64,000 bases of DNA from Variovorax sp. 54 (GTDB taxonomy: Bacteria; Pseudomonadota; Gammaproteobacteria; Burkholderiales; Burkholderiaceae_C), in the NCBI RefSeq assembly GCF_002754375.1, contig NZ_PEFF01000001.1:5225501-5289500 (forward strand). The letters run 5' to 3'. Shown piece by piece: positions 1 through 64,000 of the stretch. The notes under the pieces were generated by a model that did no database searches, had not been told where the DNA came from, and saw only the letters and a list, made by a program, of their open reading frames with translations. Positions within the stretch are counted from its first letter, which is position 1. Every line of letters begins with the position of its first letter. The position numbers and the translations under genes are program-made.

Positions 1-286
1 CGCGCTGCTCGAAGCGCTGCAGAGCGAGGCCTTTTATGTGGGTGCGATCGGCTCGCGCCGCAACGCCGACGCGCGGCGCGACCGCATGATCGAGCACTTC
101 GATCAGACGGCCGCATCGCTCGCTCGCCTGCGCGGGCCCATCGGCATCTTCATCGGCAGCAAGACGCCGCCCGAGATCGCGGTGAGCGTGATGGCCGAAA
201 TCCTGGCGGTAAAGAACGCGGTGACCTTGCCGCGCGAAGTGGAAGTGGCGCGCGCCAAGGAAATCCAGCAGCTGCAACCGAGCTGA
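1..286 (+). CDS. xdhC: XdhC family protein, C-terminal part (5' end outside window)
   Basis: About 94 C-terminal residues are visible, in a frame open to the left edge. They contain the Rossmann-type pattern of the XdhC C-terminal domain: YVGAIGSRR, then GPIGIFIGSKTPPEIAVS and AEILAVKNAV. XdhC proteins bind molybdenum cofactor and help insert its sulfurated form into xanthine dehydrogenase. The xdhA/xdhB genes would be expected just upstream, outside the window. The gene ends with TGA about 22 bases before the convergent stop of the ABC ATPase gene. The GTG at 38 is internal, because homology continues upstream of it. Family assignment is good; the exact partner enzyme is inferred. Confidence 0.8.
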   Translation, partial: ALLEALQSEAFYVGAIGSRRNADARRDRMIEHFDQTAASLARLRGPIGIFIGSKTPPEIAVSVMAEILAVKNAVTLPREVEVARAKEIQQLQPS

Positions 287-308
287 ACTGAACTGAATTG
301 GGCGAGGC

Positions 309-1100
309 TCAGTCCACGCCCAGCAGGTCGTAGATGCGGCGCACGTACTCGCCGAACTCGGGGCTGGTCTTCACGTGCAGCTTGCGCGGCTCGGGCAGCT
401 CGATGCGGAAGAAGTCGGCCATGCGTGCCGGGCCCGCCGTGAGCACGGCGCAGTGCGAGCCCAGGAACACCGCCTCCTGGATGCTGTGCGTGACCACGAT
501 GAAGGTCTTGCGGCTGCGCTCCCAGATGCGCAGCATCTCCAGGTTCATCTTCTCGCGCGTGAGCGCATCGAGCGCGCCGAAAGGTTCGTCCATGAGCACC
601 AGCTTCGGGTCGTGGATGAGCGCACGTGCGATGGCGGCGCGCTGCTGCATGCCGCCCGAGAGTTCATAGGGCAGCTTGTCGGCGAAGCCCGTGAGGCCGA
701 CCATGTCGAGCAGTTCGTGCGCGCGTGCCTTGGCGGCCTTGCGGTCCAGCCCGAGGATGTCGGCGGGCAGCAGCACGTTCTCGAGGATGGTGCGCCACTT
801 GAGCAGCAGCGGCTGCTGGAACACCATGCCGACATCGCGGCCCGCGTTGAAGCCTGTACCCCCAGGGCCGCCGATTTCGAGCGTGCCGCCGTCGTGGCCG
901 TGCAGGCCCGACAGGATCTTCAGCAGCGTCGACTTGCCGCAGCCCGACGGGCCGACCAGCGAGATCATGTCGCCCGCATGCACGTCCATCGTGACGTCGG
1001 ACACCGCGAGGAATTCTTCGTTGCGCTTGCGGTAGACCTTGCGCAGCTGCCGCATGCGGATCAGCGGTGCTGGCTCCTGCGGTTGCAACACGGCGCTCAT
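309..1100 (-). CDS. ABC transporter ATP-binding protein (nitrate/sulfonate/THI5-type)
   Basis: This 263-residue ATPase should power the permease encoded at 4073-4885. Walker [10 protein letters not shown] is at residues 50-58, the Q-loop VFQQ near 93, signature LSGGMQQR at 147-154, Walker B LVLMDEP at 167-173 and the H-loop histidine at 205. Size and motifs fit the SsuB/TauB group. The ATG at 1100 overlaps the TGA of the upstream DapA-like gene as ATGA, so translation is probably coupled and it is the last gene of a five-gene operon. The frame stays open far upstream, but that extension only shadows the DapA-like gene. The substrate is unknown. Confidence 0.93.
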
Positions 1101-2164
1101 GCCAGCCACCGTGCCAGGTTGTCGCGCACGAAGGCGTCGTCGGCCAGGTCGCCGTGCTGGCGGTAGACGCGGTCGATTTCCGCCGACTGTCCGTGGCCCA
1201 GGCCTTCTTCCGGATCGAGGCACCAGATGCCTTCGAGCAGACCCTGGCGCCGCAGCACCTCGTGGCAGCCCGCGATGCAGCCGTGGAAGTTGTTCGCCAC
1301 GTCGAAGAAGGCGGCGTTGCAGTCGGTCACGCGCGAATCGAGCGCGAGCAGGGCGGGGCTCAGCGCGCCGCCGCTGGCGGCCAGCTCGGCCTTGATCTGT
1401 TGCAGCTGGTGCACTGCGCTCGACGTCCACACCGACCAGTGGCCCAGCAGGCCGCCGCGAAAGCGCACCTGCACGGGCGCGCCGTCGCGCATCGCGGCAA
1501 AGGGCAGCGCGAGGTCGAGCACGATGTGGTCGTCGTTGCCGGTGTAGAGGAACACGCGCTCCTCGGCGCGCGCATCGACCAGCCCGCGCACCACGTCGAT
1601 GCTGCGGTAGCGGTTGAAGGGCGCGACCTTGATGGCGAGTGCGTTGGGGATGAGCGCGAAGCGGCGCCAGAAGTCGCTCGAGAGGATCGGGCCGCCGACC
1701 ACGGTCTGCAGGTAGAAGCCGATCAGCGGAATCTCCTGCGCCACCGCTTCGCAGTGGACGATGAGTTCGTCTTCCGATGCGCCGGCCAGCGCCGCGAGGC
1801 TCAGCAGCCCCGCGTGGTAGCCCAGAGAGACGGCGGTGCGCGCCTCGGCCTGCGCCTGCGCGGTCGGGCCGCACAGCCCGGCAATCATCGCCATGGGGCG
1901 GTCGTTCCAGGCCAGGCGGTCCTGCATCGCGGCTTCGAGCACGGTGGCGTACAGGCCGCGCTCGCGGATCGCGAACTGCGTGGTGTGCACGCCCACCGCC
2001 AGGCCGCCGACGCCGGCGTCGACGTAGTAGCGGGTCAGCGCGCGCTGGCGCTGGCGGTCGAGCTGGCGATGCGCGTCGAGTGCGAGCGGATGCGCCGGAA
2101 TGACGGTGCCTTGCGACAGCAGCGCAAGCACGTCGGCGGGAAGGTCGGAGCGGTTCAGTGACAT
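1097..2164 (-). CDS. DapA-like (dihydrodipicolinate synthase family) TIM-barrel aldolase
   Basis: The 355-residue protein resembles the DapA/N-acetylneuraminate lyase superfamily of class I aldolases. The likely Schiff-base lysine is Lys179 in ALAIKVAPF, and the preceding Tyr151 lies in the usual position (GFYLQ). The usual GTTGE phosphate-binding segment is replaced by GVHTTQF near residue 58, and the C-terminus is longer than in true DapA of about 290 residues. It is therefore unlikely to make dihydrodipicolinate; a catabolic retro-aldol or dehydratase role on a substrate brought in by the neighbouring ABC transporter is an inference. It starts 12 bases after the acetyltransferase stop and overlaps the ATPase start. 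Confidence 0.75.
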
Positions 2165-2176
2165 GGGCGAAGGTCC

Positions 2177-3022
2177 TCAGGCGAACTCGGGGCCGGCGAT
2201 GGCGTGGATGAAGGCGGGGTGTCCGGTGGGCGGCTGCGCGCCCTCGCGCGTGGCCAGTGCCATGCGCGTGAAGCTGCGTTGGGGCGTGAAGCCGGCGGCG
2301 CGCAGCGCGGCGGTCATGGCCTTGCGGTCGTCGGGCACGTCGATGTAGATGCGGCCGTCGATGCCGCGCGCGGCCTGCGTCAGCAGCGCGGCGGCGACGG
2401 TTTCGTCGGACGACAGCAGCGGGCCGATGTGGTGCGCGGTGCGCCCTGCGCGCACGAGGCCGAAGCCCAGGCCGTTGCGCACGCAGCGGCTGTCGTCGCG
2501 GCCGAGCAGGTCGGCGAGCACGGCGGGGCGCGCGAAGCCCAGCGCCTGCGCGTCGAGCGCGGAGAGGTTGTCGAGGGCCGGCTTGTCGATGGCGAGCGAT
2601 GCGGTGGCCGGTGCGGCCTCGCGCTGCCAGCGCGTGAGCCGCCACAGCGGTGTGAAGCCGAAGCTCGCATAGAGCGGTTCGCCCTGCGGCGTGGCGTCGA
2701 GCATCGCGACGAGGCCGGCGGCCTTCACCTGGTCGAGGCAGCGCGCGAACACCGCTCGGCCCAGGCCTTGCCCACGCGCGGCGGGCAGCACGAGGATCAT
2801 GCTGATCCAGGCCACGCCGTCCATCGGCAGCACCGCGCCGCTGGCGATGAGCTGGCCCTCGCTATCACGCATGTCATGCACGCCATGCACCGTGCCGAGC
2901 CGCTCGAACAGCCGCCAGTCGTGCGCGGTCTGGTTCCAGCCGCTCGCGGCGACCAGCGCGTCGAGCATCGGGGCGATGCCGGGCGTGATCGACGAGAGTG
3001 CTTCGACGGCGGGCATGGTCAT
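2177..3022 (-). CDS. GNAT family N-acetyltransferase, two-domain form
   Basis: This 281-residue protein has an N-terminal GNAT fold. The acetyl-CoA pyrophosphate loop RGQGLG is at residues 83-88, preceded by the hydrophobic strand ISMILVLP and followed by a segment ending [10 protein letters not shown], typical of GNAT motif B. The C-terminal half (about 150-270) looks like a second, degenerate GNAT-like domain ending [10 protein letters not shown]. The first of two in-frame ATGs was chosen; it lies 4 bases after the epimerase stop, so the genes are co-transcribed. The substrate is unknown but presumably relates to the compound handled by this operon. Confidence 0.78.
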
Positions 3023-3026
3023 GGGC

Positions 3027-4076
3027 TCAGTACTTGCCGTCGCGCGATTCGAACTTCGTGGGCTTGCCGTACTGGCGTTGCTCGCGCGAGATCCAGTCAG
3101 CCACCCAGCGGATCTGCTGCGCGAGCGGCACGCGCGGGTAGCCGAACAGGCGCTCGGCCTCGCCGGTGTTCATGAGCCAGGCGGTCGGCGCCTCTTGCCC
3201 GGTGATCGTCGCGGGCTTGTCGAACTGGCGCGCGAATTCCTCGGCGAGCCAGCGGATCGACGTGGTCTCGGGGCCGCTCACGTTGAGCGGCGAGGTCGGC
3301 ACGGTGGCCGCCGCGAGGCAGCGCAGCGCCTGCGCGTTCGCGTCGCCCTGCCAGATCACGTTGACGTGGCCCATGGTCACGTCGACCGGCTCGCCGCGCC
3401 ACACTTTGAGCGCCACGTCGGCCAGCACGCCGTAGCGCAGGTCGATGGCGTAGCTCAGGCGGAACAGGCGGCCGGGCGTGCTGTGGCGCTGCGAGAAGTA
3501 CTCGAACATGCGCTCGCGGCCCACGCACGAGTTGGCGTATTCGCCGGGCGGGTTGGGCGCGTCGCTCTCGCTCGCACCCTGGCTGGTCACGGGCACGAAG
3601 GGGTACACGCAGGCGGTCGAGAAGGCGACGATGCGCGAGGCATGGAAGTGCTCGGCCACCAGCGCCGGCACGTGCGCGTTCATGGCCCAGGTCAGCGGGT
3701 TGTCGGCGTCGGCGCCGAACTTGCGGCCGGCCATGAACACGATGTTGGCGCAGGGCGGCAGCGCGGCGATGGCGGCGCGGTCGAGCAGGTCGCAGGCAAT
3801 GGTTTCGATGCCGTGCGCTTCGAGCGCTTCGCGCACGCCGGCTTCGCTGAAGCGGGCGACGGCGATCACGCGGCGACCGGGCATGGCGTTCTTCGCGAGG
3901 CGGGCCAGCGTGGGGCCCATCTTGCCGCCGACGCCGAGGATCATCAGGTCGCCGTCGAGGCGGGCCATGTCGCGCACGAGGTCGCGCGAGGGCGTGGCCA
4001 GGTAGTCTTCGAGTGCGGCTTCGCTCTCGAAGCGCTCGGGAAAGGGCAGGTCGTCGAGGACAGGCGTGGAGGTCAT
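3027..4076 (-). CDS. NAD(P)-dependent epimerase/dehydratase-like protein with altered active site
   Basis: This 349-residue extended short-chain dehydrogenase has a Rossmann nucleotide-binding loop GVGGKMG at residues 48-54, an acidic turn CDLLD near 95, and an epimerase-like core (STACVYP, NVSGPE). The catalytic tyrosine is present (Tyr180 in GEYANSC), but the lysine expected four residues later is Cys184, so the usual YxxxK pair is broken. It may bind nucleotide yet catalyse something other than classic epimerisation. Its ATG overlaps the permease TGA as ATGA and it is followed after 4 bases by the acetyltransferase gene. Fold assignment is firm; the reaction is unknown. Confidence 0.75.
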   Translation of the reverse strand: MTSTPVLDDLPFPERFESEAALEDYLATPSRDLVRDMARLDGDLMILGVGGKMGPTLARLAKNAMPGRRVIAVARFSEAGVREALEAHGIETIACDLLDRAAIAALPPCANIVFMAGRKFGADADNPLTWAMNAHVPALVAEHFHASRIVAFSTACVYPFVPVTSQGASESDAPNPPGEYANSCVGRERMFEYFSQRHSTPGRLFRLSYAIDLRYGVLADVALKVWRGEPVDVTMGHVNVIWQGDANAQALRCLAAATVPTSPLNVSGPETTSIRWLAEEFARQFDKPATITGQEAPTAWLMNTGEAERLFGYPRVPLAQQIRWVADWISREQRQYGKPTKFESRDGKY

Positions 4077-4885
4077 TGGATTCTTGCGTCCTGGGTGATG
4101 AAGAGGCGCTCCAGCAGAAGCACCAGCAGATAGAGCAGCACGCCCAGGCCCGTGATGAGCAGCACGGCCATGAAAACCGCGGGCGTGTCCAGCGAGGCCT
4201 GGACCTGAATCATCAGATAGCCCAGGCCGCGTTCCGAAGCGATGAACTCGCCCACCACCGCACCCGCGACGGCGAGGATGGTGGCGACCTTCATGCCCGA
4301 GAACACGTACGGCAGCGAGCCCGGCAGCTGGATGTAGCGGAACAGCTGCCAGCGCGAGCCCTTGAGCGCGCGCACGAGGTCGAGCAGCTCGGGTTCGGTC
4401 TCGTTGAGCCCGCGGATGGTGGTCAGCAGGATGGGGAAGAAGCACAGGCTGAACGTGATCAGGATGTTCGGCCCGATGCCGTAGCTGAACCAGACGATCA
4501 CCAGCGGCCCCATCGCCACCTTCGGGATCATGTTGAGCGTGACCAGCAGCGGGAACACCACCAGCATCAGCCGCTTGCTGGTGATGAAGAGCAGGGCGCA
4601 AAGAATGCCGAGCACCAGCCCGAGCGCGTAGCCGCCGAACACTTCGAGCGCGGTGACGCCGGTGTTCTTGAGCCAGCTGTAGTTCGGGTTGGCCAGCGTG
4701 GCCAGCACCTTCGAGGGCGCCGGCAGGATGAAGGGCTGGATCGCGAAGACCCGCACCGCCAGCTCCCACAGCGCGATGCCCGCCAGATGCACGGCGACCA
4801 CGAGGGCCCAGCGCTGCCATTCGGGGCGCTCGCCCGACAAGGGCGCAGGTGCGGGGGGCGCCAGAGCGCCATCAGGTGCCGTCAT
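4073..4885 (-). CDS. ABC transporter permease (SsuC/TauC-like)
   Basis: This 270-residue inner-membrane protein has about six hydrophobic segments and the binding-protein-dependent permease EAA region around residues 165-200 (LNETEPELLDLVRALKGS). It should pair with the ATPase at 309-1100 and the binding protein at 5766-6761. The ATG at 4885 gives the usual family length; an upstream in-frame start would add an unlikely hydrophilic stretch and run close to the TetR operator. It is the first gene of the minus-strand operon, about 80 bases after the end of tetR, with an operator-like dyad in between. Confidence 0.9.
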   Translation of the reverse strand: MTAPDGALAPPAPAPLSGERPEWQRWALVVAVHLAGIALWELAVRVFAIQPFILPAPSKVLATLANPNYSWLKNTGVTALEVFGGYALGLVLGILCALLFITSKRLMLVVFPLLVTLNMIPKVAMGPLVIVWFSYGIGPNILITFSLCFFPILLTTIRGLNETEPELLDLVRALKGSRWQLFRYIQLPGSLPYVFSGMKVATILAVAGAVVGEFIASERGLGYLMIQVQASLDTPAVFMAVLLITGLGVLLYLLVLLLERLFITQDARIQ

Positions 4886-4946
4886 CTCAATTCCTGGGTC
4901 TAGGAAGCAATGCGGCGAATCATAGGAGTCGCCACGACCCGAGTCA

Positions 4947-4960
4947 ACCAACTAGTTGAT
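4947..4960. promoter_or_regulatory. Putative TetR operator 1, upstream of the permease operon
   Basis: The 14-base core ACCAACTAGTTGAT is a palindrome apart from one base, and its central ten bases are perfectly symmetric. It lies between the tetR stop and the permease start, about 62 bases before the permease ATG. Over 20 bases (4944-4963) it matches the dyad at 5702-5721 at 17 positions. Binding by the adjacent TetR protein is inferred from this repetition. Confidence 0.65.
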
Positions 4961-4965
4961 AATTT

Positions 4966-5646
4966 TCACGCGGCGGCTTTGTCAGGCCGCAAGGCATTGA
5001 GCGCGAACTCGATCACGTGCCGGCGGCGCTGCAGCAGCGCGCCGCGTGCGTCCAGGGGCTTGCCGAAGATGGCCGACAGCGTGTGGTTGTTGGAGAAGAA
5101 GAAGTACGAGATGCCCGCGATCGAGATGTAGAGGTTGATCGCGTCGAAGTCGGGCCGGAACACGCCGGCCGCCACGCCGCGCTTGAGCGTGGCTTCGAGC
5201 ATCTCGATGAAGGGCGAGTGCATCTTCTGCAGCCGCTCCGACTCGCGCAGGTGCGCGCCGTGATTGCGGTTCTCGTCGGCCAGCAGCGCAATGAACTCGG
5301 GGTGCTCGGCCAGGTAGTCGAACGAGAAGGCCACCAGCTGCTTCATGGCCTCGAGCGGCTCTAGCTCGTCGAGCGTGAGCTTCTGTTCCTTCTCGCGGAT
5401 CTCGGCATAGACGGATTCGAGCGCGACCAGGTACAGCCCCTGCTTGCTGTCGAAGTAGTGGTACACGAGCTGCTTGTTGACCCCGGCGTTGGCGGCGATC
5501 TCGTCGACGCGCGCGCCCGCGAAGCCCTTGGTGGCGAACTCGGCCACTGCGGCGGAGATGAGTGCCTGCTTGGCGGCGACGGGGTCGCGCTCGCGTTTCG
5601 TGGCAACGGTGCTGCGGGCGGTGCGGGTAGGGCTGGTGGCGGTCAT
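4966..5646 (-). CDS. TetR/AcrR family transcriptional regulator
   Basis: This 226-residue regulator has an N-terminal TetR helix-turn-helix at about residues 27-73 (VDEIAANAGVNKQLVYHYF) and a helical ligand-binding C-terminal domain. The ATG at 5646 was chosen because it leaves a usual-length lead before the DNA-binding domain and clears the operator at 5705-5718. It sits between two halves of an ABC transporter: the binding-protein gene diverges from it and the permease operon follows it. Matching dyads lie at both boundaries, so it probably represses itself, the binding protein and the operon until a transported ligand appears. The ligand is unknown. Confidence 0.9.
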   Translation of the reverse strand: MTATSPTRTARSTVATKRERDPVAAKQALISAAVAEFATKGFAGARVDEIAANAGVNKQLVYHYFDSKQGLYLVALESVYAEIREKEQKLTLDELEPLEAMKQLVAFSFDYLAEHPEFIALLADENRNHGAHLRESERLQKMHSPFIEMLEATLKRGVAAGVFRPDFDAINLYISIAGISYFFFSNNHTLSAIFGKPLDARGALLQRRRHVIEFALNALRPDKAAA

Positions 5647-5704
5647 GGTGTTCTGGTTCTCCCGGCAGTGGCAACGTGGTCTGGATGATCTGGATTGCTT
5701 GTCA

Positions 5705-5718
5705 ACCAAACAGTTGGT
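5705..5718. promoter_or_regulatory. Putative TetR operator 2, between tetR and the binding-protein gene
   Basis: ACCAAACAGTTGGT is a near-palindrome and shares flanking TCA and AAT bases with operator 1. It lies 58 bases before the tetR start and 47 bases before the binding-protein start, a place where one bound repressor could close both divergent promoters. The consensus half-site for the two operators is ACCAA. Confidence 0.65.
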
Positions 5719-5765
5719 AATATAAATTTCAGGACCTGTTTTTACCTTCTTTTGGAGTGATCCGC

Positions 5766-6761
5766 ATGAAAAAGCTGTTGTCGGCCGCCGGCGCCACCGC
5801 CTTGCTGATGGCCTCGGGCCCCGCCGCATTCGCGGCCGATGCCATGAGCCTGATGCTCAACTGGACACCCACGGCCGATCATGCGCCGATCTATTTTGCG
5901 AAGGCCAAGGGCTGGTACACCGAGGCGGGCATCGACCTGAACATCGAGGCCGGCAAGGGCTCGGCCGTGTCGGCGCAGCGCGTGGGCACGGGTGGCAGCG
6001 ACCTGGGCATTTCCGACCTGCCCACGACGATCCAGGCCAAGGGCAAGGGGGCCGATGTGAAGGCCGTGATGGTCATCTATGCCAACAGCCCGCAGGGCTT
6101 CTACTGGCTCAAGTCGTCGGGCATCAACGGCCCGAAAGACTTCGCGGGCCGCAAGATCGGCAACCCGCCGGGCGACGCTGCGCGCCTCATGTGGCCGGCC
6201 TTCGCGAAGAAGGTGGGGCTCGACCCGGCCAGCGTGACCTTCGTCAACGTGAGCCCGCAGGCCAAGGTGGCGGCGCTGAAGAGCAAGTCGGTCGACATCA
6301 TCAGCGACTTCTACAACGAGCACGACCTGAAGGCGCGCGAGTTCGGCGCCGACCTGGGCTTTCAGCCGTGGCGCGACGCGGGCGTGAACGTGTACGGCAA
6401 CTCGCTCATCGTGAACGGCCCCTACCTCGCGAAGAACCCGGGCCAGGTGAAGAAGTTCGTCGCCGTGACGCAGCGCGCCTACGACGCCTGCGTGAAGAGC
6501 TTCGAGCCCTGCCTGCAGGCGCTGCAGGCCAGCGTGAGCGGCCTCACGCCCGACAACCAGCGCGACCAATGGATGCGCATCAAGCAACTGATGCGCGACG
6601 ACACCACCACCAAGGTGGCGCTCGGCGCCTTCGACGGTGCGCGCGTGAAGGCCGACTACGAACTGGTGTCCTCGCTGATCGGCATCGACAAGGCCTACGA
6701 CCCGGCGACGCTGTTCACCAACGAGTTCCTCGACAAGGGCGTGCGCATGGCGCCCAACTGA
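5766..6761 (+). CDS. ABC transporter substrate-binding protein, NMT1/THI5-like
   Basis: The 331-residue periplasmic protein has a cleavable signal peptide (MKKLL, hydrophobic core, cleavage probably after AAFA). Its mature start LNWTPTADHAPIYFA and the following GWYTEAGIDLNIEAGKGS are typical of the THI5/NMT1 family, which includes pyrimidine-precursor, riboflavin and sulfonate binders. The ATG at 5766 was preferred to the GTG at 5757 because GGAG at 5754-5757 is well spaced from it. Its permease and ATPase are on the opposite strand beyond tetR. The ligand cannot be read from the sequence. Confidence 0.9.
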   Translation: MKKLLSAAGATALLMASGPAAFAADAMSLMLNWTPTADHAPIYFAKAKGWYTEAGIDLNIEAGKGSAVSAQRVGTGGSDLGISDLPTTIQAKGKGADVKAVMVIYANSPQGFYWLKSSGINGPKDFAGRKIGNPPGDAARLMWPAFAKKVGLDPASVTFVNVSPQAKVAALKSKSVDIISDFYNEHDLKAREFGADLGFQPWRDAGVNVYGNSLIVNGPYLAKNPGQVKKFVAVTQRAYDACVKSFEPCLQALQASVSGLTPDNQRDQWMRIKQLMRDDTTTKVALGAFDGARVKADYELVSSLIGIDKAYDPATLFTNEFLDKGVRMAPN

Positions 6762-6776
6762 AGTGAGGACGCTGCC

Positions 6777-7127
6777 TTAGCCCGACTTGGCGGCGGGCGG
6801 CACCTTCGGGTTGCCCTTCTGCCGTTCGCGGAAGAGGGCGGTGCGCATCAGGAAGATGGTGGTGATTGGCGCCGTCAGCACCACGAACAGCACGATCAGC
6901 ATCGCGTGCAGGAACAGGCTGAAGCCCTGCACCGAGAAGTAGGCAATGGTGGCCACCGTCAGGCACCAGGCGCCCACGGTGGCACCCAGCGTGGGTGCAT
7001 GGATGCGGCGGAAGAAGGTCGGCAGGCGCACCAAGCCGAAGGAGCCGATGGCCGCGAAGGCCGCGCCCAGCACGGCGAACACCGCGGTGATGATCTCCGC
7101 CCACAGCGGTAGGGCAGTGGCGCTCAT
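6777..7127 (-). CDS. mrpG: Mrp Na+/H+ antiporter subunit G
   Basis: This small membrane protein of 116 residues has three hydrophobic segments. The stretch FAAIGSFGLVRLPTFFRRIHAPT is the typical MrpG/MnhG signature around residues 24-45. It is the last subunit of the seven-part Mrp cation/proton antiporter complex. Its ATG overlaps the mrpF stop as ATGA, so it is translationally coupled. The C-terminal tail is basic and cytoplasmic in appearance. Confidence 0.93.
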   Translation of the reverse strand: MSATALPLWAEIITAVFAVLGAAFAAIGSFGLVRLPTFFRRIHAPTLGATVGAWCLTVATIAYFSVQGFSLFLHAMLIVLFVVLTAPITTIFLMRTALFRERQKGNPKVPPAAKSG

Positions 7128-7402
7128 TCGATCACCTCCCCGCGCAACAGGAACTTGGCCAGCGAGGTCGAGCCCACGAAACCGAACAGCGCGACCAGCA
7201 TCGCCGCCTCGAAGTACACGCTGCTCGCGTAGTTGATGCCCAGCACCAGCATCATCAGCATGCCGTTGATGTACAGGCAGTCCAGCGCCATCACGCGGTC
7301 TTGCGCGGACGGGCCGGCCAGCAGGCGGAACAGGGCGCACAGCATGGCCACGGCCAGCAGGAAGAGCGCGGCCTTCAGGGCCCAGAAAAGAACAGGCGTC
7401 AT
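7124..7402 (-). CDS. mrpF: Mrp Na+/H+ antiporter subunit F
   Basis: This 92-residue protein has three predicted membrane segments. LLAGPSAQDRVMALDCL around residues 27-43 carries the conserved GP(S/T)xxDRVxALD pattern of MrpF. It overlaps both neighbours by ATGA (mrpE upstream, mrpG downstream), as expected for a complex made at fixed stoichiometry. Confidence 0.93.
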   Translation of the reverse strand: MTPVLFWALKAALFLLAVAMLCALFRLLAGPSAQDRVMALDCLYINGMLMMLVLGINYASSVYFEAAMLVALFGFVGSTSLAKFLLRGEVIE

Positions 7403-7890
7403 GATTCGAAAATCTCCATCAGCGGACGTTCGTAGCGGGTCTTGATCATGGCGATGAAGGCCGCGTCGTCCTCGAGGTCGAACACGTGGATCAGCAGCAT
7501 GGTGCGGTCGAACGAGACCTCGCCCCAGGCGGTGCCGGGCGTGAGGCACATGATCATCGCGAGCACGGCGAGCCCGTTGGGGTCGCGCATGTCCAGCGGA
7601 ATCTGCACGAAGCGCGCCGAGATGTCGGCGGTGCGGCGCGTGAGCAGCAGCCGCGCCACGTCGTACGCCGACTTCAGCATGTCGAAGGTGACGAGAAACG
7701 ACAGCCGCAGCGCCACGCCGGGCCGGCGCATGCGCACCCTGGCCGGCCGCAGGCCCTTGGTGATCAGCGGTACGGCAATGGCGAGCACCGCGGCCGACAG
7801 CAGCGTGGCCGCTTCGAGCGACTGGTTGAGCAGCAGCCAGATGATGAACAGCGCGAGCGACAGCGGTGGGGAAGGCATCAAGCGCTTCAT
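7399..7890 (-). CDS. mrpE: Mrp Na+/H+ antiporter subunit E
   Basis: This 163-residue subunit has two N-terminal hydrophobic segments (LALFIIWLLLNQS and LLSAAVLAIAVPLI) and a cytoplasmic domain containing LTPGTAWGEV near residue 115, the MrpE/MnhE hallmark TPGT. Start and stop overlap mrpD and mrpF by ATGA. The length matches the family. Confidence 0.93.
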   Translation of the reverse strand: MKRLMPSPPLSLALFIIWLLLNQSLEAATLLSAAVLAIAVPLITKGLRPARVRMRRPGVALRLSFLVTFDMLKSAYDVARLLLTRRTADISARFVQIPLDMRDPNGLAVLAMIMCLTPGTAWGEVSFDRTMLLIHVFDLEDDAAFIAMIKTRYERPLMEIFES

Positions 7891-9593
7891 GGCTTGGCCT
7901 CCTCTTTCTTCGCAGGCACCGGGTTGGGTTTCTGCTTGGCGCCGAGTACGGCCTCGCGGTATGCGGTGGGCGTGCGCAGGCCGCCGGCAGTGGCTTGCGC
8001 GTGCTGCATCACGGGCTCGGCCCAGACCGTGAGCGCAATGCAGGCCGCGAGCAGGGCGGCCACCGGCAGCACCTCGAGCGCGGGCAGCGAGGGCATGGTT
8101 GCGTGGGGCTGTGTCCAGAAATGGCGGATGCCGGTGCGGCTCAGGGCGATCAGCGAGAGAAAGCCCGCGACGATCAGCAGGCCGAGGAAGGTCCAGCCGG
8201 CCGTGGTGACGGCCTTGGCATCGAGCAGGCCGGAGAGCATCGCGAACTTGCCGACAAAGCCCGACAGCGGCGGCAGGCCCGCCAGCAGCAGCGTGCACAG
8301 CATGAAGCTCAGGCCCAGGAAGGCCACGCCCGCCGGGATGGCACGGCCGTAGAGCGCCTGCGCGTCGTCGTCGAGGTTCACGTCGTCGAGCGCGCGCAGG
8401 TCTTCGGCCAGGAAGGGCGCGTTGCCCGCCGCCTCGTGCGGCGCGACGCTCATGCCCGCGTTGCGCCAGCGCTCGATCATGTCGATCAAGAGGAAGAAGG
8501 CCGCCACCGCGAGCGTGGAGCTCAGCATGTAGTAGAGCGCGCCCGCCCACACGGCCGGGTCGCCCAGCCCGACGGCGGCCAGCAGCGTGCCCGCCGACAC
8601 CAGCACGCTGTAGCCCGCAAGGTTCGACAGCCGCTGCGTGCCGACGATGCCGATGGCACCGACAAACAGCGTGGCCAGCCCCACGCTCACCAGCGCGGCC
8701 TGCCCGAAGGCGGCCGAGGCGCCGGTGTCGGGCGCGAACAGCACGGTCCACAGGCGCAGCACGGTGTACACGCCGAGCTTGGTGAGCAGCGCAAACACCG
8801 CGCCCACCGGTGACACGGCCGCGCTGTAGGCCGGCACCAGCCAGAAGTTGAGCGGCCACGCGCCGGCCTTGGCGAAGAACGCGGTGGCCAGGATGGCCGC
8901 CGCCGCATGCACGAGGCCGCGGTCGCCCGGCGCCAGCTCGGCGATGCGCGCGCCCAGGTCGGCCATGTTGAGCGTGCCGGTCACGCCGTACAAAATGGCC
9001 GCGCCGATGAGGAACAGCGACGAGGCCGCGAGGTTGATCGCGATGTAGTGCAGCCCGGCGCGCACGCGCAGCTGGCCCGAGCCGTGCAGCAGCAGGCCGT
9101 ACGAGGCCGCGAGCATCACCTCGAAGAACACGAACAGGTTGAACAGGTCGCCCGTGAGGAAGGCGCCGTTCAGGCCCATGAGCTGCAGCTGCAGCAGCGG
9201 ATGAAAGTGCACGCCCGCGCGGTCCCAGCGCGAGGTGGAATAGATCGACGCGGCGAAGGCGACCACGCCCGTGAGCGCGACCATCATGGTCGAGAGCCGG
9301 TCGGCCACCAGCACGATGCCGAAGGGCGCGTGCCAGTTGCCCGGCAGGTACACGCCGATGGAACCCGGGCCGCCGCCGGTGTCGGCCGCGTTCACCCAGC
9401 GCAGCAGCGCCAGCGCGGCCAGCAGGCCGATCAGGCCCGAGACCACGCTGAGGAACGATTTGGTGCGCCGGTGGTTCTCGTTCATCAGCAGCATCAGCGC
9501 CGCCGTGAGCATGGGCACGAGGATCGGCACCGCCACCAGGTGCGGCATGCTGAACTCAAGGAAGCGGTCGAGCAGGTGGAACACGTCGTTCAT
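7887..9593 (-). CDS. mrpD: Mrp Na+/H+ antiporter subunit D (NuoN/NuoM-like)
   Basis: This 568-residue polytopic protein is related to complex I proton-pumping subunits. It contains the conserved glutamate in FFEVMLAAS, the lysine-containing segment FFAKAGAWPLNFWLVPAY, and about fourteen hydrophobic stretches. An insertion of about 55 hydrophilic residues near position 400 (RWRNAGMSV onward) precedes the last helices. The stop overlaps the mrpE start. It is separated from mrpC by 82 bases holding a hairpin, the only real gap in the operon. Confidence 0.93.
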   Translation of the reverse strand: MNDVFHLLDRFLEFSMPHLVAVPILVPMLTAALMLLMNENHRRTKSFLSVVSGLIGLLAALALLRWVNAADTGGGPGSIGVYLPGNWHAPFGIVLVADRLSTMMVALTGVVAFAASIYSTSRWDRAGVHFHPLLQLQLMGLNGAFLTGDLFNLFVFFEVMLAASYGLLLHGSGQLRVRAGLHYIAINLAASSLFLIGAAILYGVTGTLNMADLGARIAELAPGDRGLVHAAAAILATAFFAKAGAWPLNFWLVPAYSAAVSPVGAVFALLTKLGVYTVLRLWTVLFAPDTGASAAFGQAALVSVGLATLFVGAIGIVGTQRLSNLAGYSVLVSAGTLLAAVGLGDPAVWAGALYYMLSSTLAVAAFFLLIDMIERWRNAGMSVAPHEAAGNAPFLAEDLRALDDVNLDDDAQALYGRAIPAGVAFLGLSFMLCTLLLAGLPPLSGFVGKFAMLSGLLDAKAVTTAGWTFLGLLIVAGFLSLIALSRTGIRHFWTQPHATMPSLPALEVLPVAALLAACIALTVWAEPVMQHAQATAGGLRTPTAYREAVLGAKQKPNPVPAKKEEAKP

Positions 9594-9600
9594 TGGCCCA

Positions 9601-9666
9601 CCCCCAGGCTTGCCACTGCGTGTGCTGCGCCCACCCCCTCAAGGGGGCCCGCGCCTTCGGGCGGCC
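9601..9666. repeat. Intergenic hairpin element between mrpC and mrpD
   Basis: The 82-base gap between the mrpC stop and the mrpD start contains CCCCCT-CA-AGGGGG (stem 9634-9639 with 9642-9647) and a second GC-rich arm, CGCGCCTTCGGGCG. The overall look (CCCCCAGGCT at the left, the C/G hairpin, then a GGCGGCC end) resembles dispersed intergenic elements I associate with Comamonadaceae genomes. No second copy was seen in this window, so its repeat nature is inferred. It could stabilise mRNA or reduce expression downstream. Confidence 0.5.
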
Positions 9667-9675
9667 GTGCGGCGC

Positions 9676-10026
9676 TCATTCCACGGCCTCCCGCTCTTCA
9701 CCGTCCACGTGGTCGGTGCCCGACAGGCCGCGCGAGGCGAGCATCACGACCAAGAACAGCGCGGTCATCGCGAAGCCGATCACGATGGCCGTCAGAACGA
9801 GCGCCTGCGGCATCGGGTCGGCCGTGTTGGCCAGCGTGGCCTTGAAGCCTTCGACCAGCACTGGCTCGCTGTCGACCTTGAGCCGGCCCATGCTGAAGAT
9901 GAACAGGTTGACCGCGTACGAGATGAGCGTCAGGCCCATGATGACCTGGAAGGTACGGGGGCGCAGCAGCAGGTACACGCCCGAGCCGGTGAGCACGCCG
10001 ATGGCGATGGCCAGCACGATTTCCAT
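9676..10026 (-). CDS. mrpC: Mrp Na+/H+ antiporter subunit C (NuoK-like)
   Basis: This 116-residue protein with three membrane segments matches NuoK-like MrpC. VLTGSGVYLLLRPRTFQVIMGL is followed by ALVLTAIVIGFAMTALFLV, where the pattern ALVLTAIVI is nearly invariant in the family. Its ATG shares one base with the mrpA stop (TGATG). The charged C-terminal tail is short. Confidence 0.94.
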   Translation of the reverse strand: MEIVLAIAIGVLTGSGVYLLLRPRTFQVIMGLTLISYAVNLFIFSMGRLKVDSEPVLVEGFKATLANTADPMPQALVLTAIVIGFAMTALFLVVMLASRGLSGTDHVDGEEREAVE

Positions 10027-13001
10027 CAGCGGGCCCCTCCGGTGATTGCAGCGGCAGTCGCCGCTTCTTCGGCTTCGGCGGCGGCGCGGGCCTCCGCTTC
10101 TTTCTCTTCTTGTTCGTCGGCCCAGCGGTGGCTTCGGATGGACTGGTGGGCCAGCGCGGTCAGGATCAGCATGGTGGCGCCGAGCACCAGCGCGAACACG
10201 CCGATGTCGAAGAAGAGGGCGCTGGGCACGTGCATGTCGCCCAGCAGCGGCACGTGCAGGTGCGCGGTGTGCGTGGTCAGGAAGGGGTAGCCGAACGCGA
10301 TCGCGCCGCCGCCGGTGGCGAGCGCGAACAGCAGGCCGATGGCGATCCAGCGGCGTGGGTAGATGCGCAGGTGCTCTTCCACCCACTCGGTGCCCGAGAC
10401 GATGAACTGCAGCACCAGCGCGACCGACATCACCAGCCCCGCGACGAAGCCGCCGCCGGGCGCGTTGTGGCCGCGCATGAAGAAGTACACCGACACCAGC
10501 ACGGCCACCGGCAGCACCAGGCGCACCAGCACGGCCGGCACCATGAGGTAGCCGATGGCGGAGTCGGTGGCGCGGCGTGGGTTCAGCAGGTCGCTGCTGC
10601 CGTCATCGACCTGCTGCCGCTGCTGGATGGGCAGCGCCATCGATTCGATGGCCGGGCGGAAGCGCCGCAGCAGCGCATACACGGTGAGCGCCACGATGCC
10701 CAGCACGGTGATCTCGCCGAAGGTGTCGAAGCCGCGGAAATCGACCAGCATCACGTTGACCACGTTGGTGCCGCCGCCTTCGGTGAGCGCGCGTTCGAGG
10801 AAGAAGGGCGAGATGCTCTGCGGGAAGGTGCGCGTCATCAGGGCCCAGGCCAGCGCGGCCATGCCGCAGCCGGCGACGGTGGCCACCAGCAGGTCACGCC
10901 CGCGCCGGCCCCAGGGCCGCAGCCGCATGCGCGCGGGCTGCACCACGTCCTTGCTGCGCATCGGCAGCCAGCGCAGGCCCAGCAGAATGAGCACGGTGGT
11001 CACGGCCTCGACCACCAGCTGCGTGAGCGCGAGGTCAGGTGCCGAGAACCAGATGTAGGTGACGCACGAGACCAGCCCGGCGCCCGCGGCCAGCATGAGC
11101 GCGGCGAGCCGGTGGAACTTGGCCTGCCACGCGGCGGCCACGGCGCAGACGCAGCCGATGAGCCAGGTCATCGCGAACATCGGCGAGAAGGGCAGCAGCT
11201 CGCGCGTGCCGCGATCGGCCGGCGTGGCCCACAGCGACGCCGCGGCGCCGGCCACGGCCACCACCACCAGCCACAGCAGCTGCCACTGCAGGCGGCGCGT
11301 GCCGAACAGGCGACGGCTGCGCCGGCCGGTTTCGCTCAGCAGCGCGATCAGGTGTTCGAAGATGACCTGCCCGTCGAAGCGGTGCAGCAGCGGCGTGCGT
11401 TCGAGGCGGCCGCTGCCCAGCGGGCGGCGCAGCAGCAGGTAGAGCACGGCGCCGCCCGCGAGCGCGACGAAGCTCATCATCAGCGGCAGGTTGAAACCGT
11501 GCCATACGGCCAGGCTGTAGGCGGGCAGCGTGCCGCCGACCACCGGCGTGGCCGCCGCCGCGAGCATCGGGCCGACCGACCAGGCGGGCGCCACGCCCAC
11601 CACCAGGCACAGCAGCACCAGAAACTCGACCGGCACGCGCATCCAGTGCGGCGGCTCGTGCGGGGGCTTGGGCACGTCGGGGCCGCAGGGCGGGCCGAAG
11701 AACACGTCGAACACGAAGCGCGCCGAGTAGGCCACGCTGAAGATGCCCGCGAGGGTGGCGATGACCGGCAGGCTGAAGTCGACCCAGGGCGTGGCCTGGA
11801 TGAAGACCGTCTCGGCGAAGAACATTTCCTTCGAGAGAAAGCCGTTGAGCAGCGGCACGCCGGCCATCGAGGCGCTGGCGATGATGGCCAGCGTGCCGGT
11901 GATGGGCATCAGCCGCATCAGGCCGCTGAGCTTGCGGATGTCGCGCGTGCCGGTCTCGTGGTCGATGATGCCGGCGGCCATGAACAGCGAGGCCTTGAAG
12001 GTCGCGTGGTTCATGACGTGGAACACCGCCGCCACCGCCGCCAGCGGGCTGTTCAGGCCCAGCAGCAGCGTGATGAGGCCCAGGTGCGAGATGGTCGAAT
12101 AGGCCAGCAGCGCCTTCAGGTCGCGCTGGAACATGGCCGCGAAGCCGCCCAGCAGCAGCGTGACCGCGCCCGCGCCGCCGACCATCCAGAACCACTGCTC
12201 GGTGCCCGAGAGCACGGGCCACAGGCGCGCCATGAGGAACACGCCCAGCTTCACCATGGTGGCCGAGTGCAGGTAGGCCGACACCGGCGTGGGCGCGGCC
12301 ATGGCGCGCGGCAGCCAGAAGTGGAACGGAAACTGCGCGCTCTTGGTGAACGCGCCGAGCAGGATCAGCACCAGCGCCACCGGGTACAGCGCGTGCGCGC
12401 GGATGATGTCGCCCGAGGCCAGCACGATGTCGAGCTCGTAGCTGCCGACGATGCGGCCCAGCACGAGCACGCCGGCCAGCAGGCACAGCCCGCCCGCGCC
12501 GGTGACGGTGAGCGCCATGCGCGCACCGCGCCGCGCGTCGCGCCGGTGGTGCCAGTAGCCGATCAGCAGGAAGGAGAAGAGGCTGGTGAGTTCCCAGAAC
12601 AGCACCATCTGGATCATGTTGCCCGAGAGCACCACGCCCATCATCGCGCCCATGAATGCGAGGAAGAACGAGAAGAAGCGCGGCACCGGGTCGGAGGCCG
12701 ACATGTAGTAGCGCGCATAGAGCACCACCAATGCGCCGATGCCCAGCACCAGCATGCAGAACAGCCACGCGAAGCCGTCGAGGCGGAACACGAGGTTCAG
12801 GCCGAGGGCGGGCAGCCACTCGATTTCCTGGCGCAGCACATTGCCGTGTGCGATCTGCGGAAAGAGCCATGCGACCTGGATGGCGCAGCCCAATGCGACG
12901 AGGCCCGCAAGGGTCGACTCCCGGTTGCGCGCGTTGGACGGCATCAACGCGGCCAGCACGCTGGCAAGAAAGGGGAGTGCGACGAGAAGGGCGAGGGGCA
13001 T
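10026..13001 (-). CDS. mrpA: Mrp Na+/H+ antiporter fused subunits A and B
   Basis: This 991-residue protein fuses MrpA and MrpB. The NuoL-like region covers roughly residues 1-770 (LLFWELTSLFSFLLIGYW-type glutamate segment, KSAQFPFHFWLPRAM lysine segment). The C-terminal MrpB domain has the signature GHNAPGGGF near residue 860. The fusion is the usual state in proteobacterial Mrp/Pha systems. The ATG at 12999-13001 gives the hydrophobic N-terminus MPLALLVALPFLASVL; upstream starts would add an unrelated basic peptide. The tail is rich in Glu and Ala. The complex exports Na+ or K+ in exchange for protons and supports alkali and salt tolerance. Confidence 0.94.
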   Translation of the reverse strand: MPLALLVALPFLASVLAALMPSNARNRESTLAGLVALGCAIQVAWLFPQIAHGNVLRQEIEWLPALGLNLVFRLDGFAWLFCMLVLGIGALVVLYARYYMSASDPVPRFFSFFLAFMGAMMGVVLSGNMIQMVLFWELTSLFSFLLIGYWHHRRDARRGARMALTVTGAGGLCLLAGVLVLGRIVGSYELDIVLASGDIIRAHALYPVALVLILLGAFTKSAQFPFHFWLPRAMAAPTPVSAYLHSATMVKLGVFLMARLWPVLSGTEQWFWMVGGAGAVTLLLGGFAAMFQRDLKALLAYSTISHLGLITLLLGLNSPLAAVAAVFHVMNHATFKASLFMAAGIIDHETGTRDIRKLSGLMRLMPITGTLAIIASASMAGVPLLNGFLSKEMFFAETVFIQATPWVDFSLPVIATLAGIFSVAYSARFVFDVFFGPPCGPDVPKPPHEPPHWMRVPVEFLVLLCLVVGVAPAWSVGPMLAAAATPVVGGTLPAYSLAVWHGFNLPLMMSFVALAGGAVLYLLLRRPLGSGRLERTPLLHRFDGQVIFEHLIALLSETGRRSRRLFGTRRLQWQLLWLVVVAVAGAAASLWATPADRGTRELLPFSPMFAMTWLIGCVCAVAAAWQAKFHRLAALMLAAGAGLVSCVTYIWFSAPDLALTQLVVEAVTTVLILLGLRWLPMRSKDVVQPARMRLRPWGRRGRDLLVATVAGCGMAALAWALMTRTFPQSISPFFLERALTEGGGTNVVNVMLVDFRGFDTFGEITVLGIVALTVYALLRRFRPAIESMALPIQQRQQVDDGSSDLLNPRRATDSAIGYLMVPAVLVRLVLPVAVLVSVYFFMRGHNAPGGGFVAGLVMSVALVLQFIVSGTEWVEEHLRIYPRRWIAIGLLFALATGGGAIAFGYPFLTTHTAHLHVPLLGDMHVPSALFFDIGVFALVLGATMLILTALAHQSIRSHRWADEQEEKEAEARAAAEAEEAATAAAITGGAR

Positions 13002-13077
13002 TGGGGTCGATTCTATCGACCGACCCTCTGGAGAACCCCTGTCTATAACCGCAGGAGGGCGGGCAGTTTTTGCGTTG

Positions 13078-13458
13078 TCACGAAGCCAGCACAAGCTGGA
13101 CGCTGCGAATGCCCAGCCAGGTCAGCACCAGCGAACCGCACAGGTGCAGCAGGCCGGTGCCCAGCGCCAGCACCGGCCGTCCGCCGAGCAGCAGCGCGAC
13201 CACTTCGGCCGAGAAGCTCGAAAAGGTCGTGAGCCCGCCGAGAAAGCCGGTGATGAGCAGCAGCCGCCATGCCGGGTCGAGCTGCGGCATCGCCTGGAAG
13301 ATCGCCACCGCCACGCCGACGAGGTAGCCGCCGACCAGGTTGGCGGCCAGCGTGCCGTAGGGCACCGGGCCGCCGGTGTTGAGCCAGAGGCCGAGACCCC
13401 ATCGGGCAAGGGCGCCGCACGAGGCGCCGAGACAGATCGCAAGAGCCGGAAGCAGCAT
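13078..13458 (-). CDS. crcB: Fluoride channel CrcB/FluC
   Basis: This 126-residue four-helix protein has all FluC signatures: [10 protein letters not shown] near residue 11, [14 protein letters not shown] near 35 and [16 protein letters not shown] near 71. The Phe-rich TTFSSFS segment lines the fluoride path in known dual-topology dimers. It lies 34 bases after the dctM stop and reads in the same direction, so it may be co-transcribed. No crcB-type riboswitch can be fitted in the short gap ahead of it. Confidence 0.95.
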
Positions 13459-13492
13459 GGGCCTATTGTCGATCGGTCGCTGCCCCTCGGAC

Positions 13493-14794
13493 TCAGGGAG
13501 CCATCTGCTGGGGCAGCCAGGTGACCAGCTGCGGCACGAAGTAGATGAGCAGCACGGCCACGACCATCAGGAAGAACATCGGCAGCGTGACGCGCGCGAT
13601 GTACAGCAGGTCTCTCCCGGTCATGCCCTGCAGCACGAACAGGTTGAAGCCCACCGGCGGCGTGATCTGCGCCATCTCGACCACCAGCACGATGAAGATG
13701 CCGAACCAGACCGGGTCGATGCCGGCCGCGGTGACGGTCGGCATGATCACGCCCATGGTGAGCACCACCATCGAGATGCCGTCCAGGAAGCAGCCCAGCA
13801 CGATGTAGAACGCGGCGAGCATCAGGATCAGCTGGAACTTCGACAGCCCCAGCGAGCCGATCCACTCGGCCAGGTGGCGCGGCAGCCCGATGTAGCCCAT
13901 GGCCAGCGTGAGGAAGGCCGCGCCCGCGAGGATCAGCGCCATCATGCAGTACAGGCGTGTGGCGCCCAGCAGCGCCTCCTTGAAGCTGTGCCAGGTGAGC
14001 GAGCCCTGCGCGGCCGAGATGACCATGGCGCCGACCACGCCCACGGCCGCCGCCTCGGTGGCCGTGGCGATGCCGGCGTAGATGGAGCCCAGCACCGACA
14101 GGATGAGCAGCGCCACCGGGATCAGCGACATCGAGGCCCAGAGCTTCTCGACGAAGGGCAGCTTCGCGTCGGCCGGCGGCACCTTGTCGGGGTTGCGCAG
14201 CGCCCAGACCACGATGTAGCCCGAGAACAGCAGCGCCAGCAGGATGCCGGGGATGACGCCCGCGATGAACAGGCGCGCAATCGACACGTCGGCGCTCACC
14301 CCGTACACGATCATGATGATCGAGGGCGGGATCAGCAGCCCCAGCGTGCCGGCGCCGGCCAGCGTGCCGATGACCATGTCGTCGGGGTAGCCGCGGCGCT
14401 TGAGCTCGGGCAGGCTCATCTTGCCGATGGTGGCGCAGGTGGCCGCGCTCGAGCCCGACACCGCTGCGAACACCGCGCAGCCCACCACGTTGGTGTGCAG
14501 CAGCCGGCCCGGCAGGGCCTGCATCCAGGGCGCGAGGCCCTTGAACATGTCCTGCGACAGCCGCGTGCGGAACAGGATCTCGCCCATCCACACGAACAGC
14601 GGCAGCGCAGTGAGCGTCCAGCTCGAGGCCGATCCCCAGATGGTCACGGCCATGGCGTCGCCGGCGGCGCGCGACGAGAAGATCTGCATGGCGATCCACG
14701 CCACGCCCGAGAGCGTGAGGCCGATCCACACACCGCTGCCCAGGATGAGGAACAGCGCGGCGATCAGCAGGCCGGCAATGGCGATGTCACTCAT
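13493..14794 (-). CDS. dctM: TRAP transporter large permease subunit (DctM-like)
   Basis: This 433-residue integral membrane protein has about twelve hydrophobic segments. Family patterns include [12 protein letters not shown] near residue 114, [14 protein letters not shown] near 146 and [15 protein letters not shown] near 377, the last a hallmark of DctM. It couples solute import to the Na+ gradient together with DctQ and the periplasmic DctP. Its start overlaps the dctQ stop by 8 bases. Confidence 0.95.
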
Positions 14795-15296
14795 GGCGCA
14801 GCGCCTCCGTTTCGGCGGCCTTGGCCGGTCGGCCGCGCCATTCGATCACGAACTCGTCGAGCGATGCGATCGCGAAGACGATGGCACCGAGTGCCATCGA
14901 CAGCTGGGGAATCCACAGCGGCGTGGCGTCGTTGCCGGTGGAGATGTCGTGGTAGTCGAGCGACTGCCAGACCAGGCGCACGCTGTACCAGGCAAAGAGC
15001 AGGGCGAGCAGCGCCGCGGCACCCATGGCCCAGCGTTCGAGCCAGCGCTGCGCCGCGGGCGGCAAGTTCTGCATCACCAGCGTCACGCGGATGTGCTCGC
15101 CGCGCTTGAGCGTGTGCGCCAGCGCCAGGAAGCCCGCGCCGGCCATCAGGTAGCCGGCGTAGGCGTCGATGCCGGGAATGTTGAAGTGCAGCTGCCGGCC
15201 GAGGATGGACAGCAGCACCATCGTCAGCAGACCGACCATGAAAAGCGCCGCCAGGGCGGCGGCGCTCATGTAGAGAAAATCCAGCGTCTTGCGCAT
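14787..15296 (-). CDS. dctQ: TRAP transporter small permease subunit (DctQ-like)
   Basis: This 169-residue protein has four hydrophobic segments. It includes LSILGRQLHFNIPGIDAYAGYLM and HTLKRGEHIRVTLV, matching the DctQ patterns for the conserved Glu/Asp and GxHIRV region. It lies 25 bases after dctP and overlaps dctM. It forms the membrane complex with DctM. Confidence 0.92.
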   Translation of the reverse strand: MRKTLDFLYMSAAALAALFMVGLLTMVLLSILGRQLHFNIPGIDAYAGYLMAGAGFLALAHTLKRGEHIRVTLVMQNLPPAAQRWLERWAMGAAALLALLFAWYSVRLVWQSLDYHDISTGNDATPLWIPQLSMALGAIVFAIASLDEFVIEWRGRPAKAAETEALRHE

Positions 15297-15321
15297 CGGG
15301 TGCCGTGCGTGCGAAGCCGGG

Positions 15322-16290
15322 TCACATCTTCTTGTAGGCGTCGACGACGGCCTGGCCTTCGGGGCCGGCCTTCTCGGTCCACTCCTTGATCATGGTGTCG
15401 CCGACCTTCTTCATGTCGGCCTTGAGCTGCGCCGAGGGCACATGCACCGTCATGCCATTCTTCTTGAGCAGGTCGAGGTACTCGACGTTCTTCTTCTTCG
15501 AGGTGTCCCAGCCGCGCTTCTCGGCGTCGGCCGCGGCCTTGAGCAGCGCCTGCTGCACGGGCTTGTCGAGCGCGTCGAAGGCCTTCTTGTTCATGAGCAC
15601 CGCGTTCTTCGGCAGCCAGGCCTGGGTGTCGTAGAAGTTCTTGATGTACTCGTAGGTCTTGGTGTCGTAGCCGGTGGAGCCCGAGGACATGTACGACTCG
15701 ATCACGCCCGTGGCCATGGCCTGCGACAGCTCGGCCTGCTGCACGGTGACCGGTTGCGCGCCCACGAGTTCGCCGATGCGCGCGGTGGCGGGGCTGTAGG
15801 CGCGCCACTTCACGCCCTTCAGGTCGGCGGCCGAGGCGATCTCCTTCTTCACGAAGATGCCCTGCGGCGGCCATGCCACCGCGTAGAGCAGCTGGATGCC
15901 CTGTTCGCCCAGCTTCTTCTCGAGCGCCGGCTTCTGAGCCTGGTAGAGCTTCCAGGCGGCGTCGTAGCTGTCGGCCAGGAAGGGGATGCCGTCGGCGCCG
16001 AACATCTGCCATTCGTTCTGGTAGTTCACCAGCAGGATCTCGCCGAGCTGCGCCTGGCCGCCCTGCACCGCACGCTTGATCTCGGGCGCCTTGAACAGCG
16101 ACGCGTTGGCATGCACCGTGATCTTGAGCTTGCCGCCGCTGCCCTTGTCCACATCGCTCGCGAACTGCGTGATGTTCTCCGTGTGGAAGTTGGTCGTCGG
16201 GTAGGCGGTGGGAAGGTCCCACTTGGTTTGCGCGAAGGCGGCGGCGCCGAAGGTGAGGCCCGCCAGGGCCATGCCGAACTTGTGATTCAT
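15322..16290 (-). CDS. dctP: TRAP transporter substrate-binding protein (DctP-like)
   Basis: This 322-residue secreted protein has a short signal peptide ending AAAFA before QTKWDLPTAYP. The body has DctP features, including ITVHANASLFKAPEIKRAV (residues about 55-75) and the conserved arginine region KGVKWRAYSPATARIGELVGA. The ATG at 16290 gives the signal peptide directly; longer starts add basic sequence. The solute is probably a carboxylate, as for most of this family, but cannot be specified. The gene diverges from the STN protein gene across 213 bases. Confidence 0.92.
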   Translation of the reverse strand: MNHKFGMALAGLTFGAAAFAQTKWDLPTAYPTTNFHTENITQFASDVDKGSGGKLKITVHANASLFKAPEIKRAVQGGQAQLGEILLVNYQNEWQMFGADGIPFLADSYDAAWKLYQAQKPALEKKLGEQGIQLLYAVAWPPQGIFVKKEIASAADLKGVKWRAYSPATARIGELVGAQPVTVQQAELSQAMATGVIESYMSSGSTGYDTKTYEYIKNFYDTQAWLPKNAVLMNKKAFDALDKPVQQALLKAAADAEKRGWDTSKKKNVEYLDLLKKNGMTVHVPSAQLKADMKKVGDTMIKEWTEKAGPEGQAVVDAYKKM

Positions 16291-16403
16291 GAACGCACTC
16301 CGGAATGTAGTGAAAGCAGAACGAAAGGAAGCATACGTGCAAATTCCGGGCCACTTTCTGAGGCATTTCCCTGCCATCCGGCCGGACGAAGGCGGGGTGT
16401 GGC

Positions 16404-16421
16404 CCGTCACCGTTCCGTCAA
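16404..16421 (+). promoter_or_regulatory. Pho-box-like direct repeat upstream of the STN/sigma/FecR operon
   Basis: CCGTCAC at 16404-16410, four bases, then CCGTCAA at 16415-16421. Each heptamer matches the PhoB half-site CTGTCAT at 5 of 7 positions, and the 11-base period equals that of a genuine Pho box. It lies 83 bases before the ATG at 16504 and about 115 bases from dctP on the other strand. PhoB control is inferred by analogy with the PUMA3 system. Confidence 0.45.
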
Positions 16422-16503
16422 ATGGCATCGATAGCATGCGCAGCGATCCGGGCCGCACCTTCGTGCGGCGAGTCGATCCGCATTGCATGAACCCCACCCG
16501 CCT

Positions 16504-17208
16504 ATGGCAACAACGGTCCCGCGCGCCGGTGCATTTGCACTGGTGCTTGGCATGACCATGGCCCTGGCGAGTCCGAGTGCGCAGGCTGCTCCACCGGCCC
16601 GCATCGACGTGCCGGCGCGGCCGGCGCCGCCGGCGCCGCGCCACGTGCGCATTCATTTCGACATTCCCGCCCAGCCGCTGCAGGCCGCGCTCGACGCCCA
16701 TGGCGCGGTGACGGGATGGTCCGCGTTCTACGGCGCCGACTCGATCGGCCATGCGCAGTCTGTCGCTGTGCAGGGCTGGTACACGCCCGACGCCGCGCTG
16801 CGCCTGCTCGTCGATGCCGCGCACCTGTCGGTGCAGTACACGGCGGCCGATGCCTTCGTTCTTGAACCCGGCGCGGCCAATGACGCCACCGCGGCCGCTG
16901 CGCCGCTGCCGCGCGACCCGGTGTACGAGGGCCTGCTCCAGTCGCGCATGCGCGAGGTGTTTTGTCGCGACGCGCGCATCGCGCCCGGCAACTACCGCGT
17001 GGCCGTGAGCTTTCATGTCGACGGCGAAGGGCGCATCGAGCGGCCGGTGCTGCTCGACCCCACCGGCGACCCGGCCCGCGACGACGCGATTCTGCAGGCC
17101 TTGCGGGAGGTTCGAACCGGCCTTGCCCCGGGCCGGCCGGCGCAGCCTTTCGTCATGTTGATCGTGCCCAAGGCTTCGGCTGCCGGCCGCGATTGCGAGC
17201 GCCTGTGA
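16504..17208 (+). CDS. STN-domain signalling protein without receptor barrel, VreA-like
   Basis: The 234-residue secreted protein starts with a signal peptide (AGAFALVLGMTMALASPSAQA). An STN (secretin/TonB short N-terminal) domain follows at about residues 45-120, with FDIPAQPLQAALDAHGAVTGW and LRLLVDAAHLSVQY. The C-terminal part, about 130-225, resembles the TonB C-terminal domain (RVAVSFHVDGEGRIERPVLL). No beta-barrel follows. In cell-surface signalling, STN domains contact the FecR-type anti-sigma, and P. aeruginosa VreA has this same barrel-less layout. ATG 16504 was chosen over TTG 16483 because it opens directly on the signal peptide. It is 40 bases before the sigma gene. Confidence 0.8.
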   Translation: MATTVPRAGAFALVLGMTMALASPSAQAAPPARIDVPARPAPPAPRHVRIHFDIPAQPLQAALDAHGAVTGWSAFYGADSIGHAQSVAVQGWYTPDAALRLLVDAAHLSVQYTAADAFVLEPGAANDATAAAAPLPRDPVYEGLLQSRMREVFCRDARIAPGNYRVAVSFHVDGEGRIERPVLLDPTGDPARDDAILQALREVRTGLAPGRPAQPFVMLIVPKASAAGRDCERL

Positions 17209-17248
17209 GTCGCGTGCGCTCGCAGGCCCTGCACATTTTCTTCAGCCC

Positions 17249-17755
17249 ATGAGCGACATCGGGCTGGGAGGGCTGCGCGACTTCATGCTGCGCCGCTATG
17301 AGGACCTGAAGCGCCGGCTGACGCTTCAGCTCGGCAACGCCGACCTGGCGGGCGATGCGCTGCAGGACACCTGGGTGCGGCTCGAGGGCGGGGCGGAAAC
17401 CAGCGGCCCCGTGCAGTACCCGCTGAGCTACCTGATGCGGATGGCGACCAACGCGGCGCTCGACCGCCTGCGGTCCGAGAGCCGCTTTCTCAATGGCACC
17501 GAGGTCGAGCAGGTGTTCGAGAGCCTCTCCGATCCCGCGCCTGGCCCCGCGCAAACGGCCGAGGCGCGCTCCGAAGCCCAGCGGCTGGCGGCCGTGATCG
17601 ACGAGATGCCGCCGCGTCGGCGCCACATCCTGATCCTGATCCGGGTCGATGAGATGCCCCGCCAGGAAGTCGCGCGACGCCTGGGCGTGTCGGTGAGCCT
17701 GGTCGACCGCGAACTGCGGCGCGCGCACGACCACGTGGTGGAGCGCATGCGATGA
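17249..17755 (+). CDS. ECF RNA polymerase sigma factor, FecI/VreI-like
   Basis: The 168-residue protein has sigma region 2 at about residues 10-75 (DALQDTWVRLEG, MRMATNAALDRLRSE) and region 4 at about 105-165 (IDEMPPRRRHILILIRVDEMPRQEVARRLGVS). That is the FecI-type ECF pattern, with no extra domains. It is flanked by an STN protein and a FecR protein, as in iron-type cell-surface signalling. The likely target is the giant exoprotein gene downstream, although no promoter could be assigned with confidence. The TGA at 17753-17755 overlaps the ATG of a small ORF. Confidence 0.9.
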   Translation: MSDIGLGGLRDFMLRRYEDLKRRLTLQLGNADLAGDALQDTWVRLEGGAETSGPVQYPLSYLMRMATNAALDRLRSESRFLNGTEVEQVFESLSDPAPGPAQTAEARSEAQRLAAVIDEMPPRRRHILILIRVDEMPRQEVARRLGVSVSLVDRELRRAHDHVVERMR

Positions 17756-17886
17756 AACACGTGAAGAGCGCCCGGTGTGCAGGAATGGTGGTCGAGAACC
17801 GTCTGATGAAGATGTGCTGCTTTTGCTGCTGCGTGATTGTGTTGTCGTCGATGTCCCGGTCCCGGAGCGGCCCGTTGTGTCGATGA
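17752..17886 (+). CDS. Small Cys-rich ORF coupled between sigma factor and FecR genes (44 residues)
   Basis: A 44-codon frame begins with an ATG that overlaps the sigma TGA (ATGA) and ends with a TGA that overlaps the FecR ATG (again ATGA). The peptide has a basic start (MKHVKSARC), a hydrophobic Cys-rich centre (MKMCCFCCCVIVLSS) and a basic end. The exact four-base overlap at both ends suggests it is translated, at least to carry ribosomes from sigma to anti-sigma. It could be a small membrane peptide or only a coupling device. No homologue is recognised. Confidence 0.45.
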   Translation: MKHVKSARCAGMVVENRLMKMCCFCCCVIVLSSMSRSRSGPLCR

Positions 17887-18893
17887 CCGCGCCGCACCAC
17901 CCGGGCCCGCAGCAGCAACGGCAGGCCCCCGATGCACTCGACGCGCAGGCGCAGGCCTGGGTGCGTCGCCTGGCGTCGGGCGCCGCGCGGCCGCGCGATG
18001 CGCGTGCGCTGAAACACTGGTGCGGCCTCAGCGAAGCTCACGCACAGGCGTTCCAGAAGGCGCACCGGCAGTGGCGCGAGCTGCTGTCCGCCGCGGCCCT
18101 GGCTGGCCATGCCGACCCCGAACTCGCGCGTTTGCGCGCCCCGGGCAACACGGCGGCCCGGCCGTTGCCGCGACGCATGTTCCTTGGCGGTGCCGTGGCG
18201 GCGTCGGTGGCGGTCGTCGGCGTGGCGCTCGTGCGGCCGCCCCTGGGCCTGTGGCCTTCGGTGCAGGCGCTGCAGGCGGACTTTCGCACGGGTGTCGGCG
18301 AGCAGCGCAAGCTCGCGCTGACGCCCTCGGTCACCGTCGAGATGAACACGCGCAGCAGCCTCGGCGTGCGCGCGGCCAATGGCCAGCCGCAGGGCATCGA
18401 CCTCGTCGATGGCGAGGTGTCGGTCGATGCCTCGCGCGCGGCGCAGCCCTTCACCGTGATGGCCGGTGACGGCCGTGTGTCGGCGACGGATGCGCGCTTC
18501 GAGGTGCGGCGCCTGGCCGAAGGCACCTGCGTCACGTGCATCGAAGGCCAGGTCCGCGTGGCCATTGGCGGCAGCGAGGTCGCGCTGATGCCGTCGCAGC
18601 AAGTGGTGTACGACCGGCTTGCCCTGGGGCCGGTGCGACGGATCGACGCGGCCGAACTGTCGCCGTGGCGCGAAGGCATCCTGAGCTTTCGCAAGACCGC
18701 GCTGACGCAGGTGGTGGCCGAGATCAACCGCTACCGGCCGGGCCGCGTGGTGCTGTTGGCCCGCGCGCTGGGCGACAGGCCGGTGAGCGGCAGGTTTCAC
18801 ATCGGCGATCTGGACAAGGCCATTGCGCAGATCCAGAGGTTGTTCCGGCTCGATGCCACCGCGTTGCCGGGTGCGATCGTGCTGTTGAGCTGA
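17883..18893 (+). CDS. FecR-family sigma factor regulator, VreR-like
   Basis: The 336-residue inner-membrane regulator has an N-terminal cytoplasmic anti-sigma region (DUF4880-like, AQAWVRRLASG to HAQAFQKAHRQW, about residues 17-55). One membrane segment follows at about 97-115, then the periplasmic FecR domain at about 125-225 (VDGEVSVDAS, FTVMAGDGRVSATDARFEV). The C-terminal domain is STN-like (LSFRKTALTQVVAEINRY). Twin arginines, RRMFLGGAVAAS, precede the membrane segment, as expected for Tat-type insertion. It should bind the STN protein in the periplasm and control the sigma factor. ATG 17883 is preferred to upstream GTG codons because it is coupled to the small ORF stop. Confidence 0.88.
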   Translation: MTAPHHPGPQQQRQAPDALDAQAQAWVRRLASGAARPRDARALKHWCGLSEAHAQAFQKAHRQWRELLSAAALAGHADPELARLRAPGNTAARPLPRRMFLGGAVAASVAVVGVALVRPPLGLWPSVQALQADFRTGVGEQRKLALTPSVTVEMNTRSSLGVRAANGQPQGIDLVDGEVSVDASRAAQPFTVMAGDGRVSATDARFEVRRLAEGTCVTCIEGQVRVAIGGSEVALMPSQQVVYDRLALGPVRRIDAAELSPWREGILSFRKTALTQVVAEINRYRPGRVVLLARALGDRPVSGRFHIGDLDKAIAQIQRLFRLDATALPGAIVLLS

Positions 18894-19104
18894 TTCGGGC
18901 TTGCGCTTGGGGGGACGCCGGGATCGGGCGACTGCGCGTTGCCGCGTGAAGCCCTCCGGAGCGAGCGGGTTCCTTCGCGCAGATTCCGCAGATTTCCGTA
19001 CAGCTTTCGAGGCCGGCATCCGTCTAAGGCAGAGCGACCGGGCGCACGTGCGTCGGTCGTCGCCTCCTGTCGCACGCCCGAACCGCCATCGAAAGAAATC
19101 TGTC

Positions 19105-22100
19105 ATGTCGACCCTGCATCCTGCCCCGATGAAGCCAGCATCCACCCGCCGTGCGCGGGCGGCGCACGCCTTGCGCAACGATGCCGACAGGTGGCGCCTC
19201 AGGCCACTGGCGCGTGCGCTGGCGGTGATGCTGGCGGCCGGCGGCGCAATGGACGGCGCGCCGGCGCAGCAGGCCCTCGGCGCGGCCTGGTTCGGTGCCA
19301 AGAACGTGGTGCAGAACTCGGCCCTGGCCACCGGCCGGCTGCCCAACGGCATGCCTGCGTCGAGCCTCACCCAGCCGATGGGCTCGCAGCAGCGCGACAG
19401 CGCGCAGGCGCAGCGCTCGATCGACAACCTCAACCTCGCGGCCCGCGGCATCGCGGCGCAGCAGGCGGCCCAGGAAGCCGCGCGGCTGGCGGCCCTCGGC
19501 GGTGCTGCGGGTATTCCGGAAGGGCTTGCCGATGGCGGCCTGAAGGTCGACACCCACAGCCTGACGGCCGGCTGGCTCAACGCGAAGGCGCCGGTGCAGG
19601 CGGCGACCGGTGGCCGCACGGTGGTGGGCATCGAACAGACCGCCGACAAGGCGATCCTGAACTGGGAGAGTTTCAACGTGGGCAAGAACACCACGGTGCA
19701 GTTCGACCAGAAGGGCGGCGCGAAGCCGGACGGCACCAACGGGTGGATCGCGTTGAACCGCATCAACGACCCGAGCGGCAGGCCCAGCCAGATCGCGGGG
19801 CAGATCAAGGCCGACGGCGCGGTGTACCTGGTCAACCGCAACGGCATCGTCTTCACCGGCAGCAGCCAGGTGAACACGCGCACGCTGGTGGCGTCGAGCC
19901 TGGCGCTGTCGGACAAGCAGTTCAACCTGGGCATCAACAACCCGCAGTTGATGTCGAACCTGGGCAACGACTTCGCCATTCCGCAGTTCGGCGAGTTCAC
20001 GGACATGAAGCCATCCGTGTATGGCGCAGCCGGCTATGTGCCGGGCAACGGCACCACGCCGGACCAACTGGGCAAGGTGGATCGCTTCGTTCCCGGCGCG
20101 CCGCCCGGCGAGGTGAAGGTGGCGGCGGGTGCGCAACTGGGCGTGGCCAGCGGCGGCAAGATCATGCTGTTCGCTCCCAAGGTGAACAACGCCGGCCGCC
20201 TTTCCGCGCCCGATGGGCAGGTGATTCTTGCCGCCGGTGAAAACGTCTACCTGAACGCGAGCCGGCCGGACAGCCCGATGGGTGTTCGCGGCCTGGACGT
20301 GGCCGCATCGGCCGTGCCGGGCTGGGCCTTCCAGGGCGGCCACATAGTGAAAGCGCTGGGCCTGGAGCAGGCCAATGCCGACGTGCAGTTCGTTGCCGGC
20401 CTGCGCGACGTGGTCATGCCGGAAATGCTCGCGCGGGCCAAGGCGGTGGGCTACGAGGTGGTCAACAGCGGCATGGTGCAATCCGACCGCGGCAACATCA
20501 CCCTGCAGGCGCGGGACGTGCGCCAGAACGGCGTGCTGCTGTCCAACACGGCGCTGAACAACCGCAGCGGTTCCATTCTGTTGCGCGCCTGGAGCCAGGG
20601 CACCCACTACTACTCTGCCGACAACAACGATCTGCTCAACTGGGCCGCCGGCACGCTGACGTTGGGTGAGGGCAGCGTGACGCAGATTCTTCCGGACACC
20701 ACGGACAGGAGCGAGATCGAAGCGAGCGCGCTGGCCACGCGCTACCAGCCGGGCCGCGTGGGCCTGTACGGACAGTTGATCGACATCAAGCCACGCGCCG
20801 GCGTGCTGGTGCCTTCCGGTGCGATCAACCTGGAGTCGGCGGTCAACCCGGTGTTCACGCAGCAAGCCTGGCGCAAGCCCGGCAGCCTGGGCGACGCAAG
20901 CCGCATCTACATCGACGGCGGCGCTTTCCTGAGCGTGGCGGGGCTGCGCGACATCCGCGTGGACATGGCGCGCAACTTCATCGAGGCCGACATGCGCATC
21001 AACGAGTTGCGCGATTCACCGCTGCAGCTCGATTCGTGGCTGCGCGGCAAGAAGCTCGTGGTCGATCGGCGCGTCAGCGGTGTGTTCGCGCAGGGCCCGA
21101 TGGCCGGCGTGAAGTGGGTCGAGCGCAAGGGCGCCGACGGCCAGATGGCCTACATGCCCGGCGAGTGGGTGGGCACGCCGCTGGCCGACGTGGCCGGCTG
21201 GGTCGGCGTCGGCAAGACCGACCTGAGCGAACTGTCGGCCAATGCCGGCGCGATCACGCTGCGCGCGGGCGGCTCCGTCATCACGCGCGCGGGCTCGGTG
21301 CTCGACGTCTCGGGCGGCTCGGTGCGCTACACCGACGGCATGAATACCGCGACCAAGCTGATGGGCGCGGATGGCCGTGTGTACGCGATGCACAAGGCCA
21401 TGCCCGACATGGCCTACGTCGGCATCGCCGGCGAGTTCACGAGCGAGCACAAGCGCTGGGGCGTCAAGGATTCGTGGCGCCATCCGCTGATCGGCGGCGA
21501 CCGGCTGGAAGCCGGCTACACCGAAGGGCGCAAGGCCGGCAGCGTGCAGGTTTTCGCGGGCGATGCGATGGTGCTCGAAGGCGATTTCCTGGGCGAGGCG
21601 GTCGTCGGTGAACGGCAGCAGAAGAATCCGACGCGGGGCACCGGCGGACGGCTGGAGCTGGGCGGCGGCAGCACGGAAGACCGGCCGTGGTCGCCGGGCA
21701 CCATCGTTGTCAGCCACGCCCCCAAGCGACTGGCCGAGGGCTTCAATGCGGGCACGGCGCTGGCGGATGATTTCTATGTGCCGCTCGACCCGGACCCGGC
21801 GCTGCGCAAGTCCCGCAAGCTGAGCTTCCTGTCGGACGACATGCTCAGCCGCTCGGGCATGGGCGAGATCGTCTTCAACATCATCCGCGGCGACTTCGAA
21901 CTCGCGCAGGGTGCGAGCCTCCAGCTGTCGCCCGGCGCGTCGCTGCGCGTTTCCGGGAGCGACGGTTCGACCGGCAACATCCGTGTCGACGGATCGATCC
22001 GCGCGGCCGGCGGTTCCATCGCGCTCGATGCGTTCAACGGCCGGTTGCAGCTGGGGGCGGGCGCCCGCCTCGACACGAGCGGCCAGTGGATCAACACCTG

Positions 22101-25100
22101 GCGCGACGGCGGAATGCCTGCGGCATGGGCCATGGACGGCGGCGCCATCAGCCTGAGCGTGAGCGACATCCAGGCGCACGCGGATTCGGTGCTCGACGTC
22201 TCCGGCGGAGGCCGCGTCGACACGGGCAAGAACGGGTTGCCGTCGATGCGCGTGGGCGATGCCGGTTCGGTGAAGCTGATCGGCATCACGCCCAAGACCG
22301 ACCTGGCCTCGCTGAACCTGCGTGCCCATGCGGCCGGCTCGGCGGGCAGCCTTTTTCTGGAGAGCGCCTCGTCGGTACAGATCGGCGGCGCGGCCATCGA
22401 CCCGGCCACCGTGCTGCTGCCGGCGTCGCTGTTCGGCGAGCGTGGTTTCGGCAAGGTGTCCGTGTCGGTGCGTGGCGAGGGTGGCATCGTGGTGCCCGAA
22501 GGTGTGGAAGTGGCACCGCGCGCATCGAGCCTCGACCTGAGCTCCTTCGCGTGGCGCGAAGTGGCCACCGGCGAGCGACTGGCCGACCTGGCGCCTGTGG
22601 CCGTGTTGCGTCCCGAAGAGCGCGCGGCGCGCCGGCCCGCATCGCTGTCGCTGGGCACGTTGGGAGGGCTGATTCATGTCGAGCGCGGCGCGGTGGTGCG
22701 CACCGACACCGGCGGCACGCTGTCGCTCAACTCGGACGGGGAAGCAGGTAAGGTGCTGGTGAGCGGCCGGCTCGACGCGCCGGCGGGCCGCATCGAGCTG
22801 GCAGCGGCGGACGTGGTGCTCGAGCGGGGCGGCGAGCTGCTGGCGCGCGGCGTGCCGCTGATCCATCGCGACGCCAAGGGGCGCCGTACCGGAGAGGTGC
22901 GCGACGGCGGCACGGTGGATGTGCGCGGCGTGAACCTGTCGCTCGAACGCGGCTCGCTGATCGACGTGTCGGGCGCCACCGGCGACATCGACGGCGTGCC
23001 TGCGAGTCCGTGGGGCCCGAAGACCGCGCAGGCGGTCACGCTCGACAGCAACGGCGGCCTGATCCGCATCAGCGGCAAGGGCCTGGTCGAAGGCACGCTC
23101 ACCGGCAAGGCCGGCGGGCCGGGGGCCATCGGCGGACGCATCCGCTTCGACATGTCGGCACCGACGCCCGCGGGCGGCTCGCCGCTGGAGCAGTTGAAGC
23201 AGGTGCTGAAGGGGCTGGACCCGGATTGCAACGGTCTGCCCGGCAACGGCGTCTGCGACAACAGCGACTGGAAGGAAGCGCTGGACATCGACTGGGGCCC
23301 GGCCATCGGCGCACCCCCGGGCACGCCGGTGGTCATTCCTTCGTCGCTGGTCGCGCACCTGGACGACATCAAGGAGCTGGTGCTGTCGGACACGATGGCC
23401 GTGCCGGCGCCCGGAACGGTGCCGCTCGATCCGGCCCGCTTCGGCCTGACGCCGGAAGTGCTCGACCTGTTCCGCGACAACGTGTTCTCTTCGGACCTGC
23501 TGCGCGACCTGCTTCAGAAGCCCGGCCAGCGTCATGCACTGACCGTTCGCCCGCAGGCCTTCAAGGAGGGCGGCTTCTCCGAGCTGGCGCTCGTCAATTC
23601 GTCGCGAGGCGCGATCCGGCTGGACGACGCGCAGATTTCCGCGGGCCGCTCCATCCGGCTGCAGGGCAGCATCGTCGGGCATGCGGGCACCAGCTCGGTC
23701 TTGCAGGCGCCGCACATCGTGCTGACGGCGCTTCCGGGCACGTCGCTGCCGCCGTCTGCAAGTGCCACCGCCGGCAACGCTGCCGGCCAGTTGTTGTTGA
23801 GCGGCTCGCTCATTGACGTCGAGACCGATCCCGAGACCAACGTCGCATCGGCAGGCAGCGTGCGCATCGCGGGCTTCGGCCGCACGGTGATGCAGGCGGA
23901 CCAGATCCGCCTGGGCGGCGCGTTGCCGGTGCAGATCAACCCGGACACGAAGCTGCAGGTCAACCTGGACGTCGACGGCCAACTGGTGCTGAAGGCCGGC
24001 CAGGTTTCTCCCACCACGGCCATGACCGCCGTGGTGCGCGCGGGCGATGCGATCACTGTCGAGCGCCTGGGCGATGCAGGCGCGCCGACGCCGCTTTCCG
24101 CAGGCGGCACGCTGCGGCTGGAGGCGCCGGTGATCGCGCAGAACGGCGTGCTGCACGCACCGCTGGGCCAGATCGAATTGAATGCGGGCGAACGCTTGAC
24201 GCTGGGCACCGGCAGCCTGACGTCGGTGTCGGGTGCAGGCGTGACGGTGCCCTACGGCACGCTGTCCAACAACGAACATTGGCTCGACCCGGCCAAGGCC
24301 GGCGACGGCAGCGGTCTGTCGTCGGGGTCGCTCACCGCGCCGCCGGAAAAGCGGATCACGATGAAGTCGCCCAGCGTCGACCTGGCCAAGGGCGCCGTGG
24401 TCGATATTGCCGGCGGCGGCGATCTGTCTGCATGGGAGTTCGTGCCCGGCCCCGGCGGCTCGCACGATGTGCTGGCGATGCCCGGCATGTACGCCATCCT
24501 CCCCGGCCCGCAGGCCGCGGCGCCGGCAGGCGGCGCGAATGCCGGCCAACGCGTCTGGCTGGCGGGCGGACCGGGCCTGGCGGCAGGCTGGTATGCGCTG
24601 CTGCCCGCGCGCTACGCCTTGCTGCCGGGGGCCTTCGCCGTGCAGGCCACCGGTGCACCCTGGGCTGGCACAGCCACCGCCGCATCGGCGGCGACCGGCC
24701 CCGACGGCAGCCTCGTCATGCAGGGCAGGGGCGGCAACAGCCTGGACAACGCGAGGGACGCGATGCCTTCGACCTGGCGCGTGATGTCGGGCAACACGCT
24801 GCGCCGCTACACCCAGTACAACGAGGCATTCGCCAACGACTTCTTCTCGTCGGAGGCCTTCAAGCTCACGCAGTACCGCCAGACCGGGAAGAACATCGTC
24901 ACGCCGCGCCTGCCGCGCGACGGCGGCGCGGTCGTCTTCGATGCCGGCCAGCGGCTGACGCTCGGCGGCACCTTGCGCTCGGCGCCCGACGTGGGCGGGC
25001 GCGGTGGGCTGGTCGACATTGCGGGCAAGAAGATCGCCATCGTCGGCGCCGGCCATGATGCGGCCGGCCTCCAGGCCGACGGCTACCTGGTCATCGACGC

Positions 25101-28100
25101 GCAGGGGCTCGCCAACTTCGGCGCCGGCAGCCTGCTGGTGGGCGGCAAGCGCAAGGGCGATCCGCTGGGCCTGAGTCTGGACGTGACGGCCACCGACATC
25201 GTCGTGCGCAACGACGCGGGCTCCGAGCTGTTCGGGCCCGAGATCATCCTGGCGGCCAGCGAGCAGGTTGCCATCGAAGGCGGCAGCGTGGTCCGCGCAC
25301 GGGGCGCCGGCAGCCTGGGCGCCGGCAGCCTGGTCATGAAGCCTCGCGTTGCGGCGGTCTACAAGGACCCGGACGGCATCCTGGACGACAACCGCGACGG
25401 CGTGATCGATGCCATCGATGCCGCCGACGACGTTCTCATCGCGCCTTCGAAGGATTGGGGCGCGCTGGTTCGCGTGGCCAACGGCGATGCGGTCCGGGTC
25501 GTGCGCGAGAACGTGGACACCACGCGCGGACTGGTCCGCATCGGGGCCGATGCATTCGTCGGCGGCGGCGCGGCCCTGCTGATCGACGCCACCCGCACGA
25601 CGGAGCTCGCGGGCTCGGCGCAGATATCGGGCACCGACATCTCGGTCGCCGCGGGACGCATCGGCTTCGGTGGCGGCACCGAAGGCATGGTGCTCAACGC
25701 GGCCTCGCTGGCCCAGCTGGCCCACTCGCAGCGCCTGACCTTGCGCAGCTACTCCAGCCTGGACTTCTACAACTCGCTCGACCTGGGCGCGGCCGGCCTG
25801 GCCGCACTGACCTTCGACGGCGCGGTGTTCACAGGGCAGGGCGACGTGCGCATCCAGGGCGAGGCCATCTCGCTCATCAACAGCGGCGGGTACGTGGCTG
25901 CACCACCGCCGGCGGGCAGCGGCGGTGGCAGTGGCAGTGGCAGTGGCAGCTTCACGCTCGACGCCGGCACGCTGGTGCTGGGCGCGGGCCAGAAGCGCTT
26001 CGAAGGCTTCGGTGCCGTGGTGCTGGGCGGCCGGAACCGGATCGTCGGCGAGGGCGCGGGCGGCATCGACGCCGGCAGCGCCGCACTCACGCTGCAGACG
26101 CCGCTGCTCACGGGCCGCAACGGCGCGGCGCAGTCCATCGTGACCCGCGGTGCGCTGCAGGTCGTTGCGCTGCCGGCCAGCGATGCGGGTGCGCAGAACA
26201 ACCTGCAGGACAGCCTGGGTTCGCGCCTGTCCCTGAGCGGCGGCAACATCCGCTTCGGCGGCCGCGCGGCAGCCCTCGGCGGCAGCATCGACATGACGGC
26301 CACGGCGGGGCATCTGGTCCTGACGGAAGGCGCGCAAGTCGACGTCGGCGGTTTCGCCAAGCAGTTCTTCGATGTGGCCGAATTCGCCGACGCGGGGCGC
26401 ATCCACCTGTCCGCCGTGGGCGGCGATGTCCGGCTGGGTGCGGGAAGCCGTCTGAACCTGGCGGCCCACAAGGACGGCGGCAACGCAGGCACCTTGAGCC
26501 TTGCCGCCGCGAACGGCGGCACCGTGGTGCTCGACGGCGCCATTGCGGCGCAGGCCGGCGCGGGCGGCAATGCCGGCAGCTTTGCGCTCGACATCGAGGC
26601 CTTGCCCGATTTCGCCGGCTTCAGCCAGCGCCTGAACGACGCGGGCCTCAATCGCTCGCGGCAGTTCCGCATCCGCCAGGGCGACGTGGTGCTCGGCGGC
26701 AGCACCCTGGTCGAAGACTTCGGCCTCACCGCCGACCGGGGCCGTGTCGACATCACCGGCGTCGTCGATGCGCGCTCTGCGTACGGCGGTGCGATTCGCA
26801 TCACCGGCGGCAACGGCGTGGCGATGCGGCCGGGCGCGCAACTGCTGGCGGGCGCCACCGGCGAGCTGGGCAGCGGCCGTGTGACGCTCGAAGCGGCCGG
26901 CGGCACGCTGAACCTGCAGGGCGGCTCGATCGACGTGTCCGGCAACGAAGGCGGCAAGGTGCGCTTGCGCGCGCGGCAGACAGCGGGTCACGACGAGATC
27001 GAGGTCTCCGCGCTCCAGGCGGCCATTCATGGCGCCCGGTCGGCGGTGCTCGAAGGCGTCAGCAGCTACGACCTGGCCGACTACGACGGCCGCACGGTCG
27101 AATCGGTCAAGGCCGATGCCATGGCCCACGCCCACCGGTTTGCCGGCGCGTCGGGCGCGGTGGCCAACCGCCTGGGCACCGGCCTGGCCGTGATGCCCGG
27201 CATCGACATCCGCAGCGCCGGCGACATCGCGCTGAACAGCGACTGGAACCTGTTCACCGATTTCGCAGGCGCGCGCGAAGGCTCGCTGACCCTGCGTGCC
27301 GGCGGCAACCTGCGGGTCAACGGCCACCTGAGCGACGGCTTCGATGCGGCGGACCGCACAGGCCGGTTGCAGCAAGGTGCGTCGTGGAACCTGCGGCTCG
27401 TCGCGGGCGCCGACCTGACGTCGGCCCACACGCTGGCGCTCAAGCCCTTGGCGGCGCAAGGCGCGGGAAGCGGCTCGGTCATCGTCGGCACGGCCAACAC
27501 GGCGGTCCCCAGCGAGGACGACCCCAAGCCCGACAACGGCGCGGGCAAGCTGATCCGCACCGGCACCGGCGACCTGGAAGTTCGCGCGGGCCGCAATCTG
27601 ACGCTGGCGCACAAGGCATCGGTGATCTACACGGCGGGCCGCAAGGACACCACCACGTGGAGCGACTTCAGCACCGCCAACCCGAACGCCAGCTACGGCA
27701 TCGAGGGCGGCAACCTGGACATCGCCGCGCAGGGCAGCATCGAGGCACAGCCTTCGGGCCAGCGGTTCACCGAGTGGCTCAACCGCCAGGGCAACCTCAA
27801 CTTCGACCGCTACTTCGGCGCGTACGAGACCAACGAGCGCCTGCCCCCGCCCGAGAGCGGCTATGTGCTGATGCCGCCCGAGCAATCGAGCTGGTGGATC
27901 AACTACGGCGCCTTCCAGCAGGGTGTGGGTGCACTGGGCGGCGGCAACGTCAAGGTGAACGCCGGCGGCGACCTGACCAACCTCGTCGTCGCACTGCCGA
28001 CCCACATGCGCATGCGCGGCGGCAGAACCGGCACTGAGGCGATGACCATGGAAGTGCGCAACGGCGGCGCCATGGAGGTCGACGCCGTGGGCGCCATTCG

Positions 28101-30561
28101 CGGCGGCCAGTACTACGTGGCGCGCGGCCACGGCGACCTGCGCGCCGGCGAGACGACCATCGGCCATCAGGTGACGGTGTGGCGCAACAAGGGCGAGCCG
28201 GACCAGAGCGTCACCGTGCTGCCCGTCGCGCCGTTGCTGGCCGTGGGCGACGCGACGCTGCGGCTGCGCACCGCCGGCGACCTGGTGTTGCAGACGGTGA
28301 TCGATCCGCTGATGGTGCGCTATGGCGACGACGGCACCGGCTCCCATCCCAGGACCGACTACGGCGCCTATATGAGCGGCTACACCGACCGCACCGCCGT
28401 GCGGCTGGTCTCCACCGGCGGCAACATCACGCTGGTCAACCAGGCCGAGTTTCTGTTCCGCGATGTGTCGCTGCGTTCGAGCGGCGAGAGAGACAACAAC
28501 CTGAACGGCCACGGCGGCAACCTCTACCCGGCGCGCACGCAGGCCGCGGCGCTGAATGGCGGGCTGGAAATCCAGGGGCCGATGTTCGTCATGCCCGGCA
28601 AGACGACGGACCTGCGGCTGATTGCCGGCAGCGACGTGCGCTTCAACACGCGCAACTACACGGTGGTCGACGAAACCACGCGCAGCGAGCCGTTCGCCGG
28701 CATCTTCATGGCGCGTGCGACGCCCGCGATGATTCCCTCGCCCTCCATGCCGGCCGGTGGCGACGGGTTCCCGTTCCAGGTGAACATGCCTTCGCTGCTG
28801 GAGAACCGGGCCAGCGGCGCGTTGCCCGCGTTCCCGTACACCCTCGGCAACCCCGATGTGCTGGCGCTGGTGAATGACCTGGTGCCGAGCCGTATCTACG
28901 CGGCCGGGGGCTCGATCCTCGGGCTCGACATGACGGCCAGCGAGCAGCTCTGGCTGCGTGCGGGCCGCGACATCCGCGGCATGCGGCTCGATGCGCGCAA
29001 CCTGCGCGCGAGCGACGTGACGCTGCTCGAGGCCGGCAACGACATCCTCGCGGTGTCGCCGGTGCGGGCGATATGGAATGCCCCCGAAGTGGGGGTGATC
29101 ACGGTGCAGGGGCCCGGCTCGCTCGTGCTGTCCGCGGGGCGCGATGTCTATGCGGACCGGCTGAAGATCCAGACCCTGGGCAACCAGGAGTACGACGCCA
29201 ACAACCGACCGGTCGACAGGACGCAGATCCATGGGTTGCCCGAGCGCGGCGCCGCGATCACCGTGATGGCGGGCGTGAACCAGGCGCCGAGCTACGAAGC
29301 GTTCGAGAGCGCCTACCTGGACCCGGCGCGTGTGGCGTCGATGCCCGATCACCTGAAGGCTGCGGGCGCCGATGGGCGCGTGCTGCCGATCTACCTCAGC
29401 GACCTGCTCGAAACACGTGACGGCCGCGAGAAGAACGTGCGTCGCGGCCTGGTGTCGTACATGAAGGACATGACCGGCGAGACGCTGGCGCCGCTCGATG
29501 CATGGACGCGCTTCCAGGCGCTGCCGCAGTTTGCCCGGCAGCAGTTCCTGCGGCAGGTCTACCTGCTGGAACTGCGCGAAGCCGGGCGCGACCAGGGCGA
29601 GCCGGGCAGCGGCGGCCTGCCGCGCAACGGCGGCTACAACCGCGGCTACGCGGCCATCGAAACCCTGTTCCCCGGCGACGGCTGGAAGGGCGACGTGGCG
29701 GCCAACGCGATGATGCTGCGCACCATGGCGGGCGGTGACATCAACGTGCTGACACCCGGCGGCGGGCTGCAGGTGGCGGCACTGGGCGCGAGCGTGCCGG
29801 CCGGCTACGGCCTGGTGACGCTGGCCTCGGGCCACATCAACGTGTTTGCCAGGAACGACGTGACCGTGAACCAGTCGCGCATTCTTTCCTTCGTGCCGGA
29901 AGCGACGCGCGAAGGCAGCGACCAGATCATCTGGTCAAGCAAGGGCGACATCGATGCGGGGCGCGGCTCGAAGACTGTGCGGGTGCCTTCGGCGCCCGAG
30001 GTGCTGACCGACCTGGACGGCAACACCATCGTGCGCGAGAAGTCCGACATGAGCGGCAGCGGCATCGGCACCGTGGGCGATGGCGACGTCGACCTCGTGG
30101 CGCCGCGCGGAACGGTCAACGCCGGCGATGCGGGCCTGCGCGTGGCGGGCAACCTGAACATCGCGGCGCTGCAGGTGCTGAACGCCGACAACATCCAGGT
30201 GAAGGGCGAGACCAAGGGGCTGCCGGTGATTGCGTCGGTGAACATTGGCGCGCTGACGAACGCCAGCGCGGCGGCTTCGCAGGCCGCGTCCGCGGCGCAG
30301 GACGTGATGCAGCGCGAACGCGCGGCCCAGCGCCAGGCCTTGCCGTCGGTCTTCAGCGTGCGCGTGCTTGGCTTCGGCAATGAGCCGTTGCCCGCGGAGC
30401 GCACGGGCGGTGCTGGCGCGGCCACCGAGCCCGCCGGCGCTGTGCAGCGCAGCGCGCGTTACGACCCCGACAGCGCCTTCCAGGTGCTGGGGCAGGGTGC
30501 CCTGAGCCCGGCCCAGCGCGCGCGATTGACCGAGGCGGAGCAGCGTCGGTTGCCGAAGTGA
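19105..30561 (+). CDS. Giant filamentous haemagglutinin-family exoprotein (TpsA, DUF3739 type)
   Basis: The predicted protein has about 3818 residues. A long N-terminal export signal ends near residue 50. The TPS secretion domain spans about 145-370 (NWESFNVGKNTTVQFDQ, VYLVNRNGIVFTGSSQVNTRTL). A long beta-helix of Gly/Asp/Ala-rich repeats follows (LDVSGG, LRAGG). A Gly-Ser linker is at 2271-2282. The C-terminus has the DUF3739 pattern (GDVDLVAPRGTVNAGDAGLRVAG). Two Ca-loop-like motifs are seen: DPDCNG at about 1372 and DDNRDGVIDAID at 2094-2105. The only cysteines noticed are two near 1375-1384. ATG 19105 excludes 68 basic upstream residues with no family resemblance. It is probably an adhesin or secreted virulence/contact factor, by analogy with PdtA. 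No TpsB gene is nearby. Confidence 0.88.
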   Translation: MSTLHPAPMKPASTRRARAAHALRNDADRWRLRPLARALAVMLAAGGAMDGAPAQQALGAAWFGAKNVVQNSALATGRLPNGMPASSLTQPMGSQQRDSAQAQRSIDNLNLAARGIAAQQAAQEAARLAALGGAAGIPEGLADGGLKVDTHSLTAGWLNAKAPVQAATGGRTVVGIEQTADKAILNWESFNVGKNTTVQFDQKGGAKPDGTNGWIALNRINDPSGRPSQIAGQIKADGAVYLVNRNGIVFTGSSQVNTRTLVASSLALSDKQFNLGINNPQLMSNLGNDFAIPQFGEFTDMKPSVYGAAGYVPGNGTTPDQLGKVDRFVPGAPPGEVKVAAGAQLGVASGGKIMLFAPKVNNAGRLSAPDGQVILAAGENVYLNASRPDSPMGVRGLDVAASAVPGWAFQGGHIVKALGLEQANADVQFVAGLRDVVMPEMLARAKAVGYEVVNSGMVQSDRGNITLQARDVRQNGVLLSNTALNNRSGSILLRAWSQGTHYYSADNNDLLNWAAGTLTLGEGSVTQILPDTTDRSEIEASALATRYQPGRVGLYGQLIDIKPRAGVLVPSGAINLESAVNPVFTQQAWRKPGSLGDASRIYIDGGAFLSVAGLRDIRVDMARNFIEADMRINELRDSPLQLDSWLRGKKLVVDRRVSGVFAQGPMAGVKWVERKGADGQMAYMPGEWVGTPLADVAGWVGVGKTDLSELSANAGAITLRAGGSVITRAGSVLDVSGGSVRYTDGMNTATKLMGADGRVYAMHKAMPDMAYVGIAGEFTSEHKRWGVKDSWRHPLIGGDRLEAGYTEGRKAGSVQVFAGDAMVLEGDFLGEAVVGERQQKNPTRGTGGRLELGGGSTEDRPWSPGTIVVSHAPKRLAEGFNAGTALADDFYVPLDPDPALRKSRKLSFLSDDMLSRSGMGEIVFNIIRGDFELAQGASLQLSPGASLRVSGSDGSTGNIRVDGSIRAAGGSIALDAFNGRLQLGAGARLDTSGQWINTWRDGGMPAAWAMDGGAISLSVSDIQAHADSVLDVSGGGRVDTGKNGLPSMRVGDAGSVKLIGITPKTDLASLNLRAHAAGSAGSLFLESASSVQIGGAAIDPATVLLPASLFGERGFGKVSVSVRGEGGIVVPEGVEVAPRASSLDLSSFAWREVATGERLADLAPVAVLRPEERAARRPASLSLGTLGGLIHVERGAVVRTDTGGTLSLNSDGEAGKVLVSGRLDAPAGRIELAAADVVLERGGELLARGVPLIHRDAKGRRTGEVRDGGTVDVRGVNLSLERGSLIDVSGATGDIDGVPASPWGPKTAQAVTLDSNGGLIRISGKGLVEGTLTGKAGGPGAIGGRIRFDMSAPTPAGGSPLEQLKQVLKGLDPDCNGLPGNGVCDNSDWKEALDIDWGPAIGAPPGTPVVIPSSLVAHLDDIKELVLSDTMAVPAPGTVPLDPARFGLTPEVLDLFRDNVFSSDLLRDLLQKPGQRHALTVRPQAFKEGGFSELALVNSSRGAIRLDDAQISAGRSIRLQGSIVGHAGTSSVLQAPHIVLTALPGTSLPPSASATAGNAAGQLLLSGSLIDVETDPETNVASAGSVRIAGFGRTVMQADQIRLGGALPVQINPDTKLQVNLDVDGQLVLKAGQVSPTTAMTAVVRAGDAITVERLGDAGAPTPLSAGGTLRLEAPVIAQNGVLHAPLGQIELNAGERLTLGTGSLTSVSGAGVTVPYGTLSNNEHWLDPAKAGDGSGLSSGSLTAPPEKRITMKSPSVDLAKGAVVDIAGGGDLSAWEFVPGPGGSHDVLAMPGMYAILPGPQAAAPAGGANAGQRVWLAGGPGLAAGWYALLPARYALLPGAFAVQATGAPWAGTATAASAATGPDGSLVMQGRGGNSLDNARDAMPSTWRVMSGNTLRRYTQYNEAFANDFFSSEAFKLTQYRQTGKNIVTPRLPRDGGAVVFDAGQRLTLGGTLRSAPDVGGRGGLVDIAGKKIAIVGAGHDAAGLQADGYLVIDAQGLANFGAGSLLVGGKRKGDPLGLSLDVTATDIVVRNDAGSELFGPEIILAASEQVAIEGGSVVRARGAGSLGAGSLVMKPRVAAVYKDPDGILDDNRDGVIDAIDAADDVLIAPSKDWGALVRVANGDAVRVVRENVDTTRGLVRIGADAFVGGGAALLIDATRTTELAGSAQISGTDISVAAGRIGFGGGTEGMVLNAASLAQLAHSQRLTLRSYSSLDFYNSLDLGAAGLAALTFDGAVFTGQGDVRIQGEAISLINSGGYVAAPPPAGSGGGSGSGSGSFTLDAGTLVLGAGQKRFEGFGAVVLGGRNRIVGEGAGGIDAGSAALTLQTPLLTGRNGAAQSIVTRGALQVVALPASDAGAQNNLQDSLGSRLSLSGGNIRFGGRAAALGGSIDMTATAGHLVLTEGAQVDVGGFAKQFFDVAEFADAGRIHLSAVGGDVRLGAGSRLNLAAHKDGGNAGTLSLAAANGGTVVLDGAIAAQAGAGGNAGSFALDIEALPDFAGFSQRLNDAGLNRSRQFRIRQGDVVLGGSTLVEDFGLTADRGRVDITGVVDARSAYGGAIRITGGNGVAMRPGAQLLAGATGELGSGRVTLEAAGGTLNLQGGSIDVSGNEGGKVRLRARQTAGHDEIEVSALQAAIHGARSAVLEGVSSYDLADYDGRTVESVKADAMAHAHRFAGASGAVANRLGTGLAVMPGIDIRSAGDIALNSDWNLFTDFAGAREGSLTLRAGGNLRVNGHLSDGFDAADRTGRLQQGASWNLRLVAGADLTSAHTLALKPLAAQGAGSGSVIVGTANTAVPSEDDPKPDNGAGKLIRTGTGDLEVRAGRNLTLAHKASVIYTAGRKDTTTWSDFSTANPNASYGIEGGNLDIAAQGSIEAQPSGQRFTEWLNRQGNLNFDRYFGAYETNERLPPPESGYVLMPPEQSSWWINYGAFQQGVGALGGGNVKVNAGGDLTNLVVALPTHMRMRGGRTGTEAMTMEVRNGGAMEVDAVGAIRGGQYYVARGHGDLRAGETTIGHQVTVWRNKGEPDQSVTVLPVAPLLAVGDATLRLRTAGDLVLQTVIDPLMVRYGDDGTGSHPRTDYGAYMSGYTDRTAVRLVSTGGNITLVNQAEFLFRDVSLRSSGERDNNLNGHGGNLYPARTQAAALNGGLEIQGPMFVMPGKTTDLRLIAGSDVRFNTRNYTVVDETTRSEPFAGIFMARATPAMIPSPSMPAGGDGFPFQVNMPSLLENRASGALPAFPYTLGNPDVLALVNDLVPSRIYAAGGSILGLDMTASEQLWLRAGRDIRGMRLDARNLRASDVTLLEAGNDILAVSPVRAIWNAPEVGVITVQGPGSLVLSAGRDVYADRLKIQTLGNQEYDANNRPVDRTQIHGLPERGAAITVMAGVNQAPSYEAFESAYLDPARVASMPDHLKAAGADGRVLPIYLSDLLETRDGREKNVRRGLVSYMKDMTGETLAPLDAWTRFQALPQFARQQFLRQVYLLELREAGRDQGEPGSGGLPRNGGYNRGYAAIETLFPGDGWKGDVAANAMMLRTMAGGDINVLTPGGGLQVAALGASVPAGYGLVTLASGHINVFARNDVTVNQSRILSFVPEATREGSDQIIWSSKGDIDAGRGSKTVRVPSAPEVLTDLDGNTIVREKSDMSGSGIGTVGDGDVDLVAPRGTVNAGDAGLRVAGNLNIAALQVLNADNIQVKGETKGLPVIASVNIGALTNASAAASQAASAAQDVMQRERAAQRQALPSVFSVRVLGFGNEPLPAERTGGAGAATEPAGAVQRSARYDPDSAFQVLGQGALSPAQRARLTEAEQRRLPK
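25915..25950 (+). repeat. Tandem 6-base Gly-Ser codon repeat inside the exoprotein gene
   Basis: Six units of GGCAGT or close variants (two GGCAGC, one GGCGGT) encode GSGGGSGSGSGS after a proline-rich PPPAG segment. Because the unit is two codons long, gain or loss would change linker length without a frameshift. Confidence 0.8.
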
Positions 30562-30584
30562 GGCGGCAGGACGGGGGACGGGCG

Positions 30585-30610
30585 AAAAAAAACCGCCTCG
30601 GGGCGGTTTC
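30585..30610. terminator. Bidirectional intrinsic terminator between the exoprotein and comEA-like genes
   Basis: AAACCGCC at 30590-30597 pairs with GGCGGTTT at 30602-30609 around a TCGG loop. An A-run precedes it and a TTTC follows, so it can stop the convergent transcripts from both sides. The A-run (30585-30592) gives the stronger T-tract to the minus-strand transcript. Confidence 0.8.
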
Positions 30611-30660
30611 TTCGAGAGCGTCGCCGCTTCGCGGGCGGCGACGGGCGCTTCAGGTTTGCG

Positions 30661-30969
30661 TCATTGCTTGGCGGCCTTGCCTGCCTTGGCCGGCGCCGCC
30701 GCACCGTTGAAGCTCTGGCCGTTGACCGTCAGGCCTTCGGCCGACAGCTTGGCCGCGCTCTTTTCCTTCACGCCCTTCACGCGCTGCATGAGGTCGGGCC
30801 AGTCCTTGAACTCGGCCTCCTTGCGGGCATCGAGGATGCGCTTGGACAGCGAAGGGCCGACGCCCTTGAGGCCGTCGAGGTCGGCGGCGCTGCCCTTGTT
30901 GGCGTCGACGGCAGCGAACGAGACCGCCGCGAAGCACATGGCGAGCGTGGCGATGATTTTCTTGATCAT
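30661..30969 (-). CDS. ComEA-like helix-hairpin-helix DNA-binding protein
   Basis: This 102-residue protein has a signal peptide (MIKKIIATLAMCFAAVSFA) and then a single HhH domain, DLDGLKGVGPSLSKRILDARK (residues about 29-50) with the second half VKGVKEKSAAKLSAEG. Similar short periplasmic proteins bind DNA during competence in Gram-negative bacteria, but many are annotated only as HhH proteins. The Ala/Lys-rich C-terminal tail is low complexity. It stands alone, convergent with the exoprotein gene. Confidence 0.82.
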   Translation of the reverse strand: MIKKIIATLAMCFAAVSFAAVDANKGSAADLDGLKGVGPSLSKRILDARKEAEFKDWPDLMQRVKGVKEKSAAKLSAEGLTVNGQSFNGAAAPAKAGKAAKQ

Positions 30970-31060
30970 GATGAAAACTCCCTCTTCAATTGTTGGTATG
31001 GCTAAGCCGACAGGAATATCGGCTTCGGCTCAACGAGAGGGCGCGCACGGCAGTTGACGT

Positions 31061-31083
31061 GAAAACGGGGCCCTGGGCCCCGT
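31061..31083 (-). terminator. Probable terminator downstream of lapB
   Basis: The palindrome ACGGGGCCCTGGGCCCCGT at 31065-31083 lies 23 bases after the lapB stop. Read on the minus strand it ends in TTTTC. The stem is strong and the T-run short, so termination may be partial. Confidence 0.55.
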
Positions 31084-31106
31084 GTGACGATTGTTCAGAA
31101 CCGTGG

Positions 31107-32294
31107 TCAGAGTTCTTCCACGCGCCGCGGTGGATAGCTGTCCCAGGCCTGGCAGCCGGGGCAGTGCCAGAAGTACTGGTGCGCCTCGAAGCCGCAGGCC
31201 GCGCAGCGGTAGCGCATGAGCGGACGCGTGGCCTGGTCGAGCGCGCGTTGCACCTGCGGATGGAACTGCTCGTGCTCGAAGCGTTCGCCGGCCAGCCAGC
31301 GCGAGGCGGCGACCAGCGAGGGCTGGTGCGCGAGGTGGGCGATGTAGCTGTCGCGCGGCGTGGGGGCTTCGGTGGGCGTGTCGGTCGCGTCCGATGGCGT
31401 GGCGTCGGGTGTGCCGCCGAGCGCGATCATCGCTTCGAGCACGTCGATCGATGGCGATTCGGCGTAGCGCCGTTGCAGCAGCGCCAGCGCCTCGCCTTCG
31501 CGTTGCGCGGCCACGGCGGCCTTCTGCAGCGACGCGGCGTAGAGCGGCAGCGCCAGTGGCGCCGTGTCGCTGAGCCCTTCGAGCGTGTCGAAGGCCGCGG
31601 CGGCTTCTCCGTTGCGCAGCTGCAGGGTGGCGGTGTCGATGGCCGGCCGCGGTGCCTGCGGTGCCAGGGCCCGGGCCTGCGTGAGCAGGTCGCCGGCGCC
31701 CGTCAGGTCGCCGGCCGCCACGCGCTCGTTGGCCTGCTCGCACAGGTGATGGGCGCGGCGCGTGCTGTAGCTGGCCTGGTCGGACTCGTCGAGTTTTTGC
31801 GCCACGGCGGCGGCCTGCGCCCATTCGCGCGAGCGTTCGTAGATGGCCAGCAGCGCGAGCCGGGCCTCGTTCTCGTAGCGCGTGCCTTCGAGCTTCTGCA
31901 GCGCGGCTTCGGCGCGGTCGAGCAGGCCGGCACGCAGGAAGTCTTGTGCCAGCGCGTGTTGTGCGCGCTCGCGGTCGACACGGGTCAGGTCGCCGCGGCC
32001 CAGCAGGTGCTCGTGCACGCGCACGGCGCGCTGGTACTCGCCGCGGCGGCGGAACAGGTTGCCGAGCGCAAAGTGCAGCTCCTGTGTGTCGGGGTCGTTC
32101 TGCACGGCCTCGATGAAGGCGTCGATGGCCTGGTCCTGCTGCTCGTTGAGCAGGAAGTTCAGGCCGCGAAAGTAGGCCTTGGGCGCCTGCCGGTTCTCGA
32201 GCTTGAGCTGGCGGATGTCGAAGCGCGATGCGAGCCAGCCCAGCACGAAGGCGACGGGCAGGCCGATCAGCAGCCAGCTGGGATCAAAGTCCAT
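31107..32294 (-). CDS. lapB: Lipopolysaccharide assembly protein LapB (YciM)
   Basis: The 395-residue protein has one N-terminal membrane anchor (WLLIGLPVAFVLGWLAS). Tetratricopeptide repeats follow from about residue 35 to 330 (YFRGLNFLLNEQQDQAIDAF, then ELHFALGNLFRRRGEYQRAV). A rubredoxin-like zinc knuckle near the end has two CxxC pairs (CAAC and CPGC). LapB guides FtsH to degrade LpxC and so balances LPS and phospholipid synthesis. The start overlaps the lapA stop by 11 bases. An insert rich in Thr, Pro and Asp near residue 315 breaks the repeats and may be a flexible linker. Confidence 0.93.
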   Translation of the reverse strand: MDFDPSWLLIGLPVAFVLGWLASRFDIRQLKLENRQAPKAYFRGLNFLLNEQQDQAIDAFIEAVQNDPDTQELHFALGNLFRRRGEYQRAVRVHEHLLGRGDLTRVDRERAQHALAQDFLRAGLLDRAEAALQKLEGTRYENEARLALLAIYERSREWAQAAAVAQKLDESDQASYSTRRAHHLCEQANERVAAGDLTGAGDLLTQARALAPQAPRPAIDTATLQLRNGEAAAAFDTLEGLSDTAPLALPLYAASLQKAAVAAQREGEALALLQRRYAESPSIDVLEAMIALGGTPDATPSDATDTPTEAPTPRDSYIAHLAHQPSLVAASRWLAGERFEHEQFHPQVQRALDQATRPLMRYRCAACGFEAHQYFWHCPGCQAWDSYPPRRVEEL

Positions 32295-32619
32295 GTTGAC
32301 GTACGGCGGGAAGGTCGGTGGCCGAGATGGACGGCACGGCCGCGGAGGCGGTCGCAGTGGCCAGAGGCGCAGGTGAGGGGGCTTCGGAAACGGCAGGCAC
32401 TTGGGCTGCTGCGGCGCGGTGCTTCCACCAGCCGGGCAGCATGCCCAGCGCACCGACCACGAGCCCGCCGGCAAAGGCCGCGAGCACGACGAGCACCAGC
32501 GGCGCACGCCAATGGGTTCCGAAGAAGAAGTAGACGGTCGCGTCGTGCTGGTTGTTCAGCGCGAAGGCGAAGAGCGTAAAAAAAATGGCTGCCTTGAGCA
32601 GCCACAGGAGGTATTTCAT
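32284..32619 (-). CDS. lapA: LapA family (DUF1049) inner-membrane protein
   Basis: This 111-residue protein has two membrane segments (LLKAAIFFTLFAFALNN and APLVLVVLAAFAGGLVVGALGML), matching LapA/YciS. A Pro/Ala-rich tail follows. It normally partners with LapB, whose gene overlaps it. It lies 57 bases after ihfB. Confidence 0.9.
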   Translation of the reverse strand: MKYLLWLLKAAIFFTLFAFALNNQHDATVYFFFGTHWRAPLVLVVLAAFAGGLVVGALGMLPGWWKHRAAAAQVPAVSEAPSPAPLATATASAAVPSISATDLPAVRQHGL

Positions 32620-32676
32620 GCGCGTTCCCGTTGGCGGGACGATTCTACGTTTGCAGCCATCGGGGCAGCCCGGCCA

Positions 32677-33003
32677 TCAGGCCTTGCGGCCGGCGGCTTC
32701 CTTGCCTGCATCGAGCTCGGCGGTCTTCGCGTCGACGGCTTCGCGCAGCGCCTTGCCCGGCTTGAAGTGCGGCACGCGCTTCTCGGGGATCTGCACGCTC
32801 TCGCCCGAACGCGGGTTGCGGCCGATGCGCGGCGGACGGCGGTTGACCGAGAAGCTGCCGAAGCCACGGATCTCGATGCGGTGGCCGCGCACCAGCGCGT
32901 CGCTCATCGCGTCCAGGATGGTCTTGACGGCGTATTCGGCATCGCGATGCGTGAGCTGCGCGAAACGGGCGGCGAGTTCTTCGACGAGGTCTGAGCGGGT
33001 CAT
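32677..33003 (-). CDS. ihfB: Integration host factor subunit beta
   Basis: This 108-residue DNA-bending protein shows the HU/IHF fold. [14 protein letters not shown] leads into the dimer core, [25 protein letters not shown] is the beta-arm with the intercalating proline, and [11 protein letters not shown] closes the family signature. It forms a heterodimer with IhfA. The placement directly after rpsA is conserved in proteobacteria. The C-terminus extends about 13 residues beyond the E. coli protein. Confidence 0.96.
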
Positions 33004-33032
33004 AGGCCAAACATAAACGAAAAACGTGGACG

Positions 33033-33073
33033 AAAAAAAAGACAGAGCGGCCCCGGGGGCCTGCCTCTGTCTT
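33033..33073 (-). terminator. Intrinsic terminator after rpsA
   Basis: On the minus strand AAGACAGAG (33073-33065) pairs with CTCTGTC (33047-33041) around a GC-rich inner hairpin, and a run of eight T follows. It lies 11 bases beyond the rpsA stop and just upstream of ihfB, so ihfB probably also has its own promoter. Confidence 0.85.
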
Positions 33074-33083
33074 CGGACTCAGC

Positions 33084-34772
33084 TTACTTGTTGTCGCTGT
33101 TGTCGAGCTTGGCGCGCAGCAGGGCGCCCAGGCTGGTCGTGCCCGCGTTTTCGCGTGCCGACTGCTGGCTCAGGCTGGCCATGGCGCCTTGTTCGTCGAC
33201 CATGTCCTTCTGCTTGATCGACAGCTGGATGTTGCGGGTCTTGCGATCCACATTCACCACGATGGCCGTGACTTCGTCGCCTTCCTTGAGCACGTTGCGG
33301 GCATCTTCAACGCGGTCGCGCGAGATTTCTGAAGCACGCAGGTAGCCGATGATGTCTTCGCCGAGGTCGATTTCAGCGCCGCGGGCGTCCACGGTCTTGA
33401 CCTTGCCGGTCACGATCTGGCCCTTGTCGTTCACGGTGGTGAACGTGGTGAACGGATCGCTGTCGAGCTGCTTGATGCCCAGCGAGATGCGTTCGCGGTC
33501 GACGTCGACAGCCAGCACGATCGCTTCGACTTCCTGGCCCTTCTTGTAGTTGCGAACGGCGGCTTCGCCGGTTTCGTTCCACGAGAGGTCCGAGAGGTGC
33601 ACCAGGCCGTCGATGCCGGCAGCCAGACCCACGAACACGCCGAAGTCGGTGATCGACTTGATCGGGCCCTTGACGCGGTCGCCACGCTTCGTGTTCTGAG
33701 CGAACTCTTGCCACGGGTTGGCCTTGCACTGCTTCATGCCCAGGCTGATGCGGCGCTTGTCTTCGTCGATTTCCAGGACCATGACTTCGACTTCGTCGCC
33801 CAGCGAGACGATCTTGTTCGGAGCGATGTTCTTGTTGGTCCAGTCCATTTCGGAGACGTGCACCAGGCCTTCGATGCCGGGTTCGAGTTCGACGAACGCG
33901 CCGTAGTCGGCAATGTTCGTGACCTTGCCGAACAGGCGGGTCGATTGCGGGTAGCGGCGCGAAACGCCCATCCACGGGTCGTCACCCATTTGCTTGAGAC
34001 CCAGCGAGACACGGTTCTTTTCGGTGTCGAACTTGAGGATCTTGGCGGTGATTTCCTGGCCGGCCTGAACGACTTCGCTCGGGTGGCGAACACGGCGCCA
34101 TGCCATGTCGGTGATGTGCAGCAGGCCGTCGATGCCGCCGAGGTCCACGAACGCACCGTATTCGGTGATGTTCTTGACCACGCCGCGGACAACAGCGCCT
34201 TCCTTCAGGGTTTCCATCAGCTTGGCGCGCTCTTCGCCCATGCTGGCTTCGACCACGGCACGGCGCGACAGCACGACGTTGTTGCGCTTGCGATCGAGCT
34301 TGATGACCTTGAATTCGAGGGTCTTGTTTTCGTACGGGGTCAGGTCCTTGATCGGACGCGTGTCGATCAGCGAGCCCGGCAGGAATGCGCGGATGCCGTT
34401 GACCAGGACCGTGAGGCCGCCCTTGACCTTGCCGCTGGTGGTGCCGGTGACGAAGTCGCCCGATTCCAGGGCCTTCTCCAGGGCGAGCCACGAAGCCAGA
34501 CGCTTGGCGGTGTCGCGCGAGAGGATGGTGTCGCCGTAGCCGTTTTCAACGCTGCCGATGGCAACGGAAACGAAATCGCCGGCCTGGACTTCGAGTTCGC
34601 CCTTGTCGTTCTTGAACTCTTCGATCGGCACATACGCTTCGGACTTCAGACCGGCGTTGACGACGACGTGGTTGTGTTCGACGCGCACGACTTCGGCCGT
34701 GATGACCTCGCCGCTGCGCATTTCGGAACGCTTCAGGGACTCTTCGAATAGGTCGGCAAAAGATTCAGACAT
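33084..34772 (-). CDS. rpsA: 30S ribosomal protein S1
   Basis: The 562-residue protein holds six S1 RNA-binding repeats. The first two (about residues 20-180) are the divergent ribosome-docking repeats. The later four carry the usual GxVxxIxDFGxFVxL pattern, for example [15 protein letters not shown] and [15 protein letters not shown]. Length is normal for proteobacteria. A good Shine-Dalgarno (GGAAGGAA) precedes the ATG. Long leaders like the one here (about 230 bases to the next gene) often serve S1 autoregulation, which is an inference. Confidence 0.98.
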
Positions 34773-34964
34773 TTATGGTTCCTTCCGTCAGGCAGGGTTG
34801 GCAGGCGCTCTTGCGAAATTGCGTGCGGCTGCTGTAGGTCTGTAGACGGCGGTTAGGTTGTGGGCATGAGCCCGGTTGGTTGAACAACCAGCAGGCCAGT
34901 GCGCTGTCGCGCGGAAGGAGCCTGCTGGAGCGGTAGGCGCCACCCGGAACACCCGGGAGACGCA

Positions 34965-34990
34965 AGCCTTTCAAGCGGACTTGAAAGGCT
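34965..34990. repeat. Perfect 11-bp hairpin after aroA-cmk, containing a copy of the gene's 3' end
   Basis: AGCCTTTCAAG (34965-34975) pairs perfectly with CTTGAAAGGCT (34980-34990) around CGGA. The stretch TCAAGCGGACTTGAA at 34971-34985 is repeated exactly at 35005-35019, which is the last codons and stop of aroA-cmk. No T-run follows on the minus strand, so a terminator role is uncertain. Confidence 0.6.
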
Positions 34991-35004
34991 GCACTTCAAT
35001 CCGC

Positions 35005-37023
35005 TCAAGCGGACTTGAACGGTTGAATTTCTTGCCACCAGTTCAACACCGTGTCGATCGAGTGTTCGATGGACAGCTGGGAGTTGTCGAGGTGGCGAGC
35101 GTCCTGCGCCGGCTTCAGAGGGGCGACGCTGCGGGAAGAGTCCCGGGCGTCACGTGCTTCCAAGTCGGAGCGAAGACTGTCGAGTGTAGTCGAAATACCC
35201 TTTGAAATCAACTGCTTATGCCGCCGTTCGGCGCGCTGGGCGGCACCCGCCGTGAGGAATACCTTGAGCGCCGCGTCGGGGAAGATCACGGTGCCCATGT
35301 CGCGCCCGTCGGCCACGAGGCCGGGCAGGCGCCGGAAGCGATGTTGCAGGTCTTGCAGCGCCTCGCGCACGGTCGGCAGCGCGGAGACGCGCGAGGCGTC
35401 CATGCCGGCGGCTTCGGTGCGGATGTCGTCGCTCACGTCTTCTCCGGCCAGCAGCACCTTGCCTTCGGTGAACTGCAGGGGCAGGGCGGCGGCGAGGGCG
35501 GCAATCTGCGCTTCGTTGGCGGCCGTGGCCTCCAGGCCGGCGCGGCGGGCGGCGAGTCCGGTCACGCGGTAGAGCGAGCCCGAATCGAGGTAGTGGTAGC
35601 CCAGCAGGCGCGCCACCTCGGCGGCCAGCGTGCCTTTGCCCGACGCGGTCGGGCCGTCGATGCAGATCACGGGCACCTCGGCAGCCTCGGCCACCGAGAA
35701 CAGGGTTTCGAAGTAGTCGGGGAAGGTCTTGGCGACGCAGTGCGGTTCGAGGATGCGCACCGGCACGCCGGCCGGATTGAAGGCCGCGAGCGAGAAGCAC
35801 ATGGCGACCCGGTGGTCGTCATAGGTGCGGATGCTGGCGGGCCGCCAGCCGGCGGCGGGCAGCGGGTGGACGCGGATGAAATCGGGGCCGGCCTCGACCG
35901 TCGCGCCGAGCTTTTGCAGCTCGTTCGCCATGGCGTCGATGCGGTCGGTTTCCTTCACGCGCCAGCTCGCGATGTTGCGCAGCGTGCTGGGGCCGTCGGC
36001 GTACAGCGCCATGACGGCCAGCGTCATGGCGGCATCGGGGATGTGGTTCGCGTCGAGGTCGATGGCCTTGAGGGGCCAGGCGCCGCGGCGGATTTCGAGC
36101 CAGTTCGGGCCGCTGTCGACCAGTGCGCCCATTTGCGCGGCGGCATCGATGAAGCGGATGTCGCCCTGGATCGAATCGGCGCCTACGCCTTCGATACGGA
36201 TGCCATTTTGTCCAGCAACGCCCGTCGCTATGGCACCTAATGCTATGAAATAGCTAGCAGACGAGGCGTCCGCCTCGACGTGGATCTCGCCCGGCGAGCT
36301 GTAGCGGCTGCCGGCGGGAATGGTGAAGCGCTCCCAGCCGTCGCGCTGCACCGTGATGCCGAAGCGCGCCAGCAGGTTCAGCGTGATCTCGATGTAGGGC
36401 TTGGAAATCAGCTCGCCGACGACCTCGATCACGATGTCGTTGGCCGCGGCGAGCGGCAGGGCCAGCAACAGGGCGGTGAGGAATTGACTCGACACGTCGC
36501 CGCGCACGCGGATCGGTGCGCCGAGCGCCAGTTCGTCGTGCGACACCGGGTGGATGCGCAGCGGCGGGTAGCCGGGGTTGCCGAGGTAGTCGATGCGGCA
36601 GCCCAACTGCGTGAGCGCGTCGACCAGGTCGCCGATCGGGCGCTCGTGCATGCGCGGCACGCCGCTGAGTTCGAACTCGCCGCCGAGCAGCGACAGCGCC
36701 GCGGTCAGCGGACGCATCGCCGTGCCGGCGTTACCAAGGAACAGCGGCAGAAGCGTTGCGCCCAGCGACGGCGGCAACTGGCCGCCCAGGCCCGTGATGC
36801 GCAGCGAACTGTCGGCCGGCTCGATGCCGCAGCCCAGAGCGCGCAGGGCGTCGAGCATCACGCGCGTGTCGTCGGAATCGAGCAGGTCGTGGATCGTGGT
36901 GGTGCCGCTGGCGAGCGCGGCCAGCAGCAGCACGCGGTTGGAAATGCTCTTGGAGCCCGGCAGCCGGACCGTGCCGGCGGCGCCCACGAGGGGCGGGAGG
37001 TCGAGGAAGGCAGTTGAGAACAT
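35005..37023 (-). CDS. aroA-cmk: Fused 3-phosphoshikimate 1-carboxyvinyltransferase / cytidylate kinase
   Basis: The 672-residue bifunctional protein joins EPSP synthase (about residues 1-445) to CMP kinase (about 450-672). EPSP synthase patterns include [18 protein letters not shown] and [13 protein letters not shown] with the RVKETDRI region, a class I, glyphosate-sensitive-looking type. The kinase P-loop is GPTASGKGT, followed by YLDSGSLYR. The first half makes the chorismate precursor; the second phosphorylates CMP and dCMP. This fusion is known in Comamonadaceae and relatives. It starts only 1 base after the tyrA stop. Confidence 0.96.
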
Positions 37024-37024
37024 G

Positions 37025-37918
37025 TCAGCTGTCCTGCTGGGCCAGAGCGTCAGTGCTCGAATTCGGCCGCCAGGCGGCGCGCGCCTTGCTGGCGGCGGCG
37101 ATGGATTGCTCCAGGCCCTGCAGATCGCCGGCGGTCATCAGCGCTTCGAGGTCTTCCAGCGCCTTGCGGAAGGCCTGCGACTGCTGCAGCACCTGCTCGC
37201 GATTGGCGAGCAGCACGTCGCGCCACATGACCGGGTCGCTGGCGGCGATGCGCGAGAAATCGCGAAAGCCCGGGCCCGCGAGGCTCAGGAAGCGGTCGCC
37301 TTGCGGCTGACCGGTGAGGGCGTTGGTGTACGCAAAGGCCAGCAGGTGCGGCAGGTGGCTCACGGCGGCGAAGGCGGCGTCGTGCTCTTCGTACGTCATG
37401 GTGACGACGTTGGCGCCGATGCCGCTCCACACCTGCGAGGCGCGCTGCACGTTCGAGCGCAGCGTGGCCTTGACCGGTGTCAGCACGACCTGGCGGCCGG
37501 TGAACAGCGACGCTTCGGCATGCTCGATGCCCGAGACTTCCTTGCCGGCGATCGGATGCGCTGGCACGAAGCTCGCGAATTGCTTTTGCAGGCCGTTGCG
37601 CGCGGCTTCGATCACGTCGCCCTTGGTCGAGCCCACGTCCATCACCAGCGTGTCGGCCGAGATGCCGTGGCGGATGGCCTTGAAGGTGGCTTCCGAGGCG
37701 GCGACCGGCACGGCCAGCAGCACAAGGTCGGCGCCCGACACCGCCAGCAGCGCCGAGGGCGCCGCCACGTCGATCACGCCGAGCTGGCGTGCCCGCTCGG
37801 TGGTGGAGGGCGACTTGCTGTAACCGACCACGCGTTTCACCAGCTTCGCGCGCTTGAGCGCGAGCGCAAAGGAGCCGCCCATGAGGCCGCAGCCGATCAA
37901 TCCCAGTTGCTCGAACAT
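37025..37918 (-). CDS. tyrA: Prephenate dehydrogenase
   Basis: This 297-residue NAD-binding enzyme converts prephenate to 4-hydroxyphenylpyruvate for tyrosine synthesis. The Rossmann loop [16 protein letters not shown] is at residues 6-21. The catalytic histidine region is [18 protein letters not shown], and [13 protein letters not shown] holds the second conserved histidine. There is no fused chorismate mutase or ACT domain. It lies between pheA (18-base gap) and aroA-cmk. Confidence 0.96.
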
Positions 37919-37936
37919 CGCGTCGGTCCGTTCGGC

Positions 37937-39058
37937 TCAGGCTTTGATGGGGTAGGCGCCGAGCACCTTGTAGAAGGCGCAGAGGCCGCGCAGTTCGGCC
38001 AGCGCCGCGGCCACATTGGGCTGCGAGGGGTGGCCGTCGAGGTCGATGTAGAAGTAGTACTCCCACTGGCCGGTGCGCGCGGGACGCGACTCGAAGCGTG
38101 TCATCGACACGTTGTTGGCCTTCAGGGGCACCAGCAGGTCGTGCACCGCGCCGGGGCGGTTCGGCACCGAGACGATCAGGCTCGTACAGTCCTTGCCCGA
38201 GGCCGGCGGCATGGCCAGCGTCTGCGGCAGGCAGATCACCGAGAAGCGGGTGCGGTTGTACGAGTCGTCCTGGATGGCGTGCGCCACGATGTGCAGGCCG
38301 AAGCGGGTGGCGGCGCGTTCGCCGGCCAGCGCAGCCCAGGCCGGGTTGGTGGCGGCGAGCCGCGCGCCTTCGGCGTTGCTCGACACGGCGCGCCGCTCGG
38401 CGTTGGGCAGGTGCTTGGACAGCCAGGTCTGGCACTGCGCCAGCGCCTGCGGGTGGGCCAGCACGGCCTCGACGCCTTCGAGCGAGTTGCTGCTGCGCAT
38501 CAGGTGATGACGTACCAGCAGGCTGACTTCGCCGACGACATGGGTGGGCGAGTGCAGGAACAGGTCGAGCGAGCGCGTGACCACGCCTTCGGTCGAGTTC
38601 TCGACGCCGACCACGCCGTACTGGGCGCTGCCTGCGGCGGTGGCGTGGAACACCTCGTCGAAGCTGGCGCAGTAGATTAGGTCGGCGGCGCCGCCGAAGT
38701 ACTCGATGGCGGCCTGTTCGCAGAAGGTGCCTTCGGGGCCGAGCACGGCCACGCGTTGGGGCGACTCAAGCGCCAGGCAGGCCGACATGATCTCGCGCCA
38801 GATGGCTGCGACATGGAGGTCCTTGAGCGGACCGCCATTGCTGCTTTGCATCTTGTCGATGACCGCGGCGACGCGGTCGGGGCGGAAGAAGGGCGTGCCT
38901 TCGCGCTTCTTGACCTCGCCGACCAGCTCGGCCACATGGGCGCGCTCATTGAGCAGGCTCAGAAGCCGTTGGTCGAGCGAGTCGATCTGCACGCGCAGAT
39001 CGGCCAGGCTTTCGGAATTGTCGGGGGAGGTGGGTGGTGTGGGGGCAGGGGCGGTCAT
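37937..39058 (-). CDS. pheA: Chorismate mutase / prephenate dehydratase (P-protein)
   Basis: The 373-residue enzyme has a chorismate mutase domain at about residues 18-100 (LRVQIDSLDQRLLSLLNERA). Prephenate dehydratase follows at about 105-280 (LGPEGTFCEQAA, GVVGVENSTEGVV). A C-terminal ACT domain at about 290-370 has the phenylalanine-binding ESRP motif (RFESRPARTG). ATG 39058 was chosen over TTG 39070. The ACT domain implies feedback inhibition by phenylalanine. It is part of the serC-pheA-tyrA-aroA run. Confidence 0.96.
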   Translation of the reverse strand: MTAPAPTPPTSPDNSESLADLRVQIDSLDQRLLSLLNERAHVAELVGEVKKREGTPFFRPDRVAAVIDKMQSSNGGPLKDLHVAAIWREIMSACLALESPQRVAVLGPEGTFCEQAAIEYFGGAADLIYCASFDEVFHATAAGSAQYGVVGVENSTEGVVTRSLDLFLHSPTHVVGEVSLLVRHHLMRSSNSLEGVEAVLAHPQALAQCQTWLSKHLPNAERRAVSSNAEGARLAATNPAWAALAGERAATRFGLHIVAHAIQDDSYNRTRFSVICLPQTLAMPPASGKDCTSLIVSVPNRPGAVHDLLVPLKANNVSMTRFESRPARTGQWEYYFYIDLDGHPSQPNVAAALAELRGLCAFYKVLGAYPIKA

Positions 39059-39082
39059 CGGTGCGAGCAACAGGGCATGCGC

Positions 39083-40213
39083 CTACGCATGCGATCGCTC
39101 GAATTCTCTCATGTAGGCCACCAAGGCCTGCACCCCTGCCAGCGGCATGGCGTTGTAGATGCTCGCGCGCATGCCGCCGACCGACTTGTGGCCCTTGAGC
39201 TGGAGCAGTCCGGCTTCGCGCGCACCGGCCAGGAAGGCTTCGTTGCGGCTTTCGTCAGCCAGGAAGAACGGCACGTTCATGCGCGAACGGCAGCTTGCGT
39301 CGATGCGGTTGGCGTAGAAGTCGGAGCCGTCGATGAAGCTGTAGAGCAGCGTGGCCTTCTCGACATTGCGCTGCTCCATGGCGGCGATGCCGGTGAGTTG
39401 GCCTTCAGTCTGCTGCAGCAGCCACTGGAACGTGAGCCCCGCCATGTAGATGCCCCAGGTCGGCGGGGTGTTGTACATGGAGTGGTTGTCGGCCACGGTC
39501 TTGTAGTTGAACGCGCTCGGGCAGATCTCGAGGGCGTGGCCCAGCAGGTCGTCGCGCACGACCACGATGGTCAGGCCGGCGGGACCGAGGTTCTTCTGGG
39601 CACCGCCGAAGGCCAGGCCGACGCGGCTCCAGTCGACGCTGCGCGAGGCCACGTGCGAAGAAAAATCGATGACCAGCGGCGCCTTGCTGCCGAGCGCGGC
39701 CAGGTCGGGGAGTTGCTGGAACTCGATGCCGTTGATGGTCTCGTTGCTGCACACATGCACGTACGAGGCATCGGCGGACAGTTGCCAGCTTGCAGGGTCG
39801 GGCAGCTTCGTGTGCTGGTTGTCGGCGTTGCTCGCGGCCACACGGGCCGTGCAGTAGCGCTGCGCTTCCTTGTGCGACTTGGCGCTCCAGCTGCCGGTGA
39901 CAACGAAGTCGGCGGCAGCGCCGCGCGACAGGTTCAACGGCACGATGGCGTTCTCGCCAAGGCCGCCACCCTGCATGAACAGGATGTGAAAGTGCGAGGG
40001 GATGGCCAGCAGCGTGCGGATGTCGGCTTCGGCCTGGGTGCAGATGGCACCGAATTCCTTGCCGCGATGGCTCATTTCCATCACGCTCATGCCGCTGCCC
40101 TGCCAATCGAGCATCTCGGAAGCGGCGCGTTGCAGCACCGCCTCCGGCATGGCAGCCGGACCGGCCGAAAAGTTGTAGGGGCGCTTGCCGGCCGGCGTCT
40201 GCTGCTGGGTCAC
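39083..40213 (-). CDS. serC: Phosphoserine aminotransferase
   Basis: This 376-residue PLP enzyme makes 3-phosphoserine for serine synthesis and also serves pyridoxal phosphate synthesis. The family start [17 protein letters not shown] is followed by [10 protein letters not shown]. The PLP lysine is in [11 protein letters not shown] near residue 203. The start codon is GTG, 6 bases after the DUF2059 gene stop, and no upstream ATG fits. No strong Shine-Dalgarno is seen, so translational coupling to the upstream gene is likely. Confidence 0.96.
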
Positions 40214-40219
40214 GATGCT

Positions 40220-40810
40220 TTACTTTGTCTTGGCGGGTGCCTTGGCGGCGGGCGCCTTGGCGGGAGCTGCTGCACCGTCGGTCGGAGCACCGAGGGCCTT
40301 GGCGACGTTGGTGTCGAGTGCGCGCATCTTGGGTTCGATGGTGGCGCGGGTTTCGGTCACCAGCTTTTCCGTCAGAGCGGTCTGCATCTTCGGGTTCAGT
40401 TCCTGGTACTTCTTGCTCAGGGGCGAGTTGATCCAGGCCAGCAGTTGCTTGAGTTCGTCTTCGCTGAAGTTCTGCTCGAGGATGGGCGTGAGGGCGCCAG
40501 GAGCGATCTGCACGGCCTTGTCGCGCACGAGCGGGTAGGACTCGTCGAAGTACTTCTTCAATTCGGCGTCAGCGGCCTTGGCGGCGGATTCGCGCTTGGC
40601 TTCGGGCACCTGGGTCTGCAGGTACTGCGAACCGGCTTGCGCGATGGGGGCGCTCGACTGCTCGATCAGGCCGCGTGCCAGCGATTCGATACCGGGGCGC
40701 TGGATCTCGATGAACTGCTTGATCAGCGTGGCCTTGTCCTGGGCCATGGCGGCCATGGACGAGCCGGCGAGGGCTGCGGTCAGGAGTGCGAGCTTGAGTT
40801 GTTTTTTCAC
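40220..40810 (-). CDS. DUF2059 family secreted protein
   Basis: This 196-residue protein has a signal peptide ending AAMA before [10 protein letters not shown]. The DUF2059 core lies at about 95-155, with [28 protein letters not shown]. The tail is Ala/Pro/Lys-rich and low complexity. The function of the family is unknown. The GTG start overlaps the gyrA TGA (GTGA), so it is coupled to gyrase expression, a conserved neighbourhood in Burkholderiales as far as I recall. Confidence 0.85.
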
Positions 40811-43452
40811 TGAGGATTCTCCGTTGAAGATGTGGAAGTGTCGTCTGCGTCCGGCTCGCTTTCGCCGACCGCGTCGTTTTCGACGATGCGTTGAAGCCCG
40901 CTGAGTTTGGCGCCTTCGTCGAGCCCGATCAGCGTGACGCCTTGCGTCGCCCGACCCAGTTCGCGAATCTCGGCCACACGGGTGCGCACGAGCACACCCT
41001 TGTCGGTGATGAGCATGATCTCATCGTCCGCATGAACGAGCGTGGCGGCAACGACCTTGCCGTTGCGCTCACTCTGTTGAATCGCGATCATGCCTTTGGT
41101 TCCGCGGCCATGACGCGTGTATTCGGTAATGCTTGTGCGTTTTCCGTAACCATTTTCGGTGGCGGTGAGCACGCTCTGCTGTTCGTCTTCGGCCACCAGC
41201 ATGGCGATCACGCCCTGGCCCGGCTCCAGCGACATGCCGCGCACGCCGCGGGCGTTGCGGCCCAGCGGGCGGACGTCTTCTTCATCGAAGCGCACGGCCT
41301 TGCCGTTGTCGCTGAAGAGCATCACGTCGTGCTTGCCGTCGGTGAGTGCCGCGCCGATGAGGTAGTCGCCTTCATCGAGGTTCACGGCAATGATGCCGCC
41401 CTTGCGCGGGTTGCTGAATTCGTCGAGCGCCGTCTTCTTGACCGTGCCCATCGAGGTCGACATGAACACGTACTGGTCGGCCGGGAAGTTGCGCTTCTCG
41501 CCGGTAAGGGCGAGGGCGACGTTGATCTTCTCGCCTTCCTGCAGCGGGAACATGTTGACGATGGGGCGTCCGCGCGAGCCGCGCGAACCTGCCGGCACTT
41601 CCCACACCTTGAGCCAGTACAGGCGGCCGCGGTTCGAGAAGCACAGGATGTAGTCGTGCGTGTTGGCGATGAAGAGCTGGTCGATCCAGTCGTCTTCCTT
41701 CGTGGCCGTGGCTTGCTTGCCGCGACCGCCGCGCTTCTGGGCGCGGTATTCGCCCAGCGGCTGGCTCTTGATGTAGCCGCTATGGGAGAGCGTGACGACC
41801 ATGTCGGTGGGCGTGATCAAGTCTTCGGTCGAGAGGTCGTAGGCGCTGTGCTCGACCAGGCTGCGGCGGGCACCGACCTTCGACTGGCCAAACTCCTGCT
41901 TGATCTCGCCGAGCTCGTCGCCAATGATGATCGAGACGCGCTCGGGCTTGGACAGGATGTCGAGCAGGTCGTCGATCTCGGCCATGACGTCCTTGTACTC
42001 GGCGACGATCTTGTCTTGCTCGAGGCCAGTGAGGCGTTGCAGACGCATCTGCAAGATTTCTTGCGCTTGCGTTTCCGACAGGCGATACAGGCCGTCGCCG
42101 CCCATGCCGAACTCGCGCTCGAGGCCTTCGGGGCGGTAGTCGTCGGCATTGATCACGCCGCCGTCGGCGCGCGAACGCGTGAGCATTTCGCGCACCAGCT
42201 TGCTGTCCCAGGCGCGGGTCATGAGCTCGGCCTTGGCGACCGGCGGAGTGGGCGATTCGCGAATGATGCGGATGAACTCGTCGATGTTGGCCAGCGCCAC
42301 CGCCAGGCCTTCGAGCACGTGGCCGCGTTCGCGGGCCTTGCGCAGCGTGAAGACCGTGCGACGCGTGACCACTTCGCGGCGATGCTGCAGGAAGACCTCG
42401 ATCAGGTCCTTCAGGTTGCACAGCTTGGGCTGGCCGTCGACCAGCGCCACCATGTTGATGCCGAAGGTGTCCTGCAGCTGCGTCTGCTTGTAGAGGTTGT
42501 TGAGCACGACCTCGGGCACTTCGCCGCGCTTGAGTTCGATCACCAGGCGCATGCCCGACTTGTCGGACTCGTCCTGGATGTGGCTGATGCCTTCGATTTT
42601 TTTCTCGTGCACCAGCTCGGCCATGCGCTCCTGCAGCGTCTTCTTGTTGACCTGGTAGGGCAGCTCGTCGACGATGATCGCCTGGCGCTGGCCGCGGTCG
42701 ATGTCCTCGAAGTGGCACTTGGCGCGCATCACGACCTTGCCGCGGCCGGTGCGGTAGCCGTCCTTCACGCCGTTGATGCCGTAGATGATGCCGGCGGTGG
42801 GGAAGTCGGGCGCCGGCACGATTTCCATCAGTTCGTCGATGGTCGCCTGCGGATTGCGCAGCAGATACAGGCAGGCATCCACCACTTCATTCAGGTTGTG
42901 CGGCGGGATATTGGTGGCCATGCCGACCGCAATACCGCCGGAGCCATTGACCAGCAAATTCGGCAGCTGGCTGGGTAAAACTTTCGGTTCTTTTTCGGAG
43001 CCGTCGTAATTGTCCTGAAAGTCGACAGTTTCCTTGTCGATATCGGCCAGCATTTCGTGCGCAATTTTGGCCAGCCGGATTTCCGTATAACGCATTGCCG
43101 CTGCGTTGTCGCCGTCGACCGACCCGAAGTTGCCCTGGCCGTCGACCAGCATGTGGCGCATCGAAAAGTCCTGGGCCAGCCGCACGATGGTGTCGTAGAC
43201 CGACTGGTCGCCGTGCGGGTGGTACTTACCGATCACGTCACCGACGATACGGGCCGATTTCTTGTACGGCCGGTTCCAGTCGTTGTTGAGCTCGTGCATC
43301 GCGAACAGCACGCGCCGGTGCACCGGCTTGAGGCCGTCGCGGGCGTCGGGAAGCGCCCGGCCAACGATCACGCTCATGGCGTAATCGAGGTAGCTGCTGC
43401 GCATTTCCTCTTCGAGACTGATGGGCAGGGTTTCTTTGGCGAAGGAGGTCAT
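40807..43452 (-). CDS. gyrA: DNA gyrase subunit A
   Basis: The 881-residue subunit has the breakage-reunion domain with the catalytic tyrosine in [10 protein letters not shown] (Tyr122), and six C-terminal beta-propeller blades. The GyrA box at about 560 is QKRGGRG. In the quinolone-resistance region the sequence is [12 protein letters not shown], so the position of E. coli Ser83 is Gln, Ala84 is Ser and Asp87 is kept. The C-terminal tail is shorter and less acidic than in E. coli. It is transcribed divergently from ompA. Confidence 0.98.
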
Positions 43453-43638
43453 GAGCTAGAGGCTGGCGGCAGGAAGGCGAAATTTTACGCTGTGAGGGGT
43501 GTCGCACCGCCGCAACACAAGGGCTCTATTCCGCCTCCGTCCTACGCTTCGGGGGCGTCCAGCGGCCTGTTTGCCAAAGACCCTATGGCACAATCGTCCC
43601 AACGTTTTGGGTGGTGGTCACTTAAAGCGTCCTTGATT

Positions 43639-43660
43639 CGCAGCGCGGCTGCGGCTTTTT
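43639..43660 (+). terminator. Terminator-like hairpin in the ompA leader
   Basis: CGCAGC (43639-43644) pairs with GCTGCG (43648-43653) around GCG, followed by GCTTTTT. It lies 16 bases before the ompA ATG, between any upstream promoter and the Shine-Dalgarno AGGAG at 43668-43672. It may act as an attenuator or a protective 5' hairpin. Confidence 0.5.
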
Positions 43661-43676
43661 CCCCAAGAGGAGAACC

Positions 43677-44330
43677 ATGAAGAAACTGAATAAAGTGGCG
43701 ATGATGTTTGCAGTCGCTGCGCTCGCCACTGCCGCCGGCGCGCAGACCCGTGTCACCGCTGCGAACGGCGGTCCTACGATCGACAACTGGCAAAACGGCA
43801 CCGGCGAACTCGTCTGGAAGAACGGTACGAACGAACTGTGCTGGCGCGATGCCAACTGGACGCCCGCAACGGCTGCTGCCGGTTGCGACGGTGCTCTGGT
43901 TCCGGCTGGCCCCGCTGCTGTGGCGCCTACCGCTCCTGGCGTGGCTCCCGTGGCTCCCCCGGCTCAAGTCGCTGCTTCGAAGGTCACCTTCGCCGCTGAC
44001 GCCTTCTTCGACTTCGACAAGTCGGTTCTGAAGCCTGAAGGTCGCGCCAAGCTGACCGACCTGGTCGAGAAGATCCGTGGCGTGAACCTCGAAGTCATCA
44101 TCGCTGTGGGTCACACCGACTCCATCGGTACCGACGCTTACAACCAGCGTCTGTCGGTGCGTCGCGCCGAAGCCGTCAAGGCCTTCCTGGTCTCGAAGGG
44201 CATCGAACGCAACCGCGTCTACACCGAAGGCAAGGGCGAGAAGCAGCCAGTGGCTGACAACCGCACCAAGGAAGGCCGCGCCAAGAACCGTCGCGTGGAA
44301 ATCGAAGTGGTTGGCACCCGCGCCAACTGA
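43677..44330 (+). CDS. ompA: OmpA-type peptidoglycan-binding outer-membrane protein, short form
   Basis: The 217-residue protein has a signal peptide (MKKLNKVAMMFAVAALATAAGA). A short region of about 70 residues has two Cys (NELCWRDANW, AAGCDGAL), then an Ala/Pro-rich hinge. The C-terminal OmpA domain at about 105-213 contains FFDFDKSVLKPEGRAKL and the peptidoglycan-binding NQRLSVRRAEAVKAFL. The eight-stranded barrel is absent, as in OmpA proteins of several Burkholderiales. A strong Shine-Dalgarno and a codon bias towards CT-ending alanines and valines suggest high expression. Confidence 0.93.
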   Translation: MKKLNKVAMMFAVAALATAAGAQTRVTAANGGPTIDNWQNGTGELVWKNGTNELCWRDANWTPATAAAGCDGALVPAGPAAVAPTAPGVAPVAPPAQVAASKVTFAADAFFDFDKSVLKPEGRAKLTDLVEKIRGVNLEVIIAVGHTDSIGTDAYNQRLSVRRAEAVKAFLVSKGIERNRVYTEGKGEKQPVADNRTKEGRAKNRRVEIEVVGTRAN

Positions 44331-44353
44331 TCGATCGATTCCATCGACGAATG

Positions 44354-44380
44354 AAAACCCCGCCTCGGCGGGGTTTTTTT
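44354..44380 (+). terminator. Intrinsic terminator after ompA
   Basis: AAAACCCCGCC pairs with GGCGGGGTTTT around a short loop, and the run continues to seven T by 44380. It lies 23 bases after the ompA stop. Confidence 0.92.
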
Positions 44381-44459
44381 ATGCCTGCTGAATTTGCAGC
44401 CGAGCCCGATCCAAGCCCATTGCTTTCGAGTCGGGCTTTGCTCGCTTCATAATTGCCCT

Positions 44460-45188
44460 ATGACAGAAAACGTGAATGCAGACCCGGCCGAACTGGCCAA
44501 GTTTTCGGAGCTTGCACACCGGTGGTGGGATTTGGAGAGCGAATTCCGCCCGCTGCACGAAATCAATCCATTGCGACTCGATTGGATTGACGGTATTGCG
44601 CCTATTTCGGGCCAACGTGTGGTCGATATCGGCTGCGGCGGCGGCATCCTGGCCGATTCGATGGCGCGCAAGGGCGCCGACGTGCTGGGCATCGACCTCG
44701 CGACCAAGGCGCTCAAGGTCGCTCAGCTGCACGCCCTCGAAGCCGGCACGCGCGGCGTCAAGTATCGCGAGATCAGCGCCGAGGCGCTGGCGGCCGAGCA
44801 ACCCGGCAGCTTCGATGTCGTCACCTGCATGGAAATGCTGGAGCACGTGCCCGACCCAGCGTCGGTGATCCAGGCCTGCGCCACCCTCGTGAAGCCGGGC
44901 GGCTGGGTGTTTTTCTCGACCATCAACCGCAATCTGAAGGCCTTCATGCTGGCGATCGTGGGCGCCGAGTACGTCCTGGGCATGCTGCCGCGCGGCACGC
45001 ACGAGTACCCCAAGCTGATCCGTCCCAGCGAACTGGCCGGCTACTGCCGCGCCGCCCGCCTGGACCTGCGCCACACCCGGGGCATGGAACACAACCCGCT
45101 GACCCGGCGCTACTGGCTCAGCGCCGACACCAGCGTCAACTACCTGTTCGCGACCCAGAAGCCGGCGCTGCCGGAGGCGCAAGGATGA
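44460..45188 (+). CDS. ubiG: Ubiquinone biosynthesis O-methyltransferase UbiG
   Basis: This 242-residue SAM-dependent methyltransferase carries out both O-methylations in ubiquinone synthesis. [20 protein letters not shown] near the start and [12 protein letters not shown] are UbiG-specific; the SAM loop is [16 protein letters not shown] at about 54-69. The ATG at 44460 gives the normal family length. The TGA overlaps the gph ATG as ATGA, so the two are coupled. Confidence 0.96.
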
Positions 45189-45859
45189 AGATCGGGAGCA
45201 CGACGACACAGGCCATCCTGTTCGACCTCGACGGCACGCTGATCGACAGCGCACCCGACCTCGGCGCAGCTGCCGACAAGATGCGCACCGACCGCGGCCT
45301 GGCCCCGTACCCGCTGGAGCGCTACCGGCCGATGGCCGGCGCCGGTGCGCGCGGCATGCTGGGCATCGCATTCGGCATCACGCCCGATGCGCCCGAGTTC
45401 GACGCGTTGCGCGAGGAGTTCTACGTCGCCTACGAGCGCCGCATGCTGCTCAACACCCTGGTGTTCGAGGGCGTCGCGCCGTTGATCGAGGCGATCCGCG
45501 AGCGTGGCCTGCGCTGGGGCGTGGTGACCAACAAGTCGGCCCGCTTCACCGACCCGCTGACCGGGGCGATGCCGCTCTTCGCGAGCGCGGGCGCCATCGT
45601 GAGCGGCGACACCACGCCGTTTGCCAAGCCGCACCCCGAGCCGCTGTATGAGGCGGCACGCCGCCTCGGCGTGGCGTCTGACGCCTGTATCTACGTGGGC
45701 GACGACGAGCGCGACATCATCGCGGGCCGTGCCGCAGGCATGGGAACCGTGGCCGCCACCTACGGTTACATGGGTTCGCAGGCCGATGCGGCGCTCTGGG
45801 AGGCCGATGCGTCAATCTCTTCGCCCCTTGAGCTCTTGAAGTTACTCAATAGCGCCTAA
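45185..45859 (+). CDS. gph: Phosphoglycolate phosphatase (HAD family)
   Basis: This 224-residue HAD phosphatase has motif [11 protein letters not shown] at residues 13-22, motif II VVTNKS near 113, the motif III lysine in [10 protein letters not shown], and motif [10 protein letters not shown] near 174. It removes phosphate from 2-phosphoglycolate formed in DNA repair and metabolism. The stop codon lies inside the probable -10 box of ssrA, 12 bases before the tmRNA. Confidence 0.94.
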
Positions 45860-45862
45860 AAT
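45836..45862 (+). promoter_or_regulatory. Probable sigma-70 promoter of ssrA
   Basis: TTGAAG at 45836-45841 and TAAAAT at 45857-45862 are separated by 15 bases (16 if the hexamer is taken one base earlier). The -10 box contains the TAA stop of gph. Start about nine bases later would coincide with the mature tmRNA 5' end near 45872. Confidence 0.55.
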
Positions 45863-45871
45863 GCGAGGCTT

Positions 45872-46258
45872 GGGGCTGCACTGGTTTCGACGTGGGTTCG
45901 GAGTCGCAGCGGGGCATGTCGAGCTGAATGCGCTCGTAAAACAGATTCAAACAAACTAACTGCAAACGACGAACGTTTCGCACTCGCTGCTTAATTGCCA
46001 GTGAGCTTTGCAACAGCAGGCCGATGGGCTGGGCAAGGGGGTGACAGAGCAATCTGAATCCTCCCGGCTGCAAAGATAATTACATGGGCTGGCTCCGATC
46101 CGGGTACCTTGGGTCGGGGTGAGAAAATAGGGTGCTGGCGTCCGGTTTAGCGTGTGACTGCGCGACTCCGGAAGCGAGACTTAAATCAGATCACTACACA
46201 TGTAGAACTGCGCGATGAAGGCTTGCGGACGGGGGTTCAAATCCCCCCAGCTCCACCA
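45872..46258 (+). ncRNA. ssrA: Transfer-messenger RNA (tmRNA)
   Basis: The 5' end GGGGCTG pairs with CAGCTCC before the 3' ACCA to form the alanine-type acceptor stem with the third-position G-U pair. The 5' region GCACTGGTTTCGACGTGG and the T-arm GGGGGTTCAAATCCCCC are classic. The tag frame at 45962-45994 encodes ANDERFALAA followed by TAA. tmRNA rescues stalled ribosomes and marks the nascent chain for proteolysis with SmpB. Confidence 0.97.
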
Positions 46259-46270
46259 CACAACGACCAA

Positions 46271-46305
46271 GGGCGTTCACTGAAGTTCAGTGAGCGCCCT
46301 TTTTC
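46271..46305 (+). terminator. Intrinsic terminator after ssrA
   Basis: GGGCG-TTCACTGA pairs with TTCAGTGA-GCGCCC, followed by TTTTT. It lies 12 bases after the mature tmRNA end. Confidence 0.9.
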
Positions 46306-46561
46306 ATTGGAGAGACGACTGTTTGTTGAGCTTCGCGAGCCAGGTCAAGGGCTCGTTGGCATAGGGGGCGAGCTTGCTTGAGTTCGTCCGCTTGGCTTGG
46401 CGCGGCGCTTCTTTGCCTGCCCAACGTCGAGTGGGCGTCGACGAGCAAGGCTTCGCGACTCGGATGTTCGTCTGCGCGCGCCGCAGCCGCAGGAACTTCG
46501 AGCAAGCATTGCCTGAGAAATGCCACGGAGAGGACCCCTTCGCGCAGTGATGCCGTCGACC
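46306..46561. other. Gene-free stretch with a degenerate-looking minus-strand frame
   Basis: This 256-base stretch between the ssrA terminator and the etfA stop has visibly lower GC than its neighbours. A minus-strand frame from GTG at 46526 reads 79 codons across it (with [17 protein letters not shown]) and runs into the terminator. I recognise no domain. It could be a gene remnant or noncoding DNA next to the tmRNA, a common integration site. No direct repeat of the tmRNA 3' end was found within it. Confidence 0.4.
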
Positions 46562-47494
46562 TCAGAGACTGTGCACCAGCTCGGGCACGGCCGTGAACAG
46601 GTCGGCCACGAGACCGTAGTCGGCCACCGAGAAGATCGGTGCTTCTTCGTCCTTGTTGATCGCGACGATGACCTTCGAGTCCTTCATGCCGGCCAAATGC
46701 TGGATGGCGCCCGAGATGCCTGCGGCGATGTACAGCTGCGGCGCGACGATCTTGCCGGTCTGACCCACTTGCCAGTCGTTCGGGGCGTAGCCTGCGTCGA
46801 CGGCTGCGCGGCTGGCGCCCAGGCCTGCGTTCAGCTTGTCGGCCAGCGGGGCCATCACTTCGGTGAACTTCTCGGCGCTGCCCAGGGCACGGCCGCCGGA
46901 GACGATGATCTTGGCGGCGGTCAGTTCAGGGCGCTCGCTCTTCGTGACTTCGCGGCCGACGAAGGCCGACTTGCCGCTGTCCATGACGCCTTCAGCGGTT
47001 TCGATGGCTGCGCTGCCACCGGTGGCGGCTGCGGCGTCAAAGCCGGTCGTGCGCACGGTGATCACCTTGGTCGCGTCGGTGCTCTGCACGGTGGCAATGG
47101 CGTTGCCGGCGTAGATCGGGCGCTCGAAGGTATCCGGGCTGTCGACCTTGGTGATGTCGGAGATCTGCGCCACGTCCAGCTTGGCAGCCACGCGGGGAGC
47201 CACGTTCTTGCCGTTGGCGGTCGAGGGGAACAGGATGTGGCTGTAGTTCGCTGCGATCGCAAGAACTTGAGCGGCCACGTTTTCAGCAAGGTTCTCTGCC
47301 AGGCTCGGGCTGTCGGCGGCAATGACCTTGGTCACGCCTGCGATCTGCGCGGCGGCCTTGGCGGCCTCTGCTGCGTTGGCACCGGCCACGAGGATGTGGA
47401 CGTCGCCACCGCAAGCCAGGGCGGCAGTCACGGTGTTGAGGGTGGCCGGCTTGATGCTGGCGTGGTCGTGTTCGGCAATAACAAGTGCGGTCAT
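46562..47494 (-). CDS. etfA: Electron transfer flavoprotein subunit alpha
   Basis: The 310-residue FAD-binding subunit accepts electrons from acyl-CoA dehydrogenases and passes them to ETF:ubiquinone oxidoreductase. The C-terminal FAD region has [13 protein letters not shown] [15 protein letters not shown] near 196, [41 protein letters not shown] and [15 protein letters not shown] 47494 was chosen over TTG 47506. It lies 76 bases after etfB. Confidence 0.95.
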
Positions 47495-47570
47495 TTTTTG
47501 TTCCAAAGAATCCTGATCAGTTGAGGACAGAGCTTGCGGCTGCGCCGCTGCGGTCTGTCCCGCAATGACT

Positions 47571-48320
47571 TCAAATCACCTTCGCTTCGTTCTTCAGTTT
47601 GTCCACCAGCGTTGCAACGTCAGGCACCTTGATGCCTGCACCGCGCTTCGGCGGCTCGCTGACCTTCAGGGTCTTCAGGCGGGGCTTCACATCCACGCCC
47701 AGGTCTTCAGGCTTGAAGACGTCGAGCGTCTTCTTCTTGGCCTTCATGATGTTGGGCAACGTCACATAACGCGGCTCGTTCAGGCGCAGGTCGGTCGTGA
47801 TGACTGCGGGCAGCGTGAGCGTCAGCGTTTCCATGCCGCCGTCGACTTCGCGTGCCACGGTGACTTTGTCAGCCGCGAGGTCGACCTTCGAGGCGAAGGT
47901 GGCTTGCGGCAGGTCAGCCAAGGCAGCCAGCATCTGGCCCGTTTGATTCGCGTCGTCATCGATGGCTTGCTTGCCGAGGATGATGAGCTGTGGCTGTTCC
48001 TTGTCGACCAGCGCCTTGAGCAGCTTGGCAACCGCCAGCGGCTGCAGCTCTTCAGTGGTCTCGACCAGGATGCCGCGATCGGCGCCGATGGCCATCGCGG
48101 TGCGCAGGGTTTCCTGGCACTTGGCATCACCGCAGGACACGGCGATGACTTCGGTCACGATGCCCTTTTCCTTCAGCCGAACCGCTTCTTCGACAGCGAT
48201 CTCGTCGAAGGGGTTCATGCTCATCTTGACGTTGGACAGGTCGATGCCTGAACCGTCCGCGCGGACCTGCGCTTTGACGTTCGCGTCCAGGACGCGCTTG
48301 ATTGCCACCAGTGCTTTCAA
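47571..48320 (-). CDS. etfB: Electron transfer flavoprotein subunit beta
   Basis: This 249-residue AMP-binding subunit has the etfB signature [27 protein letters not shown] and the conserved [15 protein letters not shown]. The start codon is TTG: GGAG is spaced 7 bases before it, and the only nearby ATG opens a two-codon frame (ATG ATT TGA) that overlaps the TTG. It forms the ETF dimer with EtfA and probably serves the acyl-CoA dehydrogenases at 59003-64000. Confidence 0.95.
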
Positions 48321-48346
48321 ATCATTTCTCCATCAGATTGTGTTGT

Positions 48347-49510
48347 TCATGCGTCGGGCTGAAAGCCCAGCCCGAGCTGCTGCAGGCGCTCGATCTCTTG
48401 CGGGCCGAAACCCCAGTCGTGCAAGGCCTTCGCACCGTGTTCGCCGCGCGCGGGTGCCGGTGCGGGTTGAGCGGACGGCGTCGCCGAGAAGCGCGGCGCG
48501 GGGCCGGGTTGCACGACGCCGTCCACCGCGATGAAGCTGCCGCGCGCGCGGTGCTGCGGATGGTTCGGCGCCTCCGCGAAGCCCAGCACCGGCGCCACGC
48601 AGGCATCGCTGCCTTCGAAGACGGTGGACCACGCGTCGCGGGTGCGGCTTGCGAAGGCCTGTTCGAAGGCTTCGCGCAACCGGGGCCAGCCGGCGCGGTC
48701 GTGCTGCTGGGGCAGGCCTGCCTCGGTGAGTTCCAGCTTGTCGAGCAGCTCGGCATAGAAGCGGGCTTCGAGGGCGCCGACGGACATGTAATGGCCGTCG
48801 CTGGTGCGGTAGCTGTCGTACCACGGGCAGCCGCCGTCGAGCAGGTTGGTGCCTCGCTCTTCGCGCCACTTGCCGGTGGACAGCAGGCCCCAGAAGATCG
48901 AGCCCAGCTGTGCCGCGCCTTCGATCATGGCGGCATCGACGACCTGGCCGACGCCGCCACGCTGCACGTTGAGCAGGGCGGCCACCACGCCGAGTGCGAG
49001 CAGCATGCCGCCACCGCCGTAGTCGCCCACCAGGTTCAGCGGCGTCACGGGCTTGCCGCCCTGGTTCCCGATGCCCGAGAGCACGCCCGACAGCGCGATG
49101 TAGTTGAGGTCGTGGCCCGCCCGGTCGGCCATCGGGCCGGTCTGGCCCCAGCCGGTCATGCGGCCGTAGACGAGCTTCGGGTTGCGTGCCAGCGCCACCT
49201 CGGGGCCCAGCCCCAACCGTTCCATGGTGCCGGGGCGAAAGCCCTCGATGACCACGTCGGCGCGTGCGATCAGGTCCAGTGCCGCGGCCACGGCGTCGGG
49301 CTGCTTGAGGTCGAGCGTGACCGAACGCCGGCCGCGACCGGTGATGTCGATGCGCGGGCCTTCTGTTCGGGGAAGCCCCAGGTCTGCCGGCGGCACAGGA
49401 CGGTCGATGCGCAGCACGTCGGCGCCCATGTCCGCCAGGAGCATGGTGCCGAAGGGGCCGGGGCCGATGGCCTCGAACTCCACCACACGAATACCGGAAA
49501 GAACGCCCAT
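48347..49510 (-). CDS. CaiB/BaiF family CoA-transferase (alpha-methylacyl-CoA racemase-like)
   Basis: The 387-residue protein has the family start GVLSGIRVVEFEAIGPGPFGTMLLADMGADVLRIDRP. The conserved aspartate in GRMTGWGQTGPMADRAGHDLNYIALSG corresponds to the catalytic region of racemases of this family. YGGGGMLLALGVVAALL follows. AMACR-type enzymes epimerise 2-methylacyl-CoA so that branched acids can enter beta-oxidation, which would fit the nearby acyl-CoA genes. True CoA transfer is the alternative. ATG 49510 is preferred. Confidence 0.88.
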   Translation of the reverse strand: MGVLSGIRVVEFEAIGPGPFGTMLLADMGADVLRIDRPVPPADLGLPRTEGPRIDITGRGRRSVTLDLKQPDAVAAALDLIARADVVIEGFRPGTMERLGLGPEVALARNPKLVYGRMTGWGQTGPMADRAGHDLNYIALSGVLSGIGNQGGKPVTPLNLVGDYGGGGMLLALGVVAALLNVQRGGVGQVVDAAMIEGAAQLGSIFWGLLSTGKWREERGTNLLDGGCPWYDSYRTSDGHYMSVGALEARFYAELLDKLELTEAGLPQQHDRAGWPRLREAFEQAFASRTRDAWSTVFEGSDACVAPVLGFAEAPNHPQHRARGSFIAVDGVVQPGPAPRFSATPSAQPAPAPARGEHGAKALHDWGFGPQEIERLQQLGLGFQPDA

Positions 49511-49675
49511 CGAGAATCTCCAAGCCAGGTTGAACGGACCGGCGCGTCGGGCCCGAAAGGCCCCGCCGGTCGATGAACAAAGTAGACCAGCGCGAGGGCG
49601 TGCAGCGGCCACCCGCATCGGGTAGGCACTAGGGAAGATTCCGAAGAGAGGCGGCCCAGTAGCCGCGGGCGTGCG

Positions 49676-50362
49676 TTAAGCGCTCGCGGCTTCGTCGATC
49701 AGCGCCGCCACGGCCTGCGGCTGCGAGGCCAGCGAGGCGTGGCTGGCTGCCAGCGTGATGACCTTCTTCGCGCCCAGCCGTGCCGACATGCGCTCCTGAT
49801 TGACGGGCGAGATCATCCGGTCCTCGCTCGAAATCTGGTACCACGACGGCTTCTTCTTCCAGGCCGGCGCCGTGATGGTGTCGCCGAAGGTGCTGGCCAG
49901 CGGTGCCTTCTGCGTGAGGCCCATCACCAGGCCTTCTTCGGCGCTCAGGTCCTGGCAGAAGCTCTCGTGGTACTTCTCGGGGATCACCCACAGGTAGCCG
50001 TCGCTGTCGGGCGCCAGGTTGGGCACGGCCACCGGCGGATGCTCCTGCGTGATGCCGCCGGGGCTTTCGCCCGCGTCGGGCGCAAAGGCGGCGATGTAGA
50101 CCAGTCCGACCACGTTGGGCATGTCGCCGGCCTGCGTGATCACCGCGCCGCCGTACGAGTGGCCGACCAGCAGCACCGGCCCCTGCACCTGCGCCACCAT
50201 CTTGCGTGTGCGCTCGGCGTCGTCGGCCAGCGAGGTCAGCGGCAGCTCGACCGCGCGAATGGCCGTGTGGCCCTTGCGCAGCAGTTCGACGATGACGTTG
50301 TGCCAGTGTGCGGCGCCGCCCCAGAAACCATGGACCAGGACCACGGTGGGTTTGTTGCTCAT
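49676..50362 (-). CDS. Alpha/beta hydrolase
   Basis: This 228-residue alpha/beta hydrolase has an oxyanion segment LVHGFWGGAAHW near residue 9 and the nucleophile elbow GHSYGG near 67. The acidic residue is probably in SSEDRMISPVNQ near 180 and the histidine in AASHASLASQP near 207. It resembles a family of small esterases (salicylate esterase/MenH-like). The substrate is unknown. No signal peptide is seen, so it acts in the cytoplasm. Confidence 0.88.
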   Translation of the reverse strand: MSNKPTVVLVHGFWGGAAHWHNVIVELLRKGHTAIRAVELPLTSLADDAERTRKMVAQVQGPVLLVGHSYGGAVITQAGDMPNVVGLVYIAAFAPDAGESPGGITQEHPPVAVPNLAPDSDGYLWVIPEKYHESFCQDLSAEEGLVMGLTQKAPLASTFGDTITAPAWKKKPSWYQISSEDRMISPVNQERMSARLGAKKVITLAASHASLASQPQAVAALIDEAASA

Positions 50363-50526
50363 AATGTCGCTCCTATCCGATCAAGGTTGAGATGCCGGCT
50401 GAGTCGATGCAACCCGGTCCGCCGGCGCGTGAGACCGAGTCGATGGGGGAGGTCATTGTTGGTGGCGCGGGCTGCGCGTCCGGAATGACCCTGGCTTCAG
50501 AAAGCCTTGCCTGCGTGCCGTCGCGT

Positions 50527-51021
50527 TCAGCGACCGGCCGGCGGGTTGGTGGTCGCGAAGATGTACCGCGCGAAGCGCCATTGCCCGTCTTGTTCGCGAT
50601 GGAACACAAACAGCTCCTGGTTCGCCTCGGCGCCGGGCGGCTGGTCGCTAGCGAGCACTTTCACCGTGCCGTTCGAGCGGGTGCGCGCATAGGCCCAGTC
50701 CTTCGAGAGCTGGCGGACCTCGTCGATCTGGAAGCGCACGTCGAGCTTGATCGCCGAGAACACCTGCCGGTAGGCGGTGCGGACCGCATCGCGTCCCACG
50801 GCCGGTGGGCTGTTCTGCGGCATGAACACGGCGTCGTCGGCATACAGCGCCATGACACTGTCGACGTCCGAGGTGTTGAGCGCCTGCTCGTAGCGGCGCA
50901 GCTGCTGATGGATGGCGGCCGTGGCCGCATTGCCTGTGGCAGGCGATGCCGCGAGCGAGGTCACCGGAACGGCGGCGACCAGCGCGGTGGTGGCCAGGAT
51001 GGCGCGAAGAAATGCACGCAT
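50527..51021 (-). CDS. SnoaL-like/DUF4440 secreted protein
   Basis: This 164-residue protein has a signal peptide ending SLAA before SPATGNA. An NTF2-like domain follows, with DVDSVMALYADDAVFMPQNSPPAVGRDAVRTAYRQVF, typical of the SgcJ/EcaC DUF4440 group. Such folds bind small hydrophobic molecules; enzymatic function is not evident. It lies 38 bases after the quinone oxidoreductase and is probably co-transcribed. Confidence 0.82.
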   Translation of the reverse strand: MRAFLRAILATTALVAAVPVTSLAASPATGNAATAAIHQQLRRYEQALNTSDVDSVMALYADDAVFMPQNSPPAVGRDAVRTAYRQVFSAIKLDVRFQIDEVRQLSKDWAYARTRSNGTVKVLASDQPPGAEANQELFVFHREQDGQWRFARYIFATTNPPAGR

Positions 51022-51059
51022 GAAAAGCTCCTTGAAGATGTAGCGAAGTGAGGTGAATG

Positions 51060-52046
51060 TCAGAGGCGAACGACGAGCTTGCCGAGCGCGCGGTCGCTTT
51101 CCATCAGGCTGTGGGCGTGACGCACGTCGTCGAAGTCGAAGGTCCGCGAACGCAGCGAAGGGATGCGGCCTGCCGCGGCCTGTTCGGCGATCCAGCGCAG
51201 CGGGGCATTCGCCAGCGGCAGGGCCGGCGTGCCGAGCAGGCCGCTCTGGAAGAAGCTCAGTTGCTTGGCATCGGGCAGGTCCTGCATCAGGTGGAACTGC
51301 GACAGCACCGGCGGACCGCCGAGCAGCCCGACGACCGACACCGCGCCGAAGGGCTTCAGGGCCTGGATGGTGTCGCGCAGCGTCGCGGCACCCACGACTT
51401 CGAGCGCAACGTCCACGCCGGCGGGCACCCGCTGGCGAACCGTGGATGCGATCTCGCCCGTGTCGACGATGACGTCGTCCGCGCCCACCGCGCGCAGCCG
51501 CGCCGTGTTCTGTTCCGAGCGCGTGGTCGCGATCACCTTCAGGCCGCGCGCCTTGGCGTAGGCGACGGCGGCCAGGCCCAGCGAGGCGGTGGCGCCGCGC
51601 ACCAGCAGGGTCTGGCCCGGCTGGATGGCCAGCGTCTTGTCGAGCGCGCCCCAGACGGTGAGGTACGACTCCGGCAGCGCGGCCAGTTCTTCCCACGACA
51701 GGGGAATGTCGTCCAGCGCGATCACGTTGTCGCGCAGCACGGTCACCTGCTCGGCGTAGCTGCCGTTGCGGCTGAACTGCATGCCGCCCATCGCAGTGGC
51801 CACGCGCTGGCCGGTGCGGAAGATGCCGGCGGGGTCGAGGATGACTTCGCCGACCGCTTCGATGCCGGGCACGCGTGGGGCGGTGATGGCGCCCATCTTG
51901 CCGGCGCGCAAATAGGTTTCCGCGCGGTTCAGGCCGAAGGCGCGCACCCGGATCTGCACTTCGTGGGCGCCGGGTTCGGGCGAGGCGATGTCGCGCAGCT
52001 GGAGCATTTCCGGGCCGCCGGCTTGTTCGATCACATAGGCTTTCAT
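51060..52046 (-). CDS. Zinc-independent quinone oxidoreductase (zeta-crystallin type)
   Basis: The 328-residue MDR-family enzyme begins MKAYVIEQAGGPEML. It has the NADPH-binding region LLVRGATASLGLAAVAYAKARG at about 148-169 and GADDVIVDTGE further on. The zinc-ligand cysteines of alcohol dehydrogenases are missing, so a quinone or enone reductase role is likely. It diverges from a LysR regulator across 131 bases holding a LysR-type dyad. Confidence 0.88.
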   Translation of the reverse strand: MKAYVIEQAGGPEMLQLRDIASPEPGAHEVQIRVRAFGLNRAETYLRAGKMGAITAPRVPGIEAVGEVILDPAGIFRTGQRVATAMGGMQFSRNGSYAEQVTVLRDNVIALDDIPLSWEELAALPESYLTVWGALDKTLAIQPGQTLLVRGATASLGLAAVAYAKARGLKVIATTRSEQNTARLRAVGADDVIVDTGEIASTVRQRVPAGVDVALEVVGAATLRDTIQALKPFGAVSVVGLLGGPPVLSQFHLMQDLPDAKQLSFFQSGLLGTPALPLANAPLRWIAEQAAAGRIPSLRSRTFDFDDVRHAHSLMESDRALGKLVVRL

Positions 52047-52138
52047 GGCGAGGTTCTTTCAGGGTGAGAGGGTGGTGCAGCCGGCCTTTCCGGCTGCTGG
52101 GACTCACTGTAGGTCGCTCATGATTGGCAAGGAAGTCG

Positions 52139-52167
52139 CATATATGGTAACTTGCCTTCCATATCTG
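52139..52167. promoter_or_regulatory. LysR-type dyad between quinone oxidoreductase and lysR genes
   Basis: CATATATGG, eleven bases, then CCATATCTG: arms match at 8 of 9 positions in inverted orientation. The T-N11-A spacing is characteristic of LysR-type recognition boxes. It ends 10 bases before the lysR ATG and lies about 92 bases from the divergent gene, suited to autoregulation plus activation of the oxidoreductase. Confidence 0.6.
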
Positions 52168-52177
52168 GAAGGATCGA

Positions 52178-53059
52178 ATGGACCTCAACGCAGCGCAGAT
52201 GTTCGTGGCCGTGGTGCAGGCCGGCAGCCTGTCGGCGGCGGCGCAGCGCATGGAGATTCCGCTGCCCACCCTGAGCCGGCGCATCCGCGAGCTCGAGCGC
52301 GAACTGAAGGTGCAACTGCTCGAGCGCTCGGCGCGCGGCACCAGCCTGACCGAGGCCGGCATGCGGCTGTACGAGCACGCCAGCCGCGGCATCGAGGCGC
52401 TGGCCGAAGGCGAGCAGGCCGTGATGAGCGACCAGGCCCGGCTCAAGGGCCGCCTGCGGCTGTCGCTGCCGCCGGGCTTCGAACCCTGGTGGGCCTTGCT
52501 GCGCGCCTTCCAGCAGCAGTACCCCGACATCGAGCTGTCGGTCTACACCACCGAGCGCCGGGTCGACCTGGTGCAGGACGGCATCGACGTCGCGTTGCGG
52601 GTCGGCACCATCGTCCACGAGTCGATGGTCGCGCGGCACATGACCACCTACCGCCACGTGCTGGTCGCCAGCCCCCAGCTCGTGCAGCAGCTGGGCAGGC
52701 CCGCGTCGCCCGACGACCTGCATCGCTTTCCGTGCGCGGTCTGGTGCCGGGACGTGAGCGCGCGCGGCACCTGGCAGCTCGGCGACCAGACGCTGGAGCC
52801 GCGGCCGGTGCTGTCGACCAACAGCTACCTGCACCTGCGCAGCCTGGCGCTGGCTGGCGAGGCCGTCACGGAGCTGCCGCCGTTCCTGGCCGCGGCGGGC
52901 CTGCAGGCCGGCCAGCTGTGCGCGCTGTTGCCGGGGCACCTGCTGCCCGAGCAGCAGGTGCATCTGCTCTATCCGTCGCACCGCCACCCGTCGAGCATCG
53001 TGCGCGCCTACCTGGACTACTGCCAGAGCCATCTGGCGCATCACCTTGGCGTGTCCTAG
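52178..53059 (+). CDS. LysR-family transcriptional regulator
   Basis: This 293-residue regulator has an N-terminal winged HTH (DLNAAQMFVAVVQAGSLSAAAQRMEIPLPTLSRRIRELE, residues 2-40) and a periplasmic-binding-protein-like effector domain at about 90-290 (GRLRLSLPPGFEPWW). It should control the divergent quinone oxidoreductase, SnoaL-like and perhaps hydrolase genes through the dyad at 52139-52167. Its stop overlaps the convergent DUF2889 stop. The effector is unknown. Confidence 0.92.
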   Translation: MDLNAAQMFVAVVQAGSLSAAAQRMEIPLPTLSRRIRELERELKVQLLERSARGTSLTEAGMRLYEHASRGIEALAEGEQAVMSDQARLKGRLRLSLPPGFEPWWALLRAFQQQYPDIELSVYTTERRVDLVQDGIDVALRVGTIVHESMVARHMTTYRHVLVASPQLVQQLGRPASPDDLHRFPCAVWCRDVSARGTWQLGDQTLEPRPVLSTNSYLHLRSLALAGEAVTELPPFLAAAGLQAGQLCALLPGHLLPEQQVHLLYPSHRHPSSIVRAYLDYCQSHLAHHLGVS

Positions 53060-53640
53060 GCCTGCGGCGCGCGCCGCGCCAGCGGCCAGATGGCTTCGAG
53101 CGCGGGGCTGCCATCGCGGTACGCCTGGCAGGTGTTGACGAGCCCAGGCCGGGGCACGGGGCCGGGGCGGGCATGGGCGGCGCGCATGCCGCCTTTCTCG
53201 CGGCCCAGCGCGAACAGCGCCTGCATGGCGGTGGTGGCCGCGGGGCCCATCAGCTCGGTGAGGTGGGTGCAGCCCTTGGTACCGCCCACGAGTGCGCGCA
53301 CCTTCTTCGTGAAGCCGGGGCCGATCTGCAGGCCGACCAGCGCGTCGTACACGGCGTTGCTCTCGCTGCACCAGGGCGTCGGGGCGGCTTCGGAGTGCAC
53401 CTGCAGCGCGCGGATCACCAATTCGGCATCGACCGTCAGGACCACGCGCATGCGGTGCAGGTCTTCACCCGCGCCCAGCCGCTTGAAGAACAGGTCGGAG
53501 CCCTGAGGCGAGATGTCGCGCATCGTGCTTTCCACATCGATCAGCCCGTCGTCGCGCAGGTAACCGTGGCAGACGATCTCGCGGGTGTGGAGCGGGCGGC
53601 GCGTGGGTGCGGGGGGCGTGGGGGAGCAATCCGTCGTCAT
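53056..53640 (-). CDS. DUF2889 family protein
   Basis: This 194-residue protein has the DUF2889 features: an N-terminal RRPLHTREIVCHGYLRDDGLIDVE, a central FKRLGAGEDLHRMRVVLTVDAEL, and KGCTHLTELMGPAATTAMQAL with conserved Cys-Thr-His-Leu. The family function is unknown, but it often lies near acyl-CoA and steroid-like degradation genes, as here. It diverges from the first acyl-CoA ligase gene. Confidence 0.82.
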   Translation of the reverse strand: MTTDCSPTPPAPTRRPLHTREIVCHGYLRDDGLIDVESTMRDISPQGSDLFFKRLGAGEDLHRMRVVLTVDAELVIRALQVHSEAAPTPWCSESNAVYDALVGLQIGPGFTKKVRALVGGTKGCTHLTELMGPAATTAMQALFALGREKGGMRAAHARPGPVPRPGLVNTCQAYRDGSPALEAIWPLARRAPQA

Positions 53641-53699
53641 GGTGCGTGGGGTCCTGTGCAGTGGGCCGGTCCATGGTCCGCAAACGGCGCCGCGCGGGC

Positions 53700-53718
53700 A
53701 CTACCCACGGTGGGTGGT
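53700..53718. promoter_or_regulatory. Imperfect 19-base palindrome between DUF2889 and ligase genes
   Basis: ACTACCCACGGTGGGTGGT is symmetric at all but one base pair around its centre at 53709. It lies 60 bases before the DUF2889 start and 121 bases before the ligase start in a divergent promoter region. It may be an operator for a regulator outside the window. Confidence 0.4.
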
Positions 53719-53838
53719 CAGGGCCCCGAGGACGGCCTTGCACGGCCACCCGATCGGGGTGGCCGCGTCGGTGCAGGCGCGCGTTCTACTCGCCTTCATC
53801 CCCAAGACCCAGACACGAGGCCGACCCGGACCCCCACC

Positions 53839-55614
53839 ATGCAGGCACCCCGCGCCACACACCCTTGCCCCACGCCCGCGGGCGTGACCGAGCGCCCCGT
53901 TGGCGCCTTGCGCATCGACCCGGCGCGCGCCCGCGGCGGCCTGCCGCGCGAGGCCCACATTCCCGAGACCAGCCTGTTCTGCAACCTCGAGACCTCGGCC
54001 CGCCGCTACCCGGCCAAGACCGCGGTGCAGTTCTTCGGCAAGGCCGTGCGCTACGACGAACTGCTGGCCGAGGCCGAAGCCATGGCCGGTTACCTGCAGC
54101 ACGCGTGCGACGTGGCGCCGGGCGACCGCGTGCTCGTGTTCAGCCAGAACTGCCCGCAGTTCATCGCGGCCTACTTCGCCATCCTGCGGGCCGACGCGGT
54201 GTTTGTGCCGGTCAACGCCATGCTGCTGCGCGACGAGCTCGAACACATCGTGCAGGACAGCGGCGCGGTGGCGGCCTTCGTGGCCAGCGAACTGCTCGAT
54301 CGCATCGCGCCGCTCGTGGGCACCGGCGCGTTGCGCCAGCTCGTGGTGCATGCCTACGGCGACGCGCTCGGCGATGCGGATGACGACGACGCCGCCCTCG
54401 TGCCGCCCGACTGGGTGCGCCCGCGCATCGCCGATGTCACGCTGCCGCCGGCCGCAGTGTCCTGGCAGGCCGCGCTGGCGCAGCAGCAGGTGCCGCGGCC
54501 CCACCGCGCCGGGCCCGACGATCTGTGCATGCTGCCCTACACCTCGGGCACCACCGGCAAGCCCAAGGCCTGCGTGCACACGCACCGCACGGTGATGACT
54601 TCCTGCGTCGGCTCCTCGCTGTGGCGCCGCACGCATCCGTCGTCGGTGTACCTCGCGGTGGCGCCGCTGTTCCACCTGCTGGGCCTGCAGAACAACGTCA
54701 ACTCGGCCATCTTCTGGGGTGGCACCATCGTGCTGATGCCGCGCTGGGACCGCGAGGCCGCAGCACTGCTCATCGAGCGCCACCGCGTGAGCTTCTGGGC
54801 CGCGCTGCCGGCCATGCTGGTCGACTTCTTCGCGCAGCCCGGCATCGAGCAGCGCGACCTGTCGAGCCTGGCCGTGGTCACTGGCGGTGGCGCCGCCACG
54901 CCGCAGCATGTGAACGACATCCTCAAGAACCGCTACGGCCTGGACTACATCGAGGGCTACGGGCTGACCGAAAGCGCCAACTTCCTGTGCGCCAACCCGA
55001 TGCACCAGCCCAAGAAAGGCTGCCTCGGCGTGCCCACCTTCGGTGTCGACCTGCGCATCGTCGATCCGCAGACACTGGTACCGCTGCCGCAAGGCGAGGC
55101 CGGCGAGATCGTGGTGCATGCCGCGCAGATCATGCTGGGCTACTGGAACCATGCGCAGGCCAATGCCGAAAGTTTTTTCGTGCGCGACGGCAAGCGCTTC
55201 TTCCGCACCGGCGACCTCGCCAGCATGGACGAAGAAGGCTACGTCTTCATGCGCGACCGCCTGAAGCGAATGATCAATGCCTCGGGCTTCAAGGTCTGGC
55301 CGGCGGAGGTCGAGGCCTCCTTGCACACGCACCCGTCGATCCTCGAAGCCTGCGTGATCGCCGCGCCCGATGCGCGGCGCGGTGAAACGGTCAAGGCCGT
55401 GGTCACGCTGCGCGATGGCTGCAGCGACGACAGCGCCACGTTGCTGGCCTGGTGCCGTGAACACATGGCGGCCTACAAGGCGCCGCGCATCGTGCAGATC
55501 GTCAAGGCGCTGCCCAAGTCGGCCACCGGAAAGATCGCCTGGCGCGAACTGCAGGAGCAGGAGGCGCGTGCTGCGCAGATCACCGAAGCCAACGCAGAAG
55601 CACCGGCCCACTGA
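53839..55614 (+). CDS. Acyl-CoA ligase (ANL superfamily, crotonobetaine/carnitine-like)
   Basis: The 591-residue AMP-forming ligase has the P-loop YTSGTTGKPKA at about 233, the ATP motif IEGYGLTESANF near 373, and the C-terminal hinge DRLKRMINASGFKVWPAEVEA. Catalytic Lys is in PKSATGKIAWRELQ near the end. It activates a carboxylic acid to its CoA thioester. Ligand-pocket residues do not reveal the acid. It is followed after 16 bases by a second ligase. Confidence 0.92.
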   Translation: MQAPRATHPCPTPAGVTERPVGALRIDPARARGGLPREAHIPETSLFCNLETSARRYPAKTAVQFFGKAVRYDELLAEAEAMAGYLQHACDVAPGDRVLVFSQNCPQFIAAYFAILRADAVFVPVNAMLLRDELEHIVQDSGAVAAFVASELLDRIAPLVGTGALRQLVVHAYGDALGDADDDDAALVPPDWVRPRIADVTLPPAAVSWQAALAQQQVPRPHRAGPDDLCMLPYTSGTTGKPKACVHTHRTVMTSCVGSSLWRRTHPSSVYLAVAPLFHLLGLQNNVNSAIFWGGTIVLMPRWDREAAALLIERHRVSFWAALPAMLVDFFAQPGIEQRDLSSLAVVTGGGAATPQHVNDILKNRYGLDYIEGYGLTESANFLCANPMHQPKKGCLGVPTFGVDLRIVDPQTLVPLPQGEAGEIVVHAAQIMLGYWNHAQANAESFFVRDGKRFFRTGDLASMDEEGYVFMRDRLKRMINASGFKVWPAEVEASLHTHPSILEACVIAAPDARRGETVKAVVTLRDGCSDDSATLLAWCREHMAAYKAPRIVQIVKALPKSATGKIAWRELQEQEARAAQITEANAEAPAH

Positions 55615-55630
55615 CCGAAAGCACCGCACC

Positions 55631-57184
55631 ATGTCCATGACCCTTGCGCTGCGGCGCTCGATCCAGGCCACGCCCGAGCGCATCGCCACCGTCTTCTACC
55701 AGCGGCGCCAGAGCTTTCGCACCTTCGGCGACCGCGTGGCCCGGCTGGCGGGCGTCCTGCAGACGCTTGGGATGCGGCCAGGAGACCGCGTCGGCCTGCT
55801 GGGCGTGAACTCCGACCGCTGGCTCGAAGTGCTGATGGGTGTCTGGTGGGGCGGCGGCGTGCTCAACCCCGTCAACACGCGCTGGAGCGTGCCCGAGATC
55901 GTCTACTCGTTGGACGACTGCGACACCGGCATCCTCGTGGTCGACGACCACTTTCTGGACCGCGTTGAAGGCATCCGCGCCAGCGCCAAACGCCCGCCGG
56001 TCTTCCTCTATGCAGGCGAGGGCCGCGCGCCCGAGGGCATGCCGTCGCTGGCCGCGCTGATCGACGCCACCGCGCCGGTCGAAGACGCAGACCGCGCCGG
56101 CGACGACCTGGCCTGCATCCTCTACACCGGCGGCACCACCGGCTTTCCCAAGGGCGTGATGCACAGCCACTGGACGCTGTGGGCCATCGGCGTCCAGCGC
56201 TTTGCGCAGACACCCATGCCCGACGGCAGTATCGCGCTGCACGTGGCGCCGCTGTTCCACATGGGCGGCATCGGCCGTGCGCTGGTGCAGTTCATCGCCG
56301 GCGAAACGCATGTGCTGGCCACCGCCTTCGACGCGCGCGAGGTGCTGCAGACCATCGAGCGCGAGCGCGTGACCGACGTGCTGCTGGTGCCCACCATGCT
56401 GCAGGCGCTCATCACGCACCCCGAGTTCGACTGCTTCGACCTGGGCAGCCTGCAGCGCATGGTCTACGGCGCCTCGCCGATCGCCGAGCCGGTGCTCGAA
56501 CGTGCGATGGCCTTGCTGCCCGGCGTGGCCTTTACCCATTCCTACGGCATGACCGAACTTGGCGGTGCCACGTCGAACCCGCCGACGAACCACGGCGCCG
56601 AAGGCCGCGCGTCGGGCCTGTCGCGCTCGGCCGGCCGTGCCAACGTCGGCGTCATCGTGAAGGTGGTCGATGCGAATGGCCAGGAGCTGCCGCGCGGCGA
56701 GGTCGGCGAACTCATCGTGCGCGGGCCCAACCTCATGCGCGGCTACTGGAACAAGCCCGAGGAAACGGCGCGCGTGCTGCGCGACGGCTGGCTCTACACC
56801 GGCGACGGCGCCCGCATGGACGAGGGCGGCCACATCTTCATCGTCGACCGCCTCAAGGACATGATCGTGAGCGGCGGCGAGAACGTGTACTCGGCCGAGG
56901 TCGAGAACGTGATCGCGCGGCATCCGGCCGTGCAGGCCTGCGCGGTCATCGCCGTGCCGCATGCCCAGTGGGGCGAGGCGGTGCATGCGGTGGTGGTGCG
57001 CAAGCCCGGCGCGCAGCTCGACGATGCGGCCCTGCACGCCCACTGCCGCAGCGCCATCGCGGGCTACAAGTGTCCCAAGAGCATCGAGTTCCGCGAATCG
57101 CTGCCGTTGTCCGCCGCAGGCAAGGTGCTCAAGCGCGAACTGCGCGAACCGCATTGGGCGGGCCAGTCCCGCCAGGTGAGCTGA
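55631..57184 (+). CDS. Acyl-CoA synthetase (ANL superfamily, FadD3/long-chain type)
   Basis: This 517-residue ligase has the P-loop YTGGTTGFPKGVMHSH near residue 164, ATP motif THSYGMTELGGA near 300, the hinge DRLKDMIVSGGENVYSAEVE near 415, and the catalytic lysine in PLSAAGKVLKRELR near the C-terminus. Two different ligases side by side suggest either two related acids or two stages of one pathway. ATG 55631 gives the start MTLALRRSIQATPER typical of the group. Confidence 0.93.
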   Translation: MSMTLALRRSIQATPERIATVFYQRRQSFRTFGDRVARLAGVLQTLGMRPGDRVGLLGVNSDRWLEVLMGVWWGGGVLNPVNTRWSVPEIVYSLDDCDTGILVVDDHFLDRVEGIRASAKRPPVFLYAGEGRAPEGMPSLAALIDATAPVEDADRAGDDLACILYTGGTTGFPKGVMHSHWTLWAIGVQRFAQTPMPDGSIALHVAPLFHMGGIGRALVQFIAGETHVLATAFDAREVLQTIERERVTDVLLVPTMLQALITHPEFDCFDLGSLQRMVYGASPIAEPVLERAMALLPGVAFTHSYGMTELGGATSNPPTNHGAEGRASGLSRSAGRANVGVIVKVVDANGQELPRGEVGELIVRGPNLMRGYWNKPEETARVLRDGWLYTGDGARMDEGGHIFIVDRLKDMIVSGGENVYSAEVENVIARHPAVQACAVIAVPHAQWGEAVHAVVVRKPGAQLDDAALHAHCRSAIAGYKCPKSIEFRESLPLSAAGKVLKRELREPHWAGQSRQVS

Positions 57185-57187
57185 TCC

Positions 57188-58201
57188 GTGGCGCGCTTTC
57201 GCACCCGCATCACCGAAGGCTTCGGCATCCGCCATCCGATCCTGCTGGGCGGCATGCACCACCTGGGCCAGTCGGACATCGTTGCGGCGGTGGTCAACGC
57301 CGGCGCGATGGGCTTCATCACCGCCCGGTCCTTCGACACGCTCGATGAGTTTCGCGCCGACCTGCGCCGGTGCCGCACGCTCACGGGCGGCCGGGCCTTC
57401 GGCGTCAACCTGACGCTGTCGCGCCGCGCCGGCGCCAACGCGCAGGTGCCGGGCTGGATCGAGGTGGCGCTGGCAGAAGGCGTGCGGCATTTCGAGAGCG
57501 CCGGTGATTCGCCCGAAGCGCTCGTCGAGCCCATCCATCGCGGCGGCGGCCTGCTGATGCACAAGTGCCCCAGCGTGCGCCATGCCCAGAGCGCGGCGCG
57601 CCTGGGCGTCGATGCCATCGCGCTGGTCGGCTGCGAGGAGGGGGGCCACCCCGGCGCCAACCCGCTGTCCGCTTTCGTCAACGGCGCTTTCGCGCTGGAG
57701 CAGATCCACCTGCCGCTCGTGCTCGGCGGCGGCATCGGCAGCGGGCGGCAGATTGCGGCGGCCCTGGCCTTGGGCGCCGACGGTGTGGTGATGGGTAGCC
57801 GCTTCCTGGTGGCGCGCGAAGTCCGTGCCCACGAGGCGCTGAAGCGGCGCATCGTGGAAGTCGGGCCCGAAGGCTCGACGGCCATCCTCGGTTCGATCGG
57901 CGACACCTGGCGCGTGCTGCACAACGAGGCCGCGCGCGAGGTTCAGCGCCTGGAAGCACAGGGCGCGCGCAGTCATGCCGAGTTCGGCGACCTGATCCTG
58001 TCCTCGCGCACGCGCCGGCGCGTGTATGCGGAGGGCGACGTGGACGGCGGCATCGTTTCCTTCGGGCCGGGCGGTGCGTTCGCCGACGAGATCGTGCCGG
58101 CCGCGCAGATCGTGGAGCGCCTGATGCGCGATGCCGCGCGGGCCGCAGGGGCCTTCGCGCGACAACAGATCACGGCGCTTGAGCCTGAGGCCGCGCCGTA
58201 G
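57188..58201 (+). CDS. Nitronate monooxygenase-like flavoprotein
   Basis: The 337-residue FMN-binding TIM-barrel protein starts with a GTG. Family patterns are RHPILLGGMHHLGQSDIVAAVVNAGAMGF, ALVGCEEGGHPGANP near 150, and PLVLGGGIGSGRQIAAALALGADGVVMGSRFL near 175. In the class, the His in EEGGH is the catalytic base. In fatty-acid and steroid catabolic clusters such proteins may act as enoyl-type reductases or dehydrogenases, so the nitronate name is only a family label. It begins 3 bases after the second ligase. Confidence 0.85.
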   Translation: MARFRTRITEGFGIRHPILLGGMHHLGQSDIVAAVVNAGAMGFITARSFDTLDEFRADLRRCRTLTGGRAFGVNLTLSRRAGANAQVPGWIEVALAEGVRHFESAGDSPEALVEPIHRGGGLLMHKCPSVRHAQSAARLGVDAIALVGCEEGGHPGANPLSAFVNGAFALEQIHLPLVLGGGIGSGRQIAAALALGADGVVMGSRFLVAREVRAHEALKRRIVEVGPEGSTAILGSIGDTWRVLHNEAAREVQRLEAQGARSHAEFGDLILSSRTRRRVYAEGDVDGGIVSFGPGGAFADEIVPAAQIVERLMRDAARAAGAFARQQITALEPEAAP

Positions 58202-58214
58202 ACCGGCGCAGGGC

Positions 58215-59003
58215 TCAGCCCTTGAACACGGGCGTGCGCTTCTCGACGAAGGCCGCCACGGCCTCGTGATGGTCCGCCGTCTGGTGCGACATCACCTGGA
58301 AGGCCGCCGACATTTCGAGCAGCGTGTCCAGCCGCGAATGCAGCGCCTCGCGCAGCAGGCGCTTGGCCAGGCGCACGGCGTGCGGCGGGTTGGCAGCAAT
58401 CTGTTCGGCGATGGCGCGAGCCGTGGGCATCAGCTGCTCGCGCGGCACCACGCGCGACACCAGGTTCCACTCCACGGCCTGGCGCGCGTCGATGGTCTGG
58501 CCGGTCAGGGTCAGCTCGGTCGCGCGCGACAGGCCGATGATGCGCGGCAGCAGCCACGCGCCGCCGTCGCCGGGAATGATGCCCAGCTTGACGAAGCTCT
58601 CGGCGAACTTGGCCTCTTCTGCGGCCACGCGGATGTCGCACATGCAGGCCAGGTCGAGGCCCGCGCCGATGGCGTGGCCGTTCACCGCCGCGATCACCGG
58701 CACCTCGAGGTTGAACAGCGCCAGCGGCAGCTTCTGGATGCCCAGGCGGTACTCACGGCGCAACTCCATCGCCGGCAGTTCGCTGTAGCGGCCCATGTCG
58801 CGCACGTTGCCGCCCGACGAGAAGGCCGAGCCCGCGCCCGTGAGGATCACCGCGCGCACCGAATGGTCGGCGTGGATGCGGTCGATGGCGGCCAGGAACT
58901 CCGGCACGGCCGTGTTGCCGGTGAGCGGGTTGCGGCGCTCGGGGTCGTTCATCGTCAGGGTGACGATGTGGCCGTCCTGTTCGTAGTTCAGAAAGTCGGT
59001 CAT
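58215..59003 (-). CDS. Enoyl-CoA hydratase/isomerase family protein
   Basis: The 262-residue crotonase has the oxyanion pattern SSGGNVRDMGRYSE and AVNGHAIGAGLDLACMCDIRVA, with the second carboxylate in FVKLGIIPGDGGAWLLPRIIG. It hydrates a trans-2-enoyl-CoA in beta-oxidation. It starts by sharing one base with the stop of the acyl-CoA dehydrogenase (TGATG) and is convergent with the nitronate monooxygenase-like gene 13 bases away. Confidence 0.93.
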   Translation of the reverse strand: MTDFLNYEQDGHIVTLTMNDPERRNPLTGNTAVPEFLAAIDRIHADHSVRAVILTGAGSAFSSGGNVRDMGRYSELPAMELRREYRLGIQKLPLALFNLEVPVIAAVNGHAIGAGLDLACMCDIRVAAEEAKFAESFVKLGIIPGDGGAWLLPRIIGLSRATELTLTGQTIDARQAVEWNLVSRVVPREQLMPTARAIAEQIAANPPHAVRLAKRLLREALHSRLDTLLEMSAAFQVMSHQTADHHEAVAAFVEKRTPVFKG

Positions 59004-59992
59004 CAGAGAATTTCCTCCATCGTGAATTGCAGGACCGACGGCGTCGCACTGCCGAGCAGTGCTTCGCCGACGATGCGGTTCCAGTACGTTTCCGAGCCGT
59101 CGGCCATGCGCCATTCGTGCAGGCGACGGCTGTAGAGCTGGAGGTCGAACTCTTCAGTGACGCCGATCGCGCCGTGCAGCGCATGCGCCGTCGATGCCAC
59201 CAGCGGCACCGACGCGCTGGTGCGCGCCTTGGCGGTGGCGGCGGCGAGCAGGGGCGGGATCTTTTCGCCGGCCTTGAAGGCCAGCTCGGCCGCCACGCCC
59301 GCGCACGCGACATGCTCGGCCATCACGCTCAGCTGGTGCTGGATCGACTGGAACTTGCCAATCGCCTTGCCGAACTGCACGCGGTCGTTGCAGTAGCCCA
59401 GCGTCATCGCGAACAGGCGCTCCATCGCACCCGCGAGGGCAGCGGCGTGCAGCGCCGCGCTGAACACGGCGACCTGCGCGCCGTTGTCGCCGACCGGCGC
59501 GCCCACAGCGTCGGCCGTCCACCGCAGCGACGCGCCGAGGCTGCCGCGAATACCGCTCGTCGTGCGCTGCGCGCGGGCGGCGTCGAGCAGCACGCGTTGT
59601 CCGTCGAGGTTGGCGAGCACGTGGTCGGCGATGGCGCCGAACGCGACGTGGGCCGCGCTCACCGACCCATCGGCCGCACGCTGCGCATGGCCCGCGAGTG
59701 TGAGCAGGCCTGGCGGCGGTGCCACGTCGCCCAGCAGCGCCCGCGCCGCGATGCGCTGGGCCGCGGGCACCGGCACCGCGTGCCGGCCCATGGCCACGAA
59801 AATCGGAAAGACCGCGTCCAGGTCGAGCCCGGCACCGCCGGCGTCTTCGCTCGCCATCAGTTCGAGGAATCCGCTCTCGGCCAGTGCGCCCCACAGCGCG
59901 GTGGCCGATCCGCCGTTCTCGATCGCGCGAATGGCGGCCGGCGTGCAGTGGTCAACGAGGATCGCCTCGATGGCTTCGGTGAACATGCTCAT
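59003..59992 (-). CDS. Acyl-CoA dehydrogenase, short subunit
   Basis: This 329-residue ACAD-fold protein has FGKAIGKFQSIQHQLS near 210 and HALHGAIGVTEEFDLQLYSRRLHEW near 275. The region where other family members have the catalytic glutamate (YEGT) reads ADGSET, so the residue appears to be Asp. Adjacent dehydrogenase pairs of unequal length are known in steroid side-chain degradation, where they form heterotetramers with one active site set. It probably pairs with the next gene. Confidence 0.85.
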   Translation of the reverse strand: MSMFTEAIEAILVDHCTPAAIRAIENGGSATALWGALAESGFLELMASEDAGGAGLDLDAVFPIFVAMGRHAVPVPAAQRIAARALLGDVAPPPGLLTLAGHAQRAADGSVSAAHVAFGAIADHVLANLDGQRVLLDAARAQRTTSGIRGSLGASLRWTADAVGAPVGDNGAQVAVFSAALHAAALAGAMERLFAMTLGYCNDRVQFGKAIGKFQSIQHQLSVMAEHVACAGVAAELAFKAGEKIPPLLAAATAKARTSASVPLVASTAHALHGAIGVTEEFDLQLYSRRLHEWRMADGSETYWNRIVGEALLGSATPSVLQFTMEEIL

Positions 59993-60011
59993 GTCTCCTT
60001 GTGTGGCGTGC

Positions 60012-61175
60012 TCAGCGCAGGCCCAGGCCGCGCGCGATCATGCCGCGCAAAATCTCGCGCGTGCCGCCGCGCAGCGAGAAGGTCGGCGAGATCTGGCTCA
60101 GGTAGGCGATCGTGCGGTGCAGGTCGGCATCGACCTCGGCGCCGCGCGCCGGGTCGGCCGCCACGGCCGCTTCGATGGCGGCGGGAATCGCCTGTTCGAA
60201 CTCGGTGCCGATGTCCTTGACCAGCGCCGCCTCGACCACGGGGCTCTCGCCGCGCGCCAGCTTGGTGGTCACGGCGATCGACAGGCTGCGCAAGGTGGCA
60301 AGCTGCGTCGTGAAGCCGCCGAGCAGCACGGCATCGGCCGGCGTGAAGCCGGTGCGGCGCAGGCTCTGCATCCAGGTGTCGAGCAGCACCACGCTCGAAT
60401 ACAGCCGCTCGGGCCCGCTGCGTTCGAAGGCCAGCTCGGCGTTCACCTGCATCCAGCCGCTGCCTTCGTCGCCGATCAGGGCGTCGTCCTGCAGGAAAAC
60501 ATCGTCGAAGGTTACTTCCGAGAAATGCGCGTCGCCCGTCAGGTCGACGATGGGCCGCACCTGGATGCCGGGCAGCGAGAGATCGACGATCAGTTGCGAC
60601 AACCCGCCGTGCCGGTCTTCCGGCGCGCCCGAGGTGCGCACCAGCGCGATCATGTAGTGCGAGCGCTGTGCGTTGGTCGTCCAGATCTTGCGGCCCGTGA
60701 GGCGCCAGCCGCCGTCCACGCGGGTGGCGCGCGTGCGCACGCTGGCCAGGTCGGAGCCGGCGTTGGGCTCGCTCATGCCGATGCAGAAGAAGGCTTCGCC
60801 GCGGCAGATGCGCGGCAGGTAGAAATCTTTCTGCGCCTCGGTGCCGAACTTGTTGATCAGCGGGCCGCTTTGCCGGTCGGCGATCCAGTGGGCCGCCACG
60901 GGCGCGCCGGCTGCGAGCATTTCCTCGACCAGCACGAAGCGGCGGAAGGCGTCGAGGCCCGCGCCGCCGTAGGCCGCGGGCAGGGTGATGCCGACCCAGC
61001 CGCGCTGCGCAAGCCGCCGGCTGAAGGCCGCGTCGAAACCCATCCAGGTGCGCGCGCGCACGGCGGGCGCGGCGGGCGCCAGGTTCGTCGCCAGGAAGTC
61101 GCGCACCTCCGCGCGGAAGGCCTCGGCCGCGTCGGGAAGCTGGGCGAGGCGGAAGGCCTCGAGCAGTTGGCTCAT
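60012..61175 (-). CDS. Acyl-CoA dehydrogenase, long subunit
   Basis: This 387-residue ACAD-fold protein has FCIGMSEPNAGSDLASVRTRATR near 125 and WRLTGRKIWTTNAQRSHYMIALVRT, the flavin and substrate binding regions. At the usual catalytic position the sequence is RGGTREILRGM, with no glutamate; that residue may be supplied elsewhere, as in steroid-type FadE enzymes. The gene starts 1 base after the SDR stop and precedes the short subunit by 19 bases. Confidence 0.88.
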   Translation of the reverse strand: MSQLLEAFRLAQLPDAAEAFRAEVRDFLATNLAPAAPAVRARTWMGFDAAFSRRLAQRGWVGITLPAAYGGAGLDAFRRFVLVEEMLAAGAPVAAHWIADRQSGPLINKFGTEAQKDFYLPRICRGEAFFCIGMSEPNAGSDLASVRTRATRVDGGWRLTGRKIWTTNAQRSHYMIALVRTSGAPEDRHGGLSQLIVDLSLPGIQVRPIVDLTGDAHFSEVTFDDVFLQDDALIGDEGSGWMQVNAELAFERSGPERLYSSVVLLDTWMQSLRRTGFTPADAVLLGGFTTQLATLRSLSIAVTTKLARGESPVVEAALVKDIGTEFEQAIPAAIEAAVAADPARGAEVDADLHRTIAYLSQISPTFSLRGGTREILRGMIARGLGLR

Positions 61176-61176
61176 G

Positions 61177-62115
61177 CTAGTGCTCCGTGGGAATCTCGCC
61201 GGTGGTGAGCGCGTTGGGCGCGGCCTGCTTCACCAGCCGGGGGATCAGATCACCCAATTCCTCGACCGTCCAGCGCCCTTGCTTCTCGATGCGCGGGCCG
61301 GCGTGCCAGCCCTCGGCCACCGTGATGCGCCCACCGCGCGCGCCGAACACGCGCCCCGTGATGTCGCGCGACGCGCTGCTGCCCAGCCAGGCCACCAGCG
61401 GCGCCACGTTCGACGGGTCCAGCGGATCGAAGTCGGGCGTCTCGTTGCGGATCGCCTGCCACTTGGGACTCGCGAAGATGTCTTCGGTCAGCCGGCTCAT
61501 GGCCGTGGGGTAGATGGCGTTCACCGTCACGCCGTAGCGGTCGAGTTCGCGCGAGGCGATCACCGACAGGGCGGCGATGCCGGCCTTGGCCGCGCCGTAG
61601 TTCGACTGGCCGGCGTTGCAGTACAGGCCCGAGGACGAGCTGGTGTTGATGATGCGCGCGTCGCGCTGGCGGCCCGCCTTCGACTCGTTGCGCCAGTAGG
61701 CGGCGGCGTGGCGCGAGGGCGCGAAGGTGCCGCGCATGTGCACGCGGATCACGGCGTCCCAGTCTTCCTCGTCCATGTTGACCAGCGTGCGGTCGCGCAG
61801 GATGCCGGCGTTGTTGACCAGCACGTCGAGGCCGCCGAAGGTGGTCACGGCCGCGTCGATCATGCGCTGCGCGCCGGCCCAGTCGGCCACGTCGTCGCCG
61901 TTGGCAATGGCCTGTTCGCCCATCGCTTCGATCTCGGCCACGACCTCCAGCGCCGGGCCGCTGGCCGCACCGGGGCTGCCGTCGCCGCGCCCGCCGAGGT
62001 CGTTCACCACGACCTTGGCGCCCTGGCGTGCGAATTCGAGGGCGTACTCGCGGCCCAGGCCGCGGCCCGCGCCGGTGATCACGACCACGCGGTCCTTGCA
62101 GAGTTGTTGCGTCAT
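61177..62115 (-). CDS. 3-hydroxyacyl-CoA dehydrogenase-like SDR (HSD17B4 type)
   Basis: This 312-residue short-chain dehydrogenase has the NAD loop GAGRGLGREYALEFARQGA at 15-33 with VVVNDLGG, the catalytic serine region NTSSSSGL and YGAAKAG (Tyr and Lys). The sequence near the nucleotide loop closely resembles peroxisomal multifunctional enzyme 2 (HSD17B4), which oxidises (R)-3-hydroxyacyl-CoA. It fits a beta-oxidation-like pathway. ATG 62115 gives the usual length. Confidence 0.9.
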   Translation of the reverse strand: MTQQLCKDRVVVITGAGRGLGREYALEFARQGAKVVVNDLGGRGDGSPGAASGPALEVVAEIEAMGEQAIANGDDVADWAGAQRMIDAAVTTFGGLDVLVNNAGILRDRTLVNMDEEDWDAVIRVHMRGTFAPSRHAAAYWRNESKAGRQRDARIINTSSSSGLYCNAGQSNYGAAKAGIAALSVIASRELDRYGVTVNAIYPTAMSRLTEDIFASPKWQAIRNETPDFDPLDPSNVAPLVAWLGSSASRDITGRVFGARGGRITVAEGWHAGPRIEKQGRWTVEELGDLIPRLVKQAAPNALTTGEIPTEH

Positions 62116-62128
62116 GTCGAGGGACTCC

Positions 62129-63115
62129 TTATTTCTGCGTGAGGTCGACCTGCTTCGACAGGGCACGGTAGCGCGCGCGTTCCGAAGCGATCATGTCGCC
62201 CATCTCCTTGCTGCCGACGGTGAACACTTCCGCGCCCGCCGTCTCCGTCACGTAGGTGGTGAACTCCGGCTGCTTCATGGCCTTGAGCAATGCAGCCTCC
62301 AGCGTCTTCACGGCAGGCTCGGGCGTCTTGGCGGCCACGCCCAGGCCGATCCACACGTACAGGTCGTAGTTCGGCTGGCCGCTCTCGCGCACCGTGGGCA
62401 CATTGGCCAGCTTGGGATGGCGCTCCTTGCCGGTCACAGCCAGCGGCCGCACCTTGCCCGAGGCGATCAGCGGCAGTGCACCGCCGACGTCGAGCAGCGC
62501 CAGGTCGACCTGGCCGCCCATCAGGTCGGTCTGGACCTGCCCGGGCGACTTGTAGGGGATGTAGTTGAACTCGACGCCCGCGCCCTGCTGCAGCATCAGC
62601 GCGCCGATGCGGTAGTGGTTGCTGTAGCTGGCCATGCTCACGGTCTTCGGACTCTTCTTGGCGGCGGCCATCGCTTCGGCGTAGGTCTTGTAGGGCGACG
62701 CGGCGCCGGTCACCAGCACCGCCGCGCTGCGCAGCATGGTGGCGAGCGGGCGCAGGTCTTTCTGCGCGTCGTAGGGCAGGCTGTCGTTGATCAGCGGGTT
62801 GATCACCATCGACGACGGCGAGAGCATGAGCACGCTGTAGCCGTCGGCCGGCGAGGCCAGCACGCTCTGCACCGCCAGCACGGCGTCGCCGCCCGGCTTG
62901 TTCTCGATGAAGGTCGACTGCCCGCCCAGCTCCGGCGTGACGAGCCGGGCCACCAGCCGCGTGACCGTGTCCGAGCCGCTGCCCGGGCCCAGCGGCACGA
63001 TGAAGCGCACGGGGCGCGACGGGAAGGCGTCGGCGGCCTGCGCGGTCGGCAGGGCGAGCGCGCAGAGCGAAGCCAGTGCGGCGCCCAGCAGGCGGAAGGT
63101 CTTGAGGCGTGTCAT
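62129..63115 (-). CDS. Bug-family tripartite tricarboxylate transporter substrate-binding protein
   Basis: This 328-residue periplasmic protein has a signal peptide ending TAQAA before DAFPSRPVRFIVPLGPGSGSDTVTRLVA, the start typical of Bug/TctC proteins. ENKPGGDAVLAVQSV and YSNHYRIGALMLQQGAGVEFNYIPYKSPGQV follow the family. Bug genes are very abundant in Bordetella and Comamonadaceae and are often orphan. It is embedded in the acyl-CoA operon, so its ligand may be the acid that is degraded. Confidence 0.93.
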   Translation of the reverse strand: MTRLKTFRLLGAALASLCALALPTAQAADAFPSRPVRFIVPLGPGSGSDTVTRLVARLVTPELGGQSTFIENKPGGDAVLAVQSVLASPADGYSVLMLSPSSMVINPLINDSLPYDAQKDLRPLATMLRSAAVLVTGAASPYKTYAEAMAAAKKSPKTVSMASYSNHYRIGALMLQQGAGVEFNYIPYKSPGQVQTDLMGGQVDLALLDVGGALPLIASGKVRPLAVTGKERHPKLANVPTVRESGQPNYDLYVWIGLGVAAKTPEPAVKTLEAALLKAMKQPEFTTYVTETAGAEVFTVGSKEMGDMIASERARYRALSKQVDLTQK

Positions 63116-63140
63116 GTCTTTTGTCTCCTTGGGATTCGAA

Positions 63141-64000
63141 TCACAGGCGCGCGAGGCGCGCGGCCTGCGCGTCCACGTCGCCGAACAGCTGATCGAGCAC
63201 GTGGATGCGGCGCAGGCAGTGGCCCACGGCGTACTCCTCGGTCATGCCGATGCCGCCGTGCGACTGGATCGCCTGCTGGCACAGCGCCCGCGCGTGGCGG
63301 CCGATGGCCAGCTTGGCGCGCGGCAGGTCGGTGGCGGCGTGGTCCGAGGCCGGGTCGTCGACCGCGACTGCCGCGGCCATCGCCATGCTGCGTGCCATCT
63401 CGAGCGCGACGGCCATCTCGGCCACGCGATGGCGCAGCGCCTGGTACTCGCCGATGAGGCGGCCGAACTGCTTGCGCGTGTTGACGTAGGCGGTGGTGAG
63501 CGCAAAGGCCGCCTCCATGGTGCCGACCATGTCGGCGCAGACGGCGGCGGTGCCGGCGGCCACGGTGGCGCGAATGGCTTCTGCGGCGCGTGCGTGGTGG
63601 GACGCGTCGCCCAGCGGCTCGGCGAGCGTGCCGTCGAGCACCAGTTCGCCGGCGGGCGTGTCGTCGATCAGGCGGAAGGGGCGCAGCTTCGCATCGGCGG
63701 CATCGACGAGAAAGAGCACGAGGCCGTCTTCGTCGCCGGGCTGGCCGCTCACGCGCGCGCTCACCACGAAGCGACTGGCGGCACCTGCATGCAGCACGAG
63801 CGACTTGGCGCCGTCGAGGTGCCAGCGGTCGCCATCGCGCCGCGCGCGGGTCTCGATCCACAGCGGCGCGTGGCGCCCCTGTGCTTCATCGTGCGCCCAG
63901 GCCATGCGCAGGCTGCCATCGGCCAGGGCCGGCAACAGGCGGTCCTTCTGTGCATCGCTGCCCGCCGACAGCACGGCCGTCGCGCCGAGCACGCTGGAAG
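63141..64000 (-). CDS. Acyl-CoA dehydrogenase family protein (N-terminus outside window)
   Basis: About 286 C-terminal residues are visible, with the frame open beyond 64000. The fold pattern is clear: LGATAVLSAGSDAQKDRLLPALADGSLRMAWAHDE, YVNTRKQFGRLIGEYQALRHRVAEMA and SHGGIGMTEEYAVGHCLRRIHVLDQLFGD. The usual catalytic glutamate is absent (QLFGD). It is likely the beta-type subunit of another heteromeric dehydrogenase. It is the upstream-most visible gene of the minus-strand operon. Confidence 0.85.
   Translation of the reverse strand, partial: SSVLGATAVLSAGSDAQKDRLLPALADGSLRMAWAHDEAQGRHAPLWIETRARRDGDRWHLDGAKSLVLHAGAASRFVVSARVSGQPGDEDGLVLFLVDAADAKLRPFRLIDDTPAGELVLDGTLAEPLGDASHHARAAEAIRATVAAGTAAVCADMVGTMEAAFALTTAYVNTRKQFGRLIGEYQALRHRVAEMAVALEMARSMAMAAAVAVDDPASDHAATDLPRAKLAIGRHARALCQQAIQSHGGIGMTEEYAVGHCLRRIHVLDQLFGDVDAQAARLARL

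Follow-up and report, generated by a model that had tools for sequence, protein, structure and literature searches.

The closest described system is PUMA3 of Pseudomonas aeruginosa (Llamas 2009; Quesada 2016; Otero-Asman 2020), which we follow here through passages of four papers (PMC2729926, Llamas 2009; PMC4971064; PMC7035377; PMC5422565). In the passages of Llamas 2009 (PMC2729926), VreA is a two-domain protein that joins an STN domain to a second domain, and PUMA3 clusters are listed for Pseudomonas, Burkholderia vietnamiensis, R. palustris, and Janthinobacterium, with tpsA genes accompanying those of B. vietnamiensis and Janthinobacterium. The same passages give Janthinobacterium and R. 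palustris four copies each, with a tpsA behind three of them and tpsB-exbBD behind the fourth. P. aeruginosa pdtA has a PhoB-type site before it in the passages concerning that gene.

We identify a module in Variovorax sp. 54 that is of the PUMA3 (VreA-VreI-VreR) kind by domains, predicted fold, and gene order. In the window, the whole 64,000-nt stretch of DNA analysed, it occupies 16404-30561 of the + strand and comprises a vreA-like gene (16504-17208), a vreI-like ECF sigma factor gene (17249-17755), a vreR-like gene for a FecR-type anti-sigma factor of 336 aa (17883-18893), and a giant tpsA exoprotein gene (19105-30561). These genes, their order, and their single strand had been named by an earlier reading of the sequence alone, which also called the locus PUMA3-like, and all are present as listed. 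Its FecR-type regulator and ECF sigma factor have clear domains (DUF4880 and FecR in the former; Sigma70_r2/r4_2 in Pfam, sigma70-ECF in NCBIfam, and the tree described below for the latter), and its exoprotein of roughly 3818 residues has 3818 aa, with DUF3739 (PF12545) and the N-proximal TPS domain (PF05860 and TIGR01901) that characterizes a type Vb TpsA. The start at 16404 that the sequence-only reading gave the first gene was mistaken: a PhoB-box-like repeat opens at this base, and vreA begins at 16504, a start picked by likeness to homologues in a frame open from 16483. The vreR-like frame is open from 17775. Burkholderia and Janthinobacterium are already in the list of Llamas 2009 (PMC2729926), so a betaproteobacterial counterpart is not new and does not broaden the distribution as that reading had supposed.

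The likeness to P. aeruginosa PUMA3 and its PdtA-PdtB pair covers a barrel-less protein with STN and TolA/TonB-like domains, an ECF sigma factor, a FecR-type anti-sigma factor, a giant TpsA, a TpsB accompanied by ExbB, ExbD, and a TonB homologue, and a PhoB-type site before vreA. The two differ in layout, since here tpsA directly follows vreR and the tpsB hub is remote, with no tpsB adjoining this tpsA; in number, with five modules for one hub; and in a predicted sigma promoter before vreR. By Pfam, the module's neighbours are DctP, DctQ, and DctM upstream and HHH, LapB-type, LapA, HU/IHF-type, and S1-repeat proteins downstream, all on the - strand.

The first protein, with a signal peptide recognized by eye, has the two-domain layout of the VreA type. 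Its Pfam scores of 21.2 bits for STN and 19.9 bits for TonB_2 lie just below the curated cut-offs of 28.4 and 22, and NCBIfam tonB_Cterm reaches 27.2 bits, just over its cut-off of 27.1. In an AlphaFold2 model built on 28 sequences (mean pLDDT 82.7, pTM 0.59), Foldseek matches the first half to the STN signalling domains of FpvA and FecA (E 1e-5 to 4e-4) and PupA (1.2e-3), and the second half, more weakly, to the C-terminal domains of HasB, TolA, and TonB (E 0.005 to 0.1). The alignment of 28 sequences keeps one cysteine throughout and a second almost throughout, and the window VreA shares 90% identity with a protein from Variovorax sp. PAMC26660. The sequence-only reading had proposed a barrel-less STN protein of the VreA type and had set a VreA-type domain match as its test; that match is found, albeit at Pfam scores just below cut-off, and the STN and TonB-like domains and the fold matches agree with the proposal. 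Pairwise BLAST of the window VreA against the TonB-like protein of the hub gives no match; a VreA profile reaches that protein at E 1.4e-8 in a one-genome search.

Upstream of vreA, at 16404-16425 on the + strand, lies the PhoB-box-like tandem repeat CCGTCAC.CGTT.CCGTCAA.ATGG, whose GTCA-N7-GTCA motif predicts binding of PhoB. It is the sole copy on both strands of the 64 kb, where 1.34 would be expected by chance, and its weight therefore rests on position and conservation. Among 36 fetched modules, 22 carry the motif in the 360 nt upstream of vreA, and 14 other periods from 5 to 19 give 0-3; all module DNA, 1164 kb of strand, holds 29 copies, whereas the vreA upstreams, which add up to 13 kb, hold 22. 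The 11-bp repeat precedes vreA in all eight tree members of the clade to which the window module belongs, and it is present in all 13 pstS upstreams scanned (out of 19 matches from 12 genomes). Across 53 named loci it stands before vreA in 11, with 0-2 at other periods, one locus (L041) having been scanned in the wrong upstream window. It is absent from the other 14 modules and 42 named loci. Phosphate control as in the VreAIR kind, which the sequence-only reading had brought in from P. aeruginosa, is thus suggested by a conserved repeat before vreA. A strict E. coli-type PhoB consensus, searched before the period test in ~250-nt upstreams of five modules, gave p ~0.04 for one (M1) and 0.1-0.4 for the other four, with 0.11 for the window module; we rejected this search as unconvincing.

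Neither a GTCA nor a GTGA 11-bp repeat was found before the window tpsA, in contrast to pdtA. GTGA-N7-GTGA occurs in 8 of 30 tpsA upstreams (G000_M3, G000_M4, G157a, G151a, G151c, G157e, G165d, and G105a), where it is possibly a variant PhoB box 5' of the sigma-type promoter. Beside vreA in three modules of the genus stand PstS-like genes (G133:C2:2870-3682; G135:C12:701316-703037; G126:C144:17966-18310) that match TIGR00975 weakly, below cut-off, a second link to phosphate. In the window, a gene for a DctP-family substrate-binding protein (15322-16290, - strand) diverges from vreA and shares a 213-bp upstream region with it, so the PhoB-like repeat could act on this gene too.

Two candidate sigma-type promoters, both CAG-N17-CGTCT, are the only copies of this pattern on the + strand of the window: one for vreR at 17780-17804, and one for tpsA at 19001-19025 (GTACAG...CGTCTAAG). 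The vreR candidate has a counterpart at the same junction in five of the seven clade members examined, and the tpsA site is exact in three of six, with TAG for CAG in a fourth (L034). The pattern also stands before 14 of 16 hubs, including the hub of this genome, and at the clade's tpsA, vreI-vreR junction, and hub sites spacers other than N17 give at most 1; L039 was left out of the clade and hub comparison. Because the pattern was defined after the clade sequences had been seen and does not exceed chance (4 copies in the window against 3.29 expected; 12 on both strands across 219 kb of this genome, the highest count among the spacers tried, which give 2-12), the argument rests on position and conservation. 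Sigma-dependent control of the exoprotein, which the sequence-only reading had deduced from position, thus gains a promoter motif in its favour, and we infer that the sigma factor pairs with the promoters of tpsA and vreR.

A more general two-block model (AAAAATAGTTGCGG, a gap of mostly 14-16, then TTCGTC.TgG) was learned only on 30 tpsA upstreams, which leave out G126a, G126b, G133a, G120a, G120c, and G133b, the last having no tpsA in its stretch. Applied to the 36 vreI-vreR junctions, it brings 21 to the 99th percentile (8.4) of 2043 control windows, a count owed in part to the A-rich half of the model, a half that overlaps the stop codon of vreI; 15 score above every control window. Without that half, 11 of 36 still attain this percentile, with a single one above all controls. 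Nine usable sigma-FecR junctions elsewhere in this genome, from 11 loci (L019 has no sigma gene in reach, L020 no FecR match), score from -4.1 to 5.2, below 8.4. The general model fails at 15 of 36 modules in all, among them M3 and M5 of this genome; it gives the window's own junction only 0.5 and does not single out hub promoters.

The genome as a whole encodes five DUF3739 exoproteins, each behind its own vreA-vreI-vreR set, and two TpsB genes (PF03865), one beside its own TpsA-like protein of 1799 aa and the other in a tpsB-exbB-exbD-tonB hub at 834 kb, 4.4 Mb from the window by coordinate. We infer that the window exoprotein is secreted through the TpsB of this remote hub, which consists of TpsB, a DUF2341-LamG-ExbB protein, ExbD, a TonB-like protein without a Pfam match, and then Porin_5, an unassigned protein, a PPIC isomerase, and a YbjN-like protein. 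The hub ExbB (L028:8188-9990) carries its DUF2341 and laminin-G-like domain N-terminally, ahead of the proton-channel part. Across 61 genomes of the genus, this one included, VreA (E up to 1e-30), DUF3739, and DUF2341 occur in the same 11, with one DUF2341 per genome against 1-6 copies of VreA, and TpsB adjoins the DUF2341 gene in all 11; TpsB genes of any kind are widespread, occurring in 57 of the 61. Copy numbers of VreA and DUF3739, from 1 to 6, are equal in 10 of the 11 genomes, and the eleventh, a fragmented assembly, gives 4 rows against 5, two of the 5 overlapping. As these genomes are related, such counts are not independent. In another place of this genome, directly behind the first module's tpsA, lies an extra ECF-sigma-like gene by Pfam (G000:C1:692585-693142, - strand); a small protein beside it (692294-692524) looks, on visual comparison, like one encoded near the hub (836795-837052).

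The order vreA-vreI-vreR holds in all 36 fetched modules, which leave out the VreA copies G126:C111 and G126:C287, and a TpsA start follows in 34. Sigma proteins are on average 94% identical in 8 chosen orthologue pairs and 45% identical in 43 within-genome paralogue pairs, and the TPS-domain start is 72% identical between the same paralogues. The identity and Mantel tests drew on 29 of the 36 modules. Mantel correlations of 0.37-0.42 between TpsA and the regulators, against 0.90-0.93 among the regulators themselves, leave strict co-evolution of regulator and exoprotein unsupported, and we set that idea aside.

Beyond the genus, a family survey of 120 genomes, each of another genus, found at least 2 with matches spanning both VreA domains. 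Two short peptide patterns, run once against named genomes, gave 83 relatives; we kept 80, and 53 of these encode a full-length VreA by our criteria, among them beta-, alpha-, and gammaproteobacteria. In 45 of the 53 loci vreA, vreI, and vreR lie in order on one strand, and in 37 a TpsA start follows. The eight without the full order are two loci that end too early and six sphingomonads with another arrangement (L075, L078, L079, L083, L086, and L097), in which any sigma and anti-sigma genes that could be found occupy the strand opposite a full-length vreA. The eight ordered loci without a TpsA start include three that end soon after vreR (L041, L045, and L072); in L035, L060, L071, L073, and L102 no TpsA start was detected after vreAIR though downstream DNA was covered. 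The vreAIR set of L060, from Pseudomonas palmensis, matches the same profiles as the window proteins.

Gene content, predicted folds, gene order, copy numbers, co-occurrence, and conserved motifs are what we observe. From them we propose, with somewhat better than even confidence, a PUMA3-type signalling module that is gated by phosphate and whose sigma factor drives tpsA, vreR, and probably the hub. At low phosphate, active PhoB would turn on vreA-vreI, with vreR expressed by read-through, and VreR would hold the sigma factor until a second signal arrives at the envelope, perhaps through VreA. The freed sigma factor would then transcribe the adjacent giant exoprotein gene from tpsA's own promoter and, through a second promoter where vreI meets vreR, the gene for its anti-sigma factor, a built-in brake; it would probably also transcribe the remote tpsB-exbB-exbD-tonB hub needed to secrete the exoprotein. 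Feedback through the vreR promoter and the envelope signal are thus presumed parts of the scheme. The role of VreA would be its weakest link, because in the passages of the PUMA3 papers deletion of vreA in P. aeruginosa changed neither sigma factor or regulon activity nor virulence. In the open-licence literature we found no report of such promoter wiring, with sigma sites before tpsA, vreR, and the hub.

Other readings of the locus deserve weight. An ordinary iron-type FecI-FecR pair beside a TpsA, with the STN protein as the remnant of a broken TonB-dependent receptor, would account for sigma and FecR domains of the FecI and FecR families and for a genome with 16 FecR matches, of which 11 do not belong to the five modules. 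FecA-FecI-FecR shares the sigma/anti-sigma pair and the STN signalling domain with this locus. We nevertheless consider this reading very improbable: the STN protein carries a TonB-like second domain of its own, invariant or near-invariant cysteines, and matching folds; the order with vreI-vreR recurs well beyond this genome in the modules and named loci above; no TonB-dependent receptor is encoded among the eight neighbours scanned, three upstream and five downstream; and no Fur box was found in the window at up to 3 mismatches, a weak test in GC-rich DNA. The module differs from the Fec system in lacking a linked outer-membrane receptor, in having an exoprotein as target, and in a site of phosphate rather than iron type. 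At the level of individual promoters, tpsA might have none of its own and be read through from vreR, the motif at 19001 being a chance match, as the single strand and the chance-level motif count would allow. This is unlikely, as the site is kept in Variovorax, in Herbaspirillum, and, with one base changed, in Herminiimonas, and Variovorax boronicumulans Xaverov 112 keeps it despite an insertion of ~7.5 kb of unrelated genes between vreR and tpsA (L033:12233-19768). The DNA immediately 5' of the tpsA start codon is conserved in V. boronicumulans too. We take the inserted genes to include a ChrA-like transporter and an AbiE-like pair. Even less probable, in our estimate, is that the small ORF spanning the junction promoter candidate (17752-17886, + strand, 44 codons) encodes a real small protein that modulates the pathway, although it has ATGA overlaps at both ends and frames begin at the same place in some relatives. 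The peptides vary in length and sequence apart from the stretch after the promoter-like DNA, and a number of modules have no such frame; the frame noted by the sequence-only reading exists, but it is probably promoter and leader DNA rather than a conserved protein.

Which module owns the hub is a closer question. A tree of the three regulators, built from 32 of the 36 modules (G126a, G126b, G133a, and G120c not included) and a hand-picked 25 of the 53 named loci, groups the window module with L033, G120a, L034, and L036 (support 1.0); three Cupriavidus loci join next (0.92), and all seven other members of this clade have hub genes upstream. As the window module groups with hub-linked vreAIR sets of other genera, it may be the hub's displaced regulator, and this sets it apart from Janthinobacterium and R. 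palustris, which likewise have multi-copy clusters, tpsA-linked ones plus one linked to tpsB-exbBD in the passages of Llamas 2009: in Variovorax sp. 54 the relative of hub-linked modules sits at a distance from the hub. The fuller version, in which one TpsB-ExbBD-TonB hub serves five giant exoproteins, each with its own self-limiting sigma/anti-sigma channel, and the displaced master module's sigma factor drives the hub, is a tentative proposal that we hold as possible rather than likely. The contrary reading, that other sigma factors serve the hub and the window module controls only its own exoprotein, has a substantial chance, though short of an even one. Of the 11 genus genomes, nine have the CAG-N17-CGTCT promoter before their hub but no tree-placed module in the window clade, and hub-adjoining modules also occur in other clades (L064, L038 with a weaker flag, and several genus modules by position); drive of the hub in trans by the window sigma factor is therefore put forward conditionally. 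Against that contrary reading stand the clade's uniform link to the hub and the agreement of hub and window promoters in spacing and half-sites.

Our proposal of a phosphate-gated, sigma-driven module may bear on P. aeruginosa, the organism of the experimental PUMA3 papers that we found. In their passages, VreR is missing after markerless deletion of vreI, a loss that the authors ascribe to polarity, and VreI supplied in trans to this deletion gave VreR-less rather than wild-type activity. A junction promoter overlapping the end of vreI offers a possible second reading of the VreR loss; since VreI in trans failed to restore wild-type activity, this argues against sigma-dependent vreR there, and the second reading fits only if the deletion also removed the junction promoter. 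The promoter sites described here are concrete predictions. Two questions become testable in environmental relatives, where up to six modules run in parallel with a single common secretion hub: how giant exoproteins share one outer-membrane transporter, and how parallel sigma/anti-sigma channels remain separate.
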